Source: Affinundibacterium baiyunense (GTDB lineage: Bacteria > Pseudomonadota > Gammaproteobacteria > Burkholderiales > Burkholderiaceae_D). Taken from it: DNA of 64,000 bases. The DNA is taken from the NCBI RefSeq assembly GCF_018139645.1, contig NZ_JAGSPM010000008.1, positions 124,001 through 188,000 on the forward strand. The letters are read 5' to 3'. Below are positions 1 to 64,000 of this stretch, in pieces. The notes beneath the pieces were generated by a model. That model made no database searches, was not told where the DNA came from, and saw nothing but the letters and a program-made list of their open reading frames with translations. The position numbers and the translations under genes were made by a program. The first letter of the stretch is position 1, and every line of letters begins with the position of its first letter.

Positions 1-1533
1 AGGACTAGGATCAAATGCCTCACCTTGCTCAACTACCGCTTGACCTTTGTAATCCTTCACGAGCTTGAGGATGTCCGGTGTCGATGGTACTTCGGTACGA
101 TCTGCGGTATCGGTTGGGATAAATCGACCGAGTGTACGATTGGTCGCTTTTAAATATTTTTCTGCAGCGGCTTGTACGTCTTTCACCGTCATTTTTTCGA
201 TCTGATCACGTTCAATAAAGAACAAACGCCAATCGCCTGCGGCCATTGATTCAGTTAACGCAATCGTCAATTGTGCTGTGTCATTTAAGGCGAGTTGAAT
301 TTGTTTACGAGCAGCTTGCTTCGCGCGATCTAATTCTTCTTGTGTAATCGGTGCGGTTTTTAAATTTTCGAGAACCTTTAACAAGGCTTCTTGTGCGGCA
401 TCCAAATTATTTTCTTTTGGCACGATGGCACCAAATATGCCATAGCTGGGTTCTAGATTGCTGACTGTGTTGTAGTTCACCGCGGTGGCAAGCTTGGTTT
501 CAACCAAGGCTTTATGCAAACGTCCGCTTGGAGCACTAGTCAAAATATTTGCCAGCAAGCCTAGTGCAGCGGAATCGATATGCGCAGACGGTGCCATATG
601 GTAACCAGCGCCAACAAACTGCGTACCACCGGTGCGACGCACTGTTACAGAACGCTCACCATCTTGCGTTGGTTCTGTGGTGTAGGTTGGGTCGATGACG
701 CGATTTGGTTTTGGAATGCGACCAAATAGCTCGTTCACTTGCTTGAGAATTTTTGCATCGTCGAATTTACCGGCGATCATCAGAATCGCATTGTCTGGCT
801 GGTAGTATTTTTTGTAGAACGCACGTAAGCGCGGGATGTTTACTTGCTCAATATCGGAACGCGCGCCTATCGTTGATTTGCCGTAGTTGTGCCAATCGTA
901 AGCGACCGCTTGGATACGCTCAGTAGTGACACCAATCGGATCGCTTTCACCAATTTCAAATTCATTGCGAACGACCGTCATTTCACCTTTTTGCGTTTTT
1001 GGGTTCCACAAATCGTTTTGATCAATGGCAGCGTTGATCATGCGATCGGCTTCCATCGCCAACATTTGTTTTAAATTGTCTTCGTTGGCAGGGAAGGTCG
1101 CATAGTAGTTGGTACGATCGTACCAAGTGGTGCCGTTGAATTCTGCGCCAGTCGCGTTCAATACTTCCACTGGGGATTTGGTGCCTTTCTTAATGCCGAA
1201 ATTAGCACTTGGTTTGAACAATAAATGTTCCAATAAATGCGCCATGCCGGTCTCGCCGTAATTTTCATGACGCGACCCGACCATGTAGACTAAATTGGTT
1301 GTCAGCGTAGGCTTACTCGCGTCTGGAAACAAGACCACGCGCATTCCGTTCGCCAATTTATATTCTGTGATGCCTTCAACGGTAGTGACTTTGACTGGCG
1401 CTGCTAATTGTTTTGTTGATTGCTTAGAATTACTTGTGCTGATTGCTGTTGTTGTTTCGATTGGTGTTGTTGCTAGTGTCAAGCCTGGTGTCAAAATGCC
1501 AGCACTGAGCATGAGTAAAGTAATTAATTTCAC
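1..1533 (-). CDS. M16 (insulinase/pitrilysin) family zinc metallopeptidase, C-terminus outside the window
   Basis: Secreted zinc protease. The gene starts at a GTG (1533-1531) with AAGGA seven bases upstream. This start gives a good signal peptide (MKLITLLMLSAG..., cleavage probably near LALA/TTP), whereas the next ATG at 1512 would lose its basic end. The inverted zinc motif HLLEH is at residues 99-103, inside the family context 'GxTGMAHLLEHLLF', with a downstream acidic helix (AMEADRM) for the third ligand. 511 residues are visible, covering the catalytic M16 domain and its inactive partner domain (SAPSGRL..., MAAGDW). Relatives with this N-terminus are usually about 900 residues with two M16 pairs, so roughly the last 400 residues should lie left of position 1. 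It probably degrades peptides in the periplasm; the substrate cannot be told from sequence. Confidence 0.9.
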   Translation of the reverse strand, partial: MKLITLLMLSAGILTPGLTLATTPIETTTAISTSNSKQSTKQLAAPVKVTTVEGITEYKLANGMRVVLFPDASKPTLTTNLVYMVGSRHENYGETGMAHLLEHLLFKPSANFGIKKGTKSPVEVLNATGAEFNGTTWYDRTNYYATFPANEDNLKQMLAMEADRMINAAIDQNDLWNPKTQKGEMTVVRNEFEIGESDPIGVTTERIQAVAYDWHNYGKSTIGARSDIEQVNIPRLRAFYKKYYQPDNAILMIAGKFDDAKILKQVNELFGRIPKPNRVIDPTYTTEPTQDGERSVTVRRTGGTQFVGAGYHMAPSAHIDSAALGLLANILTSAPSGRLHKALVETKLATAVNYNTVSNLEPSYGIFGAIVPKENNLDAAQEALLKVLENLKTAPITQEELDRAKQAARKQIQLALNDTAQLTIALTESMAAGDWRLFFIERDQIEKMTVKDVQAAAEKYLKATNRTLGRFIPTDTADRTEVPSTPDILKLVKDYKGQAVVEQGEAFDPSP

Positions 1534-1774
1534 CTGGAAATCCTTAAAAATACAACGAGGTGAGCAACATAGTTGATTTGCTAATTATTTGCAATTAGCT
1601 ACAAGCAATTCTGCTAATTTTTTGTGAATTACTTAAGTGAAATAAGGAATTAATTATTTAATTGATTAAGTAATTAATTAAGAATGCTGTTTGAATTATT
1701 GGAGAGCGAGAGATTTGCTAAGGTTTTTAAATTGTGAGTTATTACCGAAAGAATGGCGGTATGCAATGACTTAC
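1534..1774. other. AT-rich leader between the SRAP gene and the M16 gene
   Basis: No gene. The middle is almost pure A/T, built from TTAATTA-type words. It carries an inverted repeat, AATTACTTAA (1627-1636) against TTAAGTAATT (1666-1675), and a TTAATTAA palindrome near 1674. Both flanking genes read leftward, so this stretch is the 3' end of the SRAP transcript and the promoter/leader of the M16 gene. No T-tract terminator is evident. Confidence 0.4.
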
Positions 1775-2485
1775 TTATTCATCGTCAAACAGTGAAGCTT
1801 GAATTGCAGATGGGTTTGTCGTTGGACGTTTTGTTTTCGCGCGGGTTCTATCCAGGTTCGCCGCCTTTGCCCACATCTGTTCAGCGGGGAAAAGTTGTAG
1901 AAATTGGCGCGCTAAATCTGGATGAGGACATGCAAGCCACCCATCGTAATCTTGCTCATGCAAAATCACCAAGGAGCGTTTTTCATCTTCGGGCTTTTGA
2001 AATTGTCGCATCACAGGATGCAGATCGGCATTGATGGTGATTTGCGTGAAGGAAAAACTCTGTTGACCATCTTCTTCATTCCATCCTTGGTAAAGGCCAG
2101 CGACTGCAAAATCGCTATGATCTTTGACACCAATTTGCCAACGTTCTGCCTTACCTGTCTCATAGTTGGGTTCGAAGAAGTTTTGCAATGGAATAAGACA
2201 ACGTTGCCCCATACGCCAAGCTTGCGCAAAACTGCGTAACTGATCGATTGTTTCGGCACGTGCATTCATGGTGCTAAAGCGCTTAACTCCAGCGGGAATT
2301 TTGCTCTTCGGGATCATGCCGTAACTACCCAACTGCGCACGCCGGCGTTTTAAGTGATCGTGTGTGATGAATGGAGCAGCGTAGTCTTGCCAAATCTCGG
2401 GTCGCCAGTCTTCTCCGGTTTGATCAATCGCAGCAAATTTCTCGACTAGCTGATCGCGCCGAGTTGGTGTGTAGTTGACGCACAT
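1775..2485 (-). CDS. yedK: SRAP domain protein (YedK/HMCES family), abasic-site DNA-protein crosslinking factor
   Basis: The SRAP family (SOS response-associated peptidase) uses the N-terminal cysteine exposed after Met removal to form a thiazolidine crosslink with abasic sites in single-stranded DNA. All key residues are present: Cys2 (MCVNY), Asn74 and Glu78 in 'MNARAET', Glu105 in 'NFFEP' and His155 in 'NADLHPVM'. Length 236 aa is normal. The protein ends in QASLFDDE; QASLF (229-233) resembles the beta-clamp-binding motif QLSLF. It lies 74 bp downstream of the 5-formyl-THF cyclo-ligase gene and is probably co-transcribed with it. No LexA box was recognised upstream. Confidence 0.92.
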   Translation of the reverse strand: MCVNYTPTRRDQLVEKFAAIDQTGEDWRPEIWQDYAAPFITHDHLKRRRAQLGSYGMIPKSKIPAGVKRFSTMNARAETIDQLRSFAQAWRMGQRCLIPLQNFFEPNYETGKAERWQIGVKDHSDFAVAGLYQGWNEEDGQQSFSFTQITINADLHPVMRQFQKPEDEKRSLVILHEQDYDGWLACPHPDLARQFLQLFPAEQMWAKAANLDRTRAKTKRPTTNPSAIQASLFDDE

Positions 2486-2559
2486 GACAGTATTTTTGTG
2501 AAATGACTTTTTCGATTCGGTGCTAATTTAGCCTGCATATGTTGGCAGTTTTTGCAGAT

Positions 2560-3141
2560 TTAAATTGAAAGCTGAAGTTCGGTAATTATATGCGTGAGTG
2601 GAATATCATAAACTTCGGGCGTGAATTCGGTTTGAGCCAGTTGGTAAGCGATACCCACCGACTTTGCTTGCCGTAGTTGCGCCAAACTACGGTCATAAAA
2701 TCCACCACCGTAACCTAGCCTAAAATTTTGCGAGCTAAAGCCGACACAAGGGATCAGTAGCATGTCGGGGGCAATACCATGCTCACGATTGCGAGGAATT
2801 GGGATGCCAAAACTATCGGTATCCATAGAATCGCCTGGACACCATTCAACAAATTTAAGTGCTTGCGCCTTGCCGACAACGATGGGCAGCGCTAATTTGA
2901 CACCAAGCTGCTGTAATTCTTGGTAACACTGTAGTAAGTCGGGTTCAGCTTGGATAGGCCAATATACCGCTAGGTGTTGCGGCATGTTTTGTTGAATCAA
3001 AGCGATGACTTGATCGGCGATGCTGCGATCCCATTGCTGGCGCAGGGCGAGTGGGCTTTCTTTACGAATTTGCAGTAAATCGCGGCGTAATTGCGCTCGG
3101 TTTGGCATTTGTTCTTTTACGCTATGGTGTGGCTGTGTCAT
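2560..3141 (-). CDS. ygfA: 5-formyltetrahydrofolate cyclo-ligase
   Basis: Cytoplasmic enzyme converting 5-formyl-THF to 5,10-methenyl-THF with ATP, returning an inhibitory folate to one-carbon metabolism. The C-terminal signature 'LGYGGGFYDRSL' (substrate/ATP-binding loop) and the N-terminal basic helix 'LRRDLLQIRK' are typical. 193 aa from the ATG at 3141; an internal Met at residue 12 (MPNRAQL) is an alternative start and would shorten the overlap with upstream sequence. It is divergent from the lytic transglycosylase gene, with the two starts only about 25 bp apart, so their promoters must overlap each other's 5' ends. SRAP follows in the same direction. Confidence 0.92.
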   Translation of the reverse strand: MTQPHHSVKEQMPNRAQLRRDLLQIRKESPLALRQQWDRSIADQVIALIQQNMPQHLAVYWPIQAEPDLLQCYQELQQLGVKLALPIVVGKAQALKFVEWCPGDSMDTDSFGIPIPRNREHGIAPDMLLIPCVGFSSQNFRLGYGGGFYDRSLAQLRQAKSVGIAYQLAQTEFTPEVYDIPLTHIITELQLSI

Positions 3142-3165
3142 ACTGTTAACAGGTTTAAGAAGGAT

Positions 3166-5214
3166 ATGCTTGAAATGTTAGAACAACAACTACATGGTCG
3201 CTTTACACGTTGCTTCACACGTCGCTTTATGCGTCGTTTGGTAAGCGGCATCTTTAGCAGCAGCTTTGCTATGTTAGCAGCTTTGCCTGTCTTTGCAGAA
3301 AATGCTCCCCGCGCAATGTCGCTTGAGGCCGCGATGAGCGCACCAGTAACAGGCGTCATCAACGATGATGATCGCTTTATGGCCTTACGTGATGCAGCGA
3401 TACACGATGATGCTAAGGCTGCGCAAATGCATGCTTCACAATTGACGCAGTATCCGATTCCTTCGTATGTGGATTATTACGTCTTACGCACCCGCATTCG
3501 TTCGGCATCGGCGGCAGAGATGCAAAGCTTTTTTAAGAAATATGAAGGTAGTGCAATCGCTGATCGCTTGCGTAATGATTGGCTATTGGTGCTTGGTTAT
3601 CGCGGTGATTGGACGAATTTTGATCAGCAATTACCCTTGTATGTGGTGAATGATGATCATCAAGTTAAGTGCTACGCTTTGTTATCCAAAGCGCTCAAGC
3701 AGCAACGTGTGGCAATTGAAGCGCGCAGTTTGATCACCTCGCCCAAACAATATGGAGACGGCTGCTATCAATTGATTGGTACGCTGTATGAACAAGGTCA
3801 ATTTACTGATGCTGACTTGTGGGCGCAAATGCGTATCGCTGCAGAGTCTTCGGCAATGCCATTGGCAAAACGTTTAGGAAAGATGTTGAATATTCCTGAA
3901 AAGCGTTTAGTCGAGGCGATGGATAAACCGAACAATTTGCTAAAAAAAGCGCCAGCCAATGATCGATTGAGTCGTGAATTATTTTTGATGGCCTTAGGGC
4001 GCGCTGCGAAACAAGATCCGGACAAGTCGGTCGCTGCGTTGCAAAAGTTTGGTGATAAGTTGAATGCGAATGACAAAGCGCAAGCTTGGGCAAATATCGC
4101 ATTACCAGCGTCACAAAAATTGCAGGCCGAGGCACTTACCTATTGGAAACGCGCTGATGCTGCGCATTTAAGTATAGAAGCGTATCAGTGGCGCGCCCGT
4201 ATGGCCTTGCGCGAGGGCGATTGGAAAATGGTAAAGACTGCGATTGCGTCAATGCCGATTGCGTTAAAGAACCAGCCAGCTTGGATTTATTGGCATGGTC
4301 GTGCACTTCAACAAGAAGGGAAAAAAGAAGAAGCGCAAAATGTCTTTGCGAGCATCTCAGATCAAATGCATTTTTATGGACAGCTGGCCTTAGAAGAACG
4401 TGGGCAAAAGATCGGTGTTCCTGCATTAGTTAAGCCAGTTAGCCCAGAAGAATTAGCGCCGATTGCACAAAACCCTAATCTACAACGTGCCTTGAAATTT
4501 TATGCGATGAATTTACGCTTTGAAGGTACGCGTGAATGGAATTGGGCTTTGCGCAGCATGAGCGAGCGCGAACTGATTGTGGCAGCAGAGTTTGCACGTC
4601 AAAACGCTTTGTTGGATCGTATGGTCAATACTTCAGACAAGACGAAATCGGATATTGATATTCATCAGCGCTTTCCAACGCCATTTAATGACAGTATGTA
4701 TAAAGCCACGCAAGCGGTCGGTGTTGATATGGCTTGGGTGTATGGCTTAATCCGACAAGAATCTCGCTTTGCTACTGCAGCGAAATCGCATGTTGGTGCT
4801 TCTGGCTTGATGCAAGTGATGCCGAAAACAGCGAAGTGGGTCGCTAAAAAAATCGGATTGTCCGATTACGTGCCGCATCAAGTAAATGATGTCGAAACGA
4901 ATCTCGCCTTGGGTACCAATTATTTGAATATGGTACTGACTGATTTGGGCGGTTCGCAAGCTTTGGCTTCTGCTGCTTACAATGCAGGGCCAGGTAGGCC
5001 GCGTGCGTGGCGCTCAACACTGACGCGTGCAGTCGAGGGCGCGATTTTTGCAGAGACCATTCCATTTTCCGAGACACGTGATTACGTCAAAAATGTATTG
5101 TCGAACGCCACTTATTACGCGGCGATTTTTGAGAAAAAACCGCAATCATTAAAAGCCCGTTTAGGCACCGTCATACCTAAAGGGATGAGTGCCGATGAGC
5201 CTGAATATCAATAG
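3166..5214 (+). CDS. slt: Soluble lytic murein transglycosylase (Slt70 type)
   Basis: Periplasmic enzyme that cleaves the MurNAc-GlcNAc bond to give 1,6-anhydro ends. Helical superhelix repeats (about residues 90-480) precede the SLT catalytic domain; the catalytic Glu is about residue 532 in 'IRQESRF', followed by 'GASGLMQVMP' and 'SAAYNAGPGR'. Length about 682 aa is near E. coli Slt. Start choice is uncertain: AAGAAGG (3157-3163) is 2 nt from the ATG at 3166 and 11 nt from the ATG at 3175; the ATG at 3229 also leaves a complete signal peptide (MRRLVSGIF...LPVFA). The extra N-terminal segment is encoded by 12-nt near-repeats. A GST-like gene follows after 17 bp. Confidence 0.93.
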   Translation: MLEMLEQQLHGRFTRCFTRRFMRRLVSGIFSSSFAMLAALPVFAENAPRAMSLEAAMSAPVTGVINDDDRFMALRDAAIHDDAKAAQMHASQLTQYPIPSYVDYYVLRTRIRSASAAEMQSFFKKYEGSAIADRLRNDWLLVLGYRGDWTNFDQQLPLYVVNDDHQVKCYALLSKALKQQRVAIEARSLITSPKQYGDGCYQLIGTLYEQGQFTDADLWAQMRIAAESSAMPLAKRLGKMLNIPEKRLVEAMDKPNNLLKKAPANDRLSRELFLMALGRAAKQDPDKSVAALQKFGDKLNANDKAQAWANIALPASQKLQAEALTYWKRADAAHLSIEAYQWRARMALREGDWKMVKTAIASMPIALKNQPAWIYWHGRALQQEGKKEEAQNVFASISDQMHFYGQLALEERGQKIGVPALVKPVSPEELAPIAQNPNLQRALKFYAMNLRFEGTREWNWALRSMSERELIVAAEFARQNALLDRMVNTSDKTKSDIDIHQRFPTPFNDSMYKATQAVGVDMAWVYGLIRQESRFATAAKSHVGASGLMQVMPKTAKWVAKKIGLSDYVPHQVNDVETNLALGTNYLNMVLTDLGGSQALASAAYNAGPGRPRAWRSTLTRAVEGAIFAETIPFSETRDYVKNVLSNATYYAAIFEKKPQSLKARLGTVIPKGMSADEPEYQ

Positions 5215-5231
5215 CTGAGTAGGAGTCTGTC

Positions 5232-5951
5232 ATGCAAACCAATGAAGAAAACTTAGATCTGCAAACGACCCTCGCGCCATTGCAGCACGCCATGCGTAAG
5301 AGTAATTATCGTCTAGTGATAGGCAATAAAAATTATTCCTCGTGGTCGATGCGCCCTTGGTTGGTGATGAAAACTTTTGGTATTCCATTTGAAGAGATCA
5401 AGGTGCTATTAGATAGGCCGGATACCACACAAAAAATCTCGGAATATTCTTTGTCTGGTCGCGTGCCTGTTTTGTTAGGTGATGACTTGGTGATCTGGGA
5501 TTCTTTAGCGATTTGCGAATACTTGGCAGAACGTTTTCCAACCTATCACTTATGGCCAGAAAATGTCGCTGCGCGTGCCACTGCACGTAGCGTTTGCGCT
5601 GAAATGCATTCTGGATTTAGTCAATTGCGAGATGCGATGCCGATGAATATTCGAGCCAGTTTTCCGGGTAAAGGTCGCACCGCTGGTTCGCAAGCCGATA
5701 TAGGTCGTATTAGCGAAATTTGGGAAGATTGTCTGTCCACTTATGGTGCGCATCGTTTCCTGTTTGGTGATTTCTCTATCGCCGATGCATTCTTCGCGCC
5801 GGTTGTGATGCGCTTTAAAACTTACGGAGTTTCCTTGGCACCGGCCTTGCAAGCGTATTGTGAACGAGTTGAAGCACATCCTGCGGTGACGCAGTGGGTG
5901 CTTGGCGCATTAGATGAGCATGACGATATGCCTAAGTATGATTTTCCTTAA
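5232..5951 (+). CDS. Glutathione S-transferase family protein
   Basis: Cytosolic GST fold. The N-terminal thioredoxin-like domain carries 'NYSSWSMRPWL', where a Ser rather than Tyr is the likely glutathione-activating residue, then the cis-Pro strand 'GRVPVLL' and the 'DSLAICEYLAERFP' helix that binds the gamma-Glu end of glutathione. The all-alpha C-terminal domain contains 'FLFGDFSIADAFFAPVV'. 239 aa. An AGGAG seven bases before the ATG fixes the start. It is sandwiched between slt and cca in the same direction with short gaps, so probably co-transcribed. Substrate unknown. Confidence 0.9.
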   Translation: MQTNEENLDLQTTLAPLQHAMRKSNYRLVIGNKNYSSWSMRPWLVMKTFGIPFEEIKVLLDRPDTTQKISEYSLSGRVPVLLGDDLVIWDSLAICEYLAERFPTYHLWPENVAARATARSVCAEMHSGFSQLRDAMPMNIRASFPGKGRTAGSQADIGRISEIWEDCLSTYGAHRFLFGDFSIADAFFAPVVMRFKTYGVSLAPALQAYCERVEAHPAVTQWVLGALDEHDDMPKYDFP

Positions 5952-5995
5952 TCTGAATGTGGCGGCATATTGAAATCCGCTCAGTGATATCTACT

Positions 5996-7234
5996 ATGTT
6001 GAAATCTTATGTAGTCGGTGGTGCGGTACGTGATGCCTTGCTGGGTTTGCCCGTGCAAGATCGTGATCATGTGGTGATTGGCGCGACTCCGGAACAAATG
6101 TTGGCGCAAGGCTTTGTGCCGGTTGGAAAAGATTTTCCTGTATTTTTGCATCCCAAGACACACGAGGAATATGCGCTCGCCCGTACTGAGCGCAAGACTG
6201 GCGCTGGCTACAAAGGTTTTGTATTTCATACTGATCCTAGTGTCACTTTAGAACAAGATTTAATCCGTCGTGATTTGACCATCAATGCGATTGCGCGAGA
6301 TGAACATGGCGGCTTGATAGATCCTTTTAATGGACAACGCGATTTGCAAGATGGTGTGTTTCGCCATGTTTCCCCCGCGTTTGAAGAAGATCCTGTACGC
6401 ATTCTTCGCGTCGCGCGTTTTGCTGCACGTTTCTCGGTAGCTCCGCATGCTTTTGTGGTGGCGCCCGAGACAATGGCGCTGATGAAATCGATGGTGACAG
6501 CGGGTGAAGTCGATGCCTTAGTTCCAGAACGTGTGTGGCAAGAAATATCGCGCGGCTTGATGGAGCAAAAACCATCTCGCATGTTCGACGTATTGCGAGA
6601 ATGTGGTGCTTTAGCGAGATTGCTTCCTGAATTAGATGCACTATGGGGCGTGCCGCAACCAGCAAAATTCCATCCTGAAATTGATACGGGCGTGCATATC
6701 ATGTTGGTGATTGATTATGCGGCACAACAGGGCATGTCTTTGCCGATACGCTTTGCCGCTTTATTGCATGATCTCGGTAAAGGAACTACCGATCCTGCGA
6801 TATGGCCACGTCATCATGGGCACGAGGAGCGTGGCATTGCTTTAGTGAAGAAGGTCTGTGAGCGCTTGAAAGTACCCAGTGATTGTCGAGATTTGGCGAT
6901 CATGACCGCGCGAGATCATGGTAATGTTGGACGGAGTCAAGAAATGCGTCCTGCGACTTTGCAAGACATGCTAGAGCGAAATGATGCATTTCGTAAGCCA
7001 CAGCGCTTTTTGGATATGTTGAAGGCGGCCGAGTGCGATTGTTTTGGTCGCGCTGGTTTAGAGAATATTCAATTTCCGCAAGTGGCATTCTTAAGTGCGG
7101 TCTTAAATGCGGCTTTGGCAGTGAATGCCGGTGAAGTTGCACAACAATTTTTAGGTCAACCGCAGAAGATCGCAGAAGCAATACGTATCGCGCGTATTGA
7201 CGCCATTCGATCATTGATCTCTGCATCGGCATAG
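5996..7234 (+). CDS. cca: CCA-adding enzyme / tRNA nucleotidyltransferase with HD phosphohydrolase domain
   Basis: Adds or repairs the 3' CCA of tRNA. Class II nucleotidyltransferase head: 'GGAVRD' at residues 8-13, 'DRDHVV' catalytic Asp pair, 'RRDLTINAIA', 'EDPVRILRVARFAAR' and 'PERVW'. The C-terminal HD domain ('ALLHDLGKG', 'HHGHEE') matches gammaproteobacterial Cca, known for 2',3'-cyclic phosphodiesterase and phosphatase activity. The ATG at 5996 gives 412 aa, the length of the E. coli enzyme, and aligns with its N-terminus (MKIYLVGGAVRDALLGL); the upstream in-frame ATG at 5957 would add an unconserved tail. No good Shine-Dalgarno is visible, so translation may depend on the upstream gene. 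Confidence 0.95.
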   Translation: MLKSYVVGGAVRDALLGLPVQDRDHVVIGATPEQMLAQGFVPVGKDFPVFLHPKTHEEYALARTERKTGAGYKGFVFHTDPSVTLEQDLIRRDLTINAIARDEHGGLIDPFNGQRDLQDGVFRHVSPAFEEDPVRILRVARFAARFSVAPHAFVVAPETMALMKSMVTAGEVDALVPERVWQEISRGLMEQKPSRMFDVLRECGALARLLPELDALWGVPQPAKFHPEIDTGVHIMLVIDYAAQQGMSLPIRFAALLHDLGKGTTDPAIWPRHHGHEERGIALVKKVCERLKVPSDCRDLAIMTARDHGNVGRSQEMRPATLQDMLERNDAFRKPQRFLDMLKAAECDCFGRAGLENIQFPQVAFLSAVLNAALAVNAGEVAQQFLGQPQKIAEAIRIARIDAIRSLISASA

Positions 7235-7392
7235 ACGTCAGCATCTGCGTTTAATTCATGCTGATATAACTAGCCATGTAATCATCTCGTCATAACTCGT
7301 CATTAAAATTCGAACACAAAATAAGAGTGCTGTTCTGTATTTGCTCACAGCACCGATTCTTGCTAGTTCAATTCCAGATGATAGAGAAAATG

Positions 7393-8217
7393 ATGTTACA
7401 CAAGTCCCTCAAGTTCGTTTTTGCCTCGATGTTTTTTTGCGGTGCTGCTGCAAGTGCTGATTATCGTCCAGCACCTGCTGCCAGCATTACGCCACCGCCC
7501 TTGCTCACCGCTGGCATGTTTCGATTAGAGTCAGAGCGTAGTTATAAACTGAGCTTGCAAATGGCTTTGGGCATCTTGAGTGGGCATACCGAAGTACAAC
7601 GCTCACGTTCGCTAGAAAATATTGCACGTTTGCGTAAAGACTTATCACGTCAAGTGCGTTCAGAAAAAAGTGGTAAAGCTTTTAATCGCGTCAATCTTGC
7701 ATTGAATGATCAAGTCGAATCATTACCTCGCTTGAATGCCAAGACTGCTGCCGCGATGTATGACGTGAACGAAGATATTTTGATTAAAATGAATTTCTTG
7801 TCCTTCGCACTTGAGACAGAAACCAATGATGCTAGTTCTCGTGTGACCGGCTTGGCTTTGCGTCAGGCTTCTTTGGCACAACGGATGGCAAAAATCGTGT
7901 TGCTTCGTTCCATGGATAAAAATATGCAGGCAAAGCAAGGCTTGCAAGTCGATTTGGCGCAATCACGTATCGAATTTGTCAATGGTATGCATCTACTAGC
8001 GGAAGAGGCGCAATCCGATAAAGCCCTGCGAGATCGTCTCAGTTTAGCGCAGCAACAATGGCTGTTCTATGAGAAAGCATTGAGTTCTCCTCAGTTCAAA
8101 GCGGAAGACTTACGCAATATTTCTTCTACCAGTGATCGCATTGCGCAAATGATGGTGGAAATTGTACGACTCGGCTATGGTTTGCCGCCAGATCCTAGCA
8201 TCATCGCGCAGCAGTAA
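7393..8217 (+). CDS. Periplasmic protein with PilJ/NarX-type sensor-like helical domain, no output domain
   Basis: About 274 aa. Signal peptide MLHKSLKFVFASMFF...ASA (start at 7393; ATGs at 7378 and 7390 are alternatives, none with a strong Shine-Dalgarno). The mature part is all-helical and resembles the PilJ N-terminal family (PF13675): 'LRQASLAQRMAKIVLLRS' corresponds to the P-box-like 'AGRQRMLSQRMAK', followed by 'LAQQQWLFYEKAL', which occurs in almost the same form in the paralogue at 12505-13299. The N-terminal copy (AGMFRLESERSYKLS) is degenerate. No transmembrane, HAMP or kinase part follows, so it is probably a soluble ligand-binding protein. It precedes the PstS-like gene by 105 bp. 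Confidence 0.65.
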   Translation: MLHKSLKFVFASMFFCGAAASADYRPAPAASITPPPLLTAGMFRLESERSYKLSLQMALGILSGHTEVQRSRSLENIARLRKDLSRQVRSEKSGKAFNRVNLALNDQVESLPRLNAKTAAAMYDVNEDILIKMNFLSFALETETNDASSRVTGLALRQASLAQRMAKIVLLRSMDKNMQAKQGLQVDLAQSRIEFVNGMHLLAEEAQSDKALRDRLSLAQQQWLFYEKALSSPQFKAEDLRNISSTSDRIAQMMVEIVRLGYGLPPDPSIIAQQ

Positions 8218-8322
8218 TCGATAGACGACATTAGTTCAACTTAGTCCAGCACAGCAATACCCGACCCAATTTAGCTTTAGCGAAAAAAGCTTGATACCAA
8301 CCAAGACACCTCAGGATAAATT

Positions 8323-9339
8323 ATGAAATTAACTCCTCAGAAAAAATTACATGCATCGATTGCCTTATTTATTTTCGGTGCCTTATTGTCGACGCAAGCG
8401 ACTAAAGCACAGGCGCAATCGATGATTAAGATCGATGGTTCTAGCACAGTATTTCCGATTACCGAAGCGGTGTCAGAAAAATTTCGTGAAAAAAATAGTG
8501 CGGTGAAATTCACGATTGGTATCGCCGGCACTGGTGGTGGCTTTAAAAAATTCTGCAAGGGTGAGACCGATATTTCGAATGCATCGCGCCCGATTCTGAA
8601 AAAAGAAATGGCCGAGTGCAGCAAGAATGGTGTGCATTACATGGAGTTGCCTGTTGCATTTGATGCGGTGACTGTGGTGATTCATCCTAAGAATAAGTTT
8701 CTTAGCAAAATCACTGTAGAAGAGCTCAAAAAGATTTGGGAGCCGGCAGCACAAGGTGTGATCACGACTTGGAATCAAGTTAATCCAGCATGGCCTAAAA
8801 CACCGATTAAATTGTATGGTCCGGGCGCTGATTCGGGTACGTTTGATTACTTTACCGAGGCGATCAATGGCAAGGCAAAATTAAGTCGGACTGACTTCAC
8901 TACCTCAGAAGATGATAACGTGATTGTGCAGGCAGTATCGCGCGATGTGAATGCGATGGGCTATCTTGGATTTGCTTATTATTCTGAAAACAGTAAGCAA
9001 TTGAAGGCAGCAGCAATTGTTGCGAAAGACGCTAAGTCTGCAGTCTTGCCATCAGTGAAGACGGTGATGGATGCTAACTATCAACCATTAGCACGCCCGT
9101 TGTTTATTTACGTGAACGCAAAAGCGGATCAACGTCCGGAGGTGAATGCCTTTGTTGATTATTATCTCAACAATGCAGATGCGATCGCCAAACAAGTGAA
9201 ATACGTTCCTTTGTCGATGAAAGACTATCGTCATACGATGGTGAATTACAAAGTGAAGAAGACAGGAACCGCATTTGGTGGCGAGGCAGAGGTTGGCGTT
9301 ACGATTGAAGAGTTGCTAAAACGCGAACCGAAAAATTAG
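8323..9339 (+). CDS. pstS: PstS-family phosphate-binding periplasmic protein
   Basis: Substrate-binding protein of the phosphate ABC transporter family. Signal peptide ends near AQAQS. Phosphate-cradle motifs are in order: '[14 protein letters not shown]' (about 36-49), '[13 protein letters not shown]', 'DISNASRPI' and '[12 protein letters not shown]'. 338 aa, the length of SphX/PstS-like proteins. AGGAT lies before the ATG at 8323. No pstC, pstA or pstB is adjacent, so it is either an orphan receptor for a transporter elsewhere or a regulatory phosphate sensor. The gene ends before a strong bidirectional terminator. Confidence 0.88.
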
Positions 9340-9433
9340 TCACTGAGTTTTGAACTAAGATTTGCACAAGCTCAGCACAATTGTCTGCACGAAGTCGTGC
9401 GTTTAAATGAAGCTTGAATCAAACTCGACAGTG

Positions 9434-9468
9434 TAAGAAAGCCAGTAGCCTTACTGGCTTTCTTATTT
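9434..9468. terminator. Bidirectional intrinsic terminator between pstS-like and Lrp genes
   Basis: Perfect 14-bp stem TAAGAAAGCCAGTA (9434-9447) / TACTGGCTTTCTTA (9452-9465) with loop GCCT. T-rich on the + strand (TCTTATTT) and A-rich on the left, so it can serve the two convergent genes. Confidence 0.85.
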
Positions 9469-9482
9469 GTGAATTGGGCGAT

Positions 9483-9983
9483 TTAACTCATGCCGACTGG
9501 CAGTGCGGTGGTATCTTTAATCTGCTGCAAAGCAAAACTCGATTTCACATCCAGCACCGCAGGATGTTTTAACAAAGTCTCCATCATAAAGCGCGAAAAA
9601 TGGTTCATGTCTTCGACGCGCACCCGCAATAAATAATCCATCTCTCCGGTCATTGCATAGCAAGCGACGACTTCTGGCCATTGCTCGACCGAAGCGGCAA
9701 AATCGATCCGCGGTGAGCGAGAGTTGCCTTTGGCGGGTGTGTCGGTATGTTTCTCTAACCTGACATTAATATAAGCCAATAAGCCGAGCCCAATTTTTTC
9801 TGCTTCTATTAGCGCAACGTACTTGCGTATTACCCCTGCATCTTCTAGTCTTTTGATACGGCGTAGGCAAGGCGATGGAGATAGATTGACGCGTTCTGCG
9901 ACTTCCTGATTCGTCAATCTACCGTCTGCTTGTAAAATCGCTAAAATTTTACGATCAATTTTATCCAGTTCAATTTGAGGCAT
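9483..9983 (-). CDS. Lrp/AsnC family transcriptional regulator
   Basis: DNA-binding regulator: N-terminal winged helix-turn-helix ('LDKIDRKILAILQADGRLTNQEVAERVNLSPSP' region, residues 5-38) followed by a RAM/ligand-binding alpha-beta sandwich ('VEQWPEVVACYAMTGEMDYLL', 'VEDMNHFSRFM'). The ATG at 9983, with AGAG six bases upstream, gives 166 aa; the longer frame would need a TTG. It is divergent from hpd across a 200-bp gap, so it is the obvious candidate regulator of hpd (and phhA), probably responding to an aromatic amino acid. That assignment is inferred from position only. Confidence 0.9.
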   Translation of the reverse strand: MPQIELDKIDRKILAILQADGRLTNQEVAERVNLSPSPCLRRIKRLEDAGVIRKYVALIEAEKIGLGLLAYINVRLEKHTDTPAKGNSRSPRIDFAASVEQWPEVVACYAMTGEMDYLLRVRVEDMNHFSRFMMETLLKHPAVLDVKSSFALQQIKDTTALPVGMS

Positions 9984-10183
9984 GTTCTGCTCTATGTTTG
10001 ATTTTTGTAGCAATATTATTGCTCAAATAGTCGTTGATGTGCAGTATTTTGGAATTTTATGGCGTATTAGAGGCTTTATACTTGCGGATTGATTTGGCGC
10101 AAGGAATCTTTGTTTTGATAGCGATAGATAAATAATCTGACATTGCTTGCATCATAAAAAATGTTTTTTAACCGGAGATAACA

Positions 10184-11302
10184 ATGACCTTCCAAACTTG
10201 GGAAAACCCGATGGGGACAGATGGTTTCGAATTTATCGAATACGCTGCGCCAGAACCAAAAGAACTTGAAAAATTATTTATTGAAATGGGTTTCACTGCG
10301 ATTGCTAAGCATCGCACCAAGAACGTTACTTTGTATCGCCAAGGTGACGTTAACTTTATTATTAACGCCGAACCAAATTCGTTTGCACAACGCTTTGCAC
10401 GCAAGCATGGACCATCCGTGTGCGCATTCGCGATTCGTGTGAAAGATGCCAACTTTGCTTACAAACGTGCGTTGGAATTAGGCGCATGGGGCTTTGATAA
10501 TCAAACTGGCCCAATGGAATTGAATATTCCAGCAATCAAGGGGATTGGCGATTCATTGATTTATTTCGTTGATCGTTGGCAAGGTAAAGATGGCGCTGAA
10601 AAAGGTGCGATCGGTAACATCAGTATTTATGACGCTGACTTCGTAGCGATCCCGGGTGTTGATCCAAATCCAGTTGGTCATGGTTTGACTTACATTGATC
10701 ACCTTACGCACAACGTACACCGTGGACGTATGGCTGAATGGTCTGACTTCTACGAAACTTTGTTTAATTTCCGTGAAATCCGTTACTTTGACATCGCTGG
10801 TAAATTGACTGGCTTGAAATCAAAAGCGATGACTTCTCCATGCGGCAAGATTCGCATTCCAATCAACGAATCTTCGGATGATAAATCTCAAATCTCTGAA
10901 TACTTGGACCTGTATCACGGTGAAGGTGTGCAGCATATCGCGATGGGTACCGATAATGTGTACCAAACTGTCGCCGATATGAAAGCTGCTGGCGTGTCTT
11001 TCCAAGATACGATTGATACTTACTATGATTTGGTCGATCGTCGTTTGCCTGGTCATGGCGAAGACGTGGAAGCCTTGCGCAAATTGCGTGTATTGATTGA
11101 TGGTAAGAGCACAGAAACGACGCGTGAATTGTTGTTGCAGATTTTCACAACGACAGTCATCGGTCCTATTTTCTTCGAAATCATTCAACGCAAAGGCGAT
11201 CAAGGTTTTGGTGAAGGTAATTTCCGTGCCTTGTTTGAATCGATTGAATTGGATCAGATTCGTCGTGGTGTCTTGAAAGACGATACAGCCACTACAGCGT
11301 AA
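10184..11302 (+). CDS. hpd: 4-hydroxyphenylpyruvate dioxygenase
   Basis: Fe(II) enzyme turning 4-hydroxyphenylpyruvate into homogentisate in tyrosine breakdown. The three iron ligands are visible: His173 ('YIDHLTHNV'), His251 ('GVQHIAMGT') and Glu332 ('GPIFFEIIQRKG'), with the C-terminal 'GFGEGNFRALFESIE' helix that gates the active site. 372 aa, normal for the bacterial form. GGAG precedes the ATG. Followed by a terminator and then phhA, forming a two-step route Phe to Tyr to (transaminase) to homogentisate. Homogentisate dioxygenase is not in the window. Confidence 0.96.
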   Translation: MTFQTWENPMGTDGFEFIEYAAPEPKELEKLFIEMGFTAIAKHRTKNVTLYRQGDVNFIINAEPNSFAQRFARKHGPSVCAFAIRVKDANFAYKRALELGAWGFDNQTGPMELNIPAIKGIGDSLIYFVDRWQGKDGAEKGAIGNISIYDADFVAIPGVDPNPVGHGLTYIDHLTHNVHRGRMAEWSDFYETLFNFREIRYFDIAGKLTGLKSKAMTSPCGKIRIPINESSDDKSQISEYLDLYHGEGVQHIAMGTDNVYQTVADMKAAGVSFQDTIDTYYDLVDRRLPGHGEDVEALRKLRVLIDGKSTETTRELLLQIFTTTVIGPIFFEIIQRKGDQGFGEGNFRALFESIELDQIRRGVLKDDTATTA

Positions 11303-11347
11303 TTCGTCACAAGCAAATTACGACACGAACAAAAAAGAGCTAACAAC

Positions 11348-11379
11348 AAAAAAAGCTAACAATATGTTAGCTTTTTTTT
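11348..11379 (+). terminator. Intrinsic terminator after hpd, immediately before the phhA ribosome binding site
   Basis: Stem A7-GCTAACA (11348-11361) / TGTTAGC-T7 (11365-11378), loop ATA, with eight T in a row. A second copy of the left arm, AGCTAACA (11338-11345), lies just upstream and could pair with the same right arm. The phhA Shine-Dalgarno GGAG begins at the very next base (11380). Confidence 0.85.
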
Positions 11380-11391
11380 GGAGACAAATTG

Positions 11392-12276
11392 ATGGATACC
11401 TCAGTTTCAAATGAAGATTTCTTGGCGACGGTAGCCGAAAAATCGAATGGTGCTGCCTTACGTGGTGATTACGCGCATATGGACGCACACTATGTGGTGC
11501 AGCAGGATTGGGCTGCCTATACCGAGGCCGAGCATGATCTCTGGCGCAAACTGTACCAACGTCAAATGGCACTCTTGCCGGGACGTGCATGCGATGAATT
11601 TATCGAAGCATTGGCAAAGATGGATATCAGTGCGGGGATTCCGGTGTTCGAAAAAACCTCTAAAGAATTATTCGCTGCAACGGGTTGGACAATTGTTGCG
11701 GTACCAGGCTTGATTCCCGAACTGACATTTTTTGATCATCTGGCGAATCGTCGGTTTCCGGTGACTGTTTGGTTACGTAAGCCCGAAGAATTTAATTACA
11801 TAGTTGAACCCGATGTGTTCCATGATTTCTTCGGTCATGTGCCACTTTTATTTAATCCTGTATTTGCCGACTATATGCAGCGCTACGGTCAGGGTGGTTT
11901 AAAAGCGATGCGGCTCGGTGGCTTGGATGAACTCGCGCGCTTATATTGGTACACGGTGGAGTTTGGTTTGATCAATACACCGGCCGGCATACGTATTTAT
12001 GGCGCGGGCATTTTGTCGTCTGGTGGCGAAGTCGAGTATTGCTTGACGCGTGGTACGAAGTCGCGTCACATTCGTTTGGATATCGAACGCTGCTTGCGTA
12101 CCTTGTACAAAATTGACTCGTATCAAGAGACGTACTTTGTGATCGACAGTTACCAACAGTTATTTGATGGCACTGCACCTGACTTCACCCCGATTTATCA
12201 AAAGTTAAAGTCGATGGATGTGCTGCCAGCAAATACCTTGTTGGCCGACGAAATCGAATTACTTCCCGCGCTTTAA
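11392..12276 (+). CDS. phhA: Phenylalanine 4-hydroxylase
   Basis: Tetrahydrobiopterin-dependent non-haem iron monooxygenase converting Phe to Tyr. Iron ligands His144 and His149 ('DVFHDFFGHVPLL') and Glu190 ('WYTVEFGL') are all in place, as is the substrate loop 'GAGILSSGGEVEY'. 294 aa, a bacterial single-domain form without the ACT regulatory domain. The start is the ATG at 11392 with GGAG eight bases upstream; the in-frame TTG before it is unlikely. There is no room for a promoter between the hpd terminator and this gene, so it must be made by read-through or from a promoter inside hpd or its 3' end. No pterin dehydratase (phhB) is adjacent. Confidence 0.96.
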   Translation: MDTSVSNEDFLATVAEKSNGAALRGDYAHMDAHYVVQQDWAAYTEAEHDLWRKLYQRQMALLPGRACDEFIEALAKMDISAGIPVFEKTSKELFAATGWTIVAVPGLIPELTFFDHLANRRFPVTVWLRKPEEFNYIVEPDVFHDFFGHVPLLFNPVFADYMQRYGQGGLKAMRLGGLDELARLYWYTVEFGLINTPAGIRIYGAGILSSGGEVEYCLTRGTKSRHIRLDIERCLRTLYKIDSYQETYFVIDSYQQLFDGTAPDFTPIYQKLKSMDVLPANTLLADEIELLPAL

Positions 12277-12285
12277 ATCACTGCG

Positions 12286-12322
12286 GTGCGTGACGGCTAA
12301 GGTGGTCACGCACTTTCTTTAT
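12286..12322 (+). terminator. Probable terminator after phhA
   Basis: 9-bp stem GTGCGTGAC (12286-12294) / GTCACGCAC (12305-12313), 10-nt loop, followed by TTTCTTTAT. Confidence 0.65.
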
Positions 12323-12504
12323 CTAGTTAGTTTGACATTGCGTTGGTACTAACATGTACTGACTTCTGCTAACTACGTCTCAGGCTTTCAAGTTGTAGGT
12401 AATCCCTAAGCTAGTCCTTAATTTTGCCATCGGTAGTTCGAATGGCGAATGGTTTGCGTTGCACTGGCGATTTACTATTTCTGATCATTTTCGGGAGTGT
12501 AAAT

Positions 12505-13299
12505 ATGCAACGTAGAGATTTTATAAAAATCGGGTGCGTGCTAAGTGCCAGTTTGGGGCTCAGTTCAGTTGGTTTTGCACAAGTACAAAATCTGAATGAT
12601 GCGATCAACAAGGCAGGGCGACAGCGCATGTTATCGCAACGTTTGGCGAAAGCCTATTTGCAGATTGGTATGGGGGTTGATCTCGACCAATCTCGAAAAA
12701 TCTTGGACGCTTCTGCTGCGCTGTTTGATCGTCAATTGATCGAATTAAAAAATTTTAAGACGACAGCCGAGATCAAAGATGGGATTTTGAAATCGGATAA
12801 GACTTGGCTGGTGTACAAAGATTTACTACTAGGCAAAGCCGCCAATCCTAGCGATGCAAAGCAAGTGCTCCAGATGAGTGATTCACTACTCACGATGGCC
12901 GATCAAGTGACGCAACAATTGGAAAAGCAGGCGAATTCCGCTGCTGGCAAATTAGTGAATATCGCTGGGCGTCAGCGCATGCTCTCGCAACGCATGGCAA
13001 AGATGTATCAAGCCATACAGTGGGAAGTCGTGGAAGCGTCGAGTATGCAATCTTTGGAAACAATACGAAAAGAATTTAATAGCAATATGCAGCTATTAGA
13101 ATCCAATGCAGACACCACCAAATCTATCCAGAATGAATTGAAGTTGGCGCGTCAGCAATGGGCGTATTTTGATCACGCCATTCGGCAGCCTGCTGATCCA
13201 CGTATGCGCCAGCAATATGCAACCACAGTGGCGACAACCAGCGAGCGCATTTTGCAGCAAATGGATATTGTTACAGGCTTGTACCAAGCGCTCAGTTAA
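12505..13299 (+). CDS. Tat-exported protein made of two PilJ/NarX-like P-box modules
   Basis: 264 aa from the ATG at 12505, with GGGAG eight bases upstream. It begins with MQRRDFIKIGC, a twin-arginine signal (RRDFIK) followed by a hydrophobic stretch ending GFAQ. Two copies of the PilJ N-terminal module follow: 'NKAGRQRMLSQRLAKAY' and 'NIAGRQRMLSQRMAKMY', each followed by helices ending in a Trp-containing segment (TWLVYKDLL; QWAYFDHAI). In NarX-type sensors the equivalent 'AGxxRMxSxR' P-box binds nitrate or nitrite. Here no membrane anchor or signalling domain follows, so it is likely a free periplasmic ligand binder. A paralogue lies at 7393-8217. Function unknown. Confidence 0.75.
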   Translation: MQRRDFIKIGCVLSASLGLSSVGFAQVQNLNDAINKAGRQRMLSQRLAKAYLQIGMGVDLDQSRKILDASAALFDRQLIELKNFKTTAEIKDGILKSDKTWLVYKDLLLGKAANPSDAKQVLQMSDSLLTMADQVTQQLEKQANSAAGKLVNIAGRQRMLSQRMAKMYQAIQWEVVEASSMQSLETIRKEFNSNMQLLESNADTTKSIQNELKLARQQWAYFDHAIRQPADPRMRQQYATTVATTSERILQQMDIVTGLYQALS

Positions 13300-13349
13300 G
13301 ATCACCTAGGATCACTTAGGCTCAACTAAGTTCGCCTAAGCTCAATTGA
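13290..13349 (+). repeat. Six degenerate decamers in tandem, each ending in a stop triplet
   Basis: Units of exactly 10 nt: gctcagttaa, gatcacctag, gatcacttag, gctcaactaa, gttcgcctaa, gctcaattga. The first unit contains the stop codon of the PilJ-like gene. Because the period is 10, the terminal TAA/TAG/TGA triplets fall in all three frames in turn. Confidence 0.75.
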
Positions 13350-13429
13350 GTGCGCGTTGCTAGATGTGGCAATGAGTGACGGTGTTCATCGTTAATCGCG
13401 TGTGTTATCTATGCAATACGTAATGTCAG

Positions 13430-13457
13430 CGCCAATCGATTGATTGGCGTTTTTTTT
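13430..13457 (+). terminator. Intrinsic terminator for the Tat-exported PilJ-like gene
   Basis: Stem CGCCAATC (13430-13437) / GATTGGCG (13442-13449), loop GATT, followed by eight T. It ends just before the 3' end of the convergent acyltransferase gene. Confidence 0.85.
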
Positions 13458-13465
13458 GATGAGGT

Positions 13466-14362
13466 TTACTGATGTGTATCTTGAAATTGCTGGGTATTTT
13501 TGTAGACGCTTGCTTCACCTTGTGGTCGTGTTTTGAAGCGGCGGTGGGTCCAGAAATATTCGGCTGGCATCTTCAAGATTTCTGATTCGATATAGGCGTT
13601 CATAAAACGGGTAGAGCTAACGATATCGGTATGCGGGTAGTCTTCCCAAGCTTGATCAAACTTCACATTCCAACCATCGTAGCCCGGACGTATGCTGGCG
13701 ATCACCGGAATCACTTTGGCATGAGTTGCCGCGGCAATTCGTGGCAATGCGGTGAGTGTCGCAGCGGGGACACCAAAGAAGGGCACAAATTCTGCATCTT
13801 TGGCACCAAAATCCATGTCGGGTAACATGAAGAATGGCAGATTTTCCTTCATCGCGCGAATGATAGGTTTGACACCTTCTGCACGTGAAAATAATTTTAC
13901 TGGACGAAAACGTGAGCGACCTTTGCGCAACGCCTTATCGAAAGTTTTGTTTCTTTGCGTGGTGTAGATCGAGCAGAGTGAAGATTCCAACATTACTGCA
14001 ACACCCGCAACATCGAGACTCACAAAATGTGGGCACATGAAAATTGTTGGTGAGCTCGTCATTTCCGCCACCGGCATGGCATAGTCGACATGAATTAATT
14101 TACGTAGACGGCGTTCGGAAGACCACCAGAGAATACCTCGTTCCAATACGCTACGCACATAGACTTGAAAATGGCGTCGCGTGATTTTCTTTCTTTCTGA
14201 CTCTGGCATTTGCGGAAAACATAAGCGCAGATTCGTTAAACAGATATGGCGACGGCGACTCAAAATGAGATATAAAAGACTACCTAAGCCTTCGCCAATA
14301 CGCGCCAAGATCGGCAGCGGCAACCAGTGCAGCAGCCACATAATTAGTACGGCAAATCTCAT
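13466..14362 (-). CDS. lpxL: Lipid A biosynthesis acyltransferase (LpxL/HtrB family), second of pair
   Basis: Inner-membrane enzyme adding a secondary acyl chain from acyl-ACP to lipid A. One N-terminal membrane helix (VLIMWLLHWLPLPILARIG), then the catalytic HX4D motif in 'CPHFVSLDVAG', the 'FFMLPDMDFG' block and the C-terminal 'EYFWTHRRFKTRP', all hallmarks of the family. 298 aa. It overlaps the upstream acyltransferase by 4 bp (14359-14362), so the pair is translationally coupled. The two differ enough to suggest different acyl positions or chain lengths, but which is laurate-like and which myristate-like cannot be decided here. Confidence 0.9.
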   Translation of the reverse strand: MRFAVLIMWLLHWLPLPILARIGEGLGSLLYLILSRRRHICLTNLRLCFPQMPESERKKITRRHFQVYVRSVLERGILWWSSERRLRKLIHVDYAMPVAEMTSSPTIFMCPHFVSLDVAGVAVMLESSLCSIYTTQRNKTFDKALRKGRSRFRPVKLFSRAEGVKPIIRAMKENLPFFMLPDMDFGAKDAEFVPFFGVPAATLTALPRIAAATHAKVIPVIASIRPGYDGWNVKFDQAWEDYPHTDIVSSTRFMNAYIESEILKMPAEYFWTHRRFKTRPQGEASVYKNTQQFQDTHQ

Positions 14363-15219
14363 GCGTTTTCCTGTGATTGGGTTTCTTCTGGACCAGTGAC
14401 ACCATCTGGTTTTTTATAGCGGTGATAACTCCAGAAATACTGACTTGGCACCTTGGCGATGAGTTTTTCCATTGCTTGATTAATCGCGCGGGCTTGTTGT
14501 GCGGCGTCGCCGTCGAGTGACTCAGTAAAGGGAACAAAGCGTTGCACGAAGCCACGACCGAAAGGCAGGCGCTCGGCATAGGTCAAGATAATTGGCGCAC
14601 CTGTCATCGCCGCTAATTTGGCAGATAAAGTCATGGTGTAAGCTGGTTTCCCAAAAAAATCAGCCCACACGCCTTCACCCTCTTGCGGTACTTGGTCGGG
14701 TAATAAGCCGATCGCTTCGCCTTTTTTTAAGGCTTTAGCCAAAGCACGAACGCCGGATAAATTAGCGGGTGCTAATAACATGCCACTGGATGCGCGTGCG
14801 TCTTCAAGTAGCGGCTTCAAAGCGTCTTTTTTTGGCTGTCTGTATAGCACAGTCATTTTGGTGCGTAAGGCGATAGATTTTCCAGACAGTTCAAAACAAC
14901 CTAAATGCGGTGTCAAAAAAATCACGCCTTTTTTGGCATCAATCGCAGCCTGCGCGATTTCCCAATTTTCTAATCGAACCTTGGCGGCCAATCGTTCTGG
15001 TTTGCCTAACCAAATCAGCGGCAATTCCATAATATTTTTGCCAGCTTCGCGCAATGCGACACCGACTTGCCCTTCGCAAGAGGCGAGTGCCATATTGCTA
15101 CGCATGCGTTTGCGATAAGTTGGCGATAGGGCGTACACCACATAGCCAAGAATGACACCGACAAAGTGCAGGACAGGAAGTGGGAAAACCGATAAAAAAC
15201 GGAACAGACGAATTAACAT
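14359..15219 (-). CDS. lpxL: Lipid A biosynthesis acyltransferase (LpxL/LpxM family), first of pair
   Basis: Same family as its downstream neighbour: N-terminal membrane helix (LSVFPLPVLHFVGVILGYVV), catalytic HX4E in 'TPHLGCFELSG', 'GLLPDQVPQEGEG' and C-terminal 'QYFWSYHRYKKP'. 286 aa. It is the first gene of a two-gene unit that diverges from metK; lpxL pairs beside metK are a familiar Burkholderiales arrangement. The shared 285-bp intergenic region must carry this gene's promoter as well as the long metK leader. Confidence 0.9.
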   Translation of the reverse strand: MLIRLFRFLSVFPLPVLHFVGVILGYVVYALSPTYRKRMRSNMALASCEGQVGVALREAGKNIMELPLIWLGKPERLAAKVRLENWEIAQAAIDAKKGVIFLTPHLGCFELSGKSIALRTKMTVLYRQPKKDALKPLLEDARASSGMLLAPANLSGVRALAKALKKGEAIGLLPDQVPQEGEGVWADFFGKPAYTMTLSAKLAAMTGAPIILTYAERLPFGRGFVQRFVPFTESLDGDAAQQARAINQAMEKLIAKVPSQYFWSYHRYKKPDGVTGPEETQSQENA

Positions 15220-15295
15220 GAGTCTGGAAATGATGGTGAATTACTAAGAGTGATGGATTTTTTCATATTGATACACCTCAAAAATCTAAGGCAAT

Positions 15296-15325
15296 TCGAC
15301 ATGAATCCTGTAAGAGGCGTAAAAT
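15296..15325 (+). promoter_or_regulatory. Candidate sigma-70 promoter for metK
   Basis: TCGACA (15296-15301) and TAAAAT (15320-15325) separated by 18 nt. Initiation near 15332 would give a leader of about 170 nt containing the whole putative riboswitch. Matched by eye only. Confidence 0.35.
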
Positions 15326-15396
15326 AGCACATATTGGCACCTGAATGAAATGATGCAGAGCGATCTGTCAGCATATCTTGAAGTAAATCAGGCGCC

Positions 15397-15505
15397 CCCG
15401 CCGAGTTAAATAGACAACTTGCGAAGCGGGTAATAAATTTCGCTAAAGCGTCGCAGGAACTCTTTCTTACTGCGACTTTACGTCACATTTTATAGGAGCC
15501 TGCGA
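15397..15505 (+). promoter_or_regulatory. Putative SAM-II-type riboswitch and start-codon switch in the metK leader
   Basis: An H-type pseudoknot can be drawn: P1 CCCGC (15397-15401)/GCGGG (15426-15430); loop 1 with GAGTTAAA; P2b GAC (15413-15415)/GTC (15450-15452); P2a TTGC (15419-15422)/GCTAA (15442-15446); an 11-nt loop 3, TAATAAATTTC. The order and the words TTGC, AATAAAT and GCTAAA agree with the SAM-II class as I remember it; the usual GATTT is GAGTT here. Downstream, TCGCAG(G) at 15451-15457 can pair either with CTGCGA (15470-15475) or with CCTGCGA (15499-15505), which reaches the metK start codon just after the AGGAG at 15494-15498. Placement before the SAM synthetase gene fits feedback control. 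Fold and class were judged by eye. Confidence 0.7.
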
Positions 15506-16683
15506 TGGCAAATGATTTTCTCTTCACCTCAGAATCAGTTTCTGAAGGTCACCCAGACAAAGTTGCGGATCAAATTTCTGATGCAATTTTAGATGCAATC
15601 TTCGAGCAAGACCCACGTTCCCGCGTAGCTGCTGAAACCCTTGTGAATACTGGCTTAGTGGTATTAGCTGGCGAGATCACGACGAATGCACATGTCGATT
15701 ATATTCAAGTTGCACGCGATACCATCAAGCGTATTGGTTACGATAATACCGAATATGGTATTGATTACAAAGGCTGTGCGGTTTTGGTGGCTTACGATAA
15801 GCAATCGAATGATATCGCGCAAGGTGTTGATCATGCATCCGATGACCATTTGAATACAGGCGCGGGCGATCAAGGTTTGATGTTTGGTTATGCTTGTGAC
15901 GAAACGCCAGAACTCATGCCCGCACCGATCTACTACGCGCATCGTTTGGTAGAGCGCCAAGCGCAATTGCGTAAAGATGGTCGCTTGCCGTTCTTGCGTC
16001 CTGATGCAAAAGGTCAAGTGACGATGCGTTATGTTGATGGCAAACCGCACAGTATCGATACAGTCGTTTTGTCGACACAACATAGCCCAGATCAAAGCGA
16101 TGGTAATAAGATGAAGCCATCGTTTATCGAAGCAGTTGTTGAGGAAATTATTCGTCCAGTATTGCCAGCAGAGTGGTTGAAAGATACGAAGTTCTTGATC
16201 AATCCTACCGGTCGCTTCGTGATCGGTGGTCCACAAGGTGATTGTGGTTTAACTGGTCGTAAAATCATCGTTGATACTTACGGCGGTGCTTGCCCTCACG
16301 GTGGCGGCGCTTTCTCTGGTAAAGATCCTACAAAAGTCGATCGTTCTGCCGCCTATGCGGCACGCTATGTGGCGAAAAATATTGTCGCAGCTGGTTTGGC
16401 AAAGCAGTGTCAGATTCAAGTGGCGTATGCGATTGGCGTGGCACGTCCTATGAATGTGACGGTGTACACTGAAGGTACGGGCGTAATTCCAGATGAGCAA
16501 ATCGCTGCTTTAGTGAACGAGTATTTTGATTTGCGTCCACGTGGCATTATTCAAATGCTTGATTTATTGCGTCCAATTTATCAAAAGACTGCAGCATACG
16601 GTCACTTCGGACGTGAAGAACCTGAATTCACTTGGGAACGTACTGACAAAGCGCAAATCTTACGCGCTGCCGCTGGTTTGTAA
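15505..16683 (+). CDS. metK: S-adenosylmethionine synthetase
   Basis: Makes SAM from methionine and ATP as a cytoplasmic tetramer. The whole sequence is canonical: '[13 protein letters not shown]' (ATP and Mg), '[12 protein letters not shown]' loop, '[19 protein letters not shown]' region and the '[23 protein letters not shown]' signature (K+ and phosphate binding). 392 aa. AGGAG six bases before the ATG. The long leader with a SAM-II-like pseudoknot suggests product feedback. Its terminator lies 76 bp past the stop, inside the next open frame. Confidence 0.98.
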
Positions 16684-16710
16684 TTTATTGATTCATTGGA
16701 TTTATTCTTC

Positions 16711-17640
16711 ATGCTCAAGCGCCAAGTTGTTTTGTCGGACGTGAAGAAATATCAGAACAGAGCGATGCGACTATTGAGCGCATCGCTCTTTTTATTTGGC
16801 GTTAGTATGCATCTCGATGCGCGCGCTAATGTGCGAGCAGAACCTGTCTCTGCACCGGTCAAATTGCAACAGTGGTGTAAGCAAGTGACACCGCGTTTGC
16901 CCAAGGTGTCCTTGAATGAATGTTTGCAGAGCAAGCTTGCTCCTAGCGATGGTCGCTCATTCAAAGCGATACCATTAATGACCAGAGATTTCTCCGCAGA
17001 TCCACGCACAAAAAAAGTGCGTAGAGTGTTATTGATTGGCGGTATCCATGGTGACGAAAAGACTGCGACCGCGGTAGTGTTCAAGTGGTTAGCAGCGATG
17101 AGCAAATCGAGTACACAAGAATTTCAATGGAAGGTCGCGCCGCTGGTGAATCCTGATGGTTTACTTGCGCCAAAGTCCACGCGTGTCAATGCGCGAGGTG
17201 TGGATTTAAATCGCAACTTTCCAACCCCAAATTGGGAAAAAGAAGCTTCGCAGTATTGGGCAAAAAAGACGAAAAGTGATCCACGTCGTTTCCCTGGCAA
17301 GAAACCTATTTCCGAGCCTGAAAGTAAGTGGATTTTTGATACGATCAAATCCTTTCAGCCAGATGTCATCATTTCTGTGCATGCACCCTTTGGTGTGCTT
17401 GATTTAGACGGGCCAGCACAACCACCGACGCGCTTTGGGCGCCTGCATTTTAATCGTGTGGGAGTGTATCCGGGTTCGTTGGGAAATTACAGTGGAATGC
17501 ATCAAGAGATTCCAGTCCTCACAATCGAATTACCTCATGCTTTAACAATGCCGAGCCCGAATGAAATTAATCGCATTTGGCAAGATATGCAGGCTTGGAT
17601 ACGTCAACATATCGTGGTACGTAAAAGTGAAGCACCTTAG
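16711..17640 (+). CDS. Secreted M14-family zinc carboxypeptidase, MpaA (murein peptide amidase)-like
   Basis: Zinc peptidase. Zn ligands lie in 'LLIGGIHGDEKTA' (His, Glu) and 'VIISVHAPFG' (His), with the substrate Arg in 'NARGVDLNRNFP' and the catalytic Glu in 'VLTIELPHA'. MpaA relatives cut the gamma-D-Glu-diaminopimelate bond of murein peptides, but a signal peptide here (MRLLSASLFLFGVSM...ARA) places it in the periplasm, unlike cytoplasmic MpaA. Start uncertain: ATG 16711 (309 aa) or ATG 16765, which sits inside the left arm of the metK terminator; neither has a good Shine-Dalgarno. Transcription must pass through the terminator. Confidence 0.82.
   Translation: MLKRQVVLSDVKKYQNRAMRLLSASLFLFGVSMHLDARANVRAEPVSAPVKLQQWCKQVTPRLPKVSLNECLQSKLAPSDGRSFKAIPLMTRDFSADPRTKKVRRVLLIGGIHGDEKTATAVVFKWLAAMSKSSTQEFQWKVAPLVNPDGLLAPKSTRVNARGVDLNRNFPTPNWEKEASQYWAKKTKSDPRRFPGKKPISEPESKWIFDTIKSFQPDVIISVHAPFGVLDLDGPAQPPTRFGRLHFNRVGVYPGSLGNYSGMHQEIPVLTIELPHALTMPSPNEINRIWQDMQAWIRQHIVVRKSEAP
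16759..16797 (+). terminator. metK terminator overlapping the start of the M14 peptidase gene
   Basis: Perfect 11-bp stem AGAGCGATGCG (16759-16769) / CGCATCGCTCT (16779-16789), 9-nt loop, followed by TTTTTATTT. The same bases encode the signal-peptide core (LLSASLFLFG) of the following gene. Confidence 0.85.
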
Positions 17641-17897
17641 CGGCGTATCCTGAGGTCTTTTTTGTAGCTGAAATAAGCGGATATCCCCTCATCGCGCATC
17701 GTATTTTTCTGCACTTTTTTGATACTTCGCTGTCTAATCCGATTACGTTTATACTTCACTATTCTTTTTTCTTAAGATTGATGCTTTTTAATACGAGCCG
17801 CGACGCTTTGCATGCTGTTTGAGAACAAGCGTATCTTTTGACAAACAAGAATATTTTTTCAATCGACAATTGATCAACAATTTCAACGATAAAAATC

Positions 17898-19982
17898 ATG
17901 AAAACAAAAGTCAAATTACTCGTGTTGGCAGCGACCGTGTTTAGTATTCACAATGCGATGGCGCAGGTTGAGGACAAACATCAATGGTTAGAGGACGTCG
18001 GCGGTGAGAAGGCGCTCGATTGGGTCAAAGCTCGCAATCAAGAAACCAGAAATAAGCTCGACAACGATGCGGGTTTTTTAAAGTTACGTAGTGATCTGCA
18101 AGTGATCCTTGATTCTAAAGATCGCATTCCAGGCATACAAAAAATCGGCAATGCGGTTTATAACTTTTGGACAGATGCGGAGCATCCGCGCGGTGTTTGG
18201 CGTAAAACAAGTTTAGTCGAATATCGTAAGCCATCGCCAAAGTGGGAAGTGGTAATGGATTTGGACGCGATTGCCAAAGCGGAAAATGAGAATTGGGTCT
18301 TTAAAGGTAGCCAATGTCGTGAGCCGGAGTACGATCGTTGCATTATTAATTTATCACGCGGTGGTGCAGATGCGGTGACCATTCGTGAGTTTGATTTAAA
18401 GACGAAGCAGTTCGTAAAAGATGGTTTTAGTTTGCCAGAATCCAAGATGAATGTTGCATGGCGTGATAAAAATACCTTGTTTGTTGGTACTGATTTTGGT
18501 GCTGGATCAATGACAGATTCGGGTTATCCGCGTATCGTCAAAGAGTGGACACGTGGCACACCTATCAGTACCGCTAAAACAATTTTTGAAGGCAAGAAAG
18601 AAGATATTAGTGTGTCGGCTAGTCGAGTCAGCCATCGCGGGATTACGCACGAAATTGTGAACCGCGCGGTTACTTTTTATACTTCTGAAGTGTTCTTAAT
18701 GCGCGGTAGTAAGTTGTTGAAGTTGGATATTCCTGCGCAGACAGGTTATGAATTTTTCGGTACGCAATTCATCGTTACACCAAATGAAACTTGGACTACC
18801 GGTGGCAAAACTTATCCGCAAGGTAGCGTTTTGGCGATAGATTTCGAAGCCTTCTTGAAAGGGGATCGTAATTTTACTGTTCTGTTTCAACCGACAGATA
18901 ACGCATCCTTTACGGGTGTTACAGCAACCAAGAATTATTTGTTAATGCAATTGCTGCAAGACGTTAAGAGTAGTTTGGTTGAACTGCAATTTAAACAAGG
19001 AAAGTGGATTGCTCGTAACGTGACTCTGCCTACGATGGGTGCAGTCGGCGTCAGCCCTCTGGATTCGGAAAAATCGGACGAGTATCTACTTAGTTACTCT
19101 GATTATTTGACACCGAGTGTGTTGCATCTAGCTAAGGCGGGTACAGATCAACGCCAATTATTGAAGTCCGCACCTAGTTTTTTTGATGCTAGTCCGTATC
19201 AAGCCGTACAAAAGTTTGCGACATCAAAAGACGGTACTAAAGTGCCTTATTTTATGGTGCACAAAAAAGATATCAAACTTGATGGTACTAGCCCGACTTT
19301 GTTATATGCGTACGGTGGTTTCCAAGTTTCTTTAACACCTTCTTACTCCGGCGGTATTGGCAAAGCTTGGTTAGAAAAAAGTGGCGTATATGTGGTGGCA
19401 AATATTCGTGGCGGTGGGGAGTACGGTCCACGTTGGCATCAAGCCGCGTTAAAACAAAACCGTCAACGCGCGTATGAGGATTTTGCTGCAGTAGCAGAGG
19501 ATTTGATTCGTAGCAAAATCACTAGTGCAAAACATTTAGGTGCAATGGGCGGAAGTAATGGTGGCTTATTGGCTGGGGTGGCGCTGACGCAGCGTCCTGA
19601 GTTGTTTAACGCAGTGGTTAGTCAAGTTCCTTTATTGGATATGCAGCGCTATAACAAGTTATTGGCCGGTGCTTCATGGATGGGGGAATATGGTAATCCT
19701 GATGTGCCAGCTGAATGGGAATACATTCAACAATACTCGCCGTATCACAATGTGAAGGCGGAATTGAAGTATCCAAACGTCTTGTTCATTACATCAACCC
19801 GTGATGATCGTGTTCATCCAGGCCATGCACGTAAGATGGCCGCCAAAATGTTAGATCAAGGTCATTCCAATGTTTGGTATTACGAAAACATTGAAGGTGG
19901 ACATGGCGGTGCTGCAAATAATGCGCAGCGTGCAGACATGAGTGCGATCACGTATTCGTTTTTGTGGAATATGTTGAAGTAA
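17898..19982 (+). CDS. Prolyl oligopeptidase (S9A), secreted
   Basis: Serine peptidase cutting after proline in short peptides. Signal peptide MKTKVKLLVLAATVFS...MAQ, so periplasmic or exported. A seven-bladed propeller (about 80-430) covers a C-terminal alpha/beta hydrolase domain. The triad is visible: Ser553 in 'GAMGGSNGGLLAG', Asp636/637 in 'TSTRDDRVHPGHA' and His669 in 'EGGHGGAAN'; 'VANIRGGGEYGPRWH' is the family oxyanion region. 694 aa, normal. Separated from the upstream M14 gene by 257 bp without obvious structure; a repeat-rich hairpin follows. Confidence 0.94.
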   Translation: MKTKVKLLVLAATVFSIHNAMAQVEDKHQWLEDVGGEKALDWVKARNQETRNKLDNDAGFLKLRSDLQVILDSKDRIPGIQKIGNAVYNFWTDAEHPRGVWRKTSLVEYRKPSPKWEVVMDLDAIAKAENENWVFKGSQCREPEYDRCIINLSRGGADAVTIREFDLKTKQFVKDGFSLPESKMNVAWRDKNTLFVGTDFGAGSMTDSGYPRIVKEWTRGTPISTAKTIFEGKKEDISVSASRVSHRGITHEIVNRAVTFYTSEVFLMRGSKLLKLDIPAQTGYEFFGTQFIVTPNETWTTGGKTYPQGSVLAIDFEAFLKGDRNFTVLFQPTDNASFTGVTATKNYLLMQLLQDVKSSLVELQFKQGKWIARNVTLPTMGAVGVSPLDSEKSDEYLLSYSDYLTPSVLHLAKAGTDQRQLLKSAPSFFDASPYQAVQKFATSKDGTKVPYFMVHKKDIKLDGTSPTLLYAYGGFQVSLTPSYSGGIGKAWLEKSGVYVVANIRGGGEYGPRWHQAALKQNRQRAYEDFAAVAEDLIRSKITSAKHLGAMGGSNGGLLAGVALTQRPELFNAVVSQVPLLDMQRYNKLLAGASWMGEYGNPDVPAEWEYIQQYSPYHNVKAELKYPNVLFITSTRDDRVHPGHARKMAAKMLDQGHSNVWYYENIEGGHGGAANNAQRADMSAITYSFLWNMLK

Positions 19983-19990
19983 AAAGCATT

Positions 19991-20070
19991 AGACGCAGTG
20001 GCGCAGGGGACGCAGAAAATCTTCCTAGAATTTTTCTCTGCGTTCTCTGCGCCTTTGCGTCTCTGCGTCT
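19991..20070. repeat. Imperfect inverted repeat built from GACGCAGAG-type words
   Basis: The left arm (19991-20017, AGACGCAGTGGCGCAG...) and right arm (20034-20070, ...TGCGCCTTTGCGTCTCTGCGTCT) are reverse complements, apart from an 8-base word missing from the left arm and a few mismatches. Inside each arm the word ACGCAG or its complement is repeated. It lies between the prolyl oligopeptidase and mdlA genes; it may work as a hairpin terminator and resembles a dispersed intergenic repeat. Confidence 0.6.
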
Positions 20071-20104
20071 ATGAGAAAAGTGATCTCAATTTGAAAGTCC
20101 TAGC

Positions 20105-21856
20105 ATGACCCTGTACCAACTCCTCGCCCAATTTATTCGTCAACATTGGCGCTCTTACTTTGCCGCTGCGGTCATGCTGTTTTTGGTGGCGGCATTGACT
20201 GTATTAATTCCCCGTAAGATTGGTCAGATTATTGACTCTATGGTGGCGCACAATTTGGCTGGTGAAGCTTTACTGTGGGAATTGGCAACTGTGTTGCTGA
20301 TGGGTGTCGCGATTTACTTTTTGCGCGTTGGGTGGCGCTTGCAGTTGTTTGCTGCATCGTATCGTTTAGGGGCGCAATTGCGCTTACGTTTGTATCAGCG
20401 TTTAAGCATGCAAGGCCCGGCTTTTTTTCAACAACAACGTACCGGCGATTTGATGGCTTTGGGTACTAATGATGCGGATGCAATTGAGTTGGCTGCGGGT
20501 GAAGCGGCATTGGCAGGATTTGATGGTGCGATGACTTTTGTGCTGGTGATCGGCATGATGACCTTGGGTGTCGATTGGCGCTTGGCGATAGCGGCACTAT
20601 TGCCTTTTCCATTCATGGCTTGGGCGTTTAAAAAGATCACTCACCATGTACATGATGCATCAAAAGAATCATTAGAACGTTTTAGTAAGCTCAACGATCA
20701 CGTCCAAGAAACTATTTCTGGTGTACGCACTTTGCGGGTATTAGGATTAGAGCAGCGCAACGCCGAGCAATTTGCTGAGATGGCAGAGCATGCCGCTGCC
20801 GCAAGCTTGAGTGCGCAAAGGTGGGAGGCCGCTTACGAACCAGCGGTTGGTGTTGCTCTAACTGCGGCGGGTGCTTTGACTCTCGGTGTAGGTGCTTATT
20901 TGGTTTGGCAAAACGAAATGAGCATCGGCAATCTGACCGCATTTAGTATGTATTTAGGTCAATTGATTTGGCCGATGTTTGCTGCTGGTTGGGTCTTGTC
21001 TTTATTAGAACGCGGTAAAGCGGCATGGGGACGTTTACGTCCAGTTTTGGAAGCGGATTTGGTGATTCAAGATTTAGGCACGATACAAAGCCAAGTGGGT
21101 GGTACCATTCATTTTGATAAAGTGAGCTTCTCGTATCCCGGTCAAGCCAATTTAGCGCTAAATCAATTGAGCTTTGATCTGCATGCCGGACAAACCTTAG
21201 GCATTGTGGGCGCAACTGGCGCTGGCAAATCTAGTGTGCTCCGACTACTGCTAAGGCAATTTGAGACCAAACAAGGTCAAGTACGGTGGGGCGAACATCG
21301 TATTTCGGCTTATCCATTGGAACGCCTACGCAATGCGATCAATTGGGTAGCGCAAGAGCCTTTTTTATTTTCTGCATCAATCGCTAGCAATATCGCTTTA
21401 TCGAACCCGCAAGCAAGTCGTGAGCAGATTATGCATGCAGCAGAATTAGCAGCGATTCATGAAGACATCTTACGTTTTCCTGAAGCTTACGATACCCCAG
21501 TTGGTGAGCGTGGTGTGACTTTATCTGGCGGACAAAAACAGCGCGTGGCGATTGCGCGTGCTTTACTAACGGATAGTCCATTATTGTTATTAGATGACGC
21601 ACTATCAGCGGTTGATACCGATACCGAAACACGCATACTTAGACATCTAGCCGAATTGCGTTTAGCGCGACCGGAACGGAGTGCGATTATCGTTAGTCAT
21701 CGTTTAAGTGCGGTAGCAGAAGCCGATCATATTTTAGTATTGCGCGAAGGCGTATTGATAGAACAAGGTACCCATTCGCAGCTATTGGCACTCGATGGCT
21801 GGTATGCGAGTCAGTGGAAGTATCAACAATTAGAGGCAGATTTAAATGCAGCCTGA
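20105..21856 (+). CDS. mdlA: ABC exporter half-transporter, MdlA type (degenerate ATPase site)
   Basis: One half of a heterodimeric type IV (multidrug) ABC exporter. An N-terminal six-helix membrane domain (about 15-300) is followed by an ATPase domain: Walker A 'GATGAGKSS' (about 368), signature 'LSGGQKQRVAIARAL' (about 472) and Walker B 'LLLLDDALSAVD' (about 495). The catalytic Glu after Walker B is Asp, as in E. coli MdlA, which marks the weak site of an asymmetric dimer. 583 aa. It overlaps mdlB by 11 bp, giving 1:1 coupling. Substrate unknown; the pair is a multidrug/lipid-type exporter by family. Confidence 0.92.
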   Translation: MTLYQLLAQFIRQHWRSYFAAAVMLFLVAALTVLIPRKIGQIIDSMVAHNLAGEALLWELATVLLMGVAIYFLRVGWRLQLFAASYRLGAQLRLRLYQRLSMQGPAFFQQQRTGDLMALGTNDADAIELAAGEAALAGFDGAMTFVLVIGMMTLGVDWRLAIAALLPFPFMAWAFKKITHHVHDASKESLERFSKLNDHVQETISGVRTLRVLGLEQRNAEQFAEMAEHAAAASLSAQRWEAAYEPAVGVALTAAGALTLGVGAYLVWQNEMSIGNLTAFSMYLGQLIWPMFAAGWVLSLLERGKAAWGRLRPVLEADLVIQDLGTIQSQVGGTIHFDKVSFSYPGQANLALNQLSFDLHAGQTLGIVGATGAGKSSVLRLLLRQFETKQGQVRWGEHRISAYPLERLRNAINWVAQEPFLFSASIASNIALSNPQASREQIMHAAELAAIHEDILRFPEAYDTPVGERGVTLSGGQKQRVAIARALLTDSPLLLLDDALSAVDTDTETRILRHLAELRLARPERSAIIVSHRLSAVAEADHILVLREGVLIEQGTHSQLLALDGWYASQWKYQQLEADLNAA

Positions 21857-23645
21857 AGTTCACGCAAATGCAGAGAGTCAGTCGAAAGAACAGCATAGTC
21901 AAATCGATAAGCCGTCTGAGAAAAAACTGGCTGTGCAACTATTAGTTCAAGCAGCCAAACCTGAGAAAACCCATGTCATTTTAGGTGTGCTATTTTTGTT
22001 TCTAGCATCAGCACTTGAAGCTATAGGGCCGATTTTAGGTAAGGCATTTATCGACCATTATTTACTACCTAGGAACAATGATATCTGGATGATGACAGGT
22101 ATCTTGCTGGCGTTTGTTATTACCGGTTGGTGGGCGACTTGGCTGCGTTATTTGCAATTGACGCGCCTAGCTGGCGTCGCGATGCGCTCGGTGCGTCGCT
22201 TGCGTGAGCAGGTGTATGCACATGTCTTGCGATTGCCGATGGCTTTTTTTGATAAAGCGATCACTGGGCAACTGGTGAGTCGTGTCACGAATGATACCGA
22301 GGCAGTCAAGAACTTGTACGTACAGGTGTTGTTTGTGATGCTTGATAGTTCTATCGTCGTGCTCGGTGCTTTGATTGCGATGGCATGGTTGGATTGGCGT
22401 TTGATGTTGATCGTTTTAATGTTAGTGCCAGCTGTAGTCGTGATCGTATGGTTTTATCAGCGTTGGAGTGCGCCAGCGGTAACGCGTGCGCGGCAAATGC
22501 GCAGTGAGATCAATGCGCAAGTAGCTGAAAGTATTAATGGCATGAGTGCGCTGCAAGCTTGCAATGCGGAGCGCGGATTTGGTGAACGCTTTGAAGCCAC
22601 CAATCAAAAACATTATGCAGCGCGTGTCGATGAATTACGCGCTAATGCGTGGTTACTGCGTCCAGCATTAGATTTATTGAATTCTCTATTGCTGGTAATT
22701 GTGATTTTTGTGTTTGGTCAACGTAGTTTTTCTGGATTAGAAATCGGCATCTTATACGCGTTTGTGAGTTACATCGCACGTGTCGTCGATCCCTTGATAC
22801 AAATTACTTTACAGTTTGGACAAATTCAACAAGCGGTAGTGTCCGCCGCACGCGTTAATACCTTGTTACAAGAATCGACTGCCGCCAGCAAACAAAATGA
22901 TGCCGAGATTAGTCACGGTGCACTGCATTTGTCGAAGGTGCGATTTGGTTACGATCCCGCGCAAGTGATCTTGCATGAAATTGACTTAGATATTCCTGCA
23001 GGAAGTTTCTATGGCGTCGTTGGCCATACTGGTAGTGGTAAATCGACGCTGCTTAGTTTGCTATTGCGCTTTTATACCGCGCAGAGTGGCAAGATCCTGA
23101 TCGATCATCTCGATTTACAAGAGTTGAGTGATGAGCGTTTTCGTGCCAGTGTTGGACTAGTGCCGCAAGAGCCGTTTTTGTTAGCAGCGAATGCACGTGA
23201 AAATATTGCGATGGGACGTGATATTAGTGAAGCCGATATTATCGCCGCCGCGAAAGCCGCACGCGCACATGATTTTATTTTGCAGTTGGAACATGCTTAC
23301 TTGACGCCATTAGGCGAGGGCGGTGCGAAGCTATCAACAGGACAAAAACAGCTGATCGCGATTGCGCGGGCATTAGCCGGTCGACCCAAGATTTTGTTTT
23401 TAGATGAAGCAACTTCGCACATTGATAGTGAGACCGAACAGATTGTGCAGTTGGCTTTGAATGAGTTACGAGGAAAAGTGACCATCGTGGCAATTGCACA
23501 TCGTCTATCAACCATACGCGATGCCGATAACATCATCGTTTTAAATCACGGTCGTATCGCCGAGCAAGGACAACATACTGAGTTAATGGCGATTGAAAAT
23601 GGCTTGTATCAGAAATTATATCTGCTGCAAACTTTAGAGGACTAG
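21846..23645 (+). CDS. mdlB: ABC exporter half-transporter, MdlB type (active ATPase site)
   Basis: Partner of MdlA. A hydrophilic N-terminal extension of about 35 residues, six membrane helices, then an ATPase with Walker A 'GHTGSGKST' (about 394), signature 'LSTGQKQLIAIARAL' (about 495; Thr instead of the first Gly) and Walker B 'ILFLDEATSHID' with the catalytic Glu intact. 599 aa. The start codon lies within the last codons of mdlA (ATGCAGCCTGA overlap). The altered LSTGQ signature would face MdlA's Walker A, so the two composite sites differ strongly. It converges on the hypothetical gene at 23693 with no clear terminator between them. Confidence 0.92.
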   Translation: MQPEVHANAESQSKEQHSQIDKPSEKKLAVQLLVQAAKPEKTHVILGVLFLFLASALEAIGPILGKAFIDHYLLPRNNDIWMMTGILLAFVITGWWATWLRYLQLTRLAGVAMRSVRRLREQVYAHVLRLPMAFFDKAITGQLVSRVTNDTEAVKNLYVQVLFVMLDSSIVVLGALIAMAWLDWRLMLIVLMLVPAVVVIVWFYQRWSAPAVTRARQMRSEINAQVAESINGMSALQACNAERGFGERFEATNQKHYAARVDELRANAWLLRPALDLLNSLLLVIVIFVFGQRSFSGLEIGILYAFVSYIARVVDPLIQITLQFGQIQQAVVSAARVNTLLQESTAASKQNDAEISHGALHLSKVRFGYDPAQVILHEIDLDIPAGSFYGVVGHTGSGKSTLLSLLLRFYTAQSGKILIDHLDLQELSDERFRASVGLVPQEPFLLAANARENIAMGRDISEADIIAAAKAARAHDFILQLEHAYLTPLGEGGAKLSTGQKQLIAIARALAGRPKILFLDEATSHIDSETEQIVQLALNELRGKVTIVAIAHRLSTIRDADNIIVLNHGRIAEQGQHTELMAIENGLYQKLYLLQTLED

Positions 23646-23692
23646 GTGGCGGAACTGGGGCAAAGAGAAGTAGTTGTGCTTCCTGAATAAAA

Positions 23693-24352
23693 TCAACGCG
23701 GACAAATAACAGGCCTCGCCTCGGCTTGGTTTAAGTAAGTTCTACCGGGATCTGGCGCTTTGAAACAGGTATTTCCTAGCTTCGTAATTTGCGTGCCATC
23801 TGCAGCCTGAAAAGTTTCTAATTGCAAGCCGCGCGGTTTGCCTGCTTTTTCTATCTTGTGTGCGAGCTCTTCCCACTTATCTTTGTAGGGATAGTTTTGC
23901 TTTTGCCAGTATTCGCGTGCGATTTGATTTGCTGGCTTAGCTGCCTCTATCTTTTGTTGTTCAAATCGAAGATCTCGTTCTAAAGATTGACTGATGGCCT
24001 TGACGTCGCGATTGAGTGTGGGTTGCGGTGGAGGCTCTACTTCTAGCTCGTCAGTTGCTTTGCTTGTTTGATTGGCTTGTGGCGGGATGGCAGTTAAGGA
24101 TGGTTTGATCGCTACTTGACGCTTGGTGTTGGCAATATTTTCTTGTTTGGTCTTAAGTTCTAATCGAGTGCTTGGACTTTTGATAAAAACAATCGACATC
24201 TTTTGTTTGAGTTGATCCAAATTACTAGATTGCTTGCTTGAAAAGCTTGGCCAATCTGATGCGTTGATAATGCTATATAGGCATGCCAGATGGCTCATCA
24301 ATACGATCAATATACGCAGTAATCTTGATCTAAATTGCGTGTCAAAAACCAT
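23693..24352 (-). CDS. Hypothetical protein with N-terminal membrane anchor and proline/glutamine-rich middle
   Basis: 219 aa, family not recognised. One hydrophobic segment (about 11-30, LLRILIVLMSHLACLYSII) serves as signal anchor. A polar segment with 'EVEPPPQPT' (about 124-132) follows, then a helical region and a C-terminal block 'WEELAHKIEKAGKPRGLQLETFQ...GNTCFKAPDPGR' with two Cys (CFKA, VICPR) that may form a disulfide outside the membrane. The layout (anchor, proline-rich spacer, small periplasmic domain) recalls TonB-like or envelope-spanning proteins but no TonB motif is seen. Divergent from the PBP1a gene, the place where many betaproteobacteria carry the pil assembly genes. Confidence 0.6.
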   Translation of the reverse strand: MVFDTQFRSRLLRILIVLMSHLACLYSIINASDWPSFSSKQSSNLDQLKQKMSIVFIKSPSTRLELKTKQENIANTKRQVAIKPSLTAIPPQANQTSKATDELEVEPPPQPTLNRDVKAISQSLERDLRFEQQKIEAAKPANQIAREYWQKQNYPYKDKWEELAHKIEKAGKPRGLQLETFQAADGTQITKLGNTCFKAPDPGRTYLNQAEARPVICPR

Positions 24353-24483
24353 AGCAAGACGCCAATATGAAAACGGGAATTCGCAAGTCTAGTGGAGATC
24401 GATGCATCGCGAAATCGTCGATTTGGATGATCTAAGCCTTGCTCTAGATGGTACCGAATTGCAGTACCAAATAAAGAAAACGC

Positions 24484-24511
24484 TTGCAGCGTAAGATAGT
24501 CGGTTTACACT
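24484..24511 (+). promoter_or_regulatory. Candidate promoter for the PBP1a gene
   Basis: TTGCAG (24484-24489) and TACACT (24506-24511), spacing 16 nt, about 40 bp before the PBP1a start. Weak match by eye. Confidence 0.3.
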
Positions 24512-24551
24512 GTGCGTTTTCATTTTACGCCAAGCTTCTTGGCCGCTTTCT

Positions 24552-26795
24552 ATGAAATGGTTACTCGCCTTAGCCGCTGCCAGCGTAGTATTTATACTTG
24601 GTTTGCTCGCCTATATATTTCTGATCTTAGCGCCCGGTTTACCGGAATTAACCGCAGTAACCGATTACAAGCCGAAGATTCCGTTGCGCATTTATACAGC
24701 CGACAATAATTTGATTGGCGAATTTGGTGAAGAACACCGAGACTTTGTCGCAATCAAAGATATTCCTGAGAAAATGAAAAAAGCTGTGCTATCGATTGAA
24801 GATGCGCGTTTTTATGAACATAGTGGGGTCGATTATATTGGTGTAGCACGAGCAGTAGTGGCGAATGCTACTGGTGGTGTGAGGCAAGGTGCGTCAACTA
24901 TTACGATGCAGGTCGCACGTAATTTCTTTTTGACTCCTGAACAATCTCTCTCTCGTAAATTACGTGAAGCAATGTTGGCGCGACGTATTGAGCAAGCTTT
25001 GTCAAAAGATCAGATCTTAGAGCTGTACATGAACCAGATTTATCTTGGTCAACGTACTCATGGTTTTTCTAGCGCAGCACGCACTTACTTTAATAAATCG
25101 CTCAAAGAATTGACGATTGCAGAAACCGCGATGTTAGCGGGTATTCCGCAAAATCCAGCACGGCATAATCCGGCGGTTAATTTTGAACGTGCTAAAAAGC
25201 GCCAGCTGCTAGTTTTAAAAAGTATGTTGAAGCACGCGGCTATTACGCAAGCGCAATATGACCAAGCCAGCAAAGAAACGTTGCGTGTGACCAAAGCCGC
25301 TCGATTTGAATCTCATGCGGCGCATGTGGCAGAAATGGTCAGACAACAAATTTATGCGCAATTTAAAGATGAGACTTACACGCTTGGCATTAAAGTTATT
25401 ACGACGATAGATAGTGATGAGCAAGATGCTGCTTATGAATCTTTACGTCGTAATGTGTTAACTTACGATCAGCGTCATGGCTATCGTGGGCCTGAAGCCT
25501 TCATTGAATTACCGACTGAGGAAAATTTGCGAGATGAAGCGATTGATGAATTTTTGCAAAAATTTCCATCGAGTGAAGGGTTGATTTCTGCGGTCGTCAC
25601 AGCGGTTACGCCTAAGTTGATTAAAGCAGATCTCGCCACAGGTGAATCGGTCGAGATTAGTGGTGAGGGCTTACGTTTGGCGGCTAGCGCACTGCAAGCA
25701 AAAGCAAATCGGGATTTAAAGATTCGTGTCGGCGCTTTGATTCGTGTCATGCAAGACCGCAAAGGAAAATGGTCCGTCACGCAAACACCAGAAGTTGAAG
25801 CTGCGTATGTGTCATTAAACGCGAATAACGGTGCTTATCGCGCGTTGGTCGGTGGCTTTGACTTTAAACGCAAACAATTCAATCGGGTTACGAGTGGCTG
25901 GCGTCAACCAGGTTCGGTGATTAAACCCTTTGTGTATTCAGCTGCATTAGAAAAAGGCTTCTCGCCAGAAACACTTATTAATGACGTACCTTTGTCAGAA
26001 ACCAGCGATGAATTATTAACTTGGGATCCACGAAATGATGATGGTCAGTACGATGGCCCGATAGAAATGCAACAAGGTTTAGCACGTTCAAAGAATGTGG
26101 TGTCAGTCAGAATTCTACGCGCGATCGGTGCGGCGTATGCGAAAGAATTTCTCGGGAAATTCGGCTTCGATCCGAATAAACATCCATTAAATTTAACCAT
26201 GGCTTTGGGAACTGGTAGCGTGACACCTTTGCAAATGGCGAGTGCGTACGCAGTGTTTGCCAACGGTGGCTACCAAGTAAAACCTTGGTTGATTCAAAAA
26301 GTCGTCGATGCAAAAGGCACGATCTTGTTTGAAGCGAAAGTAGATAATTTCCCAAGTGAAGATGCACGTGTATTGGATAGTCGAAACGCTTTTGTGGTTG
26401 ATAGTATGTTGCGTGAGGTCGTGCGTTCAGGCACAGGTGCAGCCGCCTCGCAGAAGTTAGGGCGGCGTGATTTAGCTGGCAAGACTGGAACGACCAGCGA
26501 TGCAATTGATGGTTGGTTTGCTGGTTATTCAGGCGACATTGTTGCCGTGTCGTGGATGGGTTTCGATGAACCTAAGTCCTTGGGCGGCAAAGAGTTTGGT
26601 TCTACCGTTGCTTTACCAATTTGGATAGATGCGATGCGACATGCCCTGAAAGGTCGACCGGAATTTATTCGCCAAGCACCTGAGAATCTCATTTTCTCAA
26701 ATGGAAAATGGATGTACGTCGAGTATGAAAATGGAGCAGGTGTGAAAACGCTAGATGTCGAAGAGCCATTAGGGACGATCTCATCAGAACAATGA
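24552..26795 (+). CDS. mrcA: Penicillin-binding protein 1A, bifunctional peptidoglycan synthase
   Basis: Class A PBP. N-terminal membrane anchor (residues 3-28), GT51 glycosyltransferase with catalytic Glu83 ('SIEDARFYEHSG') and 'GASTITMQVARNFFL', an OB-like insert (about 310-420), then the transpeptidase: SVIK at 455-458 (nucleophile Ser455), SKN at 513-515 and KTGT at 644-647. 747 aa, somewhat shorter than E. coli PBP1a (850) because of a compact C-terminus. The N-terminus aligns with E. coli MrcA, supporting this ATG despite no clear Shine-Dalgarno. Confidence 0.95.
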   Translation: MKWLLALAAASVVFILGLLAYIFLILAPGLPELTAVTDYKPKIPLRIYTADNNLIGEFGEEHRDFVAIKDIPEKMKKAVLSIEDARFYEHSGVDYIGVARAVVANATGGVRQGASTITMQVARNFFLTPEQSLSRKLREAMLARRIEQALSKDQILELYMNQIYLGQRTHGFSSAARTYFNKSLKELTIAETAMLAGIPQNPARHNPAVNFERAKKRQLLVLKSMLKHAAITQAQYDQASKETLRVTKAARFESHAAHVAEMVRQQIYAQFKDETYTLGIKVITTIDSDEQDAAYESLRRNVLTYDQRHGYRGPEAFIELPTEENLRDEAIDEFLQKFPSSEGLISAVVTAVTPKLIKADLATGESVEISGEGLRLAASALQAKANRDLKIRVGALIRVMQDRKGKWSVTQTPEVEAAYVSLNANNGAYRALVGGFDFKRKQFNRVTSGWRQPGSVIKPFVYSAALEKGFSPETLINDVPLSETSDELLTWDPRNDDGQYDGPIEMQQGLARSKNVVSVRILRAIGAAYAKEFLGKFGFDPNKHPLNLTMALGTGSVTPLQMASAYAVFANGGYQVKPWLIQKVVDAKGTILFEAKVDNFPSEDARVLDSRNAFVVDSMLREVVRSGTGAAASQKLGRRDLAGKTGTTSDAIDGWFAGYSGDIVAVSWMGFDEPKSLGGKEFGSTVALPIWIDAMRHALKGRPEFIRQAPENLIFSNGKWMYVEYENGAGVKTLDVEEPLGTISSEQ

Positions 26796-26865
26796 GAAGG
26801 TGTGACGAGGCACAAACGACAGTGCTAAGAAATTTTCAACAAAAATGTCCAAAATCAAATCAGGC

Positions 26866-26895
26866 AAAAAAAGAGCCCGCAAATCAATGCGGGCT
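26866..26895 (-). terminator. Intrinsic terminator on the minus strand
   Basis: Stem AGCCCGCA (26874-26881) / TGCGGGCT (26888-26895), 6-nt loop. The A-run at 26867-26872 is a U-tract when read leftward. It ends either the lipoprotein transcript (stop 170 nt upstream) or a short RNA. Confidence 0.75.
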
Positions 26896-26955
26896 AAATC
26901 CACACCCTTGGAGGAGTAGTCAGATGAGCCTTCATCATATACAGTCAATATGACG
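26866..26955 (-). ncRNA. Candidate small RNA with anti-Shine-Dalgarno motif
   Basis: Reading leftward, about 60-80 nt before the terminator above contain ACTCCTCC (complement of 26910-26917), a classic ribosome-binding-site antagonist sequence kept single-stranded in several regulatory RNAs. No open frame covers it on this strand. On the + strand the same bases form a strong Shine-Dalgarno ahead of a nine-codon frame (ATG 26924 to TGA 26953), which is the competing reading. Confidence 0.3.
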
Positions 26956-26980
26956 GGCTGATGACGTGGATTATTTTTTT

Positions 26981-27020
26981 CAATCAATCAATTAATTAAG
27001 CAATCAAGCAAGCAATCAAC
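26981..27020. repeat. Simple CAAT/CAAG-rich stretch
   Basis: Low-complexity run of CAAT, CAAG and ATTA words including the palindrome TTAATTAA, between PBP1a and the lipoprotein gene. No function can be assigned. Confidence 0.5.
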
Positions 27021-27063
27021 AGTATTGCAAATTTGCGCCATGCGATAATTTGATTCTCGCCAA

Positions 27064-27666
27064 TCATGGCTGCTCTTGCTCTGTACTGGTAACTGGTGCT
27101 GTGGTCGTTGGCTTTTCGACTGCTTCATCGTCTGGTTTCACATCATCGAGGTAGCGTTCCACCAAATCAAAAAAGCGGCCATACAGCTTGGCATCAGAAA
27201 TTGTTTCACTCGCCACTTTGACCATAGAGTCATTGCTGGCACCAAATGGTAGTGAGATCGAACCTATTCCACCGACACCAAGACTTGCACTATTAATGTT
27301 CTTCTTTAATGAATAACGATCACGCACAGCATTTGCAAAAATAGTGGTGCTGTTACTGCCCTTGCTGTTGGGGGCGCACACTACATTGAATTCAATTTCT
27401 ACATGCGTCTCGTCGTCTGACTGAAATTTGCGACGACCTTTGACATTGTTGTCATTTGCACCGTTGATGATATAGCCTTGACTAAGCAAGGCTCGTCTTG
27501 ACGCTTCGCAAGCCTGTTTCTCGCTACCTGGCACGGCATGGGTGAACATATCAGCGGTGCCAAATTCATCTTTGTGTAATACCGTTTTCTTAGGTGTGCT
27601 GCAGCCAACAAGGCTCAACAAGCATAGTACAGAACTAAGGATGACGAGATTTTTTTGATCAAACAT
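27064..27666 (-). CDS. DUF2242-type lipoprotein
   Basis: 200-aa probable outer-membrane lipoprotein. Signal peptide with lipobox LSLVGC, lipidated Cys at about residue 22. The mature part has 'FTHAVPGSEKQACEASRRALLSQGYIINGANDNNVKGRRKFQ', a pattern I associate with DUF2242 proteins of betaproteobacteria, and a Pro/Thr/Glu-rich tail. The ATG at 27666 is chosen because it starts the signal peptide directly; the longer frame would need a TTG. No pathway is known for the family. Confidence 0.7.
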   Translation of the reverse strand: MFDQKNLVILSSVLCLLSLVGCSTPKKTVLHKDEFGTADMFTHAVPGSEKQACEASRRALLSQGYIINGANDNNVKGRRKFQSDDETHVEIEFNVVCAPNSKGSNSTTIFANAVRDRYSLKKNINSASLGVGGIGSISLPFGASNDSMVKVASETISDAKLYGRFFDLVERYLDDVKPDDEAVEKPTTTAPVTSTEQEQP

Positions 27667-27861
27667 AGAATAAGAAACGCGTAATGATTTTTGCTTCAAC
27701 ACTCATGCGGTGGGCTGAAATTGCCTTGGGCATAAATCGCAGTGGACTTAAATAATACGTATCAATTTTAGCACTAGGATTCTGCCTTGTTACGCGAATT
27801 ATTTAAGTCAGCCTGCCGATACAATTGGTCGTTTGTATTGCGACTTATTGATACGATCTGC

Positions 27862-28926
27862 TTATGCCGATTGACGACTACGCAAGCGAATCGCCGCTTC
27901 CCGTATCATATTCTCGGTGCTCGCCCAATCGACGCAGGCATCTGTGACCGAGCAACCATAGATCAATTGTGATAAATCTTCGGGTATTTTTTGATTTCCC
28001 GCAACGATGTTTGATTCGATCATCACCCCGACTAAAGCTTGATTACCATTCACGACTTGATTGATCACATCGGCCATCACCAAGGGTTGCAATTCTGGCT
28101 TTTTATAGCTATTGGCGTGCGAGCAATCGACAATGATATTCGCTGCTAACTTGGCTTTCTTTAAGGCTTGCTCGGCCATAGCGACAGATACGGTGTCGTA
28201 ATTAGGGCGACCATCGCCACCACGCAAAACGACATGTCCATATTGATTGCCACGGGTGCGCACTACGGCAACTTTGCCTTGTCCATTTAAACCTAAAAAT
28301 GCATGTGGATGCGAGGCAGAAAGAATCGCATTGATCGCGATACTAATGTCGCCATCGGTACCGTTTTTAAAACCAACCGGAGTCGAAAGACCAGACGACA
28401 TTTCTCTATGGGTTTGTGACTCGGTTGTCCGTGCGCCAATCGCAGTCCAACTAATTAAATCGCCCAAATATTGTGGAGAAATTGGATCGAGTGCTTCAGT
28501 GGCGGTTGGTAAGCCAAGTTCGCAAATATCTAATAAAAATTGACGCGCTTTTTCCATACCGAGATCGACTTTGAATGAATCATCCATCAAAGGATCGTTG
28601 ATATAACCTTTCCAACCCGTGGTTGTTCTTGGTTTCTCAAAATACACGCGCATCACTAACAGCATCGTGTCTTTTACTTCTTCTTGTAAGGCTTTTAGTC
28701 GACGCGCATAGTCGAGGCCAGCGATAGGGTCATGAATCGAACAAGGCCCTACGACTACGATGAATCGTGGATCTTTGCGATCCAAAATATTTTTTAAGGC
28801 TTCGCGACCGGCATCGATAATTGCCGCTGCGTGTTCAGATAGAGGTAATTTGGCATGTAGTTCCTCTGGCGTCGGCATCGGTGCGAACGAGGTGACATTT
28901 ATATTTTCTAAATCTTGGCTATTCAT
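27862..28926 (-). CDS. aroG: 3-deoxy-7-phosphoheptulonate (DAHP) synthase, class I
   Basis: First enzyme of the shikimate pathway: phosphoenolpyruvate + erythrose 4-phosphate to DAHP. AroFGH-type hallmarks: 'VVVGPCSIHDP', 'MRVYFEKPRTTTGWKGYINDP', 'GARTTESQTHREMSSGLSTP' region, 'GGDGRPNY', 'DCSHANSYKKP', and the metal-binding Glu/Asp near 'GVMIESNIVAGNQ'. 354 aa, like E. coli AroG. Which amino acid inhibits it (Phe, Tyr or Trp) cannot be read from the sequence with certainty, so the gene symbol is tentative. Monocistronic by position. Confidence 0.93.
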   Translation of the reverse strand: MNSQDLENINVTSFAPMPTPEELHAKLPLSEHAAAIIDAGREALKNILDRKDPRFIVVVGPCSIHDPIAGLDYARRLKALQEEVKDTMLLVMRVYFEKPRTTTGWKGYINDPLMDDSFKVDLGMEKARQFLLDICELGLPTATEALDPISPQYLGDLISWTAIGARTTESQTHREMSSGLSTPVGFKNGTDGDISIAINAILSASHPHAFLGLNGQGKVAVVRTRGNQYGHVVLRGGDGRPNYDTVSVAMAEQALKKAKLAANIIVDCSHANSYKKPELQPLVMADVINQVVNGNQALVGVMIESNIVAGNQKIPEDLSQLIYGCSVTDACVDWASTENMIREAAIRLRSRQSA

Positions 28927-29190
28927 AATTGCGCTATCAAAGTAAGGTTAAAAGTTGGTATCTATTATAGGGTAGCGAAGGATTTTGGTTTGTGCTGAAA
29001 ACAGCGATTTAGAAGCAGAAATCGCCTGAAATGTCTGAAGATGTTGGATAAAGTTGATCGACTCACATGAATTATCAGCATAGACCGGAATTAAGCCGTT
29101 TTCTCGCGCTTATTCTGTGGATGATGTGCTCTTGATATTTCTTACACTAAGCACTCTTAGTTTGTTAGATCAATCTTGAGGTGATTTATG

Positions 29191-29703
29191 ATGTCGTCCA
29201 CCGCACAGCAACATGGCAGATACAGCGAACCAAAACGTTTGCATGGCGTGCCAGGCAATGTGTATATTCTGCGCAATTCTGGTTTGAAAGAAGGTTTGCT
29301 ACAAATTGGCTTGAGTCGTCGTTCTGGTTGGGCAAAGGCATTGGAATTAAATCGCGACAAAGCTAATATTATTCCGGGTAGCTTTGAATGTGTATTTGAA
29401 ATTCGTGCGCAAGACGGCGGTGGCGCGCTTGAAGCAATCATGCTGGCCTTGCAAAATAAGCGTTGTGGTCGACGTGAACAGGATTTTTTCGAGATCGAAT
29501 TACATCGAGCCGAAGCGATTATTACGCAATGCGTAAGAGAAGCTGATCTTAAGTTTCAGAACCGCTATCGCCACGAGTCTGCACTGCGCGAGTATTTAGA
29601 GAAAGAACAAGCGCAAAATGCACCTGAAGAAACGATCGAACCCATCGTCCAAGAGGGCATATTTAAGAAAGCATTTTCTTGGATGTCTAAGGCGATTAAC
29701 TAA
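29191..29703 (+). CDS. GIY-YIG-like (T5orf172/MUG113 type) domain protein
   Basis: 170 aa from the ATG at 29191, which has AGGTGA at good spacing (an ATG three bases earlier is also possible). The core 'GNVYILRNSG...LLQIGLSRRSGWAKALELN' matches the compact GIY-YIG fold of the T5orf172 family (consensus roughly xYIxxNP...LKIGxTxR...R..EL), with a later 'RREQDFFEIELHRAEAII' helix like that family's EFF motif. The canonical YIG is QIG. The C-terminal 60 residues are helical and charged. It may bind or nick DNA; no partner gene is adjacent, so function is open. Confidence 0.65.
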   Translation: MSSTAQQHGRYSEPKRLHGVPGNVYILRNSGLKEGLLQIGLSRRSGWAKALELNRDKANIIPGSFECVFEIRAQDGGGALEAIMLALQNKRCGRREQDFFEIELHRAEAIITQCVREADLKFQNRYRHESALREYLEKEQAQNAPEETIEPIVQEGIFKKAFSWMSKAIN

Positions 29704-29750
29704 TCTACTGACTTTAGTTATTGAGCTTAGTTGCGCTACCTAGGTATTCA

Positions 29751-29836
29751 GCAAAGTGACGTGATTTCGCATCAAGCAAGATCTTCTTCTACGCATCAAA
29801 TTGGCTAAGTTATGAAGTATCTCCACGTCACTTTGC
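29751..29836. repeat. 13-bp inverted repeat enclosing 60 bp
   Basis: GCAAAGTGACGTG (29751-29763) and CACGTCACTTTGC (29824-29836) are perfect reverse complements. They lie between the GIY-YIG-like gene and the hydrolase remnant. The inner segment has no gene. Confidence 0.6.
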
Positions 29837-29844
29837 GTCAATAG

Positions 29845-30120
29845 CTACTGAGAATTTGGGTTGATGAAAATATTATTCTCCGTCGGTAAACCCATACTAG
29901 GTTTGCCAGCGACATAGGGCACAATGGTTTTGAGAGCAAGATGTAATTTCTTAGTCACCGCCCATTTCGTGAAACCATTGTAGCTGTCACCGCACATTCT
30001 GACCGCACTATTGCTCCAACTCTGTTTGCCAATCCAATCGATGACCGTATTAGCATTTCTGCCATCATATACGTAAGGAGTGATAAACTTCTTGCTAGCA
30101 TTGGTACCTCTGATTGAGAA
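29845..30120 (-). pseudogene. Remnant of a CocE/NonD (X-Pro dipeptidyl-peptidase S15) family hydrolase
   Basis: Reading leftward from 30120 an uninterrupted stretch of about 91 codons runs to a TAG at 29845-29847 and contains 'PYVYDGRNANTVIDWIGKQ', 'SWSNSAVRMCGDSYNGF' and 'ALKTIVPYVAGKPSMG'. This is the nucleophile region of S15/CocE hydrolases, normally 'GMYGGSYNGFTQWAA'. The first Gly of GGSYNG is Asp and the frame has no start codon or N-terminal half, and no C-terminal half follows the stop. The protein family is normally about 600 aa, so this is a decayed fragment. The rest of the 520-bp interval 29704-30223 holds only the inverted repeat. Confidence 0.75.
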
Positions 30121-30223
30121 ATGAGAAGAAAAAATAATTGCAGAGAGATAGTGAAGCGCAGAGCGAACAAATTGTCTGTCTAACTAGCGAATACCACCAA
30201 TGTCGATCTGCGCATCAGACGCT

Positions 30224-31339
30224 TTATTTCGTACCGCTTTGTGTTTCCTTCAGCAGCCTGTCTAAGGCGCGTTGGATGTCGGCTTTCTTGCCTGGATGTT
30301 TTTCTTTCGCCAGTAGATGCTCCAACGCTTTGCGATGTGCGACCCCTAAAGCGTCATTGGCATTGCTTAGAATGTCAGGTTTTACACCCACTCCTTCCCA
30401 GTTGGTTTTCGTAATCGGATTGATCGAGCGACCAAACGGAATGCTCGCCATAAAATGTGGATGTAGCCGCTGTCCGTCTACCGGATGCGCACCGCCACCG
30501 GTGACTTCTCCAACTGTGATGCTGCGCTTTAGACTTTGTAAGGTATAGCTTAAATCTTCAGCTGCTGAAAAAGTGCGTTGACTAGTCAAGATATAGACTT
30601 CCTTATTTTTGTCATAGCGTGGTCCGGCGGTGTATGGCGTGCTCCAAATTTGCGTTGTTTTGTTTTCCGCACGGTTATAGATGTCGTTTAGATGTACCTC
30701 TGGATCTGTGAAGTGACTAGCAATGAGTGCGACTGTTTGTGGCGAACCTCCGCCGTTTTTTCGTAGATCAATAATCAATGCATCACTTGCATTTAATAAG
30801 GTCATCGCTGCACTAATTGCGTGTCCGACGATTTCGGTTGGACCAAAACCACGTAGATCGAAATAGCCAACATTGCCACCTAGTCGTTCAACTCGCTCAA
30901 CGCCGTAATTCACCGCTTGCATAAACTGACGCTCCTCGGCGTCCAAGCGTTTTTTTTCTTCCGGGCTGGGTTCCCCATTCGCATCAACAGGTGGGATTTC
31001 ATTCGCCTCGAAAAAGACATTCAAATGTTTATCCTTGGTTTGTTGCTGTAAATGTGTCGTCAGCGTTTTAGCGAATTCGCGCGCACTAGTGAATTTATCG
31101 TACTCTCCATTTTTTTGTCGTTGCTCTAACATCGTATTGACTTGATCCGCAACATCAGGAAATACATACTTTTTAGACATACTTTGCTTTAATTCTTGGA
31201 GCACGATTTCTTTATCTTTTGCCGAGATATTGAGATCTTTTTTGTCTTGCGGCGCTTGCGCCATTGCCTGGCCGACGAGTAAGCAGAAACTGCCAACGAT
31301 GGTCAGCAGATATTGATTAGAGAATTGAAAAGTGAACAT
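30224..31339 (-). CDS. Secreted S41-family (C-terminal processing/tricorn-like) serine peptidase
   Basis: 371 aa; signal peptide MFTFQFSNQYLLTIVGS...MAQA; AAGGA before the ATG. The N-terminal helical part (about 35-110) matches the S41 N-terminal helical domain. The core has 'VGYFDLRGF', 'DALIIDLRKNGGGSPQTV' (typical S41 strand with GGG) and 'ILTSQRTFSAAEDLSYTL', where Ser (TFSAAE) is the likely nucleophile. No PDZ domain is seen, so it belongs to the retinol-binding-protein-like S41 group. It is the last gene of a leftward set with a polyproline protein and a two-component system. Confidence 0.85.
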   Translation of the reverse strand: MFTFQFSNQYLLTIVGSFCLLVGQAMAQAPQDKKDLNISAKDKEIVLQELKQSMSKKYVFPDVADQVNTMLEQRQKNGEYDKFTSAREFAKTLTTHLQQQTKDKHLNVFFEANEIPPVDANGEPSPEEKKRLDAEERQFMQAVNYGVERVERLGGNVGYFDLRGFGPTEIVGHAISAAMTLLNASDALIIDLRKNGGGSPQTVALIASHFTDPEVHLNDIYNRAENKTTQIWSTPYTAGPRYDKNKEVYILTSQRTFSAAEDLSYTLQSLKRSITVGEVTGGGAHPVDGQRLHPHFMASIPFGRSINPITKTNWEGVGVKPDILSNANDALGVAHRKALEHLLAKEKHPGKKADIQRALDRLLKETQSGTK

Positions 31340-31466
31340 GGGCTTCCTTGAAAAGCGAATTGTTTTTATGTCTCTGCGAACTCTAGGTGCGAATCGGCAA
31401 AGACCTGTAGGTAGCGGCGAGTGAATGTTGAATCGTCGCTAAATGAGCGTTGAGGCACACTGCAAT

Positions 31467-31907
31467 TTATTGACGAGCCTGGACACGATGGATGTCGAGA
31501 AGCATCTTGCCGTCGCGTTTAACACATTTGCCGCTGAACGTGATGGAATCACTTTGCTTGGCTTCAATCTTCGCGCCTTCAGCTTTATCTTTGCAGATGT
31601 AATGCAGTTCTTCTGGAATCTCTAATGCTGGTGGCAATGGTGCAGATGGCAGTGCTGGTGGCGAAGGTGGTGTTGGTGGCTCTAGGGTTGCGGGCACCGT
31701 GGGTGGCGCAGGAGGTGCTGGTGGCGGTGGAGGAGGGAGTAGTTTCAAGCATCGATTCTTGCCAGTAGTAGACTCGCATTGAATACTGATGACGGTGTTG
31801 GCAAGGCTTGTTTTCTTGACTTCTGTTTGCTTGATTTTTGATTCTGCAATACTTAAACCTGTTGCGCCTAATGCGGCGAATATAATGACAGCGGCTAAGA
31901 TTCTCAT
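31467..31907 (-). CDS. Small secreted protein with polyproline linker and four cysteines
   Basis: 146 aa from the ATG at 31907 with AGGAG six bases upstream. Signal peptide MRILAAVIIFAALGATGLS. Cys44 and Cys53 lie before, and Cys105 and Cys128 after, a proline-rich segment (residues 58-94) that begins with six prolines and continues as APPAPP, EPPTPPSPP. The two flanking parts are short (about 35 and 50 residues), so the protein looks like two small disulfide-bonded knobs joined by a stiff rod. Family unknown. It follows the response regulator gene by 146 bp in the same direction, and the kinase of that pair has a similar proline-rich segment. Confidence 0.7.
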   Translation of the reverse strand: MRILAAVIIFAALGATGLSIAESKIKQTEVKKTSLANTVISIQCESTTGKNRCLKLLPPPPPPAPPAPPTVPATLEPPTPPSPPALPSAPLPPALEIPEELHYICKDKAEGAKIEAKQSDSITFSGKCVKRDGKMLLDIHRVQARQ

Positions 31908-32053
31908 GATTTCTCCTAGATTTGTATCCAACATTTTCATTTTGAAAGATGGTCGTGTTTTACTTGACCATTGCCGTCATCATGAATCGCAATTGTGGAG
32001 AAATAATGGTGAATCGTGGAGTTGTTGAATAAAATCCCGATCAAGGTCGCGGG

Positions 32054-32791
32054 TTAATTTATTTTGCTGTGATTGAATCCGTCAAAGCGATAGCCTAATC
32101 CATAGATTGCGTGAATTGGATTATCGTCTGCGCGTATCTGTGCGATTTTCTTGCGAATGTTTTTGATATGGCTATCGATCGCGCGATCAGTTACATCTAA
32201 GCTATCTTGCGCGACAAAATTCAGTAGTTGTGCGCGCGAGAAGACTTGCCCCGGATGTTGGATGAAGTGTTCGAGTAACAGAAATTCGCTGCGCGTTAGT
32301 TCTAACAATTGCTGATCTAAATAAATCTGATAAGCGGCATGATCTATACGAACTAGATCTGATTGCTCACTTTCTCTATTGATCGCTTGGTCGCTGTAGC
32401 GATTGTTCGGTACGGTGTTTGATACGCGCCGTAAAATAACTTTAATGCGTGCCATCAATTCTCTAGGACTAAATGGTTTGCAAAGATAGTCATCTGCACC
32501 AATTTCTAATCCAAGCAATCTATCGATTTCTTCTACCTTTGCAGTGACCATGATGATAGGAACTTGCGAGAAAGTTCTGACAGCACGACACAAACTAATA
32601 CCGTCCAGGCCCGGCAACATGAGGTCAAGTACGATCAGATCAGGTCGTTTTTGCCGGACTTGCGCTAGCGCGACTTGTCCATCGCCAATGATCGTGCTTT
32701 GATAGCCTGATGCATGCGCGTAATCAGCAATTAAGGATGCTAAATCGGGTTCGTCTTCGACAATAAGAATTTCTGTTGGCGTATTGAGCAT
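32054..32791 (-). CDS. OmpR-family response regulator (BaeR-like)
   Basis: 245 aa. Receiver domain with acidic pocket 'VEDEPDL' and phospho-acceptor Asp56 ('IVLDLMLPG'), conserved Lys in 'YLCKPFSP'; then a winged-helix DNA-binding domain ('LTRSEFLLLEHFIQHPGQVFSR...VTDRAIDSHIKNIRKKI...YGLGYRF'). Order and 71-bp gap after the kinase gene indicate one operon. The BaeR resemblance (envelope stress) is by overall feel of the pair; regulon unknown. Confidence 0.92.
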   Translation of the reverse strand: MLNTPTEILIVEDEPDLASLIADYAHASGYQSTIIGDGQVALAQVRQKRPDLIVLDLMLPGLDGISLCRAVRTFSQVPIIMVTAKVEEIDRLLGLEIGADDYLCKPFSPRELMARIKVILRRVSNTVPNNRYSDQAINRESEQSDLVRIDHAAYQIYLDQQLLELTRSEFLLLEHFIQHPGQVFSRAQLLNFVAQDSLDVTDRAIDSHIKNIRKKIAQIRADDNPIHAIYGLGYRFDGFNHSKIN

Positions 32792-32862
32792 AGCGAATTG
32801 ACTGGCAGAGTAAGTGATTAGTAGATGCAGAATTATTAGGTAATAAGGTATTCGGTGCTAAC

Positions 32863-34584
32863 TTAGACACTTGCTGGGTAAAGAGAAAACCGGATTTGCA
32901 CGTGCAAGCCACCAAGTTCGGAATGAGAAAAATCGATGCTTGCATGGTGGGCTTCCAAAATACGGCAGCATAAGGCGAGACCTAAACCAGACCCACCATG
33001 TTCACGATTGCGCGAACTATCTGGTCGATAAAAACGCTCACCTAATCGCGCCATCGCAAGTGACGGAACTTCTGGTGCGCTGTCTTCAATGTGGAGATAT
33101 AAAAACTGTTGATCACTATTCCCGCGGATTCGAATGCATCCGCCCGCGTTGGTATAGCGTATTGAATTTTCCAGCAAATTATGCATAACTTGGCGCAAAC
33201 GTTCTCTATCTCCGTGAATGGAATGTGCTTGTGGTTTGGCTTCTATCATAAAGCGTAAATGCGCGTGATGAATTCGATCTTGAAAGTTGCTACTTTCTTC
33301 TTCAATCAAGGCCCATAGATCCATTTTTTGCATTTGATATTGCAGCGTGCCGATGTCGGCGCTCGCCAATGTATAAAGTTCATCAACTAACTTGTTTAAG
33401 GATAAAACCTGACGCAACATCAATGCGATATTTTCAGTGTTGGCGGGACGAATGCCATCTTGTAGCGCTTCTAATTGCGCACGTAACACGGCAATTGGCG
33501 TTCTTAACTCATGCGAGGTATCGGCTACCCATTGCCGTCGGCTTTGTTCTGCTTGTGCTAACTTTTCTGCCAATTGATTAAAACTATTTGCCAGTTCACC
33601 TAATTCATCGCTACGGCGCACTGCGACACGGGTGTCGAACTTACCTTGTTCCAGCGCGCGTGCGCTTGCGGCAAGTTGATGTATGGGGCGCCGAAAATGT
33701 AACGCCAACAGCAATGCCGCTAAACCACTCAAACTGATGCTAATGACGACGATCGTGATGATCATGTCGGCTTGTTGCTGCAGGAAGTCTCGTGCCATAT
33801 CATCGCTTGGCACTCGCGATTTTTGCACTGATAAATACCCGATCACTTCGCCTTGATGATAGAGCGGTCGCATCCCCTTTTGGCTTTGATCAAAATTTCT
33901 ATCTAAAGGGCGACCGGCCAAGTAATTTTCTGCTTCGTCGAGCAAGCTAATGCGGCTGTTTAAACTTTGAAGTTGTTCCTCTGATGCAGACACGTCGACG
34001 ATATCGGTTTTGGTGGATGCTTGATTTGTTGGCGCTTTAATCGGCGTGACAGGCGGAGGAGGTGGTAGGGGCGGTGGTGGTGGCAATGGAGGCAGCACTG
34101 GCGCTTGCGCTGCTACTGGAGCTGCTGGGTTTGCTGGAGAAACAGGTGAGACTGGCGCAGCGGGCTTGGCAGGGGGCGCAATATTGTTGCGTGTGTTCGG
34201 TTTAAGCTCGTTTCTAACTTTGCTCGTGCTGTCGTTTCGTGTTGATATGGTGGATGTGACCGTCGACTTTTGCTTTATTGCATCGACAGATTCTTTCCGT
34301 GATGGTGCCGAATTTTTAATTTGATACAAGCGAATTAGTTCTTGATTGATCCACGCCTTTTTTTGTTGAGGATCGTTCGGTAGAAATGACCAGCTTTCGT
34401 TGGTGGCATATTGATTTTGAATCGAATCACCAATTTCTTGCAGGCGATCGAGTTCAATTTTGAGCGCATAGTCAGCAAAACCACTACTGACTTTTTCGCG
34501 CATCATTAGTAAAGCGACGATAACGACCGTGGTGAGCGATAGGAGAACCGCAAAAAATAAGCGCCAACCAATAGAGAGTTTCAC
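32863..34584 (-). CDS. Sensor histidine kinase (BaeS-like) with polyproline periplasmic region
   Basis: 573 aa. TM1 (about 6-28), periplasmic region (about 30-272), TM2 (274-297), HAMP (296-350), H-box 'VADTSHELRTPIAVL' with His358, then the ATPase with 'NLLENSIRYTNAGG' (N-box) and 'GGSGLGLALCCRI' (G-box). The periplasmic part is unusual: residues 137-183 are a Pro/Ala-rich run with two blocks of five or six prolines. A BaeS sensor domain does not normally have this. The neighbouring small secreted protein at 31467-31907 carries the same kind of segment. First gene of the leftward cluster; divergent from the Kef-type antiporter across 299 bp. Confidence 0.92.
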   Translation of the reverse strand: MKLSIGWRLFFAVLLSLTTVVIVALLMMREKVSSGFADYALKIELDRLQEIGDSIQNQYATNESWSFLPNDPQQKKAWINQELIRLYQIKNSAPSRKESVDAIKQKSTVTSTISTRNDSTSKVRNELKPNTRNNIAPPAKPAAPVSPVSPANPAAPVAAQAPVLPPLPPPPPLPPPPPVTPIKAPTNQASTKTDIVDVSASEEQLQSLNSRISLLDEAENYLAGRPLDRNFDQSQKGMRPLYHQGEVIGYLSVQKSRVPSDDMARDFLQQQADMIITIVVISISLSGLAALLLALHFRRPIHQLAASARALEQGKFDTRVAVRRSDELGELANSFNQLAEKLAQAEQSRRQWVADTSHELRTPIAVLRAQLEALQDGIRPANTENIALMLRQVLSLNKLVDELYTLASADIGTLQYQMQKMDLWALIEEESSNFQDRIHHAHLRFMIEAKPQAHSIHGDRERLRQVMHNLLENSIRYTNAGGCIRIRGNSDQQFLYLHIEDSAPEVPSLAMARLGERFYRPDSSRNREHGGSGLGLALCCRILEAHHASIDFSHSELGGLHVQIRFSLYPASV

Positions 34585-34883
34585 GTCCGGATTCTGAATA
34601 GAAAAGAAGGTAGTGTAGAACTTAGCTGTGTTTGCGCCAAGCGCTTTCTATGTGCTATTTTGTTTTTATGCCGAACTGAAAAAATTTTCTCTGATTCGTT
34701 TTTTCTCCATCATTTATCCATGATCTTGTGACGAAGCTGGAAATAGATTCGTGAAAATTGCGTTGCAGCAATATCTAGGTTGCTCATGCCTTTATAATCA
34801 GATCCTTTCGGATTGTTGATACGAGTTAAACCGTGCGCAAGTCGCGTTGAAAAAATAAGCTATAAAATTTTTCGGAGACATAC

Positions 34884-36626
34884 ATGGATCATCACGCTGG
34901 CCTACCGTTTTTGAGAGAGACGCTGCTCTTTCTAACGCTCGCTGGCATTCTCATTCCCTTGTTACAACGCTTCAAAATTAATCAGGTTTTGGGCTTTCTG
35001 ACGATAGGTGTAGTGCTCGGCCCTTTTGGTGTCGCGCAGTTTGCTCAACAAATGCCTTGGTTGAGCGTCATCGCTTTTTCTGGTGACGCTGAAGTGCAAT
35101 CTTTGGCTGAGTTAGGCGTAATGTTTTTGATGTTCTTGATCGGACTTGAATTGTCCGCTGAGCGCTTGTGGAGTTTACGTCGTTGGGTATTTTTGGGTGG
35201 TAGTGCGCAGCTTTTATTGACGGCGGTGATGATTGGTAGTCTTGCGTATTGGTTTGGTAATCGTCTTGAAATTGCTTTGCTATTGGGTTTGGTATTTTCA
35301 CTTTCTTCGACGGCGATTGTGATGCAATTACTCACGCAACAGCGAGCGATGGCTAGCCCAATGGGGCAAGCGAGTTTTTCTATGTTGATGCTGCAGGATT
35401 TTGCAGTCGTGCCTTTACTGATTTTGGTGGATTTATTAGGTAAACAGACCACCGACAATTTGAGTATCGTCGTTGGTATGACTTTATTGAAGTCATTGGC
35501 GGCAGTGTTGTTTATTTTCTTGGTTGGGCGACGCGTCGTTGCACCGGTGTTTCGTTACTTCGCGCAGCAGCGACAGCCGGAAGTATTCATGGCACTCACT
35601 TTATTGGTGACTTTAGGCATTGCAGGCGCGACCGCCGCGGTGGGATTGTCCCTAGCTTTGGGCGCGTTCTTGGCAGGCTTATTGCTCGCAGAAACAGAAT
35701 ACCGACATGAGGTTGAAGTTACCATAGAACCTTTTAAAGGCTTGCTGATGGGCTTGTTCTTTATGTCGGTTGGTATGGGAATTAATCTTGCTGCATTTGC
35801 GCAAAATTATGTGTGGATTTTGGCCTCCGTACTTGGTTTGGTTCTGATCAAGGCGAGCGTCGTTGCGCTAATTATGCGTAAGGGTGGATTAAGCTGGGGC
35901 AAGTCGATTGAAGGTGGATTTTTATTAAGTCAGGGCGGTGAATTTGCTTTTGTGATTATTGGCGTGGCAGCGACGACGAGCATTTTGTCGCGAGACATTG
36001 CGCAGTTTATGTTGTTGGTGGTCAGTATTAGTTTACTGATGACGCCCTTCTTTGCGAGGGCGGGTCATGTTCTTGGGCAGTTTGTGGAACAAAAATTTTG
36101 CTCGCAGCAATCGCAGGAACAAGCGAGTTTGCCTGAAGAGTTGAGTAGCCATGTGGTAATTGCCGGTTTTGGACGGGTTGGCCAATTGCTCGCCGATATT
36201 TTGCAGAAGCAAGGTGTGGCTTATGTCGCAGTAGAACATGATGCCCATGTAGTTGCTAACTTGCGCAAGCAGGGGCGCAAGGTATTTTACGGTAATGCAG
36301 CACGGCCAGAATTATTACGCAAAATGCATATGCAGCATGCGGCTGCATTATTGGTCACGATGGATCAACCCGCTGCGGCGATGCATGCAGTATTAGCGGC
36401 GCGTAGTGAGTATCCCAAGTTGCCGATTTATGTGCGTTCTCGTGATGAAATTCATGCATTGGAACTACGCACGGCAGGCGCTACTGCGGTGGTACCAGAA
36501 ACCTTAGAGGCTGGTTTACAACTTTCCTTTTTTGCCCTGAATGCCTTATCTATTCCAGAAGGTGAGATTAATCATATTCTGGATCAAGAACGTGAATTGC
36601 GAGTTTCCAATCAAGCTAAGCTCTAG
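34884..36626 (+). CDS. Monovalent cation:proton antiporter CPA2, Kef type, with TrkA-N/RCK domain
   Basis: 580 aa inner-membrane transporter. About 12-13 membrane helices (residues 10-400), including 'NQVLGFLTIGVVLGPFG' and 'SLSSTAIVMQLL', typical of KefB/KefC, then a cytoplasmic Rossmann domain with 'VVIAGFGRVGQLLADIL' (about 424-440) for nucleotide binding. KefB/C are glutathione-gated K+ efflux systems; the C-terminus here is short and no KefF/KefG partner is adjacent, so the gating ligand is unknown. GGAG precedes the ATG. Convergent with the ODP-type gene. Confidence 0.9.
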   Translation: MDHHAGLPFLRETLLFLTLAGILIPLLQRFKINQVLGFLTIGVVLGPFGVAQFAQQMPWLSVIAFSGDAEVQSLAELGVMFLMFLIGLELSAERLWSLRRWVFLGGSAQLLLTAVMIGSLAYWFGNRLEIALLLGLVFSLSSTAIVMQLLTQQRAMASPMGQASFSMLMLQDFAVVPLLILVDLLGKQTTDNLSIVVGMTLLKSLAAVLFIFLVGRRVVAPVFRYFAQQRQPEVFMALTLLVTLGIAGATAAVGLSLALGAFLAGLLLAETEYRHEVEVTIEPFKGLLMGLFFMSVGMGINLAAFAQNYVWILASVLGLVLIKASVVALIMRKGGLSWGKSIEGGFLLSQGGEFAFVIIGVAATTSILSRDIAQFMLLVVSISLLMTPFFARAGHVLGQFVEQKFCSQQSQEQASLPEELSSHVVIAGFGRVGQLLADILQKQGVAYVAVEHDAHVVANLRKQGRKVFYGNAARPELLRKMHMQHAAALLVTMDQPAAAMHAVLAARSEYPKLPIYVRSRDEIHALELRTAGATAVVPETLEAGLQLSFFALNALSIPEGEINHILDQERELRVSNQAKL

Positions 36627-36658
36627 ACTAGTCGTATGCTTAGATCGCTAGTCCCGAT

Positions 36659-37450
36659 TTATCGACCGGCAATAGGACGAAAGCGATAATGTTCTTGTGA
36701 AAATAAATCGATACCGCATTGAAGGTTTTCTATCCAGTCTAAAAATGCGGGAATCGCTTCTCCAGTAAGGTAGCGACCATGTTGCGGAACTAGCATCGCA
36801 ACATCCATTTGTCTGACCATGTTGACCCAAAAGCGGCACACTTTATTCGACACCATATACCGCTTATGAAAGCCGCTCATGGTGTGCAACTGTTCGTAGA
36901 ATTCTGCTTTGGTTGTGATCGGCATTGCGATAGTTTTTGCCTCGACTAGCGAGGCGCCCATATCACCAGAAAATAAGATTTTTGAAGTGCTGTCATAAAA
37001 CTGGAAATTACCTTCAGCGTGCAAGAAGTGCGCTGGAACGGCATACAGTGTCGAGCCTAACATGGGGACAGGCATCCCTTCATCGGGAATGCCGATAATT
37101 CGACCATCCGCGCGATTTAAGTTACAAAAGTGGGGGACAAAGCGTGCCCACAGTTGTGATACATAGAGATGGCATTCTGTACTGTAGAGCCATTTATCTA
37201 AGGCACCGATAATGTCGGGGTCTTGGTGTGAGGCGAATAAAAATTCGAGATTCTTCTTCGGCAAATACTTTTGCATTGCCAAGGTAAGCGCGTTGTAGGT
37301 GATATTGCCAGACGGGTCGATTAAGGCACCTTGCCCATGCGAGACGATCAGAAATTGGTTTGCCTGTACCGCATCTTCGGCCGAGCCTGTGACCAGATCA
37401 TTGAACATGATGCAACTATGTTTGCCATTATTAAATAGTTCAATTGCCAC
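36659..37450 (-). CDS. MBL-fold diiron protein, ODP/flavodiiron-core type
   Basis: 263 aa; GTG start with AGGAG six bases upstream. Metallo-beta-lactamase fold as in the core of flavodiiron proteins: 'LFASHQDPDIIG' (His-x-x-x-Asp metal motif), 'PAHFLHAEGNFQFYD', 'ILFSGDMGAS' and 'VPQHGRYL'. There is no flavodoxin or rubredoxin domain. Stand-alone ODP proteins bind O2 or peroxide at the diiron centre and serve as sensors or small oxidases. Monocistronic by layout. Partner unknown: no chemotaxis or redox gene is next to it. Confidence 0.8.
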   Translation of the reverse strand: MAIELFNNGKHSCIMFNDLVTGSAEDAVQANQFLIVSHGQGALIDPSGNITYNALTLAMQKYLPKKNLEFLFASHQDPDIIGALDKWLYSTECHLYVSQLWARFVPHFCNLNRADGRIIGIPDEGMPVPMLGSTLYAVPAHFLHAEGNFQFYDSTSKILFSGDMGASLVEAKTIAMPITTKAEFYEQLHTMSGFHKRYMVSNKVCRFWVNMVRQMDVAMLVPQHGRYLTGEAIPAFLDWIENLQCGIDLFSQEHYRFRPIAGR

Positions 37451-37617
37451 GAGGACTCCTATTATCGATTTCTAAAAACTTATTTTAGATCAAGCAATAA
37501 AGGAAAATTTGATATGGATTAAGTTTGTGCTGCGAATGCACAGAAAAGCTGATTAAAAACAGACAGTTAGTGACCTTATGACAAAGATTAATTGGGTAGG
37601 AAGTGGGATAAGACTGT

Positions 37618-37647
37618 AGTGCAAGTACGCGCTAGCGTACTTGCACT
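37618..37647. repeat. Strong isolated hairpin downstream of ggt
   Basis: 13-bp perfect stem AGTGCAAGTACGC (37618-37630) / GCGTACTTGCACT (37635-37647), loop GCTA. No T-tract on either strand, so it is a mRNA 3'-end stabiliser, weak terminator or protein site rather than a textbook terminator. It lies 37 bp after the ggt stop. Confidence 0.6.
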
Positions 37648-37683
37648 GGTCGGTGATCATCTTAAGGCTTCGAGCTTGATATT

Positions 37684-39459
37684 TTAATAGGCTAAGGCGC
37701 GCCCATCAGGATTGCGTGGGTCGGCAAAAGCTTCCAAACCATCCGCAGTGATTTTAATCGTCTGAGTGCGTCCCATCGAACGTCCGATCGAAAACTTGTG
37801 GCCTTTCTGTTTCAAAATTTCCAGGGTGTCCGCATTAAAGCCTCGTTCCATCCGAATTACGTCAGGTTCCCATTGGTGGTGCAGGCGTGGCGCAATGCTG
37901 GCTTCGGCTGGATTTAATTGATGATCGATGACATTTAGAATAATCTGCAAGGTGGTAGTGATGATGCGACTACCACCAGGGCTACCCGTCACCAAGAAAG
38001 GCTTGCCATCTTTCAACACCATGGTCGGTGTCATCGAGCTTAATGGGCGTTTTTTTGAGGCGACTGAATTTGCCTCACCACCAACTAAACCAAAGGCGTT
38101 CGGTACGCCTGCTTTGACTGAGAAATCATCCATTTCGTTGTTGAGAGTGATCCCTGTGCCAGTGGCGACGATACCGCTACCAAACAATAAATTGAGTGTG
38201 TAGGTGGTGGCGACAACATTGCCGTATTTGTCAGCAACTGAGTAATGCGTAGTTTGGTCGCTTTCATATGGCAATGGTTTGCCTGGTTTGATTTGTGTTG
38301 ATGGTGTGGCGCGATCTGGGTTGATATGTTGGACTAATTCATCCGCATATTTTTTTGAAGTCAGACCGCTCATAGGTACTTTGACAAAATCCGGATCACC
38401 TAAGTACTCAGCGCGATCTGCATAAGCTAATTTCATTACTTCCGTTAAGGTGTGGATATTCTGCGCGCTATTTAAGCCTTGTTTGCCAATCGGGAAGTGT
38501 TCAAGCATATTCAACATTTGTATCACGTGTACGCCACCAGAACTCGGAGGCGGCATTGAAACCACCTGATAACCACGGTAATTCCCAGTAACGGGTAGGC
38601 GTTCTACTGCCTGATAATTTTTCATATCTTCGGCACTAATCATGCCACCGTGCTTCTTCATTTCAGCAACAATCTTTTGCGCAATGCTGCCTTCATAAAA
38701 TGCTTTTGGCCCTTGCTGTGCGATCAAACGCAGTGAATTTGATAAATCTTTTTGTACTAATTTTTCGCCGGCACGGAGAGGGCGATCACCTTTAAAAAAG
38801 ATCGCGCGGCTAGATTCCCATTTGCCTAACTGATTGCGACTTGCTTCTAATAATTGTGCTAGATGCGGTGTCACTTCAAAGCCTTGCTCTGCGAGTTTGA
38901 TTGACGGTGCGATTAAGTCTTTTAAGGACATTGTGCCGTATTTGCGCAATGCAAGATCAAGCCCAGCAACAGTTCCGGGAACGCCGACTGCGAGGTGGGA
39001 AGAAGTCGAGTTACCCGGAATAATTTTGCCACTCGCATCGAGGAACATATCGCGATGGGCTAAGGCGGGTGCTAATTCACGAAAATCTAAGGCGATATTT
39101 TTCCCACTTTTGGCATCGTGTATCAGCATAAAACCGCCGCCACCGATATTTCCTGCATGCGGCAGCACTACTGCCAGCGCAAAGCCTACTGCAACGGCAG
39201 CATCCACCGCATTGCCACCACGTTTTAAGACATCTAAACCGACTTGGCTCGCTAATCCTTGTTCACTAGAGACGATGCCATTTTTTGCGCGCACTGGGCT
39301 GAGAATGTCGTAGCTAGTGTCATATTGAATTTGTGCACCAGTGCTTTGTACGCTGGTACTTTGCGCATAGCTTGTTTGGATGATGCCGACTTGTGAGACG
39401 GTGAATAAGCTGGTAATGACAGCGATCGAAGCGAGGCGAAACTTTTTGATTGAAGACAC
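37684..39459 (-). CDS. ggt: Gamma-glutamyltransferase
   Basis: Periplasmic Ntn-hydrolase that splits glutathione and other gamma-glutamyl compounds. Signal peptide (about 1-32, ...SYAQ). Autocleavage and nucleophile Thr403 in 'ESDQTTHYSVADKYGN'; 'GNIGGGGFMLIHD', 'PPPSSGGVHVIQ', 'GSPGGSRIITT' and 'RKRPLSSMTPTMV'-like blocks are canonical. 591 aa, normal for the precursor. Single gene; no partner beside it except, at a distance, the Kef-type antiporter, also a glutathione-linked family. Confidence 0.96.
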   Translation of the reverse strand: MSSIKKFRLASIAVITSLFTVSQVGIIQTSYAQSTSVQSTGAQIQYDTSYDILSPVRAKNGIVSSEQGLASQVGLDVLKRGGNAVDAAVAVGFALAVVLPHAGNIGGGGFMLIHDAKSGKNIALDFRELAPALAHRDMFLDASGKIIPGNSTSSHLAVGVPGTVAGLDLALRKYGTMSLKDLIAPSIKLAEQGFEVTPHLAQLLEASRNQLGKWESSRAIFFKGDRPLRAGEKLVQKDLSNSLRLIAQQGPKAFYEGSIAQKIVAEMKKHGGMISAEDMKNYQAVERLPVTGNYRGYQVVSMPPPSSGGVHVIQMLNMLEHFPIGKQGLNSAQNIHTLTEVMKLAYADRAEYLGDPDFVKVPMSGLTSKKYADELVQHINPDRATPSTQIKPGKPLPYESDQTTHYSVADKYGNVVATTYTLNLLFGSGIVATGTGITLNNEMDDFSVKAGVPNAFGLVGGEANSVASKKRPLSSMTPTMVLKDGKPFLVTGSPGGSRIITTTLQIILNVIDHQLNPAEASIAPRLHHQWEPDVIRMERGFNADTLEILKQKGHKFSIGRSMGRTQTIKITADGLEAFADPRNPDGRALAY

Positions 39460-39687
39460 AAGGAAATTCCTTTAGCGTGGACTGCGGTCACAATCTAATT
39501 TCAATTGTGAGCGATGATTTGATGAAAGCTTGATTGTCGCTAAGTCGGGCAGATATGTCGAGAATTGCTTACTGAAATTGTCGCACGTGGATAAAAAAGA
39601 CGATGTTAATAAGCGATTTTTAGAAATCACTTATTTAAAAATAATTCGAAAAATTAAACTAGGGTCGGAAAAAACTTGCTGCATAAA

Positions 39688-39716
39688 AAAAGCCACCTGC
39701 GAGGGTGGCTTTTCAA
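39688..39716 (-). terminator. Terminator after rplY
   Basis: 10-bp stem AAAAGCCACC (39688-39697) / GGTGGCTTTT (39704-39713), 6-nt loop. Read leftward the A-run 39685-39691 becomes a U-tract, closing the prs-rplY transcript. Confidence 0.9.
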
Positions 39717-39738
39717 TTTAAAAGAAAAAACTTTTAAA

Positions 39739-40326
39739 TTATTTTGCTTCAGCGTCTGCAGAAGTTGCGCCAGCTGGTTTAACAGCGATAGCAACAGTTG
39801 CATCGTCACCGTGCACTACAGCAGAAACGCCTTTTGGCAATTTCAATGCAGATACGTGTACAGATTGACCTGCTTCCAATTTGGACAAGTCAACTTCGAT
39901 GAATTCTGGCAAATCTGCTGGCAAGCATTCTACGTCCAATTCAACCGCAACGTGACTGATCACAGCAGAAGACAATTTAACAGCAGGAGAAACTTCTGCG
40001 TTAATGAAATGCAGAGGTACTTTTACATGGATCTTTTTGTTTGGATCAACACGTTGGAAGTCAGCGTGCAATACCAATTGTTTAAACGCGTGCATTTGGA
40101 AATCGCGCAACAATACTTTTTCTACTTTACCATCTACATCCATGTCGAGAATGGAAGAGTGGAATACTTCTTTTTTCAATGCATGGAACAAAGCATTGTG
40201 ATCCAAAGAGATATTCACTGCTGGCTCTGTACCACCGTAGATGATGCCAGGTGTTTGACCAGCATTACGCAGGCGGCGGCTCGCTCCGGTGCCCTGTTCT
40301 TTACGTGCAAATGCGACTACTTTCAT
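39739..40326 (-). CDS. rplY: 50S ribosomal protein L25 / general stress protein Ctc (long form)
   Basis: 5S rRNA-binding ribosomal protein. N-terminal L25 domain ('[20 protein letters not shown]', 'GIIYGG', '[15 protein letters not shown]') plus the C-terminal TL5/Ctc beta domain ('[19 protein letters not shown]') and an alanine-rich tail. 195 aa from the ATG at 40326, with GGAG eight bases upstream. Downstream of prs in the same direction, as usual. Confidence 0.97.
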
Positions 40327-40443
40327 TTTAATACTCCAAAATAAGCAATGTCTTTTCAATTAACATTGCGTTGACTTTCCCGCGACCAGGAAAGTGAAAA
40401 AGCTGCTAAGTACCGAAATACTTAACAGCCGAAAAATCGATCT

Positions 40444-41400
40444 TTATTCAGAGAACAAAGAAATAACTGATTCGCCTTTCGTGATGCGGCGGAAAGTCTC
40501 CGCTAACAAACTATCACAAGATAACTGACGAATTTTTGTACAAGCTTGTGCGGCTGCTGACAATGGGATAGTGTCAGTGACCACTAATTCATCCAACGGC
40601 GAATTGTTGATGCGATCAATTGCAGGGCCAGATAAAACTGGATGCGTACAATACGCCAATACTTTTTTCGCGCCGCGTTCTTTCAATACTTCGGCTGCTT
40701 TGGTTAAAGTGCCTGCCGTGTCAACCATGTCATCCATAATGACGCAGTTACGACCTTCAACTTCACCGATGATATTCATCACTTCAGAGACATTCGCCTT
40801 TGGACGACGTTTATCGATAATCGCCAAATCGCAACCTAAACGTTTTGCCAATGCACGCGCACGAACAACGCCACCAACGTCAGGAGAAACGACTAATAAG
40901 TCATCGTAATTCTTGGCAACCAAATCACCTAACAAGATCGGTGATGCATAAATATTATCGACTGGAATATCAAAGAAACCTTGGATTTGATCTGCGTGTA
41001 AATCCATAATCAATACGCGACCAACACCTGCCTCTTCCAACATATTCGCTACTACTTTGGCAGAAATCGCAACACGCGCAGAGCGAGGACGGCGATCTTG
41101 ACGTGCATAACCAAAGTAAGGAATTGCTGCAGTGATACGACCAGCTGAGGCGCGCTTCAAAGCGTCTACCATCAACATGATTTCCATCAAATTATCATTC
41201 GTTGGCGCACATGTTGATTGCAACACAAAAACATCTTTACCGCGGACGTTTTCGTTGATTTCGACCATCACTTCGCCATCAGAAAACTTGGAAACGTCTG
41301 CTTTACCAAGGCGAATACCGAGTTGCTTTGCAACACCCGCAGCTAAAGCAGGATTGGCATTACCAGTAAAGACCATCATGTTGTCGAGAGCGTGTGCCAT
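40444..41400 (-). CDS. prs: Ribose-phosphate pyrophosphokinase
   Basis: Makes PRPP from ribose 5-phosphate and ATP. '[15 protein letters not shown]', '[13 protein letters not shown]', '[13 protein letters not shown]' and the PRPP loop '[12 protein letters not shown]' are diagnostic. 318 aa from the ATG at 41400 with AGGTGAT upstream. Between tRNA-Gln and rplY, the classic order ispE-tRNA-Gln-prs-rplY. Confidence 0.98.
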
Positions 41401-41506
41401 GAGATCACCTAAGGGAATTAAAAAGCCATGCAAGACAGAAAATGCATCATCACGCTTAGAATTCTTGTTGTAATGATTACTGAAAAAACTGCCGTTAAAA
41501 ACCGAA

Positions 41507-41538
41507 AAGCCGCCGCATCATTTTGTATGCGGCGGCTT
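41507..41538 (-). terminator. Terminator after tRNA-Gln
   Basis: 12-bp stem AAGCCGCCGCAT (41507-41518) / ATGCGGCGGCTT (41527-41538), 8-nt loop. Leftward it is followed by TTTTCGGTTTTT. It separates the tRNA transcript from prs. Confidence 0.85.
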
Positions 41539-41548
41539 GGGAATTAAA

Positions 41549-41625
41549 TGGCAGGGGAAAAAGGATTCGAACCTTTGCATGCCGGAATCAAAATCCGGTG
41601 CCTTAACCAGCTTGGCGATTCCCCT
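41549..41625 (-). tRNA. tRNA-Gln (anticodon TTG)
   Basis: 77 nt with encoded CCA. Acceptor AGGGGAA/TTCCCCT, D stem GCC/GGC, anticodon stem CCGGA/TCCGG around loop TTTTGAT (anticodon TTG), T arm AAAGG-TTCGAAT-CCTTT, discriminator G73 as expected for Gln. Confidence 0.97.
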
Positions 41626-41726
41626 ACACAACCGTTTATCAATTGCTTAGTTCATTTTGATATTCAGCGAAGCCGCTATTTTATCTTGAAATCTGCAATC
41701 AACCAAATTTTTTATTATGCGTGCTA

Positions 41727-42599
41727 TCAATTTATTTTTGAATTGATAGGATGATGTTGTAATGCTTTAGCAATCCACGATGTCCATTGATTCGGTACTT
41801 GTTGCAATACTTTTTTTGCTGCGTCTTCACTTGGAAACGCGCAAAAAACACAAGAACCAGAACCAGTCATCTTGGCATCACCCTGATTTATTTCAAATTG
41901 TTTTAGCCAGTTTATGACTGCTGCAATTTCTGGGTGTAAAGCACAAGCAACAGCTTGCATATCGTTTTTCCATTCAACATTCGCTGCACTGGAAAAGTCC
42001 GCTATTCTGACGGGCTTCGTGTTTCTTGTCAACTCTTTGGATGAAAAAATTGTCGGTGTTGGTACGTGCACACCCGGCTCTATCACTACGAACCACTGTT
42101 CGGGCGTTGATACTGCTTGGATTTGTTCACCGATACCTTCAACAAAGGCATTTTCACCAAAAATGAAGAACGGAACGTCTGCGCCCAGTTGCAAGCCCAG
42201 TTCCATCAAAGATTCTTTGCTCAGATTGCATTGCCATAACTTATTTAGTGCAAGTAAAGTGGTGGCAGCATCAGACGAACCACCGCCTACACCGCCACCC
42301 ATAGGCAGGCATTTATGTAAGTAGATATCTGCACCTTGTTGAATATTGCAGTGTTGTTGTAATAGTTTGGCTGCGCGAACCACCAGATCATTTTCTTCCG
42401 GTACACCGTGAACCTGATTTAATCGATGGATTTGACGATCTGCTCGGACGTAAAAATCAAGGCTGTCACAGCGATCAATTAACTGAAAGACGCTTTGTAA
42501 AAGATGATAGCCATCGGCACGACGACCGACTATGTGTAAGAACAGGTTTAATTTAGCTGGTGCTGGACACGCGAGTAGTTGAGACAAATTGGTCGTCAT
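41727..42599 (-). CDS. ispE: 4-diphosphocytidyl-2-C-methyl-D-erythritol kinase
   Basis: GHMP-kinase of the MEP isoprenoid pathway. 'APAKLNLFLHIVGRRADGYH' N-terminus, ATP loop 'LPMGGGVGGGSSDAATTLLALN', and 'MTGSGSCVFCAFPS' near the C-terminus. 290 aa. Four bases downstream of lolB, so co-transcribed with it. Confidence 0.97.
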   Translation of the reverse strand: MTTNLSQLLACPAPAKLNLFLHIVGRRADGYHLLQSVFQLIDRCDSLDFYVRADRQIHRLNQVHGVPEENDLVVRAAKLLQQHCNIQQGADIYLHKCLPMGGGVGGGSSDAATTLLALNKLWQCNLSKESLMELGLQLGADVPFFIFGENAFVEGIGEQIQAVSTPEQWFVVIEPGVHVPTPTIFSSKELTRNTKPVRIADFSSAANVEWKNDMQAVACALHPEIAAVINWLKQFEINQGDAKMTGSGSCVFCAFPSEDAAKKVLQQVPNQWTSWIAKALQHHPINSKIN

Positions 42600-42603
42600 G
42601 ATC

Positions 42604-43257
42604 TTATTGTGCCGACGGTTCTATGATGATCTTAATTTTCACTTCACCCAGTTCTTCCGTGTATCGTTGTAAATCGATGCGCTTGGGACGGATAGTGCCA
42701 GCATCTTCTTGCCAACTGATAAATTGTAACTGCCATCCTTGGCTCTGCACCTGAAAGTAATCTTGCACGGGCACAGCAGCAAATTTTCCATTTGCTTGAA
42801 TATCAAAGCCTTGTAGCCAGCCTTTTAATCCCGTTACGGGTATCGTCCAACCCAAATTTTCAGCTAACAACTGCTCAATATCTGGCGCGCTGCGTGGTTC
42901 TTGTTTGGCTTGTGTTAGCACGGCACCTTGTGCATTTTGTTGTACGGTAGCGATGGTTTGACCCAAAGGTGAACTCAGGGTGATAGTGAGTTCCTGCGGC
43001 GCTTGTTGCCACTCAAAGCTGGTACTAATTGTTTCTGTTTGTTCGCGTTGCTGGTATTGAATCGAAATACGTCCAGTCAATTGCACTTGTTCTTGCATAG
43101 TTCTCGGCTGGCTATGCTGTGCGTTAGAAAACTTTGGTGATGTACTGCAAGCACTTAGTAAGCTACCAAATAAGCTAGCGTAGCACGCGATTAGAAAAAA
43201 TCTCGTGTAAGTTGAATATGTGGCGAGGGCAGATAACGGTGACTCGTTTTTTAACAT
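42604..43257 (-). CDS. lolB: Outer-membrane lipoprotein receptor LolB
   Basis: Accepts lipoproteins from LolA and inserts them in the outer membrane. Lipobox LLSAC with the lipidated Cys at about residue 36; mature part with 'QVQLTGRISIQYQQREQTETISTSFEWQQ' beta strands, 'LSSPLGQTIATVQQN', 'LGWTIPVTGLKGWLQG' and 'PKRIDLQRY', all typical of LolB. 217 aa from the ATG at 43257; the longer frame upstream passes through a 25-nt tandem duplication and is unlikely to be translated. Position directly before ispE is conserved. Confidence 0.92.
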   Translation of the reverse strand: MLKNESPLSALATYSTYTRFFLIACYASLFGSLLSACSTSPKFSNAQHSQPRTMQEQVQLTGRISIQYQQREQTETISTSFEWQQAPQELTITLSSPLGQTIATVQQNAQGAVLTQAKQEPRSAPDIEQLLAENLGWTIPVTGLKGWLQGFDIQANGKFAAVPVQDYFQVQSQGWQLQFISWQEDAGTIRPKRIDLQRYTEELGEVKIKIIIEPSAQ

Positions 43258-43281
43258 GGAAAATAATCGTAATCTAAAAAA

Positions 43282-43331
43282 TGCGAAATAAAACTGAGAA
43301 ACAAACTGCGAGATAAAACTGAGAAACAAAG
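43282..43331. repeat. 25-nt tandem duplication upstream of lolB
   Basis: Two adjacent copies (43282-43306 and 43307-43331), each starting TGCGA and ending AAACTGAGAAACAAAS, differing at two positions (A/G and C/G). Located in the lolB leader between lolB and the TPR gene. Confidence 0.8.
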
Positions 43332-43430
43332 TTGCAAAGGAAACGCGAGTTTATGCTGCATTAACAATTTCAGCATCAAGGCATTTTAGTCGCAATGAAA
43401 AGTATGAAGTAAAGTTCAGCAATATTCGCC

Positions 43431-45260
43431 TTAAGGTAAATTTAATTCGAGTCTCTCCAGCGTACTCTTTAGTAGTGCATTGCTGGGATCTTTTTTACGT
43501 GCTGCTGTAAATAGTTGTAGCGCTTCCTCTTTCTTACTTTGTACCCATAAAATCTCTGCTAGGTGCACCGACACATCGGCATCTTGCCGCATGCCCAAAG
43601 ATAAGCGAATGTACTTTTCCGCATCAGTAAATTGTTTTAAACGATATTTGACCCAACCCAAGCTATCTAAAATGTAAGGATCATTCGGGCTTAATTGATT
43701 GGCAGCTTCGATTAAAGCTAAGGCTTCGTCTAATTGTACATTCCTATCGGCATAGGAATAGCCAAGCGCGTTATAGGCGAGGGCATTATTTGGCGCAATT
43801 TGAATTAACTGCTTCAGCGCCATCTCCATTTCTGGGTAATGCTTCATTGATTCCGCCAGCATTGCAAAGTCGTATAGTAATTCGGCACTGCGCGGGAATT
43901 CGCTGAGTGCCATTTGTAATAAGACAAAAGCCTCGGTACTTTGTCCTGCATCACGCATGATTTGCGCTTCTGTTTGAAGTAATAAAACTTGTTCCTTATC
44001 TTGTCTTGCAGTGATCGTTTGTAAAAATTGACGTGCTTGCAGAAATTTCTGCTCACTTGCCATCAGTAAGGCGCGACGCATTTGAATGGTGAACCATGCT
44101 GGGTTTTTGCCATCATCGGATTCAATTTTACTTAACCAAGTATCGGCGCTTTGTTTGTCATTGCGTTGTAATGCAATTTGTGCCAGTCCAATGTATGCCG
44201 TGCTATTGTCTTCGTTCTTTCCAAACGCACCTAAGAGTTGTTTGAAATAAGATTCAGCGGTATCAAGTTGTCCCGTTTCCATTTCGATGGTGGCCAAGGT
44301 GTGTAGCGTTTGAGCCTTACTTAATGTCGTTTTATTGGGATCTTCTAAAAAGCTCAAGAACTCAGCCTTCGCTAAGGCGAACTGTTTGCTATCCATCAGC
44401 ATAGTGGCGTAGGCTAGGCGTACTTCTTTGGCGTTGGGATAACGTTTGAGAAAATCGGCAACTAACTCGAATGCATCTGCTTTATCAGAAGCATTTGCTA
44501 GGGTTAGTATCGCCAGTTCTGAACTAGGTTCTAAGGCTAAGGCTGCTTTAGCTTCTTGTTGTGCGCGCTCGATATTGTCAGCGCGATAGGCTGCGCGTGA
44601 GATTGCAACATGTCGGTCAATGCTATTCGGTTCCGATGCGAGTATTTTTTCTAAGCTAACTAAGGCAGCTTGTTTGTTGTTAGTGCGATTTAAACTGCGT
44701 TGCGCTTGATGGATTAGATTGGTTTTTTCTTCTGCGTTACTTTTCTTCAGAAGCTCGCCAAAAAAATTCTCCATCGCCAAATAATCATTTTTGATCTCTA
44801 ACAAGCTTAGATAGTATTGATCGGCTTCTTGTGAGTTTGGTGCCAGCTCGCGCCACAGGCGTATTGCCGCCATTGATTCATTGATTTGACGTGCGGACAT
44901 CGCGATTTCGGCAGCGCGTTTTGCTAATCGCGGATCGCTGGTTTGTTGGGCTAATCCCATGATGGTGACGAACGGACCTTGCCATTCGCCACGTTGCAAT
45001 GCGATATCAGATGCTGTCAATTTGAACAAAACATCTTTTGATAGTCCGGATTCCGATGGTTTCTGTTCGGCTTGCTTTGACTTTTTCGGAGATATAGCTG
45101 GCGTGTTATTTTTATTTTTCGTGCTGACAGGCTTTGAATAAGGAATTTTTTCTTTACTACTATGCGCTTCGTTGGATTGTGCGTTGGCAATTTGATTTAC
45201 AGTCAGGATCACACAAAATGAAGAGAGCAAGTGATGAATGCAAGAGTTGGTTATTTTCAT
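43431..45260 (-). CDS. Tetratricopeptide repeat protein, periplasmic or outer-membrane associated
   Basis: 609 aa from the ATG at 45260: a signal peptide (MKITNSCIHHLLSSFCVIL...ANAQ), a Lys/Ser/Pro-rich linker (about 30-75), then TPR-type helix pairs to the end, clearest in 'NALAYNALGYSYADRNVQLDEALALIEAANQLSPNDPYILDSLGWVKY'. This C-terminal triplet of TPRs before lolB-ispE is a common betaproteobacterial arrangement. It probably acts as a scaffold at the cell envelope, perhaps with the lipoprotein pathway; no enzymatic motif. Divergent from mutM. Confidence 0.88.
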   Translation of the reverse strand: MKITNSCIHHLLSSFCVILTVNQIANAQSNEAHSSKEKIPYSKPVSTKNKNNTPAISPKKSKQAEQKPSESGLSKDVLFKLTASDIALQRGEWQGPFVTIMGLAQQTSDPRLAKRAAEIAMSARQINESMAAIRLWRELAPNSQEADQYYLSLLEIKNDYLAMENFFGELLKKSNAEEKTNLIHQAQRSLNRTNNKQAALVSLEKILASEPNSIDRHVAISRAAYRADNIERAQQEAKAALALEPSSELAILTLANASDKADAFELVADFLKRYPNAKEVRLAYATMLMDSKQFALAKAEFLSFLEDPNKTTLSKAQTLHTLATIEMETGQLDTAESYFKQLLGAFGKNEDNSTAYIGLAQIALQRNDKQSADTWLSKIESDDGKNPAWFTIQMRRALLMASEQKFLQARQFLQTITARQDKEQVLLLQTEAQIMRDAGQSTEAFVLLQMALSEFPRSAELLYDFAMLAESMKHYPEMEMALKQLIQIAPNNALAYNALGYSYADRNVQLDEALALIEAANQLSPNDPYILDSLGWVKYRLKQFTDAEKYIRLSLGMRQDADVSVHLAEILWVQSKKEEALQLFTAARKKDPSNALLKSTLERLELNLP

Positions 45261-45411
45261 TCGAGTCTGGATAAATGAGAGAATTGCTGAAGCTAGGTAC
45301 AATAGCCCGTTGAGTGAAGCTTGATGCAAATGATTTTACGCTGAAATGTAACGCGATTTGTGTCAACTTGTATATGCCCTGTAACGCTAAGTTTGCCGAT
45401 GAGAGAGTTTT

Positions 45412-46233
45412 ATGCCGGAATTACCAGAGGTTGAAGTCACGCGATTAGGCGTAAATCCCCATGTCGAAGGAAAGACGGTAACAGAATTAATATTGCGACG
45501 CGATGGTTTGCGTTGGCCATTTCCTGCCAATTTGCGAGAATTGATTTTGCATCAAACCATCTTATCAACTGGCCGGCGCGGAAAATATCTCCTTTTACAT
45601 TTCCATCACGGTAGTCTGCTCATCCATCTTGGGATGTCAGGTAATCTGCGCATTATGCCTTCCACAACGCCGCCGCAAAAACACGATCATGTCGATATTT
45701 TGCTAGGCGAGCAAATGATGCGTTTAACCGATCCGCGTCGTTTTGGTGCGGTGCTTTGGCATGACCATGCAGATGGCGCGTTAGAAGAACATCTTTTGTT
45801 GCGTCATCTCGGAGTTGAACCTTTAAGCGACCAATTTAGTCCCGAATTGCTCTTTAAACAGACACGGCAGCGCAATGCAGCCATTAAACAAGTCTTGTTG
45901 GCGGGTGATGTGGTGGTTGGTGTTGGTAATATTTATGCATCAGAAAGCTTGTTTCGAGCGCGCATTCATCCTAAAACCGCAGCGAATCGCATTAGCTTAA
46001 AGCGTTATCAAGCTTTGGCGATTGCGATTCGAGAAATTCTGGCGCAAGCGATTAGTCGCGGTGGTAGCAGCTTAAAAGATTTTGTTGGTGCAGACGGAAA
46101 AACCGGGTATTTTCAACAGTCTTATTTTGTTTATGATCGTGCGGGTGAGCCTTGTCGTGTTTGTCAAGGGACAATTAGACACATTACACAAGGTCAACGT
46201 AGCAGCTTTTATTGTGTAAATTGTCAAAAATGA
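45412..46233 (+). CDS. mutM: Formamidopyrimidine-DNA glycosylase (Fpg)
   Basis: Removes 8-oxoguanine and formamidopyrimidines from DNA. The catalytic Pro2-Glu3 start (MPELPEVE) needs Met removal; Lys58 in 'GRRGKYLLL', 'LIHLGMSG', helix-two-turn-helix 'VGVGNIYASESLF', 'RGGSSLKDF' and the C-terminal zinc finger 'CRVCQGTIRHI...FYCVNC'. 273 aa. First gene of a rightward run that ends with mutY, the second glycosylase of the GO system. Confidence 0.97.
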   Translation: MPELPEVEVTRLGVNPHVEGKTVTELILRRDGLRWPFPANLRELILHQTILSTGRRGKYLLLHFHHGSLLIHLGMSGNLRIMPSTTPPQKHDHVDILLGEQMMRLTDPRRFGAVLWHDHADGALEEHLLLRHLGVEPLSDQFSPELLFKQTRQRNAAIKQVLLAGDVVVGVGNIYASESLFRARIHPKTAANRISLKRYQALAIAIREILAQAISRGGSSLKDFVGADGKTGYFQQSYFVYDRAGEPCRVCQGTIRHITQGQRSSFYCVNCQK

Positions 46234-46316
46234 GCCAGAATGTCGTATTGTTGAGTTTCTTAAAGAAAACAAAGTCGCAACTCGACCTGCGGTAAAAGAA
46301 TAAATTTGAGGATGCT

Positions 46317-48242
46317 ATGAGTAATTTGGTTCAGAATTTTGAAGAATACAGTGGCTGGCGCACAGGCGTTGCCCAAGCGATTGAGCAATATCGTGCTTGG
46401 ATCGCTGATTCTGATTTTGCTGACAATATTCTTGACCAGCGGATTTTGCGTTTAAAAGAACGCCTAGTCGATGATAAATTAACCATTGCTTTCGTCGCCG
46501 AATTTTCTCGTGGTAAATCAGAGCTAATTAATGCGATTTTCTTTGCCGAATATGGTCAACGCATTTTGCCGTCTTCAGCCGGTCGTACCACCATGTGTCC
46601 GACAGAATTGCTATATGACGAGAGTATGCCGCCTTGTATTCGTTTATTGCCGATCGAAACTCGTAGCGAAACTTTAAGTACGACAGAATACAAAGGTCAT
46701 CAACACGTGTGGACTGTGTTGCCGCTCGATACCAAATCGGGTGATGGCATGTTAGAAGCATTTAAACAAGTTAGTCTAACTAAAAAAGTCAGTAAAGAAG
46801 TCGCCAAATCATATGGTTTGTATGACGAAAATGATCCCGATGCTGCTTTAGAAGTGGATGAAAATGGTTTAGTCGAGATTTCGCAGTGGCGTCATGCGAT
46901 TGTGAATTTCCCACATCCTTTGTTGAAGCAAGGTTTGATCATTGTCGATACGCCAGGTTTAAACGCCATTGGTACTGAGCCTGAATTGACCTTGAACTTG
47001 ATTCCGAATGCGCACGCCGTTTTGTTTATTTTGGCAGCAGATACTGGCGTGACCAAGAGCGATATTGAAGTGTGGCGCGATCATATCGGTAGCGGTGCAG
47101 GTCGTATGGTGGTCTTGAATAAAATCGATAGTATGTGGGACGAATTACGCACCCCAGAAGAAATCGAAGCGCAGATTCAACATCAGATTGCATCTGTCTC
47201 CCATACCTTGAGCTTGGAAGAGAAACAAGTATTTCCTATCTCGGCACAAAAAGGCTTGGTCGCAAAAATCAATAAAGATGCGCCACTATTAGCAAAGAGT
47301 CGATTGCCAAAACTGGAATATGCGCTATCAAAAGAATTGATTCCGTCTAAAAAGAATATCATTCGCGCCCAATTGGCGAGCGATATACAAGAAATTACGG
47401 ATGGCCAATACGCGGTAATTAATGCACGTGGTCGTGGTGTTAGTGAACAATTGCACGAACTCAAAAGTTTGCGTGGCAAGAATCAAAATGTGATTGAACA
47501 CATGATGAAACGCGTGACTTTAGAGAAACAAGAATTCGATGCTAGTTTGATGAAGATGCAAGGAACGCGCGCCGTCTTCACACGACTATCGACCGAAGTG
47601 TACACAAGCTTGGGTATGGAAATTCTGAAAGAAGAAATTAAAACCGCCAGAGAGGATATGGAATCGAGTAAGTTTTCTTTGGGTTTAAAAGAGGCGATTA
47701 AAAATTTCTTCACGCAGATTAAGTTAAATCTGGAGGCATCGAATCGCAAGACCGATGAAATTTCAGAGATGATGGCGATTATGTATCGTAAGTTTTCAAC
47801 AGAGCATGGTTTGGCGCTCACTGCACCTATGCCATTCTCATTGGACAAATATGTGCAAGAAATTAATGCGATTGAGTCCGTGTTTCAACGGCAATTTAGC
47901 ACCATTACCTTAATGACGACTTCGCAAAAAGTATTGATGCAAAAGTTTTTTGATTCTATCTCTGCACGCGTGAAACAAAGTTTTTCACAAGCCAATCGTG
48001 ATGTTGAAGCTTGGCAAAAAGTGGTGATGGCACCGATCGAGGCGCAAATTCGTGAGCATAAAAATCAACTAAAAAACCGTATGCAATCGATACAACGTAT
48101 TCATGTTGCGACCGATAGTTTGGAAGAAAAAATTACCAGTTTTGAAGCGATGATGAGCGAAGTCGAAACACAGAAAAAAACGCTAGAGACTTTGCGCAGT
48201 AATATTCAAAAAGCCTTGTCGTCAGAATTAAGCGCGGTGTAA
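46317..48242 (+). CDS. Bacterial dynamin-like GTPase
   Basis: 641 aa. GTPase domain (about 45-340): P-loop 'VAEFSRGKSELINA' (Ala61 replaces the usual first Gly of GxxxxGKS; Lys67), switch 'AGRTTMCPTE', 'DTPGLN' (211-216), 'NKID' (268-271). The remainder is long helical stalk or coiled coil (about 370-640). No clear transmembrane segment. Such proteins remodel or survey membranes. It lies between mutM and the YCF48 gene, 83 bp after mutM, followed by an intrinsic terminator. Any link to DNA repair is only positional. Confidence 0.88.
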   Translation: MSNLVQNFEEYSGWRTGVAQAIEQYRAWIADSDFADNILDQRILRLKERLVDDKLTIAFVAEFSRGKSELINAIFFAEYGQRILPSSAGRTTMCPTELLYDESMPPCIRLLPIETRSETLSTTEYKGHQHVWTVLPLDTKSGDGMLEAFKQVSLTKKVSKEVAKSYGLYDENDPDAALEVDENGLVEISQWRHAIVNFPHPLLKQGLIIVDTPGLNAIGTEPELTLNLIPNAHAVLFILAADTGVTKSDIEVWRDHIGSGAGRMVVLNKIDSMWDELRTPEEIEAQIQHQIASVSHTLSLEEKQVFPISAQKGLVAKINKDAPLLAKSRLPKLEYALSKELIPSKKNIIRAQLASDIQEITDGQYAVINARGRGVSEQLHELKSLRGKNQNVIEHMMKRVTLEKQEFDASLMKMQGTRAVFTRLSTEVYTSLGMEILKEEIKTAREDMESSKFSLGLKEAIKNFFTQIKLNLEASNRKTDEISEMMAIMYRKFSTEHGLALTAPMPFSLDKYVQEINAIESVFQRQFSTITLMTTSQKVLMQKFFDSISARVKQSFSQANRDVEAWQKVVMAPIEAQIREHKNQLKNRMQSIQRIHVATDSLEEKITSFEAMMSEVETQKKTLETLRSNIQKALSSELSAV

Positions 48243-48317
48243 TCGAAAGTATTTGAGACATCAATCGCTAGAAGTAAGATCGTCACACTTGCATGCCTTA
48301 TTAAATGATAGCAATCT

Positions 48318-48349
48318 AAAACGCTGATAATGTTTTTATCAGCGTTTTT
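48318..48349 (+). terminator. Terminator after the dynamin-like gene, just before the YCF48 ribosome binding site
   Basis: 12-bp stem AAAACGCTGATA (48318-48329) / TATCAGCGTTTT (48337-48348), 7-nt loop, ending in five T. The next gene's GAGGAG starts at 48355. Confidence 0.85.
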
Positions 48350-48367
48350 CTATTGAGGAGAACAAAA

Positions 48368-49468
48368 ATGAAAAGTCATCAAACTGTTGAACATTGCCGT
48401 ACTATGATTCGGCAAAGTATCTGCTTGCTGCTTAGCAGCTTGTTTTTCTCAAGCGCAGTTTTCGCGCAAGATGCATGGAAAAAAGTGGATTCTGGGGTCA
48501 CGGTAGAACTACGGGGTTTGTCCGTGGTGAATCGCCATGTCGCTTGGGCTAGTGGTGCGAAAGGCACTGTGATTCGTACCGTTGATGGCGAAAATTGGCA
48601 AAACGTCTCGATCAGTTTGTCATTGCCCGAAACAAGTCAGTTAGATTTTCGTGATATTCAAGGCATCGATAAATTCACCGCAATCGCGATGAGCGCAGGT
48701 CCGGGCAAAGCGTCGACGATTTATAAAACGACTGACGGTGGTGCCCATTGGGAACAGATGATAGTGAACGGCGAAGCCACAGGGTTTTGGGACGCGATAG
48801 ATTTTTGGGATGCCAATCATGGCGTCATTTTTGGTGACCCGATTGCAGGTCAGTTCCAAGTATTAATTACAAATGATGGTGGCAAGACTTGGAAGAATGC
48901 GGCGAAAGATTTGACGCAATTAGCAGCTTTACCAAATGAAGGTGCGTTCGCTGCGAGTGGTACTTGTGTGTCGATTGCCGGTAAAAATGATGTTTGGTTT
49001 GCGACTGGTGGAGCGGAAAAAACGCGTGTATTCCACTCTGCTGATCGTGGTCAGACATGGACCTTCGCGGAGACCGCAGTAGCCGCAGGTGCGCCACCGA
49101 AAGGCTTATTTTCGGTAGCATTTAATCAGCATGGATTGGGATTTGCGGTTGGTGGTGATTACCAAAAAGCCAAAGGCGAAGGTTTGAACGCGGTGATTAG
49201 TCGCGATAAAGCAAAAACTTGGAACGCTGCTCCCGCATTACCATCGGGCTTCTTGTCGGTTGTAGTTGCCGTGCCAGCACAGGCGAAAACCTTCGTGGTT
49301 GGTGGCCTCGCTGGATCGGGTGTCACGCGTAATGCGGGGCTGTCATGGGAAGTCTTGAGTGATACTCCTTTGAATGCAATTGGATTTGCTGACCCCTTGC
49401 ATGGTTGGGCAGTTGGCCCCAAAGGTTTGGTGATGAAATACGCGGGGAAACGCTTAGTTGACGAGTAA
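48368..49468 (+). CDS. YCF48/Hcf136-like beta-propeller protein, exported
   Basis: 366 aa from the ATG at 48368, with GAGGAG seven bases upstream. N-terminal signal (about 1-34, ...SAVFAQ), then repeated propeller strands with the 'TxDGGxxWE' pattern: 'RTVDGENWQ', 'KTTDGGAHWE', 'ITNDGGKTWK', 'SADRGQTWT', 'VTRNAGLSWE'. These are Asp-box/BNR-like YCF48 repeats. In plants and cyanobacteria YCF48 helps assemble photosystem II; in non-photosynthetic bacteria the role is unknown. Its only 5' leader is the terminator of the preceding dynamin gene. Confidence 0.85.
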   Translation: MKSHQTVEHCRTMIRQSICLLLSSLFFSSAVFAQDAWKKVDSGVTVELRGLSVVNRHVAWASGAKGTVIRTVDGENWQNVSISLSLPETSQLDFRDIQGIDKFTAIAMSAGPGKASTIYKTTDGGAHWEQMIVNGEATGFWDAIDFWDANHGVIFGDPIAGQFQVLITNDGGKTWKNAAKDLTQLAALPNEGAFAASGTCVSIAGKNDVWFATGGAEKTRVFHSADRGQTWTFAETAVAAGAPPKGLFSVAFNQHGLGFAVGGDYQKAKGEGLNAVISRDKAKTWNAAPALPSGFLSVVVAVPAQAKTFVVGGLAGSGVTRNAGLSWEVLSDTPLNAIGFADPLHGWAVGPKGLVMKYAGKRLVDE

Positions 49469-49616
49469 TTTTGCTGGCTAAGTTTAGACGCTCTAGCGCA
49501 TTGGCGCTCGATGCTGAATTCGATTCGTACGGTTTGTCAGGCGAGTTAGCGTTCGCGCTGACGTTTTGATCGCTCACGTTCGGATCAACTATTTTCCATG
49601 CTTTATCTTTATCTCC

Positions 49617-50822
49617 ATGAATAAACCAGTCAACGCAGGGCAATCAAATAAGCATCCGCAATCGAAACAAGTGCGACTTAAGCCGAATGAAGATTCACTT
49701 TATGCTGATCCTGAATTTTCTGCGGAACTAATTGCTTGGCAAAAGCAGCATGGTCGTCATCGATTGCCTTGGCAAAATACCGGTGATGCGTATCGGGTAT
49801 GGTTATCTGAAATCATGCTGCAACAAACGCAAGTGACGGCGGTGATTCCTTACTATTTACGGTTTTTAGAAAAATTTCCAAGCGTACAGGATTTAGCTGC
49901 TGCACCTGTGGAAGAAGTGATGGCCTTGTGGGCTGGACTGGGTTACTACACCCGCGCTCGGAATTTGCATCAATGCGCCAAGCAAGTTGTCGCCCAATAT
50001 CAAGGTGTCTTTCCAAGCGATCCGTCTCTGTTGAATGCCTTGCCAGGGATTGGGCGATCGACCGCCGCTGCGGTCGCTGCATTTTCTTATGGCACCATCG
50101 CGGCAATTCTGGATGGCAATGTGAAGCGCGTATTTGCGCGTGTATTTGGGATTGATGCCTATCCCGGCATTAAGTCCGTGGAAGATGATTTATGGTTGCG
50201 CGCGGAAGCTTTGTTACCGCAAACTGAGATTGCTGCATATACCCAAGGCTTGATGGATTTGGGCGCGACACTATGCACGCGAAGTAAACCCGATTGTGCG
50301 CGCTGCCCATTTCAACATCGTTGCGTCGCGTTTGCCGAAGGTCGAACTGCCGAGTTACCAGTGCGCAAGCCTAAGAGCAAGCAAAAAGAAAAGCAGACCA
50401 CTATGTTGTTGCTAGAACATGATGGTGCGGTTTTGCTAGAACAGCGTTCGATGACTGGAATTTGGGGCGGCTTACTGTCTTTGCCTGAGCTTGATGGGAT
50501 GACAGAGCTAGAGGTGATGCCTGGTGATAAGTCTGATTCAAGCAGAATTTTTGAACAGATTTCAGCGACCGATCAAACTCGTGCGACAGACATTGTGAAT
50601 CGTTTCGGTGATATTCAATCAGCGAATAGGCTGGCACCATTTACACATACTTTTACGCATTTCAAATTGCATATTCATGTAATTCATTTCATAATTTCGC
50701 GCAAGTTTGAATTTGTTGGTGAGGATAATTTACGTTGGACGGATCTTGAGCAAGTTGAGCAACTTGCGCTACCTGCACCAATAAAAATGCTCTTGCAAAC
50801 TTTGAGTTCTCGATTGATTTAG
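49617..50822 (+). CDS. mutY: A/G-specific adenine glycosylase
   Basis: Removes adenine opposite 8-oxoguanine. Catalytic Glu65 ('SEIMLQQTQV') and Asp166 ('LDGNVKRVF'), helix-hairpin-helix 'LPGIGRSTAAAVAAFSYG', 4Fe-4S ligands Cys220, 227, 230, 236 (spacing 6-2-5), and a C-terminal Nudix-like domain that recognises 8-oxoG ('LLLEHDGAVLLEQR...GIWGGLLSLPE'). 401 aa, longer than E. coli (350), mainly from a polar N-terminal extension and an insert in the C-terminal domain. The ATG at 49617 is preferred to an upstream one because the extra residues are unconserved. Confidence 0.96.
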   Translation: MNKPVNAGQSNKHPQSKQVRLKPNEDSLYADPEFSAELIAWQKQHGRHRLPWQNTGDAYRVWLSEIMLQQTQVTAVIPYYLRFLEKFPSVQDLAAAPVEEVMALWAGLGYYTRARNLHQCAKQVVAQYQGVFPSDPSLLNALPGIGRSTAAAVAAFSYGTIAAILDGNVKRVFARVFGIDAYPGIKSVEDDLWLRAEALLPQTEIAAYTQGLMDLGATLCTRSKPDCARCPFQHRCVAFAEGRTAELPVRKPKSKQKEKQTTMLLLEHDGAVLLEQRSMTGIWGGLLSLPELDGMTELEVMPGDKSDSSRIFEQISATDQTRATDIVNRFGDIQSANRLAPFTHTFTHFKLHIHVIHFIISRKFEFVGEDNLRWTDLEQVEQLALPAPIKMLLQTLSSRLI

Positions 50823-51034
50823 GTCATTCGATCATGATGAAATTTCATCCGCGTTGATTCGTGTTTCGTCGCGGCGCATCGGTTTTTCATCACATCGCGG
50901 TTTACATCGTTTCTGATGCGAGCCACACTCACTTCATCATCAGTTTTCACAGTCAGTTGTTGTTGCCATGATGTCGCCGATTTTGTGTCGGTGGAGATTG
51001 TGGGTGTACATAAATCTAATGAAAGGAGTTCATT

Positions 51035-52501
51035 TTGATTCGTCCTACTCTCGTTCGTCTGCTTGGAATTGCGGCTTTTAGTATGCCGGCAATTGCTCTT
51101 GCGGATACCAAACCCTGTCGTATCGCCAGCTTTCCACAAGAGGTGAAGTGTGGTCAGATTCAAAGAGCGCTCGATCCTGCCAAACCAGATGGCAAAAAAA
51201 TTGATGTGCATTACGTGATTCTTCCATCGAAAGATAGAAATAAATTACCTGATGCGGTTTTCTTATTGGCTGGTGGCCCTGGGCAAAGTGCGGTAGAAGC
51301 TGCCGGATTTGGTGATTCGATTTTAGGCAAACTGAATCGTCGTCGCGATCTGGTTTTTGTCGATCAACGCGGTACCGGAAAAAGTGCTTCATTAAAATGT
51401 GATGAACTCGAGATCAATGACAAGATTCTCGATAATGAAGGTGCTTATAAGGCGACTGCCGACTGTATGCAGAGTTTGCAGAAATTACCGCACGGTGATT
51501 TGAAATTCTATAGCACCAGCATTGTTGTTCAAGATTTAGAGGCAATACGGATCGCGCAAAACTATAGCGCAGTGAATTTGGTCGGTGTTTCGTATGGAAC
51601 GCGGGTTGGCTTGGAATATTTACGTCAATATCCACAATCAGTGCGTCGCTTGGTGATTGATGGTGTTGTTCCGCCTGACCTAAGCTTGCTTGGAACAAAT
51701 GCACAAGCAGCGTTAGAAGGCGTATTTGCTGATTGTGCAAAAAATACTCGTTGTAACACTGCGTATCCTGATTTGGCAGGTACTTGGAAACGCCTGTTAG
51801 ATAGCACCCCACGTCAATTTACCTATACCAATTCACGCCTGTTAACGAGTGTGACTACCAAGATCGCTCGTGAAGACATGATCGGCATGATCTTGAAGGC
51901 TTTGTATTCGCCAGCAATGACTTCTGTGTTGCCGTATGCGATCACGCAAGCAGATAAAGGTAAGTTAGATGCCTTGTTGACGATGACGGGAAGTTTTAAT
52001 CAACCTGGCCCAGGTGGTTTGACCTTAGGTATGCATTACTCAGTGTGGTGTGGTGAAGCTTATACCAATCCGCGTCCAGCCAACGCGATTACTGATCAGT
52101 TCACAGCGCGAAGTGCTGAGATGTACGACAGAATTTGCGCGACTTGGCCGCGTGCTGATATTCCTAAAGAGTTTTATACCGTGCCTACAGCGAAATCTCC
52201 GGTCTTATTGCTCAGTGGTGGGATTGATCCTGTAACGCCGATTCGTAATGGTGATCAAGTTGCCAAAGCCTTGGGTACAAAAGCGCGTCATATTACGATC
52301 GAAAATGTTGGTCATGGTGTGTTAGGTCAGGGCTGTGTGCGTGATTTAGTCAATAAATTCCTCGCCGCGAAGACTGATGATGAGGCATTGGCCTTAGATG
52401 TGAGTTGCGTACGTCAAATTCCACGTCCTTTGGTATGGCTACCACCGATCAAGAATACGGATGTGACTGCGACAGCAAACTCGAAGAAAGCAGGAGAATA
52501 A
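51035..52501 (+). CDS. Alpha/beta hydrolase, tripeptidyl aminopeptidase (TAP)-like, S33
   Basis: 488 aa, exported (signal MIRPTLVRLLGIAAFS...ALAD). The start is a TTG with AAGGAG seven bases upstream. 'AGGPGQSAVE' and 'DQRGTGKS' form the oxyanion side; nucleophile in 'VGVSYGTRVG', Asp in 'LLSGGIDPVTP', His in 'ENVGHGVLG', the last two within a TAP C-terminal domain with paired cysteines. Likely cleaves short peptides or esters in the periplasm. Ends one base before the ABC ATPase gene, so co-transcribed with natAB-like genes. Confidence 0.88.
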   Translation: MIRPTLVRLLGIAAFSMPAIALADTKPCRIASFPQEVKCGQIQRALDPAKPDGKKIDVHYVILPSKDRNKLPDAVFLLAGGPGQSAVEAAGFGDSILGKLNRRRDLVFVDQRGTGKSASLKCDELEINDKILDNEGAYKATADCMQSLQKLPHGDLKFYSTSIVVQDLEAIRIAQNYSAVNLVGVSYGTRVGLEYLRQYPQSVRRLVIDGVVPPDLSLLGTNAQAALEGVFADCAKNTRCNTAYPDLAGTWKRLLDSTPRQFTYTNSRLLTSVTTKIAREDMIGMILKALYSPAMTSVLPYAITQADKGKLDALLTMTGSFNQPGPGGLTLGMHYSVWCGEAYTNPRPANAITDQFTARSAEMYDRICATWPRADIPKEFYTVPTAKSPVLLLSGGIDPVTPIRNGDQVAKALGTKARHITIENVGHGVLGQGCVRDLVNKFLAAKTDDEALALDVSCVRQIPRPLVWLPPIKNTDVTATANSKKAGE

Positions 52502-52502
52502 G

Positions 52503-53333
52503 ATGATTATTGTTGAAGACCTACATAAAGAATTTGTCAAACTAGGCAAGCCGAAATTTGGTATCGGAATGCGCAAGGCTGAAAAAGTAAAAGCGGTGAA
52601 TGGCGTCAGTTTTACGGCGCAAGACGGTGCGATTTTGGGTTTGCTTGGTGCCAATGGCGCTGGTAAAACAACCAGTTTGCGTATGGTCGCATCGATGCTG
52701 AAGATGGATAGTGGTTCGATCAAAATTGATGGCGTGGAAGTGAAAGAAGGTCAAACTACTACTCAAGCGCACTTGGGCATTTTGTCCGATGCGCGTGGAT
52801 TGTATCCACGTTTGACCTCGCGTGAAAATATTCAATACTACGGAAAACTACATGGCATGGATAAAGCCAAGATTGAACAACGTATCGATCAATTAGCGCA
52901 CTGGTTAGAAATCCAAAAATTATTGGATCGTCGCACCGAGGGGTTTAGTCAAGGTGAGCGTATGAAAATTGCCTTAGCACGTGCCTTAATTCACGATCCC
53001 AAAAATATTATTTTGGATGAGCCGACTAATGGTTTAGACGTGGTGGCAACCCGCGCATTGCGTGAGTTTTTACGATGGTTGCGTAGCCCTGAAGGTGGCG
53101 GCAAGTGCATCGTTTTTTCCACACACATTATGCAAGAAGTGGAACGCCTTTGCGATACCGTAGTCATTGTTGCGCAGGGTCGTACTGTCGCCAAAGGTAG
53201 TGTTGCTGAGCTAATGCAACAAGCACAAGAGTCTGACTTTGAAGACGCGTTTGTGAAGCTGGCATTTTTGGATAAGAGCAGCATGTTAGATCACCGTCAT
53301 CACTCAACATTGAATCAAGGGAGTGTCGCATGA
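52503..53333 (+). CDS. natA: ABC transporter ATPase, NatA type
   Basis: 276 aa. Walker A 'GLLGANGAGKTTSLRM' (about 45-60), Q-loop region 'LGILSDARGLYPRLTSRENI', signature 'FSQGERMKIALARAL' (SQGE instead of SGGQ, usual in this subgroup) and Walker B 'NIILDEPTNGLDVVATRAL'. NatAB of Bacillus exports Na+; in Proteobacteria the substrate is not established. GGAG before the ATG; overlaps natB by ATGA. Confidence 0.85.
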   Translation: MIIVEDLHKEFVKLGKPKFGIGMRKAEKVKAVNGVSFTAQDGAILGLLGANGAGKTTSLRMVASMLKMDSGSIKIDGVEVKEGQTTTQAHLGILSDARGLYPRLTSRENIQYYGKLHGMDKAKIEQRIDQLAHWLEIQKLLDRRTEGFSQGERMKIALARALIHDPKNIILDEPTNGLDVVATRALREFLRWLRSPEGGGKCIVFSTHIMQEVERLCDTVVIVAQGRTVAKGSVAELMQQAQESDFEDAFVKLAFLDKSSMLDHRHHSTLNQGSVA

Positions 53334-54493
53334 GAGAAGTATTGGCAATTTATTGGAAAGAAATTTCAGATGCGATGCGCGATCGTCGTACCTTATTGAT
53401 GGTCTTAGCTAGTTCGCTGCTGTTGGTTCCGGTTTTGTTGTTTGTGTTTTCGACCGTGATGTCGCAGGTCGAATCACAAGCGGTGGATCGCAGCGTGATG
53501 GCGGTTAACATTAAAGACGCGCCTAGTTTGGAAAACTATATTCTGCGTCAGGGTTACGAGATAAAAACTGCGCCAGCAGATTATGAAGAAAAATCACGCA
53601 GCAAAGAATTGATTAAACCTGTCCTGTTAGTACCTGAAAATTTTGAACAAGATTTGCAGTCTGCTAAGCGAGTCGAATTAGAAATTGCTTACGACACCTC
53701 GAATCGTCAGGCTGAAATGGGATTGGGGCCATTGCGTCAATTATTGAATGGCTATGCACGTGAAAGATCGAGTTTAGAATTGATGATGCGCGGTGTTTCA
53801 CCAGATTTGTTGCAGTCGATTTCTGTGAAAGAGCGCCATATCAGCCGCCCTGATGAACGTCGCGTTACGATTACCGCTGCCTTACCGATGGTTTTAATTA
53901 TGGCGATTGTAATGGGCGGTATGTTTGCTGCAATTGACAGCACTGCTGGTGAACGCGAACGCGGTTCTTTAGAACCATTGATGATGAACCCGGTTTCGGG
54001 TTTCCAGTTAGCGATAGGGAAAACGGCGGCGGTTGCTACGGTGAGTGTACTGATTGTGATTTTGACCGTGAGTAGCTTTTTCCCCGCTCAATTACTGATT
54101 GCGAATGAGGCTTTACGTGCAGAATTTCAGTTCGGAATTAAAGATGCGCTTGCTTTCATGATTGTCTTGATTCCTTTGGCTGCCGCTCTGTCTTCTTTAC
54201 AAGTTGCCTTGTCATTGACTTGTAAGTCATTCAAAGAAGCGAACGTACGTAATCAATTATTGAGCTTAGCCGTGTCGTTTATGCCGATGTTCTTTATCGT
54301 TAATCCCGGGAAAGAGCCGGCGTGGCTGGGATGGGTTCCTGTCATGGCGCAAACGCAAATGATGAATCAAGTGCTTAAAGGTGAGTTGGTTGCACTCAAT
54401 GCGATTGGACTTGCGCTACTGGTTTGCTCTGTGATCGTTGCTGGAAGCTTACTGTTTGTTTCTCGTAAGATGCGTGAAGTTGTCATGGAATAA
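53330..54493 (+). CDS. natB: ABC-2 type permease, NatB type
   Basis: 387 aa. One N-terminal helix (about 22-45), a large extracytoplasmic domain (about 50-185), then five or six helices ('ALPMVLIMAIVMGGMF', 'AAVATVSVLIVILTVSSFF', 'LAFMIVLIPLAAALSSL', 'LLSLAVSFMPMFFIVNPG'). 'ERERGSLEPLMMNPVSGFQLAIGK' is the ABC-2 coupling-helix signature. Translationally coupled to natA. Followed by a strong terminator, so TAP-natA-natB form one unit. Confidence 0.87.
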   Translation: MREVLAIYWKEISDAMRDRRTLLMVLASSLLLVPVLLFVFSTVMSQVESQAVDRSVMAVNIKDAPSLENYILRQGYEIKTAPADYEEKSRSKELIKPVLLVPENFEQDLQSAKRVELEIAYDTSNRQAEMGLGPLRQLLNGYARERSSLELMMRGVSPDLLQSISVKERHISRPDERRVTITAALPMVLIMAIVMGGMFAAIDSTAGERERGSLEPLMMNPVSGFQLAIGKTAAVATVSVLIVILTVSSFFPAQLLIANEALRAEFQFGIKDALAFMIVLIPLAAALSSLQVALSLTCKSFKEANVRNQLLSLAVSFMPMFFIVNPGKEPAWLGWVPVMAQTQMMNQVLKGELVALNAIGLALLVCSVIVAGSLLFVSRKMREVVME

Positions 54494-54516
54494 TCCCATA
54501 AACAAATTTAAGCTTG

Positions 54517-54549
54517 AAAATCGCCCCACGTTGGGGCGATTTTTTTATT
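54517..54549 (+). terminator. Terminator of the TAP-natAB unit
   Basis: 12-bp stem AAAATCGCCCCA (54517-54528) / TGGGGCGATTTT (54532-54543), loop CGT, in an eight-T run. Confidence 0.92.
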
Positions 54550-54825
54550 TGAAAGCTTTATTGGCGTGCCTGTGTCAACAATTCTTGCACCAAAGCCCAC
54601 AGAATAATTTACAGCAGCAAAAGTTTGCATTGTCTATTTTATTTGTAATTTTAATTACAGTAGTAGTTGTTAATACCTTTGGTGATATTTAACAAAGCTT
54701 TCTTTGCCTAGCTGGAATCCTTTTCTGCGATGAATAGTATGCCCACGTTTTCTCTTCCGGTGACGACTGGGTGAGAGGGCGTGTCATTTCAAACTCACTA
54801 CATCATCGCATCGAGGATCAAAGAT
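54550..54825. other. Intergenic region before the beta-lactamase-fold lipoprotein gene
   Basis: With the terminator just upstream, this makes a 332-bp gap. I see no conserved gene or repeat; a hydrophobic frame here (ending near 54692) has no start of its own and is rejected. The last 30 bases hold a GAGG ribosome binding site for the next gene. Confidence 0.4.
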
Positions 54826-56280
54826 ATGCAACACAACTTAAAGCTCCCTTTTCTCTATTTACTCATTTTTTTGTTGACCGCATGTGGCGGAGAGCAGTGG
54901 GAGAAGAAAAGAACATCAAACTCCGCAAACTCGGCAATGGATAGCGCTAAATTGGCGCAAATTGATCAATATGTTCAGGCGCAGATGCGCAGACAAAGTA
55001 TCCCCGGCTTATCGTTAGCGGTAAATCTGGATGGTAAGTCCGTATTGCAGAAAGCGTACGGGACGAGGGATGTTGGGACCAAGGCATTGGTTACACCCCA
55101 CACGATTTTTCAAATCGGCTCGGTAACAAAACAGTTTACCGCCGCTTCGATCATGTTATTGGTGCAAGACGGGCGACTTAACTTGGATCAGTCGATAAAA
55201 ATATTTTTCCCAGAGTTACCGACAGAATGGGCGGGGATCACAGTTCGGCATTTATTGCAGCACACAGCCGGACTATATCGGGGTGAAGAACATCTTGAGG
55301 TATTTGACGCAGAAAAAAATTATAGTGCGAATGAGTTGGTTCTTGCGATCAGTAAAATTCCTTTAAGAGCTGCGCCTGGAGTTTCTTTTGAATACAGTAA
55401 CATTGGTTATATGGTGCTGGGAGCGTTGATAGAGAAGCTTAGTGGGAAACCGTATTTTGTCTTTTTACGTGAGCGCATTTTTACACCATTAAAAATGGAT
55501 AGTGCTGCTGCAATTTTGAGTTCATCAGCTAACGCCGATATTGCGACGGGCTACACCATGAATGAAGGTTCGTTGATACCTATCGATTATTCACCTACTT
55601 TGCGCTTCTGGTTGAGTTTGATTTCTGGTACGGGTGGTCTGCAAATGAGTGCTCCAGATCTAGCTAAATGGGATCTTGCGTTAAATAGTGAGCAAATTTT
55701 AAGTAAAGCCAGTTTGACGCAAATGTGGACACCCGCAAAATTGCAAGACGGTAGCAGTGTTCCTTATGGATTTGCGTGGCTATTAGGCGAAATCAATAAT
55801 CAGGCTTTTGTCTCGCACAATGGCAGTATTTTTGGCTTTACTAGTCATTTTGAAAGACATGCAGCGCAGCGTTTATCTGTGATCGTGTTAGTGAATGGTG
55901 AAGTTCAGTCTTTGGATAAATTGACGGCAAAGATCGCCGCGATTATTGATCCAAGTTTGGACTGGGTTCCTGCCAATGATTCAAATACGCAAAGAGGCGT
56001 GTTAGTGCGCCAATTGATGGATGAATTGGTACTTGGTAAATTGCTGGTTGATCATCGCTTCACCGCAGAAATGCAGGCGATCTTGGATCAGGAGACGGTA
56101 AGCACATTCAATGAACGCTTTAAAACGTTTGGAAAAGTTGAGCGATTTTTTTATGTAAAACAAACCAAGATAGGTGAGATGGATCTGGCGATTTATCTGG
56201 CTGAATCTGCATTCGATCGCGTGATGCTGGTTGCACAAGTAGATGCGAATGGAAAAATTAGTTTTCTGGGTATTAACTAA
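54826..56280 (+). CDS. Beta-lactamase-fold serine hydrolase (class C/AmpH-like), lipoprotein
   Basis: 484 aa from the ATG at 54826 with GAGG nine bases upstream. Lipobox LLTAC, lipidated Cys at about residue 19. Active site Ser-x-x-Lys in 'IGSVTKQF', Tyr-x-Asn in 'EYSNIGYMVLG', and 'SHNGSIFGF' in place of KTG (H-x-G type). This is the penicillin-binding/esterase group rather than a true beta-lactamase. The last about 100 residues after 'DPSLDW' are an extra domain of alternating strands. Likely acts on cell-wall peptides or esters; specificity unknown. Confidence 0.85.
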   Translation: MQHNLKLPFLYLLIFLLTACGGEQWEKKRTSNSANSAMDSAKLAQIDQYVQAQMRRQSIPGLSLAVNLDGKSVLQKAYGTRDVGTKALVTPHTIFQIGSVTKQFTAASIMLLVQDGRLNLDQSIKIFFPELPTEWAGITVRHLLQHTAGLYRGEEHLEVFDAEKNYSANELVLAISKIPLRAAPGVSFEYSNIGYMVLGALIEKLSGKPYFVFLRERIFTPLKMDSAAAILSSSANADIATGYTMNEGSLIPIDYSPTLRFWLSLISGTGGLQMSAPDLAKWDLALNSEQILSKASLTQMWTPAKLQDGSSVPYGFAWLLGEINNQAFVSHNGSIFGFTSHFERHAAQRLSVIVLVNGEVQSLDKLTAKIAAIIDPSLDWVPANDSNTQRGVLVRQLMDELVLGKLLVDHRFTAEMQAILDQETVSTFNERFKTFGKVERFFYVKQTKIGEMDLAIYLAESAFDRVMLVAQVDANGKISFLGIN

Positions 56281-56440
56281 GGCGCCATTGGAATCTACCT
56301 GAAGCAACTTGACGCTACTCACTCAAAAATCGGCGCTACTGTAACGCGTGCTTGTAGTAGGAACTAAATCTGTTGGACGCAATGCTTAAGTTCTGCGTGA
56401 GTGAGTTGTTTCGAGTGAGGACTTCATACTGAACAAGTGG

Positions 56441-56487
56441 ACGCGCAATTGCATGTGACTGCATGTGGTCGCCATATGATTGCGCGT
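56441..56487. repeat. Inverted repeat downstream of rapZ
   Basis: ACGCGCAAT (56441-56449) / ATTGCGCGT (56479-56487), with a 29-nt inner part that carries GCATGTG twice. No T-tract. It sits 22 bp after the rapZ stop (56509). Confidence 0.45.
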
Positions 56488-56508
56488 TCCAACAAAACTC
56501 AAAGTGAC

Positions 56509-57372
56509 TTAATGATTTTGCCGATGGCGAATCAACACACGTTCTTGTTGCTGAAAATGTTTGGCTAGTTTTTCGACCATATAAACGGAACGATGTTGTC
56601 CGCCAGTACAACCGATACCAATCGTTAGGTAGCTACGATTATCTCGCTTGAATGATGGTAGCCATTTGTCGATAAAATTTTTAATATCATCAAATAGTTC
56701 GAGTGCCATCGCTTGTGCCTCGAGAAAATCCACAACGGCTTGATCTCGTCCAGTTAAAGGGCGTAGGGCATGGTCGTAGTGTGGGTTAGGTAGGATGCGC
56801 ACGTCAAACACAAAATCGACATCAAGCGGTACACCGACTTTAAATGCAAATGACTCAAACATTAAAATCAACGAAGCATGTTCAACTGCAATTTCATCTT
56901 TAATCCAATTGCGCAAATGGTTTGCACTCAGATTGGAGGTATCTATGACGTGCCCAAGAAATTGCAATGGAGCGAGCAATTCGCGTTCTGCTTGTATGCA
57001 TTCGGTGAGACTTAGTGTGCAATCGGAAATGCGCTCTGCTTGTAGATGATGCGATAGCGGATGACTGCGTCGTGTTTCTGAAAAGCGTGCGATTAATGTT
57101 TCTGAGCTCGCGGTTAGAAATAAGACTTTTACTTCGTGTCCCAATGCACGTAATTGATCAATGGTGGGAGCAACACTTTGTAGTTGATGCGCGCTGCGTG
57201 AATCGATAGCCAAAGCTGCGTTCTTGACGCCCTCGAGTTCTAGTGTTTTGACTAGCTCAAGCAATAAACTGGGTGGCAAATTATCGACGCAATAGTAACC
57301 TGCATCTTCGATTACATTAAGGGCGACCGATTTACCTGAGCCTGAAATACCTGATATGAGTAGAATCCGCAT
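56509..57372 (-). CDS. rapZ: RNase adapter protein RapZ (nucleotide-binding)
   Basis: 287 aa. Walker A 'GISGSGKS' (8-15), 'DNLPPSLL', 'FLTASSETLIARFSETRRSHPL', and the C-terminal 'GIGCTGGQHRSVYMVEKL' phosphate-binding block, all strictly RapZ. In E. coli it binds glucosamine-6-phosphate and steers RNase E to the sRNA GlmZ; whether betaproteobacteria use it so is not established. Six bases after hprK. Confidence 0.96.
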   Translation of the reverse strand: MRILLISGISGSGKSVALNVIEDAGYYCVDNLPPSLLLELVKTLELEGVKNAALAIDSRSAHQLQSVAPTIDQLRALGHEVKVLFLTASSETLIARFSETRRSHPLSHHLQAERISDCTLSLTECIQAERELLAPLQFLGHVIDTSNLSANHLRNWIKDEIAVEHASLILMFESFAFKVGVPLDVDFVFDVRILPNPHYDHALRPLTGRDQAVVDFLEAQAMALELFDDIKNFIDKWLPSFKRDNRSYLTIGIGCTGGQHRSVYMVEKLAKHFQQQERVLIRHRQNH

Positions 57373-57378
57373 GATGTC

Positions 57379-58323
57379 TTATCCCAGCGTTTCATCCATT
57401 GCACAGCGCTGTCTTTCCATGAATTCTTCTAAGGTATTGATGCCGCGTAGTTGTAAGATAGTATTGCGTACCGCTGCTTCCAATAGCACCGCAATATTGC
57501 GACCCGCTGCCACTGGAATCACTACCTTTTTGATTTGCAAACCTAATACGTCTTCCGATTGAGAATCGATGGGTAGACGTTCGTAGTTTTCTTCCAAAGT
57601 ACTACGGCGCACCAAATGCACAATTAACTTCAAACGCATTTTGCGGCGCACAGAGGTTTCGCCAAAGATGGCTTTGATATCGAGTAGACCAAGACCACGG
57701 ACTTCTAATAAATTTTGCAAAATCGGTGGGCATCGACCTTCGATCATATTTGGCGCGATACGCGAAAATTCGACCGCATCGTCAGCCACCAAGCCATGAC
57801 TACGTGAAATCAATTCCAAACCAAGCTCACTTTTTCCTAAGCCAGATTCACCAGTAATTAAAACCCCAACCCCAAGTACATCCATAAAGACACCATGCAT
57901 CGTGACTTGTGGCGCTAGTTTTTTGGACAGGTAAACGCGCAAGTAATCAATGACTTGCGCTGCTGGTAATGGAGTAGAAAAAAGAGGGATGTTATTGTCA
58001 TCGCAAACGCTCAAGAAGCTTTGCGGCGATTCTAGACCTTGCGCAACGATTAATGCGGGCGGATTGCCTGCGACTAATTCACGGATCAGATTGGCACGTG
58101 AACCCGGTGACAAACGATGGAAATAATCAAGTTCTTGATGCCCTAGGACTTGTATGCGTCCAGGGTGAATTAAGTTAAGATGGCCAACTTGATCGGATGA
58201 GGCGGTTGCATCATCGGTAATCTGTTTATCGCCACCAGAAAATCCAGCGAACCAACCAAGCTGCAAGGTGTCGCGATTATCATCAAAAATCTTCTGTATG
58301 GTTAATTCTGTGGTCAGCGGCAT
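57379..58323 (-). CDS. hprK: HPr kinase/phosphorylase
   Basis: Phosphorylates and dephosphorylates a Ser of HPr. N-terminal domain (about 1-130), Walker A 'GESGLGKS' (158-165), and the signature '[20 protein letters not shown]'. 314 aa. In Proteobacteria hprK occurs with the nitrogen PTS (PTS-Ntr), here ptsN upstream and rapZ downstream, 139 bp from ptsN. Confidence 0.96.
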
Positions 58324-58461
58324 GAAGGTAGTTCCGATCTTGGTAAGCTAGGAGACAGAAATCTCGCGATCACTGCATTCGATAAGGTCTATCTTAGCGC
58401 ATTACTGTACAGAATTTAAGTACATGTCTAATCGGTACTACTTACATCTGTATGACCGCAA

Positions 58462-58926
58462 TTAAATAACGGAGGGTTCCCAGCTGGTGAGGTGTTTGTG
58501 TACCAGATTGGCATCTGTTTCGATTTGCAGATTGCTACGAAACTCGTCATCAGAAAGCATTTCGGCGATTTCAGACAAAATCTCTAAATGCTGTTGCGTG
58601 ACATTATCTGGCATTAATAAAAAAATCAGCAGACTAACGGCTTGACCATCTGGCGACTCAAAAGGGATAGCTTCTTGCAAGCGTACGAAGGCTGCAATTG
58701 GATTCTTCAATCCTTTAATACGTCCATGTGGAACCGCGACGCCATGTCCAAGGCCGGTTGAACCAAGACGTTCGCGGGCAAATAGATTTTCAGATACGGT
58801 GGAGCGGGCAATGCCGCAATTGTTTTCAAACAAAAGTCCTGCTTGTTCGAATGCCCGCTTTTTACTCGATACATCTAAATCTAATAAAACATTTTCTTTG
58901 GGCAGAATTTTTGCAATATTGGTCAT
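58462..58926 (-). CDS. ptsN: Nitrogen PTS EIIA component PtsN
   Basis: 154 aa. EIIA-fructose/Ntr fold with the phospho-acceptor His67 in 'GLGHGVAVPHGRI', 'FESPDGQAVSLLIFLLMP' and 'LEILSEIAEMLSDDEFR'. It regulates nitrogen and potassium metabolism through its phosphorylation state. First in the ptsN-hprK-rapZ order. The rpoN and hpf genes that often precede ptsN are absent here; a signalling gene sits instead, 171 bp upstream. Confidence 0.95.
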   Translation of the reverse strand: MTNIAKILPKENVLLDLDVSSKKRAFEQAGLLFENNCGIARSTVSENLFARERLGSTGLGHGVAVPHGRIKGLKNPIAAFVRLQEAIPFESPDGQAVSLLIFLLMPDNVTQQHLEILSEIAEMLSDDEFRSNLQIETDANLVHKHLTSWEPSVI

Positions 58927-59097
58927 ATGGCGGAAAGGCCTGTGCTCGTTGACTAAATTTCTTACAACAGGGGCTTTTGATACTGAAGTGATGTGCTAGT
59001 TCCCTGTTGCGGTCGATCTCAGAGCGCGATTATAGGCTTCTTTTGGCAGCGATGCGAATTTCCGTGTCGCATTGTGTTTATTTCAAAAGATATGCAA

Positions 59098-61731
59098 TTA
59101 GTGTAAGGCTTGGCTGATTGCGTGTTGTTTGAGTAATTGTGAGAAATACTCAACTGAAATCGGTTTGCTAAAATAAAATCCCTGAATTTCATCGCATCCA
59201 GCGTCTTTCAAGAAATCCATTTGTTCAAGGTTCTCGACACCTTCCGCGGTTACGCTCATGCCAAGTGCGCTAGACATCGCAATAATCGCCTTGGTCAGCA
59301 CAACGGAATCTTGGTTCTCAGGAATCTCGCGAATAAATGAGCGATCAATCTTCAAATTATCAATCGGGAATCGTTGCAGATACGATAGCGAGGAGAAACC
59401 CGTACCAAAATCATCGAGAGAGATACTAATTCCAAGCGTTTTAATCGCGTCAAAAACGGAGCTTAAGTGTTCCGCTTCTACCATCAAAAGACCTTCGGTA
59501 ATTTCTAACTGTAAGGCATGCGCTGGCAATCCAGATTCCAATAAAACTTCTAAGATAAATTGCGGTAGCTTAGGGTCTTGAAATTGTTTCGGTGAAATAT
59601 TGACACTGATTTTGAAATCAATATCAAATTCTTGACGCCATCGCTGAGCTTGTTCACAGGCTTTGGCCAAGACCCAGCGACCCATTGGTACGATTAAGCC
59701 AATTTCTTCGGCGAATGGAATAAATTCATTTGGCGCAATGATTCCCATTTCTGGCATTTGCCAACGAATCAAGGCTTCCGCGCCAACTATACTACCGTCA
59801 ATTAAGCTCAGTTTTGGTTGGTAGTAGAGTAAAAACTCATCATCGACCAAGGCACGCCGTAGATTGCGCTCTAAAGTGTAGCGATGCTGTGCGCGAATCA
59901 TTAGGTCGGATGTAAAGAATTGATAGTTATTTCGTCCCAGTTCTTTTGCTAAATACATCGCAGAATCTGCGCAACGTAATAAGGTTGGGCCATCAGTGCC
60001 ATCATGTGGAAACACACTAATACCTATCGATGTGCCCAAATGGTATTGATGCTGATCGATCACAAACGGTTCGCGCATTTTGGTCAGAATACGGTCGGCG
60101 AGTTCTTTTAAGTGTTGCGCGGTTTCAAATTCTTCGACCACGATCACAAATTCATCTCCGCCCAAACGTGCCAACATATCGGTAGCGCGAATACAAGAGC
60201 TCAAGCGTTTTGCTACGTCGCATAGCAAACCATCGCCTGCTGCATGGCCAGCTGTATCGTTCACATTTTTAAAGTGATCGAGATCTAAAAAAATCACTGC
60301 CACTTTTTGATCATAAGCTTGCGCCAAGGCACTCGCTAATCGATGTTGTAATTGATGTCGATTGGCGAGGCCCGTTAATGCATCATGTGTTGCAATGTAT
60401 TGCAATTGACGCTCGGTTTCTCTCACTTCGGTGGTGTCGGTGAATGAAATCAATACAGCTTCGGTTTTACTATGACGCGAGTGTTGAATTGGCTGCACAT
60501 TGACTAACAACCAGACAGTTGAATTGTCGTGCAATTGCATACCGATCGATAAATTCGAAATTGCCTCACCAGTTCTTAATACGATAGAAGCTGGATCATC
60601 ACCAATTTGGATTTCACTACTGTCTTCACGGAAAATGCGTTTGAAGTAACGATGACGGCGACCAGTCGCTTCGATATCTTGAATTTTCAAAATACGTTTT
60701 GCGCTAGGGTTGCAGGTGAGAATTTTTCCACCCGGTGCAATCACCATAATACCTTCGGTCAAATTATTCACGACGGAGCGATAGCGATCTTCACTAGTCG
60801 CTAAGCTATGCTCCATATTTTTCTTGTCAATCGCCAACGCAATCACATGCATTGCATCCATGATCAGCGTTTGTTCATCATCACTAGGATGACGTTGATC
60901 ACGGTGATATAAATCGACGGTACCTAACAAGGTATTAAATGCGGTTTTGATTGGTACCGACCAACAAGAGTGCATGCCGTAGCGCAAAGGTGTCTGACGG
61001 TGTGATTGCCACACATCGCTGTGGGCAATATCCTCAACGACGATGATTTTTTGAGTTTTCAGGGCAACACCGCAGGACCAACTTCCTAGACCAATTTCTA
61101 AATGATCCATTTCATTTAGAAATTCTGCTTCCATACTTGGTGCTGCTGCTATCCGTAATTTTTGTGCATCTTGATCGTAAAGCATGATCGCGCAGACCGA
61201 GCCATTGTCGAGCAAACGCTCCATCCGATCACACACATCTTGCAATATCTGCGTTAGTGGATTGTCGAGTGCGATCATTTCTAGAATTTCTTTTTCATGA
61301 TGTAAAGCTTCATGACTAAGACTATTTTTAGGAATGCCGCTATGACTTAACTGCGTTTGAAATGACTTGGCAAAGGCTTGGGTTTGCATGTCGCGCATGC
61401 ATAAAACATAGGCGGTATTACGCAGTACGGGGAAACTATGCAGTCTGAGCTCAATATTGACCAACTCGCCTTGTCGATTGCGCAGCTGGCAAAACTCGGC
61501 AATCGCATTGGGTATTAAACTGCTACCCGCTTGTAAGTGGGTTTTGATTTGATTTGGATGACTAAATTCGAGGAAGGCATTCCATCGTAGCCCACTAATT
61601 TCATGCAGATCTTTTGCGCGTAATAAGCTGATCCCCATGTGATTTGCATGAACGATGGTTCCATCAACTAAAACAATGACAGCATCTTGTGCGTGCTGTT
61701 CGATGAGCATTTGCCAATTTACAGAATACAT
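59098..61731 (-). CDS. PAS-GAF-PAS-GGDEF-EAL cyclic-di-GMP turnover protein
   Basis: 877 aa, no membrane segment. PAS (about 10-120), GAF ('LLDNGSVCAIMLYDQD', about 150-310), PAS (about 315-430), GGDEF domain with intact 'RLGGDEFVIVVEE' (about 522) and an inhibitory RxxD site five residues before it ('RATD'), and EAL domain with intact 'GAEALIRW' (about 650), 'DDFGTGFSSLSYL' and 'EGVEN'. Both the cyclase and the phosphodiesterase look active. Soluble sensing by PAS/GAF implies a cytoplasmic input (redox, light or small ligand). Confidence 0.93.
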   Translation of the reverse strand: MYSVNWQMLIEQHAQDAVIVLVDGTIVHANHMGISLLRAKDLHEISGLRWNAFLEFSHPNQIKTHLQAGSSLIPNAIAEFCQLRNRQGELVNIELRLHSFPVLRNTAYVLCMRDMQTQAFAKSFQTQLSHSGIPKNSLSHEALHHEKEILEMIALDNPLTQILQDVCDRMERLLDNGSVCAIMLYDQDAQKLRIAAAPSMEAEFLNEMDHLEIGLGSWSCGVALKTQKIIVVEDIAHSDVWQSHRQTPLRYGMHSCWSVPIKTAFNTLLGTVDLYHRDQRHPSDDEQTLIMDAMHVIALAIDKKNMEHSLATSEDRYRSVVNNLTEGIMVIAPGGKILTCNPSAKRILKIQDIEATGRRHRYFKRIFREDSSEIQIGDDPASIVLRTGEAISNLSIGMQLHDNSTVWLLVNVQPIQHSRHSKTEAVLISFTDTTEVRETERQLQYIATHDALTGLANRHQLQHRLASALAQAYDQKVAVIFLDLDHFKNVNDTAGHAAGDGLLCDVAKRLSSCIRATDMLARLGGDEFVIVVEEFETAQHLKELADRILTKMREPFVIDQHQYHLGTSIGISVFPHDGTDGPTLLRCADSAMYLAKELGRNNYQFFTSDLMIRAQHRYTLERNLRRALVDDEFLLYYQPKLSLIDGSIVGAEALIRWQMPEMGIIAPNEFIPFAEEIGLIVPMGRWVLAKACEQAQRWRQEFDIDFKISVNISPKQFQDPKLPQFILEVLLESGLPAHALQLEITEGLLMVEAEHLSSVFDAIKTLGISISLDDFGTGFSSLSYLQRFPIDNLKIDRSFIREIPENQDSVVLTKAIIAMSSALGMSVTAEGVENLEQMDFLKDAGCDEIQGFYFSKPISVEYFSQLLKQHAISQALH

Positions 61732-61963
61732 AAGGCTAATAAAATTTATACATCAATCCAGCAGTTAGAAGGCAAAAGATCTCAGATAGACTAATTAAAA
61801 AAACAAGTAAATGTACTCTATGCAAAGGCACGGGGCAAGCTTGAATTTGTATCTCTATCCAACCGAAATGCACTTGCGGTTTATTTTTGTTAGTGTAGAC
61901 CCGTGTTTTAATAAAACATTGTTTTATCTCAGTGTTTTTCTGTAATGAAATTAGTAGTCTTCC

Positions 61964-62824
61964 TCATTGACGCGCATTGCGGTGATTGGAAGGCATTTTC
62001 CCAGTCGTAAAATTGCTGCGCCAAGGATTGATGTCTAAACCGCCACGGCGTGTATAGCGCGCATACACCGATAATTTTTGTGGCTTGCAATACTGCATGA
62101 TGTCGCAAAAAATACGTTCGACACATTGCTCATGAAACTCGTTGTGATTTCGAAAGCTAATCAAATAGCGCAAAAGCGCTTCTTGATCTATCGGCGCACC
62201 AATGTACTGAATTTGCACGCTGGCCCAGTCCGGTTGTCCAGTCACTAAGCAGTTGGATTTTAATAAGTGTGAAACCAAAGTTTCTTCAATTGCTGGCTGG
62301 TTATGATCCGCATGTAAAATCGTAGGCACAGGCGAGTATTGATCAACTTCGATGTCTAATCTGTCTAATAATTGTCCTTCGAATTCTTGAAAAACTGCTT
62401 TGCCGAATTGCTCTTGTGGCGTGAGTGTGATTTGAACTGGCGCGCCAAAACCATTCGACAAATCGGTTTGTAGCAAACTAATCAGTGCATCAGTGCCAGC
62501 TAACTTGGTTTGATTAAATGCGTTTAAATAAAGTTTGAATGATTTTGACTCGATGATATTCGGTGAATCCGCTGGCGCAAACACGCTCAAAATCGCAACT
62601 TGTGGCTTGCCTCGTAAATTCAACCAAGATACTTCATAAGCGTTCCAAAAATCCATACCGAAAAAAGGCAAATTAACTGCTTTACCATCAACAATCTTGA
62701 GTCCAATTTCTGCACGCTTTTCTGCTCTAGGAATTGGGAAAAGCAAGCTAGGATCGTACTCAGTTTGATACGCAGATGTTTTGCCTAATTGTGATTGTTC
62801 GGGCGTATTGCTAGAAGTGCTCAT
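61964..62824 (-). CDS. queF: 7-cyano-7-deazaguanine (preQ0) reductase, long form
   Basis: 286 aa, the two-module form as in E. coli. QueF motif '[12 protein letters not shown]' (92-103), catalytic Cys192 in '[12 protein letters not shown]' with Asp199 nearby. Reduces preQ0 to preQ1 in queuosine synthesis for tRNA. It lies right after ilvA in the same direction; the ilvA terminator occupies almost the entire gap. Confidence 0.97.
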
Positions 62825-62842
62825 AATGTATTTTGCTTTGTT

Positions 62843-62888
62843 GAAAAATAAAGCTGGATAAGGCTGATCGTGATCGGCCTTGTCCAGC
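62843..62888 (-). terminator. ilvA terminator, just before queF
   Basis: 17-bp stem with two G-U pairs: GCTGGATAAGGCTGATC (62853-62869) / GATCGGCCTTGTCCAGC (62872-62888). Read leftward it is followed by TTTATTTTT. Only about 20-28 nt separate it from the queF ATG. Confidence 0.9.
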
Positions 62889-62897
62889 TCGTGTAGC

Positions 62898-64000
62898 TTA
62901 ACCTAAGAAAAGTTTATAAACCGGATTATTACTTTCGTCCCAATAGCGATAGCCAAGACCATTTAAAAATTCTTTAAATGCCTTCATCTCTTTTTTCGGT
63001 ACCTGTAATCCGACCAAGGTGCGACCATAGTCGGCACCGTGGTTACGGTAATGGAATAAACTGATATTCCAATTTGGCGCCATACTATTTAAAAAGCGCA
63101 TTAATGCACCGGGGCGCTCTGGGAACTCAAAGCGATATAGCAATTCATTCTCTGCCAATTCGCTCTTACCGCCGACTAAATGACGGATGTGCAGTTTGGC
63201 TAATTCGTCGTCAGTCAAATCCAAAGTGGGGAAACCATGTTTGACAAAATTCTTTGCAATCTTGCTGGATTCTTCTCGGTTAGCGACTTGAACACCGACA
63301 AAAATATGCGCTTCTTTTTTATCGCTAATCCGATAGTTAAATTCAGTCACATTACGTGGGCCTACCAATTCGCAGAAGCGTTTAAAACTGCCTTGGATTT
63401 CTGGGATGGTCACCGCAAATACTGCCTCACGCGCTTCACCAACTTCGGCACGTTCTGCGACAAAGCGCAGACGATCAAAGTTCATATTGGCGCCGCAAGC
63501 GATGGTCACCATGGTTTCATTTTTTAGCGGCTTCTTGTTCGCTTTTGCGCGTTCGATATAAGCTTTGCAGCCAGCGACCGCGAGCGCACCAGCGGGTTCT
63601 AAAATGGAACGCGTATCTTGGAACACATCTTTGATTGCCGCACAGACTGCATCGGTATCGACTAAGATGACTTCATCAACATATTGCTTGGCTAAGCGAA
63701 AGGTTTCTTCCCCGACCAATTTGACAGCGGTACCATCGGAGAATAAACCAACATCGGATAAGGTCACGCGCTTGCCTGCTTTCAAGCTGCGATACATGCC
63801 ATCGGAATCGACTGTTTGTACACCGATAATTTTGATATCAGGGCGCACCGCTTTGACATAGGCAGAGACGCCTGCAATCAAACCACCACCACCAATAGCG
63901 ACAAAGATCGCATGAATCGGCCCCGCATGCTGACGCAAAATTTCCATGCCGACCGTGCCTTGCCCCGCGATCACATCAGGATCATCGAATGGATGAACGA
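62898..64000 (-). CDS. ilvA: Threonine ammonia-lyase, biosynthetic (3' part; N-terminus outside the window)
   Basis: 367 codons visible from the right edge ('[20 protein letters not shown]...'). PLP-enzyme C-terminal half: '[16 protein letters not shown]' (phosphate-binding glycine loop), '[15 protein letters not shown]', then two ACT-like regulatory domains ('[12 protein letters not shown]', '[21 protein letters not shown]') as in E. coli IlvA, for isoleucine/valine control. Converts threonine to 2-oxobutanoate. The active-site Lys region is beyond 64000. Confidence 0.96.

Follow-up and report, generated by a model that had tools for sequence, protein, structure and literature searches.

A putative SAM-II-type riboswitch variant in the metK leader of Affinundibacterium baiyunense and its relatives

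The window, by which we mean the whole 64,000-nucleotide stretch of DNA that was analysed, carries on its plus strand a gene for S-adenosylmethionine synthetase, metK (15505–16683, 392 aa), which matched TIGR01034 with 585.1 bits (cut-off 309.4) and whose product is 99% identical to MetK of U. macrobrachii. We take the host to be an Undibacterium-like member of the Oxalobacteraceae. The gene 5' of metK (14359–15219) lies on the minus strand and starts at 15219, leaving an intergenic gap, 15220–15504, common to both genes. Within this gap lies an RNA element (15397–15452) whose 3' end is separated by 52 nt from the start of metK, the only gene downstream of it; its placement before a SAM synthetase gene, as given in an earlier note on this DNA, was confirmed. 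A Shine-Dalgarno (SD) sequence, AGGAG (15494–15498), is followed by CCUGCG and the ATG start codon (15505–15507).

Read directly from the sequence, the element forms an H-type pseudoknot on the plus strand, in which we use SAM-II numbering for single bases. Its first helix, P1, joins CCCGC (15397–15401) to GCGGG (15426–15430). Loop 1, the third strand (GAGUUAAAUA, 15403–15412), begins at G15403 (GAGUUAA...) and places G15405 at the position of U10 in SAM-II, U15406 at U11 and U15407 at U12. P2b is made of GAC (15413–15415) and GUC (15450–15452), the latter also used by an alternative hairpin described below. AAC (15416–15418; A17 A18 C19), the 5' side of the putative three-by-three ligand core, faces AGC (15447–15449). 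In P2a, UUGC (15419–15422; U20 U21 G22 C23) pairs with GCUAA (15442–15446), leaving U15444 unpaired, and the 3' strand together with the core reads GCUAAAGC (15442–15449; G42 C43 U44 A45 A46 A47 G48 C49). Loop 3 (UAAUAAAUUUC, 15431–15441) is 11 nt long and A/U-rich, a length and composition presumably shared by the SAM-II sequence of structure 2QWY. The earlier note had laid out this same pseudoknot, with a 5-bp P1, P2b, P2a, three bases on each side of the core and an 11-nt loop 3, and all of its pairings were found in place. It had also singled out GAGTT in loop 1 as a deviation, which is indeed present but occurs throughout the class and is not peculiar to the window sequence.

A promoter-like site on the plus strand, with a -35 box TCGACA (15296–15301) and a -10 box TAAAAT (15320–15325), agrees with the promoter pattern at 10 of 12 bases; two such sites were found in the leader region of the window, against 0.8 expected. 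The -10 box is enclosed by CGTAAAATA (15318–15326, plus strand), which recurs in the family, lying at most 100 nt from P1 in 84 of 103 distinct family upstream regions where shuffled sequences lead one to expect 0.05. In other families, a TATAAT-like box begins 11–13 nt 5' of P1 in 22 of 35 leaders (expected 1.2), so transcription there probably begins at the aptamer itself.

The leader was matched in all 39 genomes of the same genus, and 34 of the 39 alignments begin at 15393–15398, beside P1. We then considered metK leaders across the family, taken from 85 places of one search and from 35 of the 39 same-genus places. The element is present in 119 of these 120 leaders, among which some genomes are represented twice (118 by script and one with N's, L043, by eye); in the exception, L044, from a genome of 2.2 Mb, inspection by eye revealed no more than a remnant. 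Some relatives (L047, L066, L152, L155, L200 and L201) have a metK element whose loop 3 is tens of bases longer, in a few of them with an apparent hairpin by eye, and L039 and L192 have an insertion in loop 1. The Rfam model for SAM-II with long loops (RF01726) was tried on 17 loci, 12 of them picked for a long loop 3, and gave no match at E ≤1.

The earlier note had named covariation of P1 and P2b among related metK leaders as a check on the fold. From 83 distinct family cores, 35 sequences were chosen for an alignment, A1. All six P1 pairs changed on both sides in A1, with 22 such cells compared with 8.1 in shuffles, and pairing was 95.4% in register but at most 47.1% when the partners were slid; the sixth pair is C-A in the window, and 26 of the 35 sequences have C-G there. 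Within the family P2b is invariant and P2a varies at one cell, so covariation speaks neither for nor against P2a, and the support for the two helices has to come from more distant relatives. Among 226 rows from across families, the A18 class (172 rows) contains 23 distinct P2b strand combinations, for example GAC/GUC, GAAC/GUUC, CAGC/GCUG and CGUC/GACG. Pair 15-51 was kept in 20 of the 23 (2000 shuffles: mean 12.1, maximum 18) and pair 14-52 in 22 (mean 14.3, maximum 19), values whose significance the shuffles overstate because the genomes are related; pair 16-50 hardly varies and pair 13-53 is unsupported. The G18 class, for the most part of the terminator type, comprises 52 rows with 44 combinations; here pair 15-51 is supported, with 1 of 2000 shuffles reaching the observed value, and pairs 14-52 and 13-53 received no support from the shuffles. 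The check thus came out in favor of the fold for all of P1 within the family and, across families, for pairs 15-51 and 14-52 of P2b.

Next, we compared the element with the known SAM riboswitch models. At gathering thresholds, an Rfam scan of the whole window returned a tRNA only. RF00521 (SAM-II) aligned end to end, model positions 1–79 to 15388–15466, with 14.9 bits, which falls short of its gathering cut-off of 36 bits; its E-value was 0.35 over 4227 families in the 221 bases of the leader, or about 8e-5 for one family named beforehand (0.35/4227). At E 0.001, RF00521 had no match in the organism's own genome. The earlier note had made its reading depend on a significant match to a SAM model, and the outcome was divided: a sub-threshold match to RF00521, and no match at E ≤10 in 15300–15520 to any other SAM model, including RF01826, which we take to be SAM-V, and SAM/SAH (RF01727). 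The same scan bears on whether the element is a SAM-V or SAM/SAH riboswitch and not SAM-II. SAM-V has the SAM-II core and acts on translation (PMC6061858), and a SAM/SAH riboswitch is described upstream of metK (PMC2864571), but with neither model matching the leader even at E ≤10 this assignment is disfavoured, and we give it next to no chance.

We then built a covariance model, R1, from the 35 metK leaders of A1 with P1 as its sole structure. R1 scored 79.9 bits on the window element; its next match in the 4.27-Mb genome scored 19.4 bits and proved to be a second SAM-II-like leader, located before metH (G000:C47:473478-473534; L123:1501-1557:+), with U10, GAUUUGA and a terminator. The metH at this site is a 470-aa piece whose best family is methionine synthase, below the whole-protein cut-off. 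Although trained on metK leaders alone, R1 recovers RNAs that Rfam classes as SAM-II: it matched sites scoring 44.8 (L171), 42.1 (L194), 39.1 (L174), 36.1 (L170) and, from a separate scan, 39.7 bits (L222) with RF00521, where the cut-off is 36. RF00521 in turn matched 18 of 20 R1 loci scanned at E ≤1, four of them above the cut-off and 14 with 23.1–33.3 bits. The genes downstream of inspected R1 matches are metK, metZ (NCBIfam, L167), a cystathionine gamma-synthase family gene (L174) and metH (L123); by eye, matches also precede metX-, metY- and metF-like genes, among others. The SAM-II-like reading of the earlier note is thus supported by covariation and by the RNAs exceeding the RF00521 cut-off that R1 finds, with SAM as the presumed ligand. 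Because the window element stays below the RF00521 cut-off and lacks U10, we file it as a SAM-II variant and not as a member of RF00521; that it would work like SAM-II is well supported.

R1 also showed how widely such elements occur. Matches were found in 66 of 397 genomes of the phylum; of 300 genomes from the order, 207 had a match, counted irrespective of the gene downstream, which varies. Some are long, spanning 158 nt in L299 and 127 nt in L324. In a set of 80 titled metK loci, selected for the similarity of their MetK, an R1 match lay shortly upstream of metK in 78 at E ≤0.01, including records titled Roseateles, Polaromonas, Acidovorax, Comamonas, Hydrogenophaga and Ramlibacter; the weakest were L291 (E 0.0023) and L298, where the element is cut by a contig end, and the two misses were L330, with no match, and L328, with just 3 bases upstream.

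Some of the loci hold more than one copy. Same-strand pairs of SAM-II-type matches were seen in 21 of 100 sources, some of which had been chosen for tandems, typically with the terminator type first (L141, L142, L147, L148, L156, L157, L170, L171, L193, L250–L253, L255, L259 and others). In several tandems the second copy is followed by a small ORF starting with MYDC or MFDC, which had no Pfam match in L141 and L170, and next by a transporter of the MATE type (TIGR00797, 261.2 bits in L141; others by eye), an arrangement that could possibly be a SAM-linked exporter operon. In another family, f54 (L214, L217, L219, L221 and L228), leaders of the SAM-II type whose P2b is, for example, CAGC/GCUG stand before ORFs of about 101–106 aa, of which those in L214 and L221 show just a faint resemblance, below cut-off, to MetW or a methyltransferase (E 0.048 and 0.094). 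This family may be Pseudomonadaceae, since L228 also carries Rfam P11 (91.1 bits).

A further Rfam family, RF02424 (Bp2_287), is described as a Burkholderia sRNA upstream of methionine genes (PMC3521395). A SAM-II-like core was found by script and eye in 11 of its best 12 matches, including all three over the cut-off; L359 was without a core. In all 11 the RF02424 model runs on the strand opposite the core (e.g. L349:1501-1673:-, L350:1501-1677:+ and L351:1501-1703:-), and a terminator-like hairpin often lies 3' of the core. Four of these loci scanned with cmscan had no RF00521 match at E ≤0.5. From these sequences, it seems that RF02424 models the antisense, that is the wrong, strand of such leaders.

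We next asked how much of the ligand pocket is kept. In SAM-II, the O4 atoms of U11 and U21 point towards the sulfonium, the adenine is read by U44, and A47 contacts the methionine end and G22 a hydroxyl, all at fully conserved positions (PMC3764141). The window keeps 12 of the 13 pocket bases listed there (U11, U12, U20, U21, G22, C23, G42, C43, U44, A45, A46 and A47), and the thirteenth, U10, is G in the window and in most aligned metK leaders. In a second alignment, A2, of 122 matches from 100 chosen sources, some picked as tandems, so that its proportions are not frequencies, U11 was kept in 121, U12 in 120, each of U20, U21 and G22 in 118 and C23 in 117 (gaps and one change accounting for the rest of these last four), U44, A45 and A46 in all 122, and A47 in 121. 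The bases at positions 13 and 18 were A-A in 64 rows, G-G in 50, A-G in one and G-U in two, with five gaps. A homopurine A-A/G-G pair between loop 1 and the 5' strand of P2 had been predicted for SAM-II from mutual information (PMC2258182), and positions 13 and 18 would fit that pair as it is worded there.

Position 10 in A2 was U in 78 rows, G in 41 and a gap in three. By gene, the metK rows had 29 G, two U and one gap, and the other rows 76 U, 12 G and two gaps; among 106 distinct family metK cores, G occurred in 104, U in one and C in one. G10 as a strict marker of metK had to be rejected, since metK leaders with U10 (L159, L196 and L266) and G10 leaders before other genes exist. In SAM-V, U47 reads the adenine and accepts a hydrogen bond from U8 of the third strand (PMC6061858); by our own alignment this U8 equates with U10 of SAM-II. 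G10, with its imino donor, may likewise donate a hydrogen bond to U44, which would explain why U and G prevail at this position.

The same exchange could be read as a change of ligand, in which an aptamer with the SAM-II fold still controls metK translation while G10 and the metK context shift the ligand or the selectivity, for example to SAH or to the SAM/SAH ratio. G10 would replace the base adjoining the partner of the SAM adenine, if the U8–U47 contact of SAM-V (PMC6061858) is carried over by our alignment of U8 with U10, and it tracks metK (29 of 32 metK against 12 of 90 other A2 rows, and 104 of 106 distinct family cores). However, the two bases with O4 atoms at the sulfonium, U11 and U21, are retained, as are U44 and A47; G too would offer U44 an imino donor, and G10 and metK part company in both directions, as seen above. 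We consider a shifted ligand unlikely.

We next examined how the aptamer could act on metK. A terminator search found no terminator in the window leader. A looser script flagged seven of the 41 G10 rows, of which, by eye, L169 and L170:2295 look real and the window, L138, L140, L171:2248 and L176 appear spurious, as do some of the flagged U10 rows, among them L141:1501 and L202. Directly 3' of P2b, the flank GCAGG-AA-CUC (15453–15462, plus strand) is complementary to 15496–15503 (GAG CCUGC), with a duplex energy of -16.8 kcal/mol computed for L001, whose sequence is identical. This pairing takes in part of the SD and the bases leading up to the start codon.

The pairing between flank and SD recurs in relatives. 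In the family, 120 leaders were given and 20 dropped (16 duplicates, L044 with no core, and L068, L082 and L083 as too short), and the remaining 100 had a mean duplex of -14.92 kcal/mol with their own partner, -13.77 (sd 0.16) with swapped partners and -7.57 with shuffled flanks. In other families (40 given, five duplicates dropped, n = 35), the values were -14.91, -10.48 (sd 0.41) and -8.77 kcal/mol. None of 200 swaps reached the own value in either set, suggesting that the flank and the SD region change together. A duplex of -8 kcal/mol was reached in 83 of 100 family and 33 of 35 other-family leaders; it was weaker in 17 of the family leaders (e.g. L036, L049 and L055). This complementarity is independent of whether P2 forms, and the leader could in principle be an operator for a ribosomal or RNA-binding protein, or an sRNA, that shares the pseudoknot by chance and has no small ligand. 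The match to the pocket, the covariation of the homopurine pair and the recovery by R1 of RNAs over the RF00521 cut-off are unexpected for an unrelated leader, and make such a reading extremely unlikely.

A second structure competes with P2b in the prediction. An alternative hairpin between GUCGCAG (15450–15456) and CUGCGAC (15470–15476), spanning 15450–15476 on the plus strand, excludes P2b, and it was present in the minimum free energy (mfe) fold at the tested transcript ends 15477, 15485, 15492 and 15500; at 15507 the SD helix replaced it. In the family, the P2b strand takes part in the local mfe fold of 107 of 116 leaders, and blocking this strand costs 4.85 kcal/mol on average. As a general mechanism the hairpin had to be rejected, the P2b strand being paired in just 10 of 40 other-family leaders.

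We then computed the effect of P2 on the SD by equilibrium folding, for sets that left out 13 of the 120 family and 5 of the 40 other-family leaders. The unpaired probability of the SD was 0.264 in the free RNA and 0.257 with P2 blocked in the family (n = 107), and 0.198 and 0.187 in other families (n = 35), whereas that of the start codon rose from 0.273 to 0.836 in the family and from 0.378 to 0.477 in other families. The full free transcript of the window also folds to the SD helix. As proof of the direction of the switch, equilibrium folding therefore failed, as the SD is paired with or without P2 and blocking P2 exposes the start codon. Because the direction is left unproven by these calculations, a kinetic step must be assumed, and the folding model suggests that the choice between P2b and the hairpin would be made during transcription. 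The opening of the start codon on blocking the P2 strands could be taken to mean that SAM frees the start codon and that the aptamer is an ON switch. Yet the SD remains paired in the folding, the change at the start codon is smaller in other families, and SAM activating the gene for its own synthetase would be a positive feedback. Such feedback is contrary to the usual logic of SAM riboswitches, and we hold an ON switch to be very unlikely. The OFF direction therefore relies on this gene logic and on the precedent of SAM-II and SAM-V (PMC6061858, PMC9373788), by which the switch is most likely OFF with SAM.

Taken together, our data make it highly probable that the metK leader is a SAM-II-type aptamer, of a G10 variant, joined to a translational platform, in which SAM locks P2b, the SD is covered and MetK translation goes down, and in which the hairpin leaves the SD open when SAM is absent. 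In this mechanism, binding of SAM would lock P2b including GUC (15450–15452); GCAGG..CUC would then pair with GAG-CCUGC and cover the SD region, and less MetK would be translated. Without SAM, GUC would be freed into the GUCGCAG/CUGCGAC hairpin, which would take up the anti-SD bases while the transcript emerges and leave the SD open.

It is possible, though we put it forward tentatively, that G10 elements form a SAM-II subtype with a function of its own, which evolved alongside metK, and that the change from U to G beside U44, the short P2b and the anti-SD platform together retune affinity or kinetics. If so, a G10 switch on metK translation and a U10 terminator switch on metH would respond at different SAM levels in one cell, one setting SAM synthesis and the other the supply of methionine. 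The role of position 10 can be tested within one organism, because nearly all aligned copies have U or G there (the exceptions being three gaps and one C) and both G10 and U10 copies occur in one Undibacterium genome. In a different family, f13, metK (identified by eye) is preceded by a terminator-type SAM-II with U10 (L266:206-278:+, RF00521 41.7 bits; also L354), suggesting that the metK switch differs between lineages.

SAM-II as such, its presence in beta-proteobacteria, its translational form and tandem pairs of terminator and ribosome-binding-site (RBS) type are already known. The earlier note had described SAM-II as best known from Alphaproteobacteria; the surprise that this implies is lessened, as SAM-II was reported in beta-proteobacteria in 2007 and 2009 (PMC2258182, PMC2704228) and, of 200 genomes from the order, 36 have an RF00521 match over the cut-off and 89 have one reaching E 0.01. 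In the open-access literature searched, we found no description of a SAM-II riboswitch on beta-proteobacterial metK, of the G10 class or of its platform. A 2014 survey of methionine regulation places SAM_alpha only in Rhizobiales and Rhodobacterales and states that SAH riboswitches do not control metK (PMC4239095), a gap that a metK-linked element of the SAM-II type fills.

Among known systems, the same survey describes a beta-proteobacterial 'metXZ' RNA element with two interleaved helices before metX or metZ and a terminator downstream (Leyn 2014, PMC4239095). Compared by description only, it agrees with the terminator-bearing R1 or RF00521 matches upstream of metZ, metX-type and metH genes; in that description, as consulted, the element has neither a metK site nor an assignment to SAM-II. 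SAM-V, from marine bacteria, has a nearly identical SAM-binding core and controls translation, but it has a P3 and holds the SD within its own short 3' helix (PMC6061858), unlike the window element, in which no SAM-V match was found at E ≤10. Of tandem SAM-II, 44 pairs have been published, some with the terminator first and the RBS type second (PMC9481103), and similar pairs occur in relatives here, whereas the window metK leader is a single copy. With SAM-II itself (RF00521 SAM_alpha; structure 2QWY), the element shares the H-type pseudoknot, the P1/P2a/P2b plan, U11, U12, U20–C23 and G42–A47, the homopurine pair 13-18 and a methionine or SAM gene downstream; it differs in its score of 14.9 bits against the cut-off of 36, in G10 for U10, in metK as its gene, and in a 3-bp P2b that runs into an anti-SD helix and not into a terminator.
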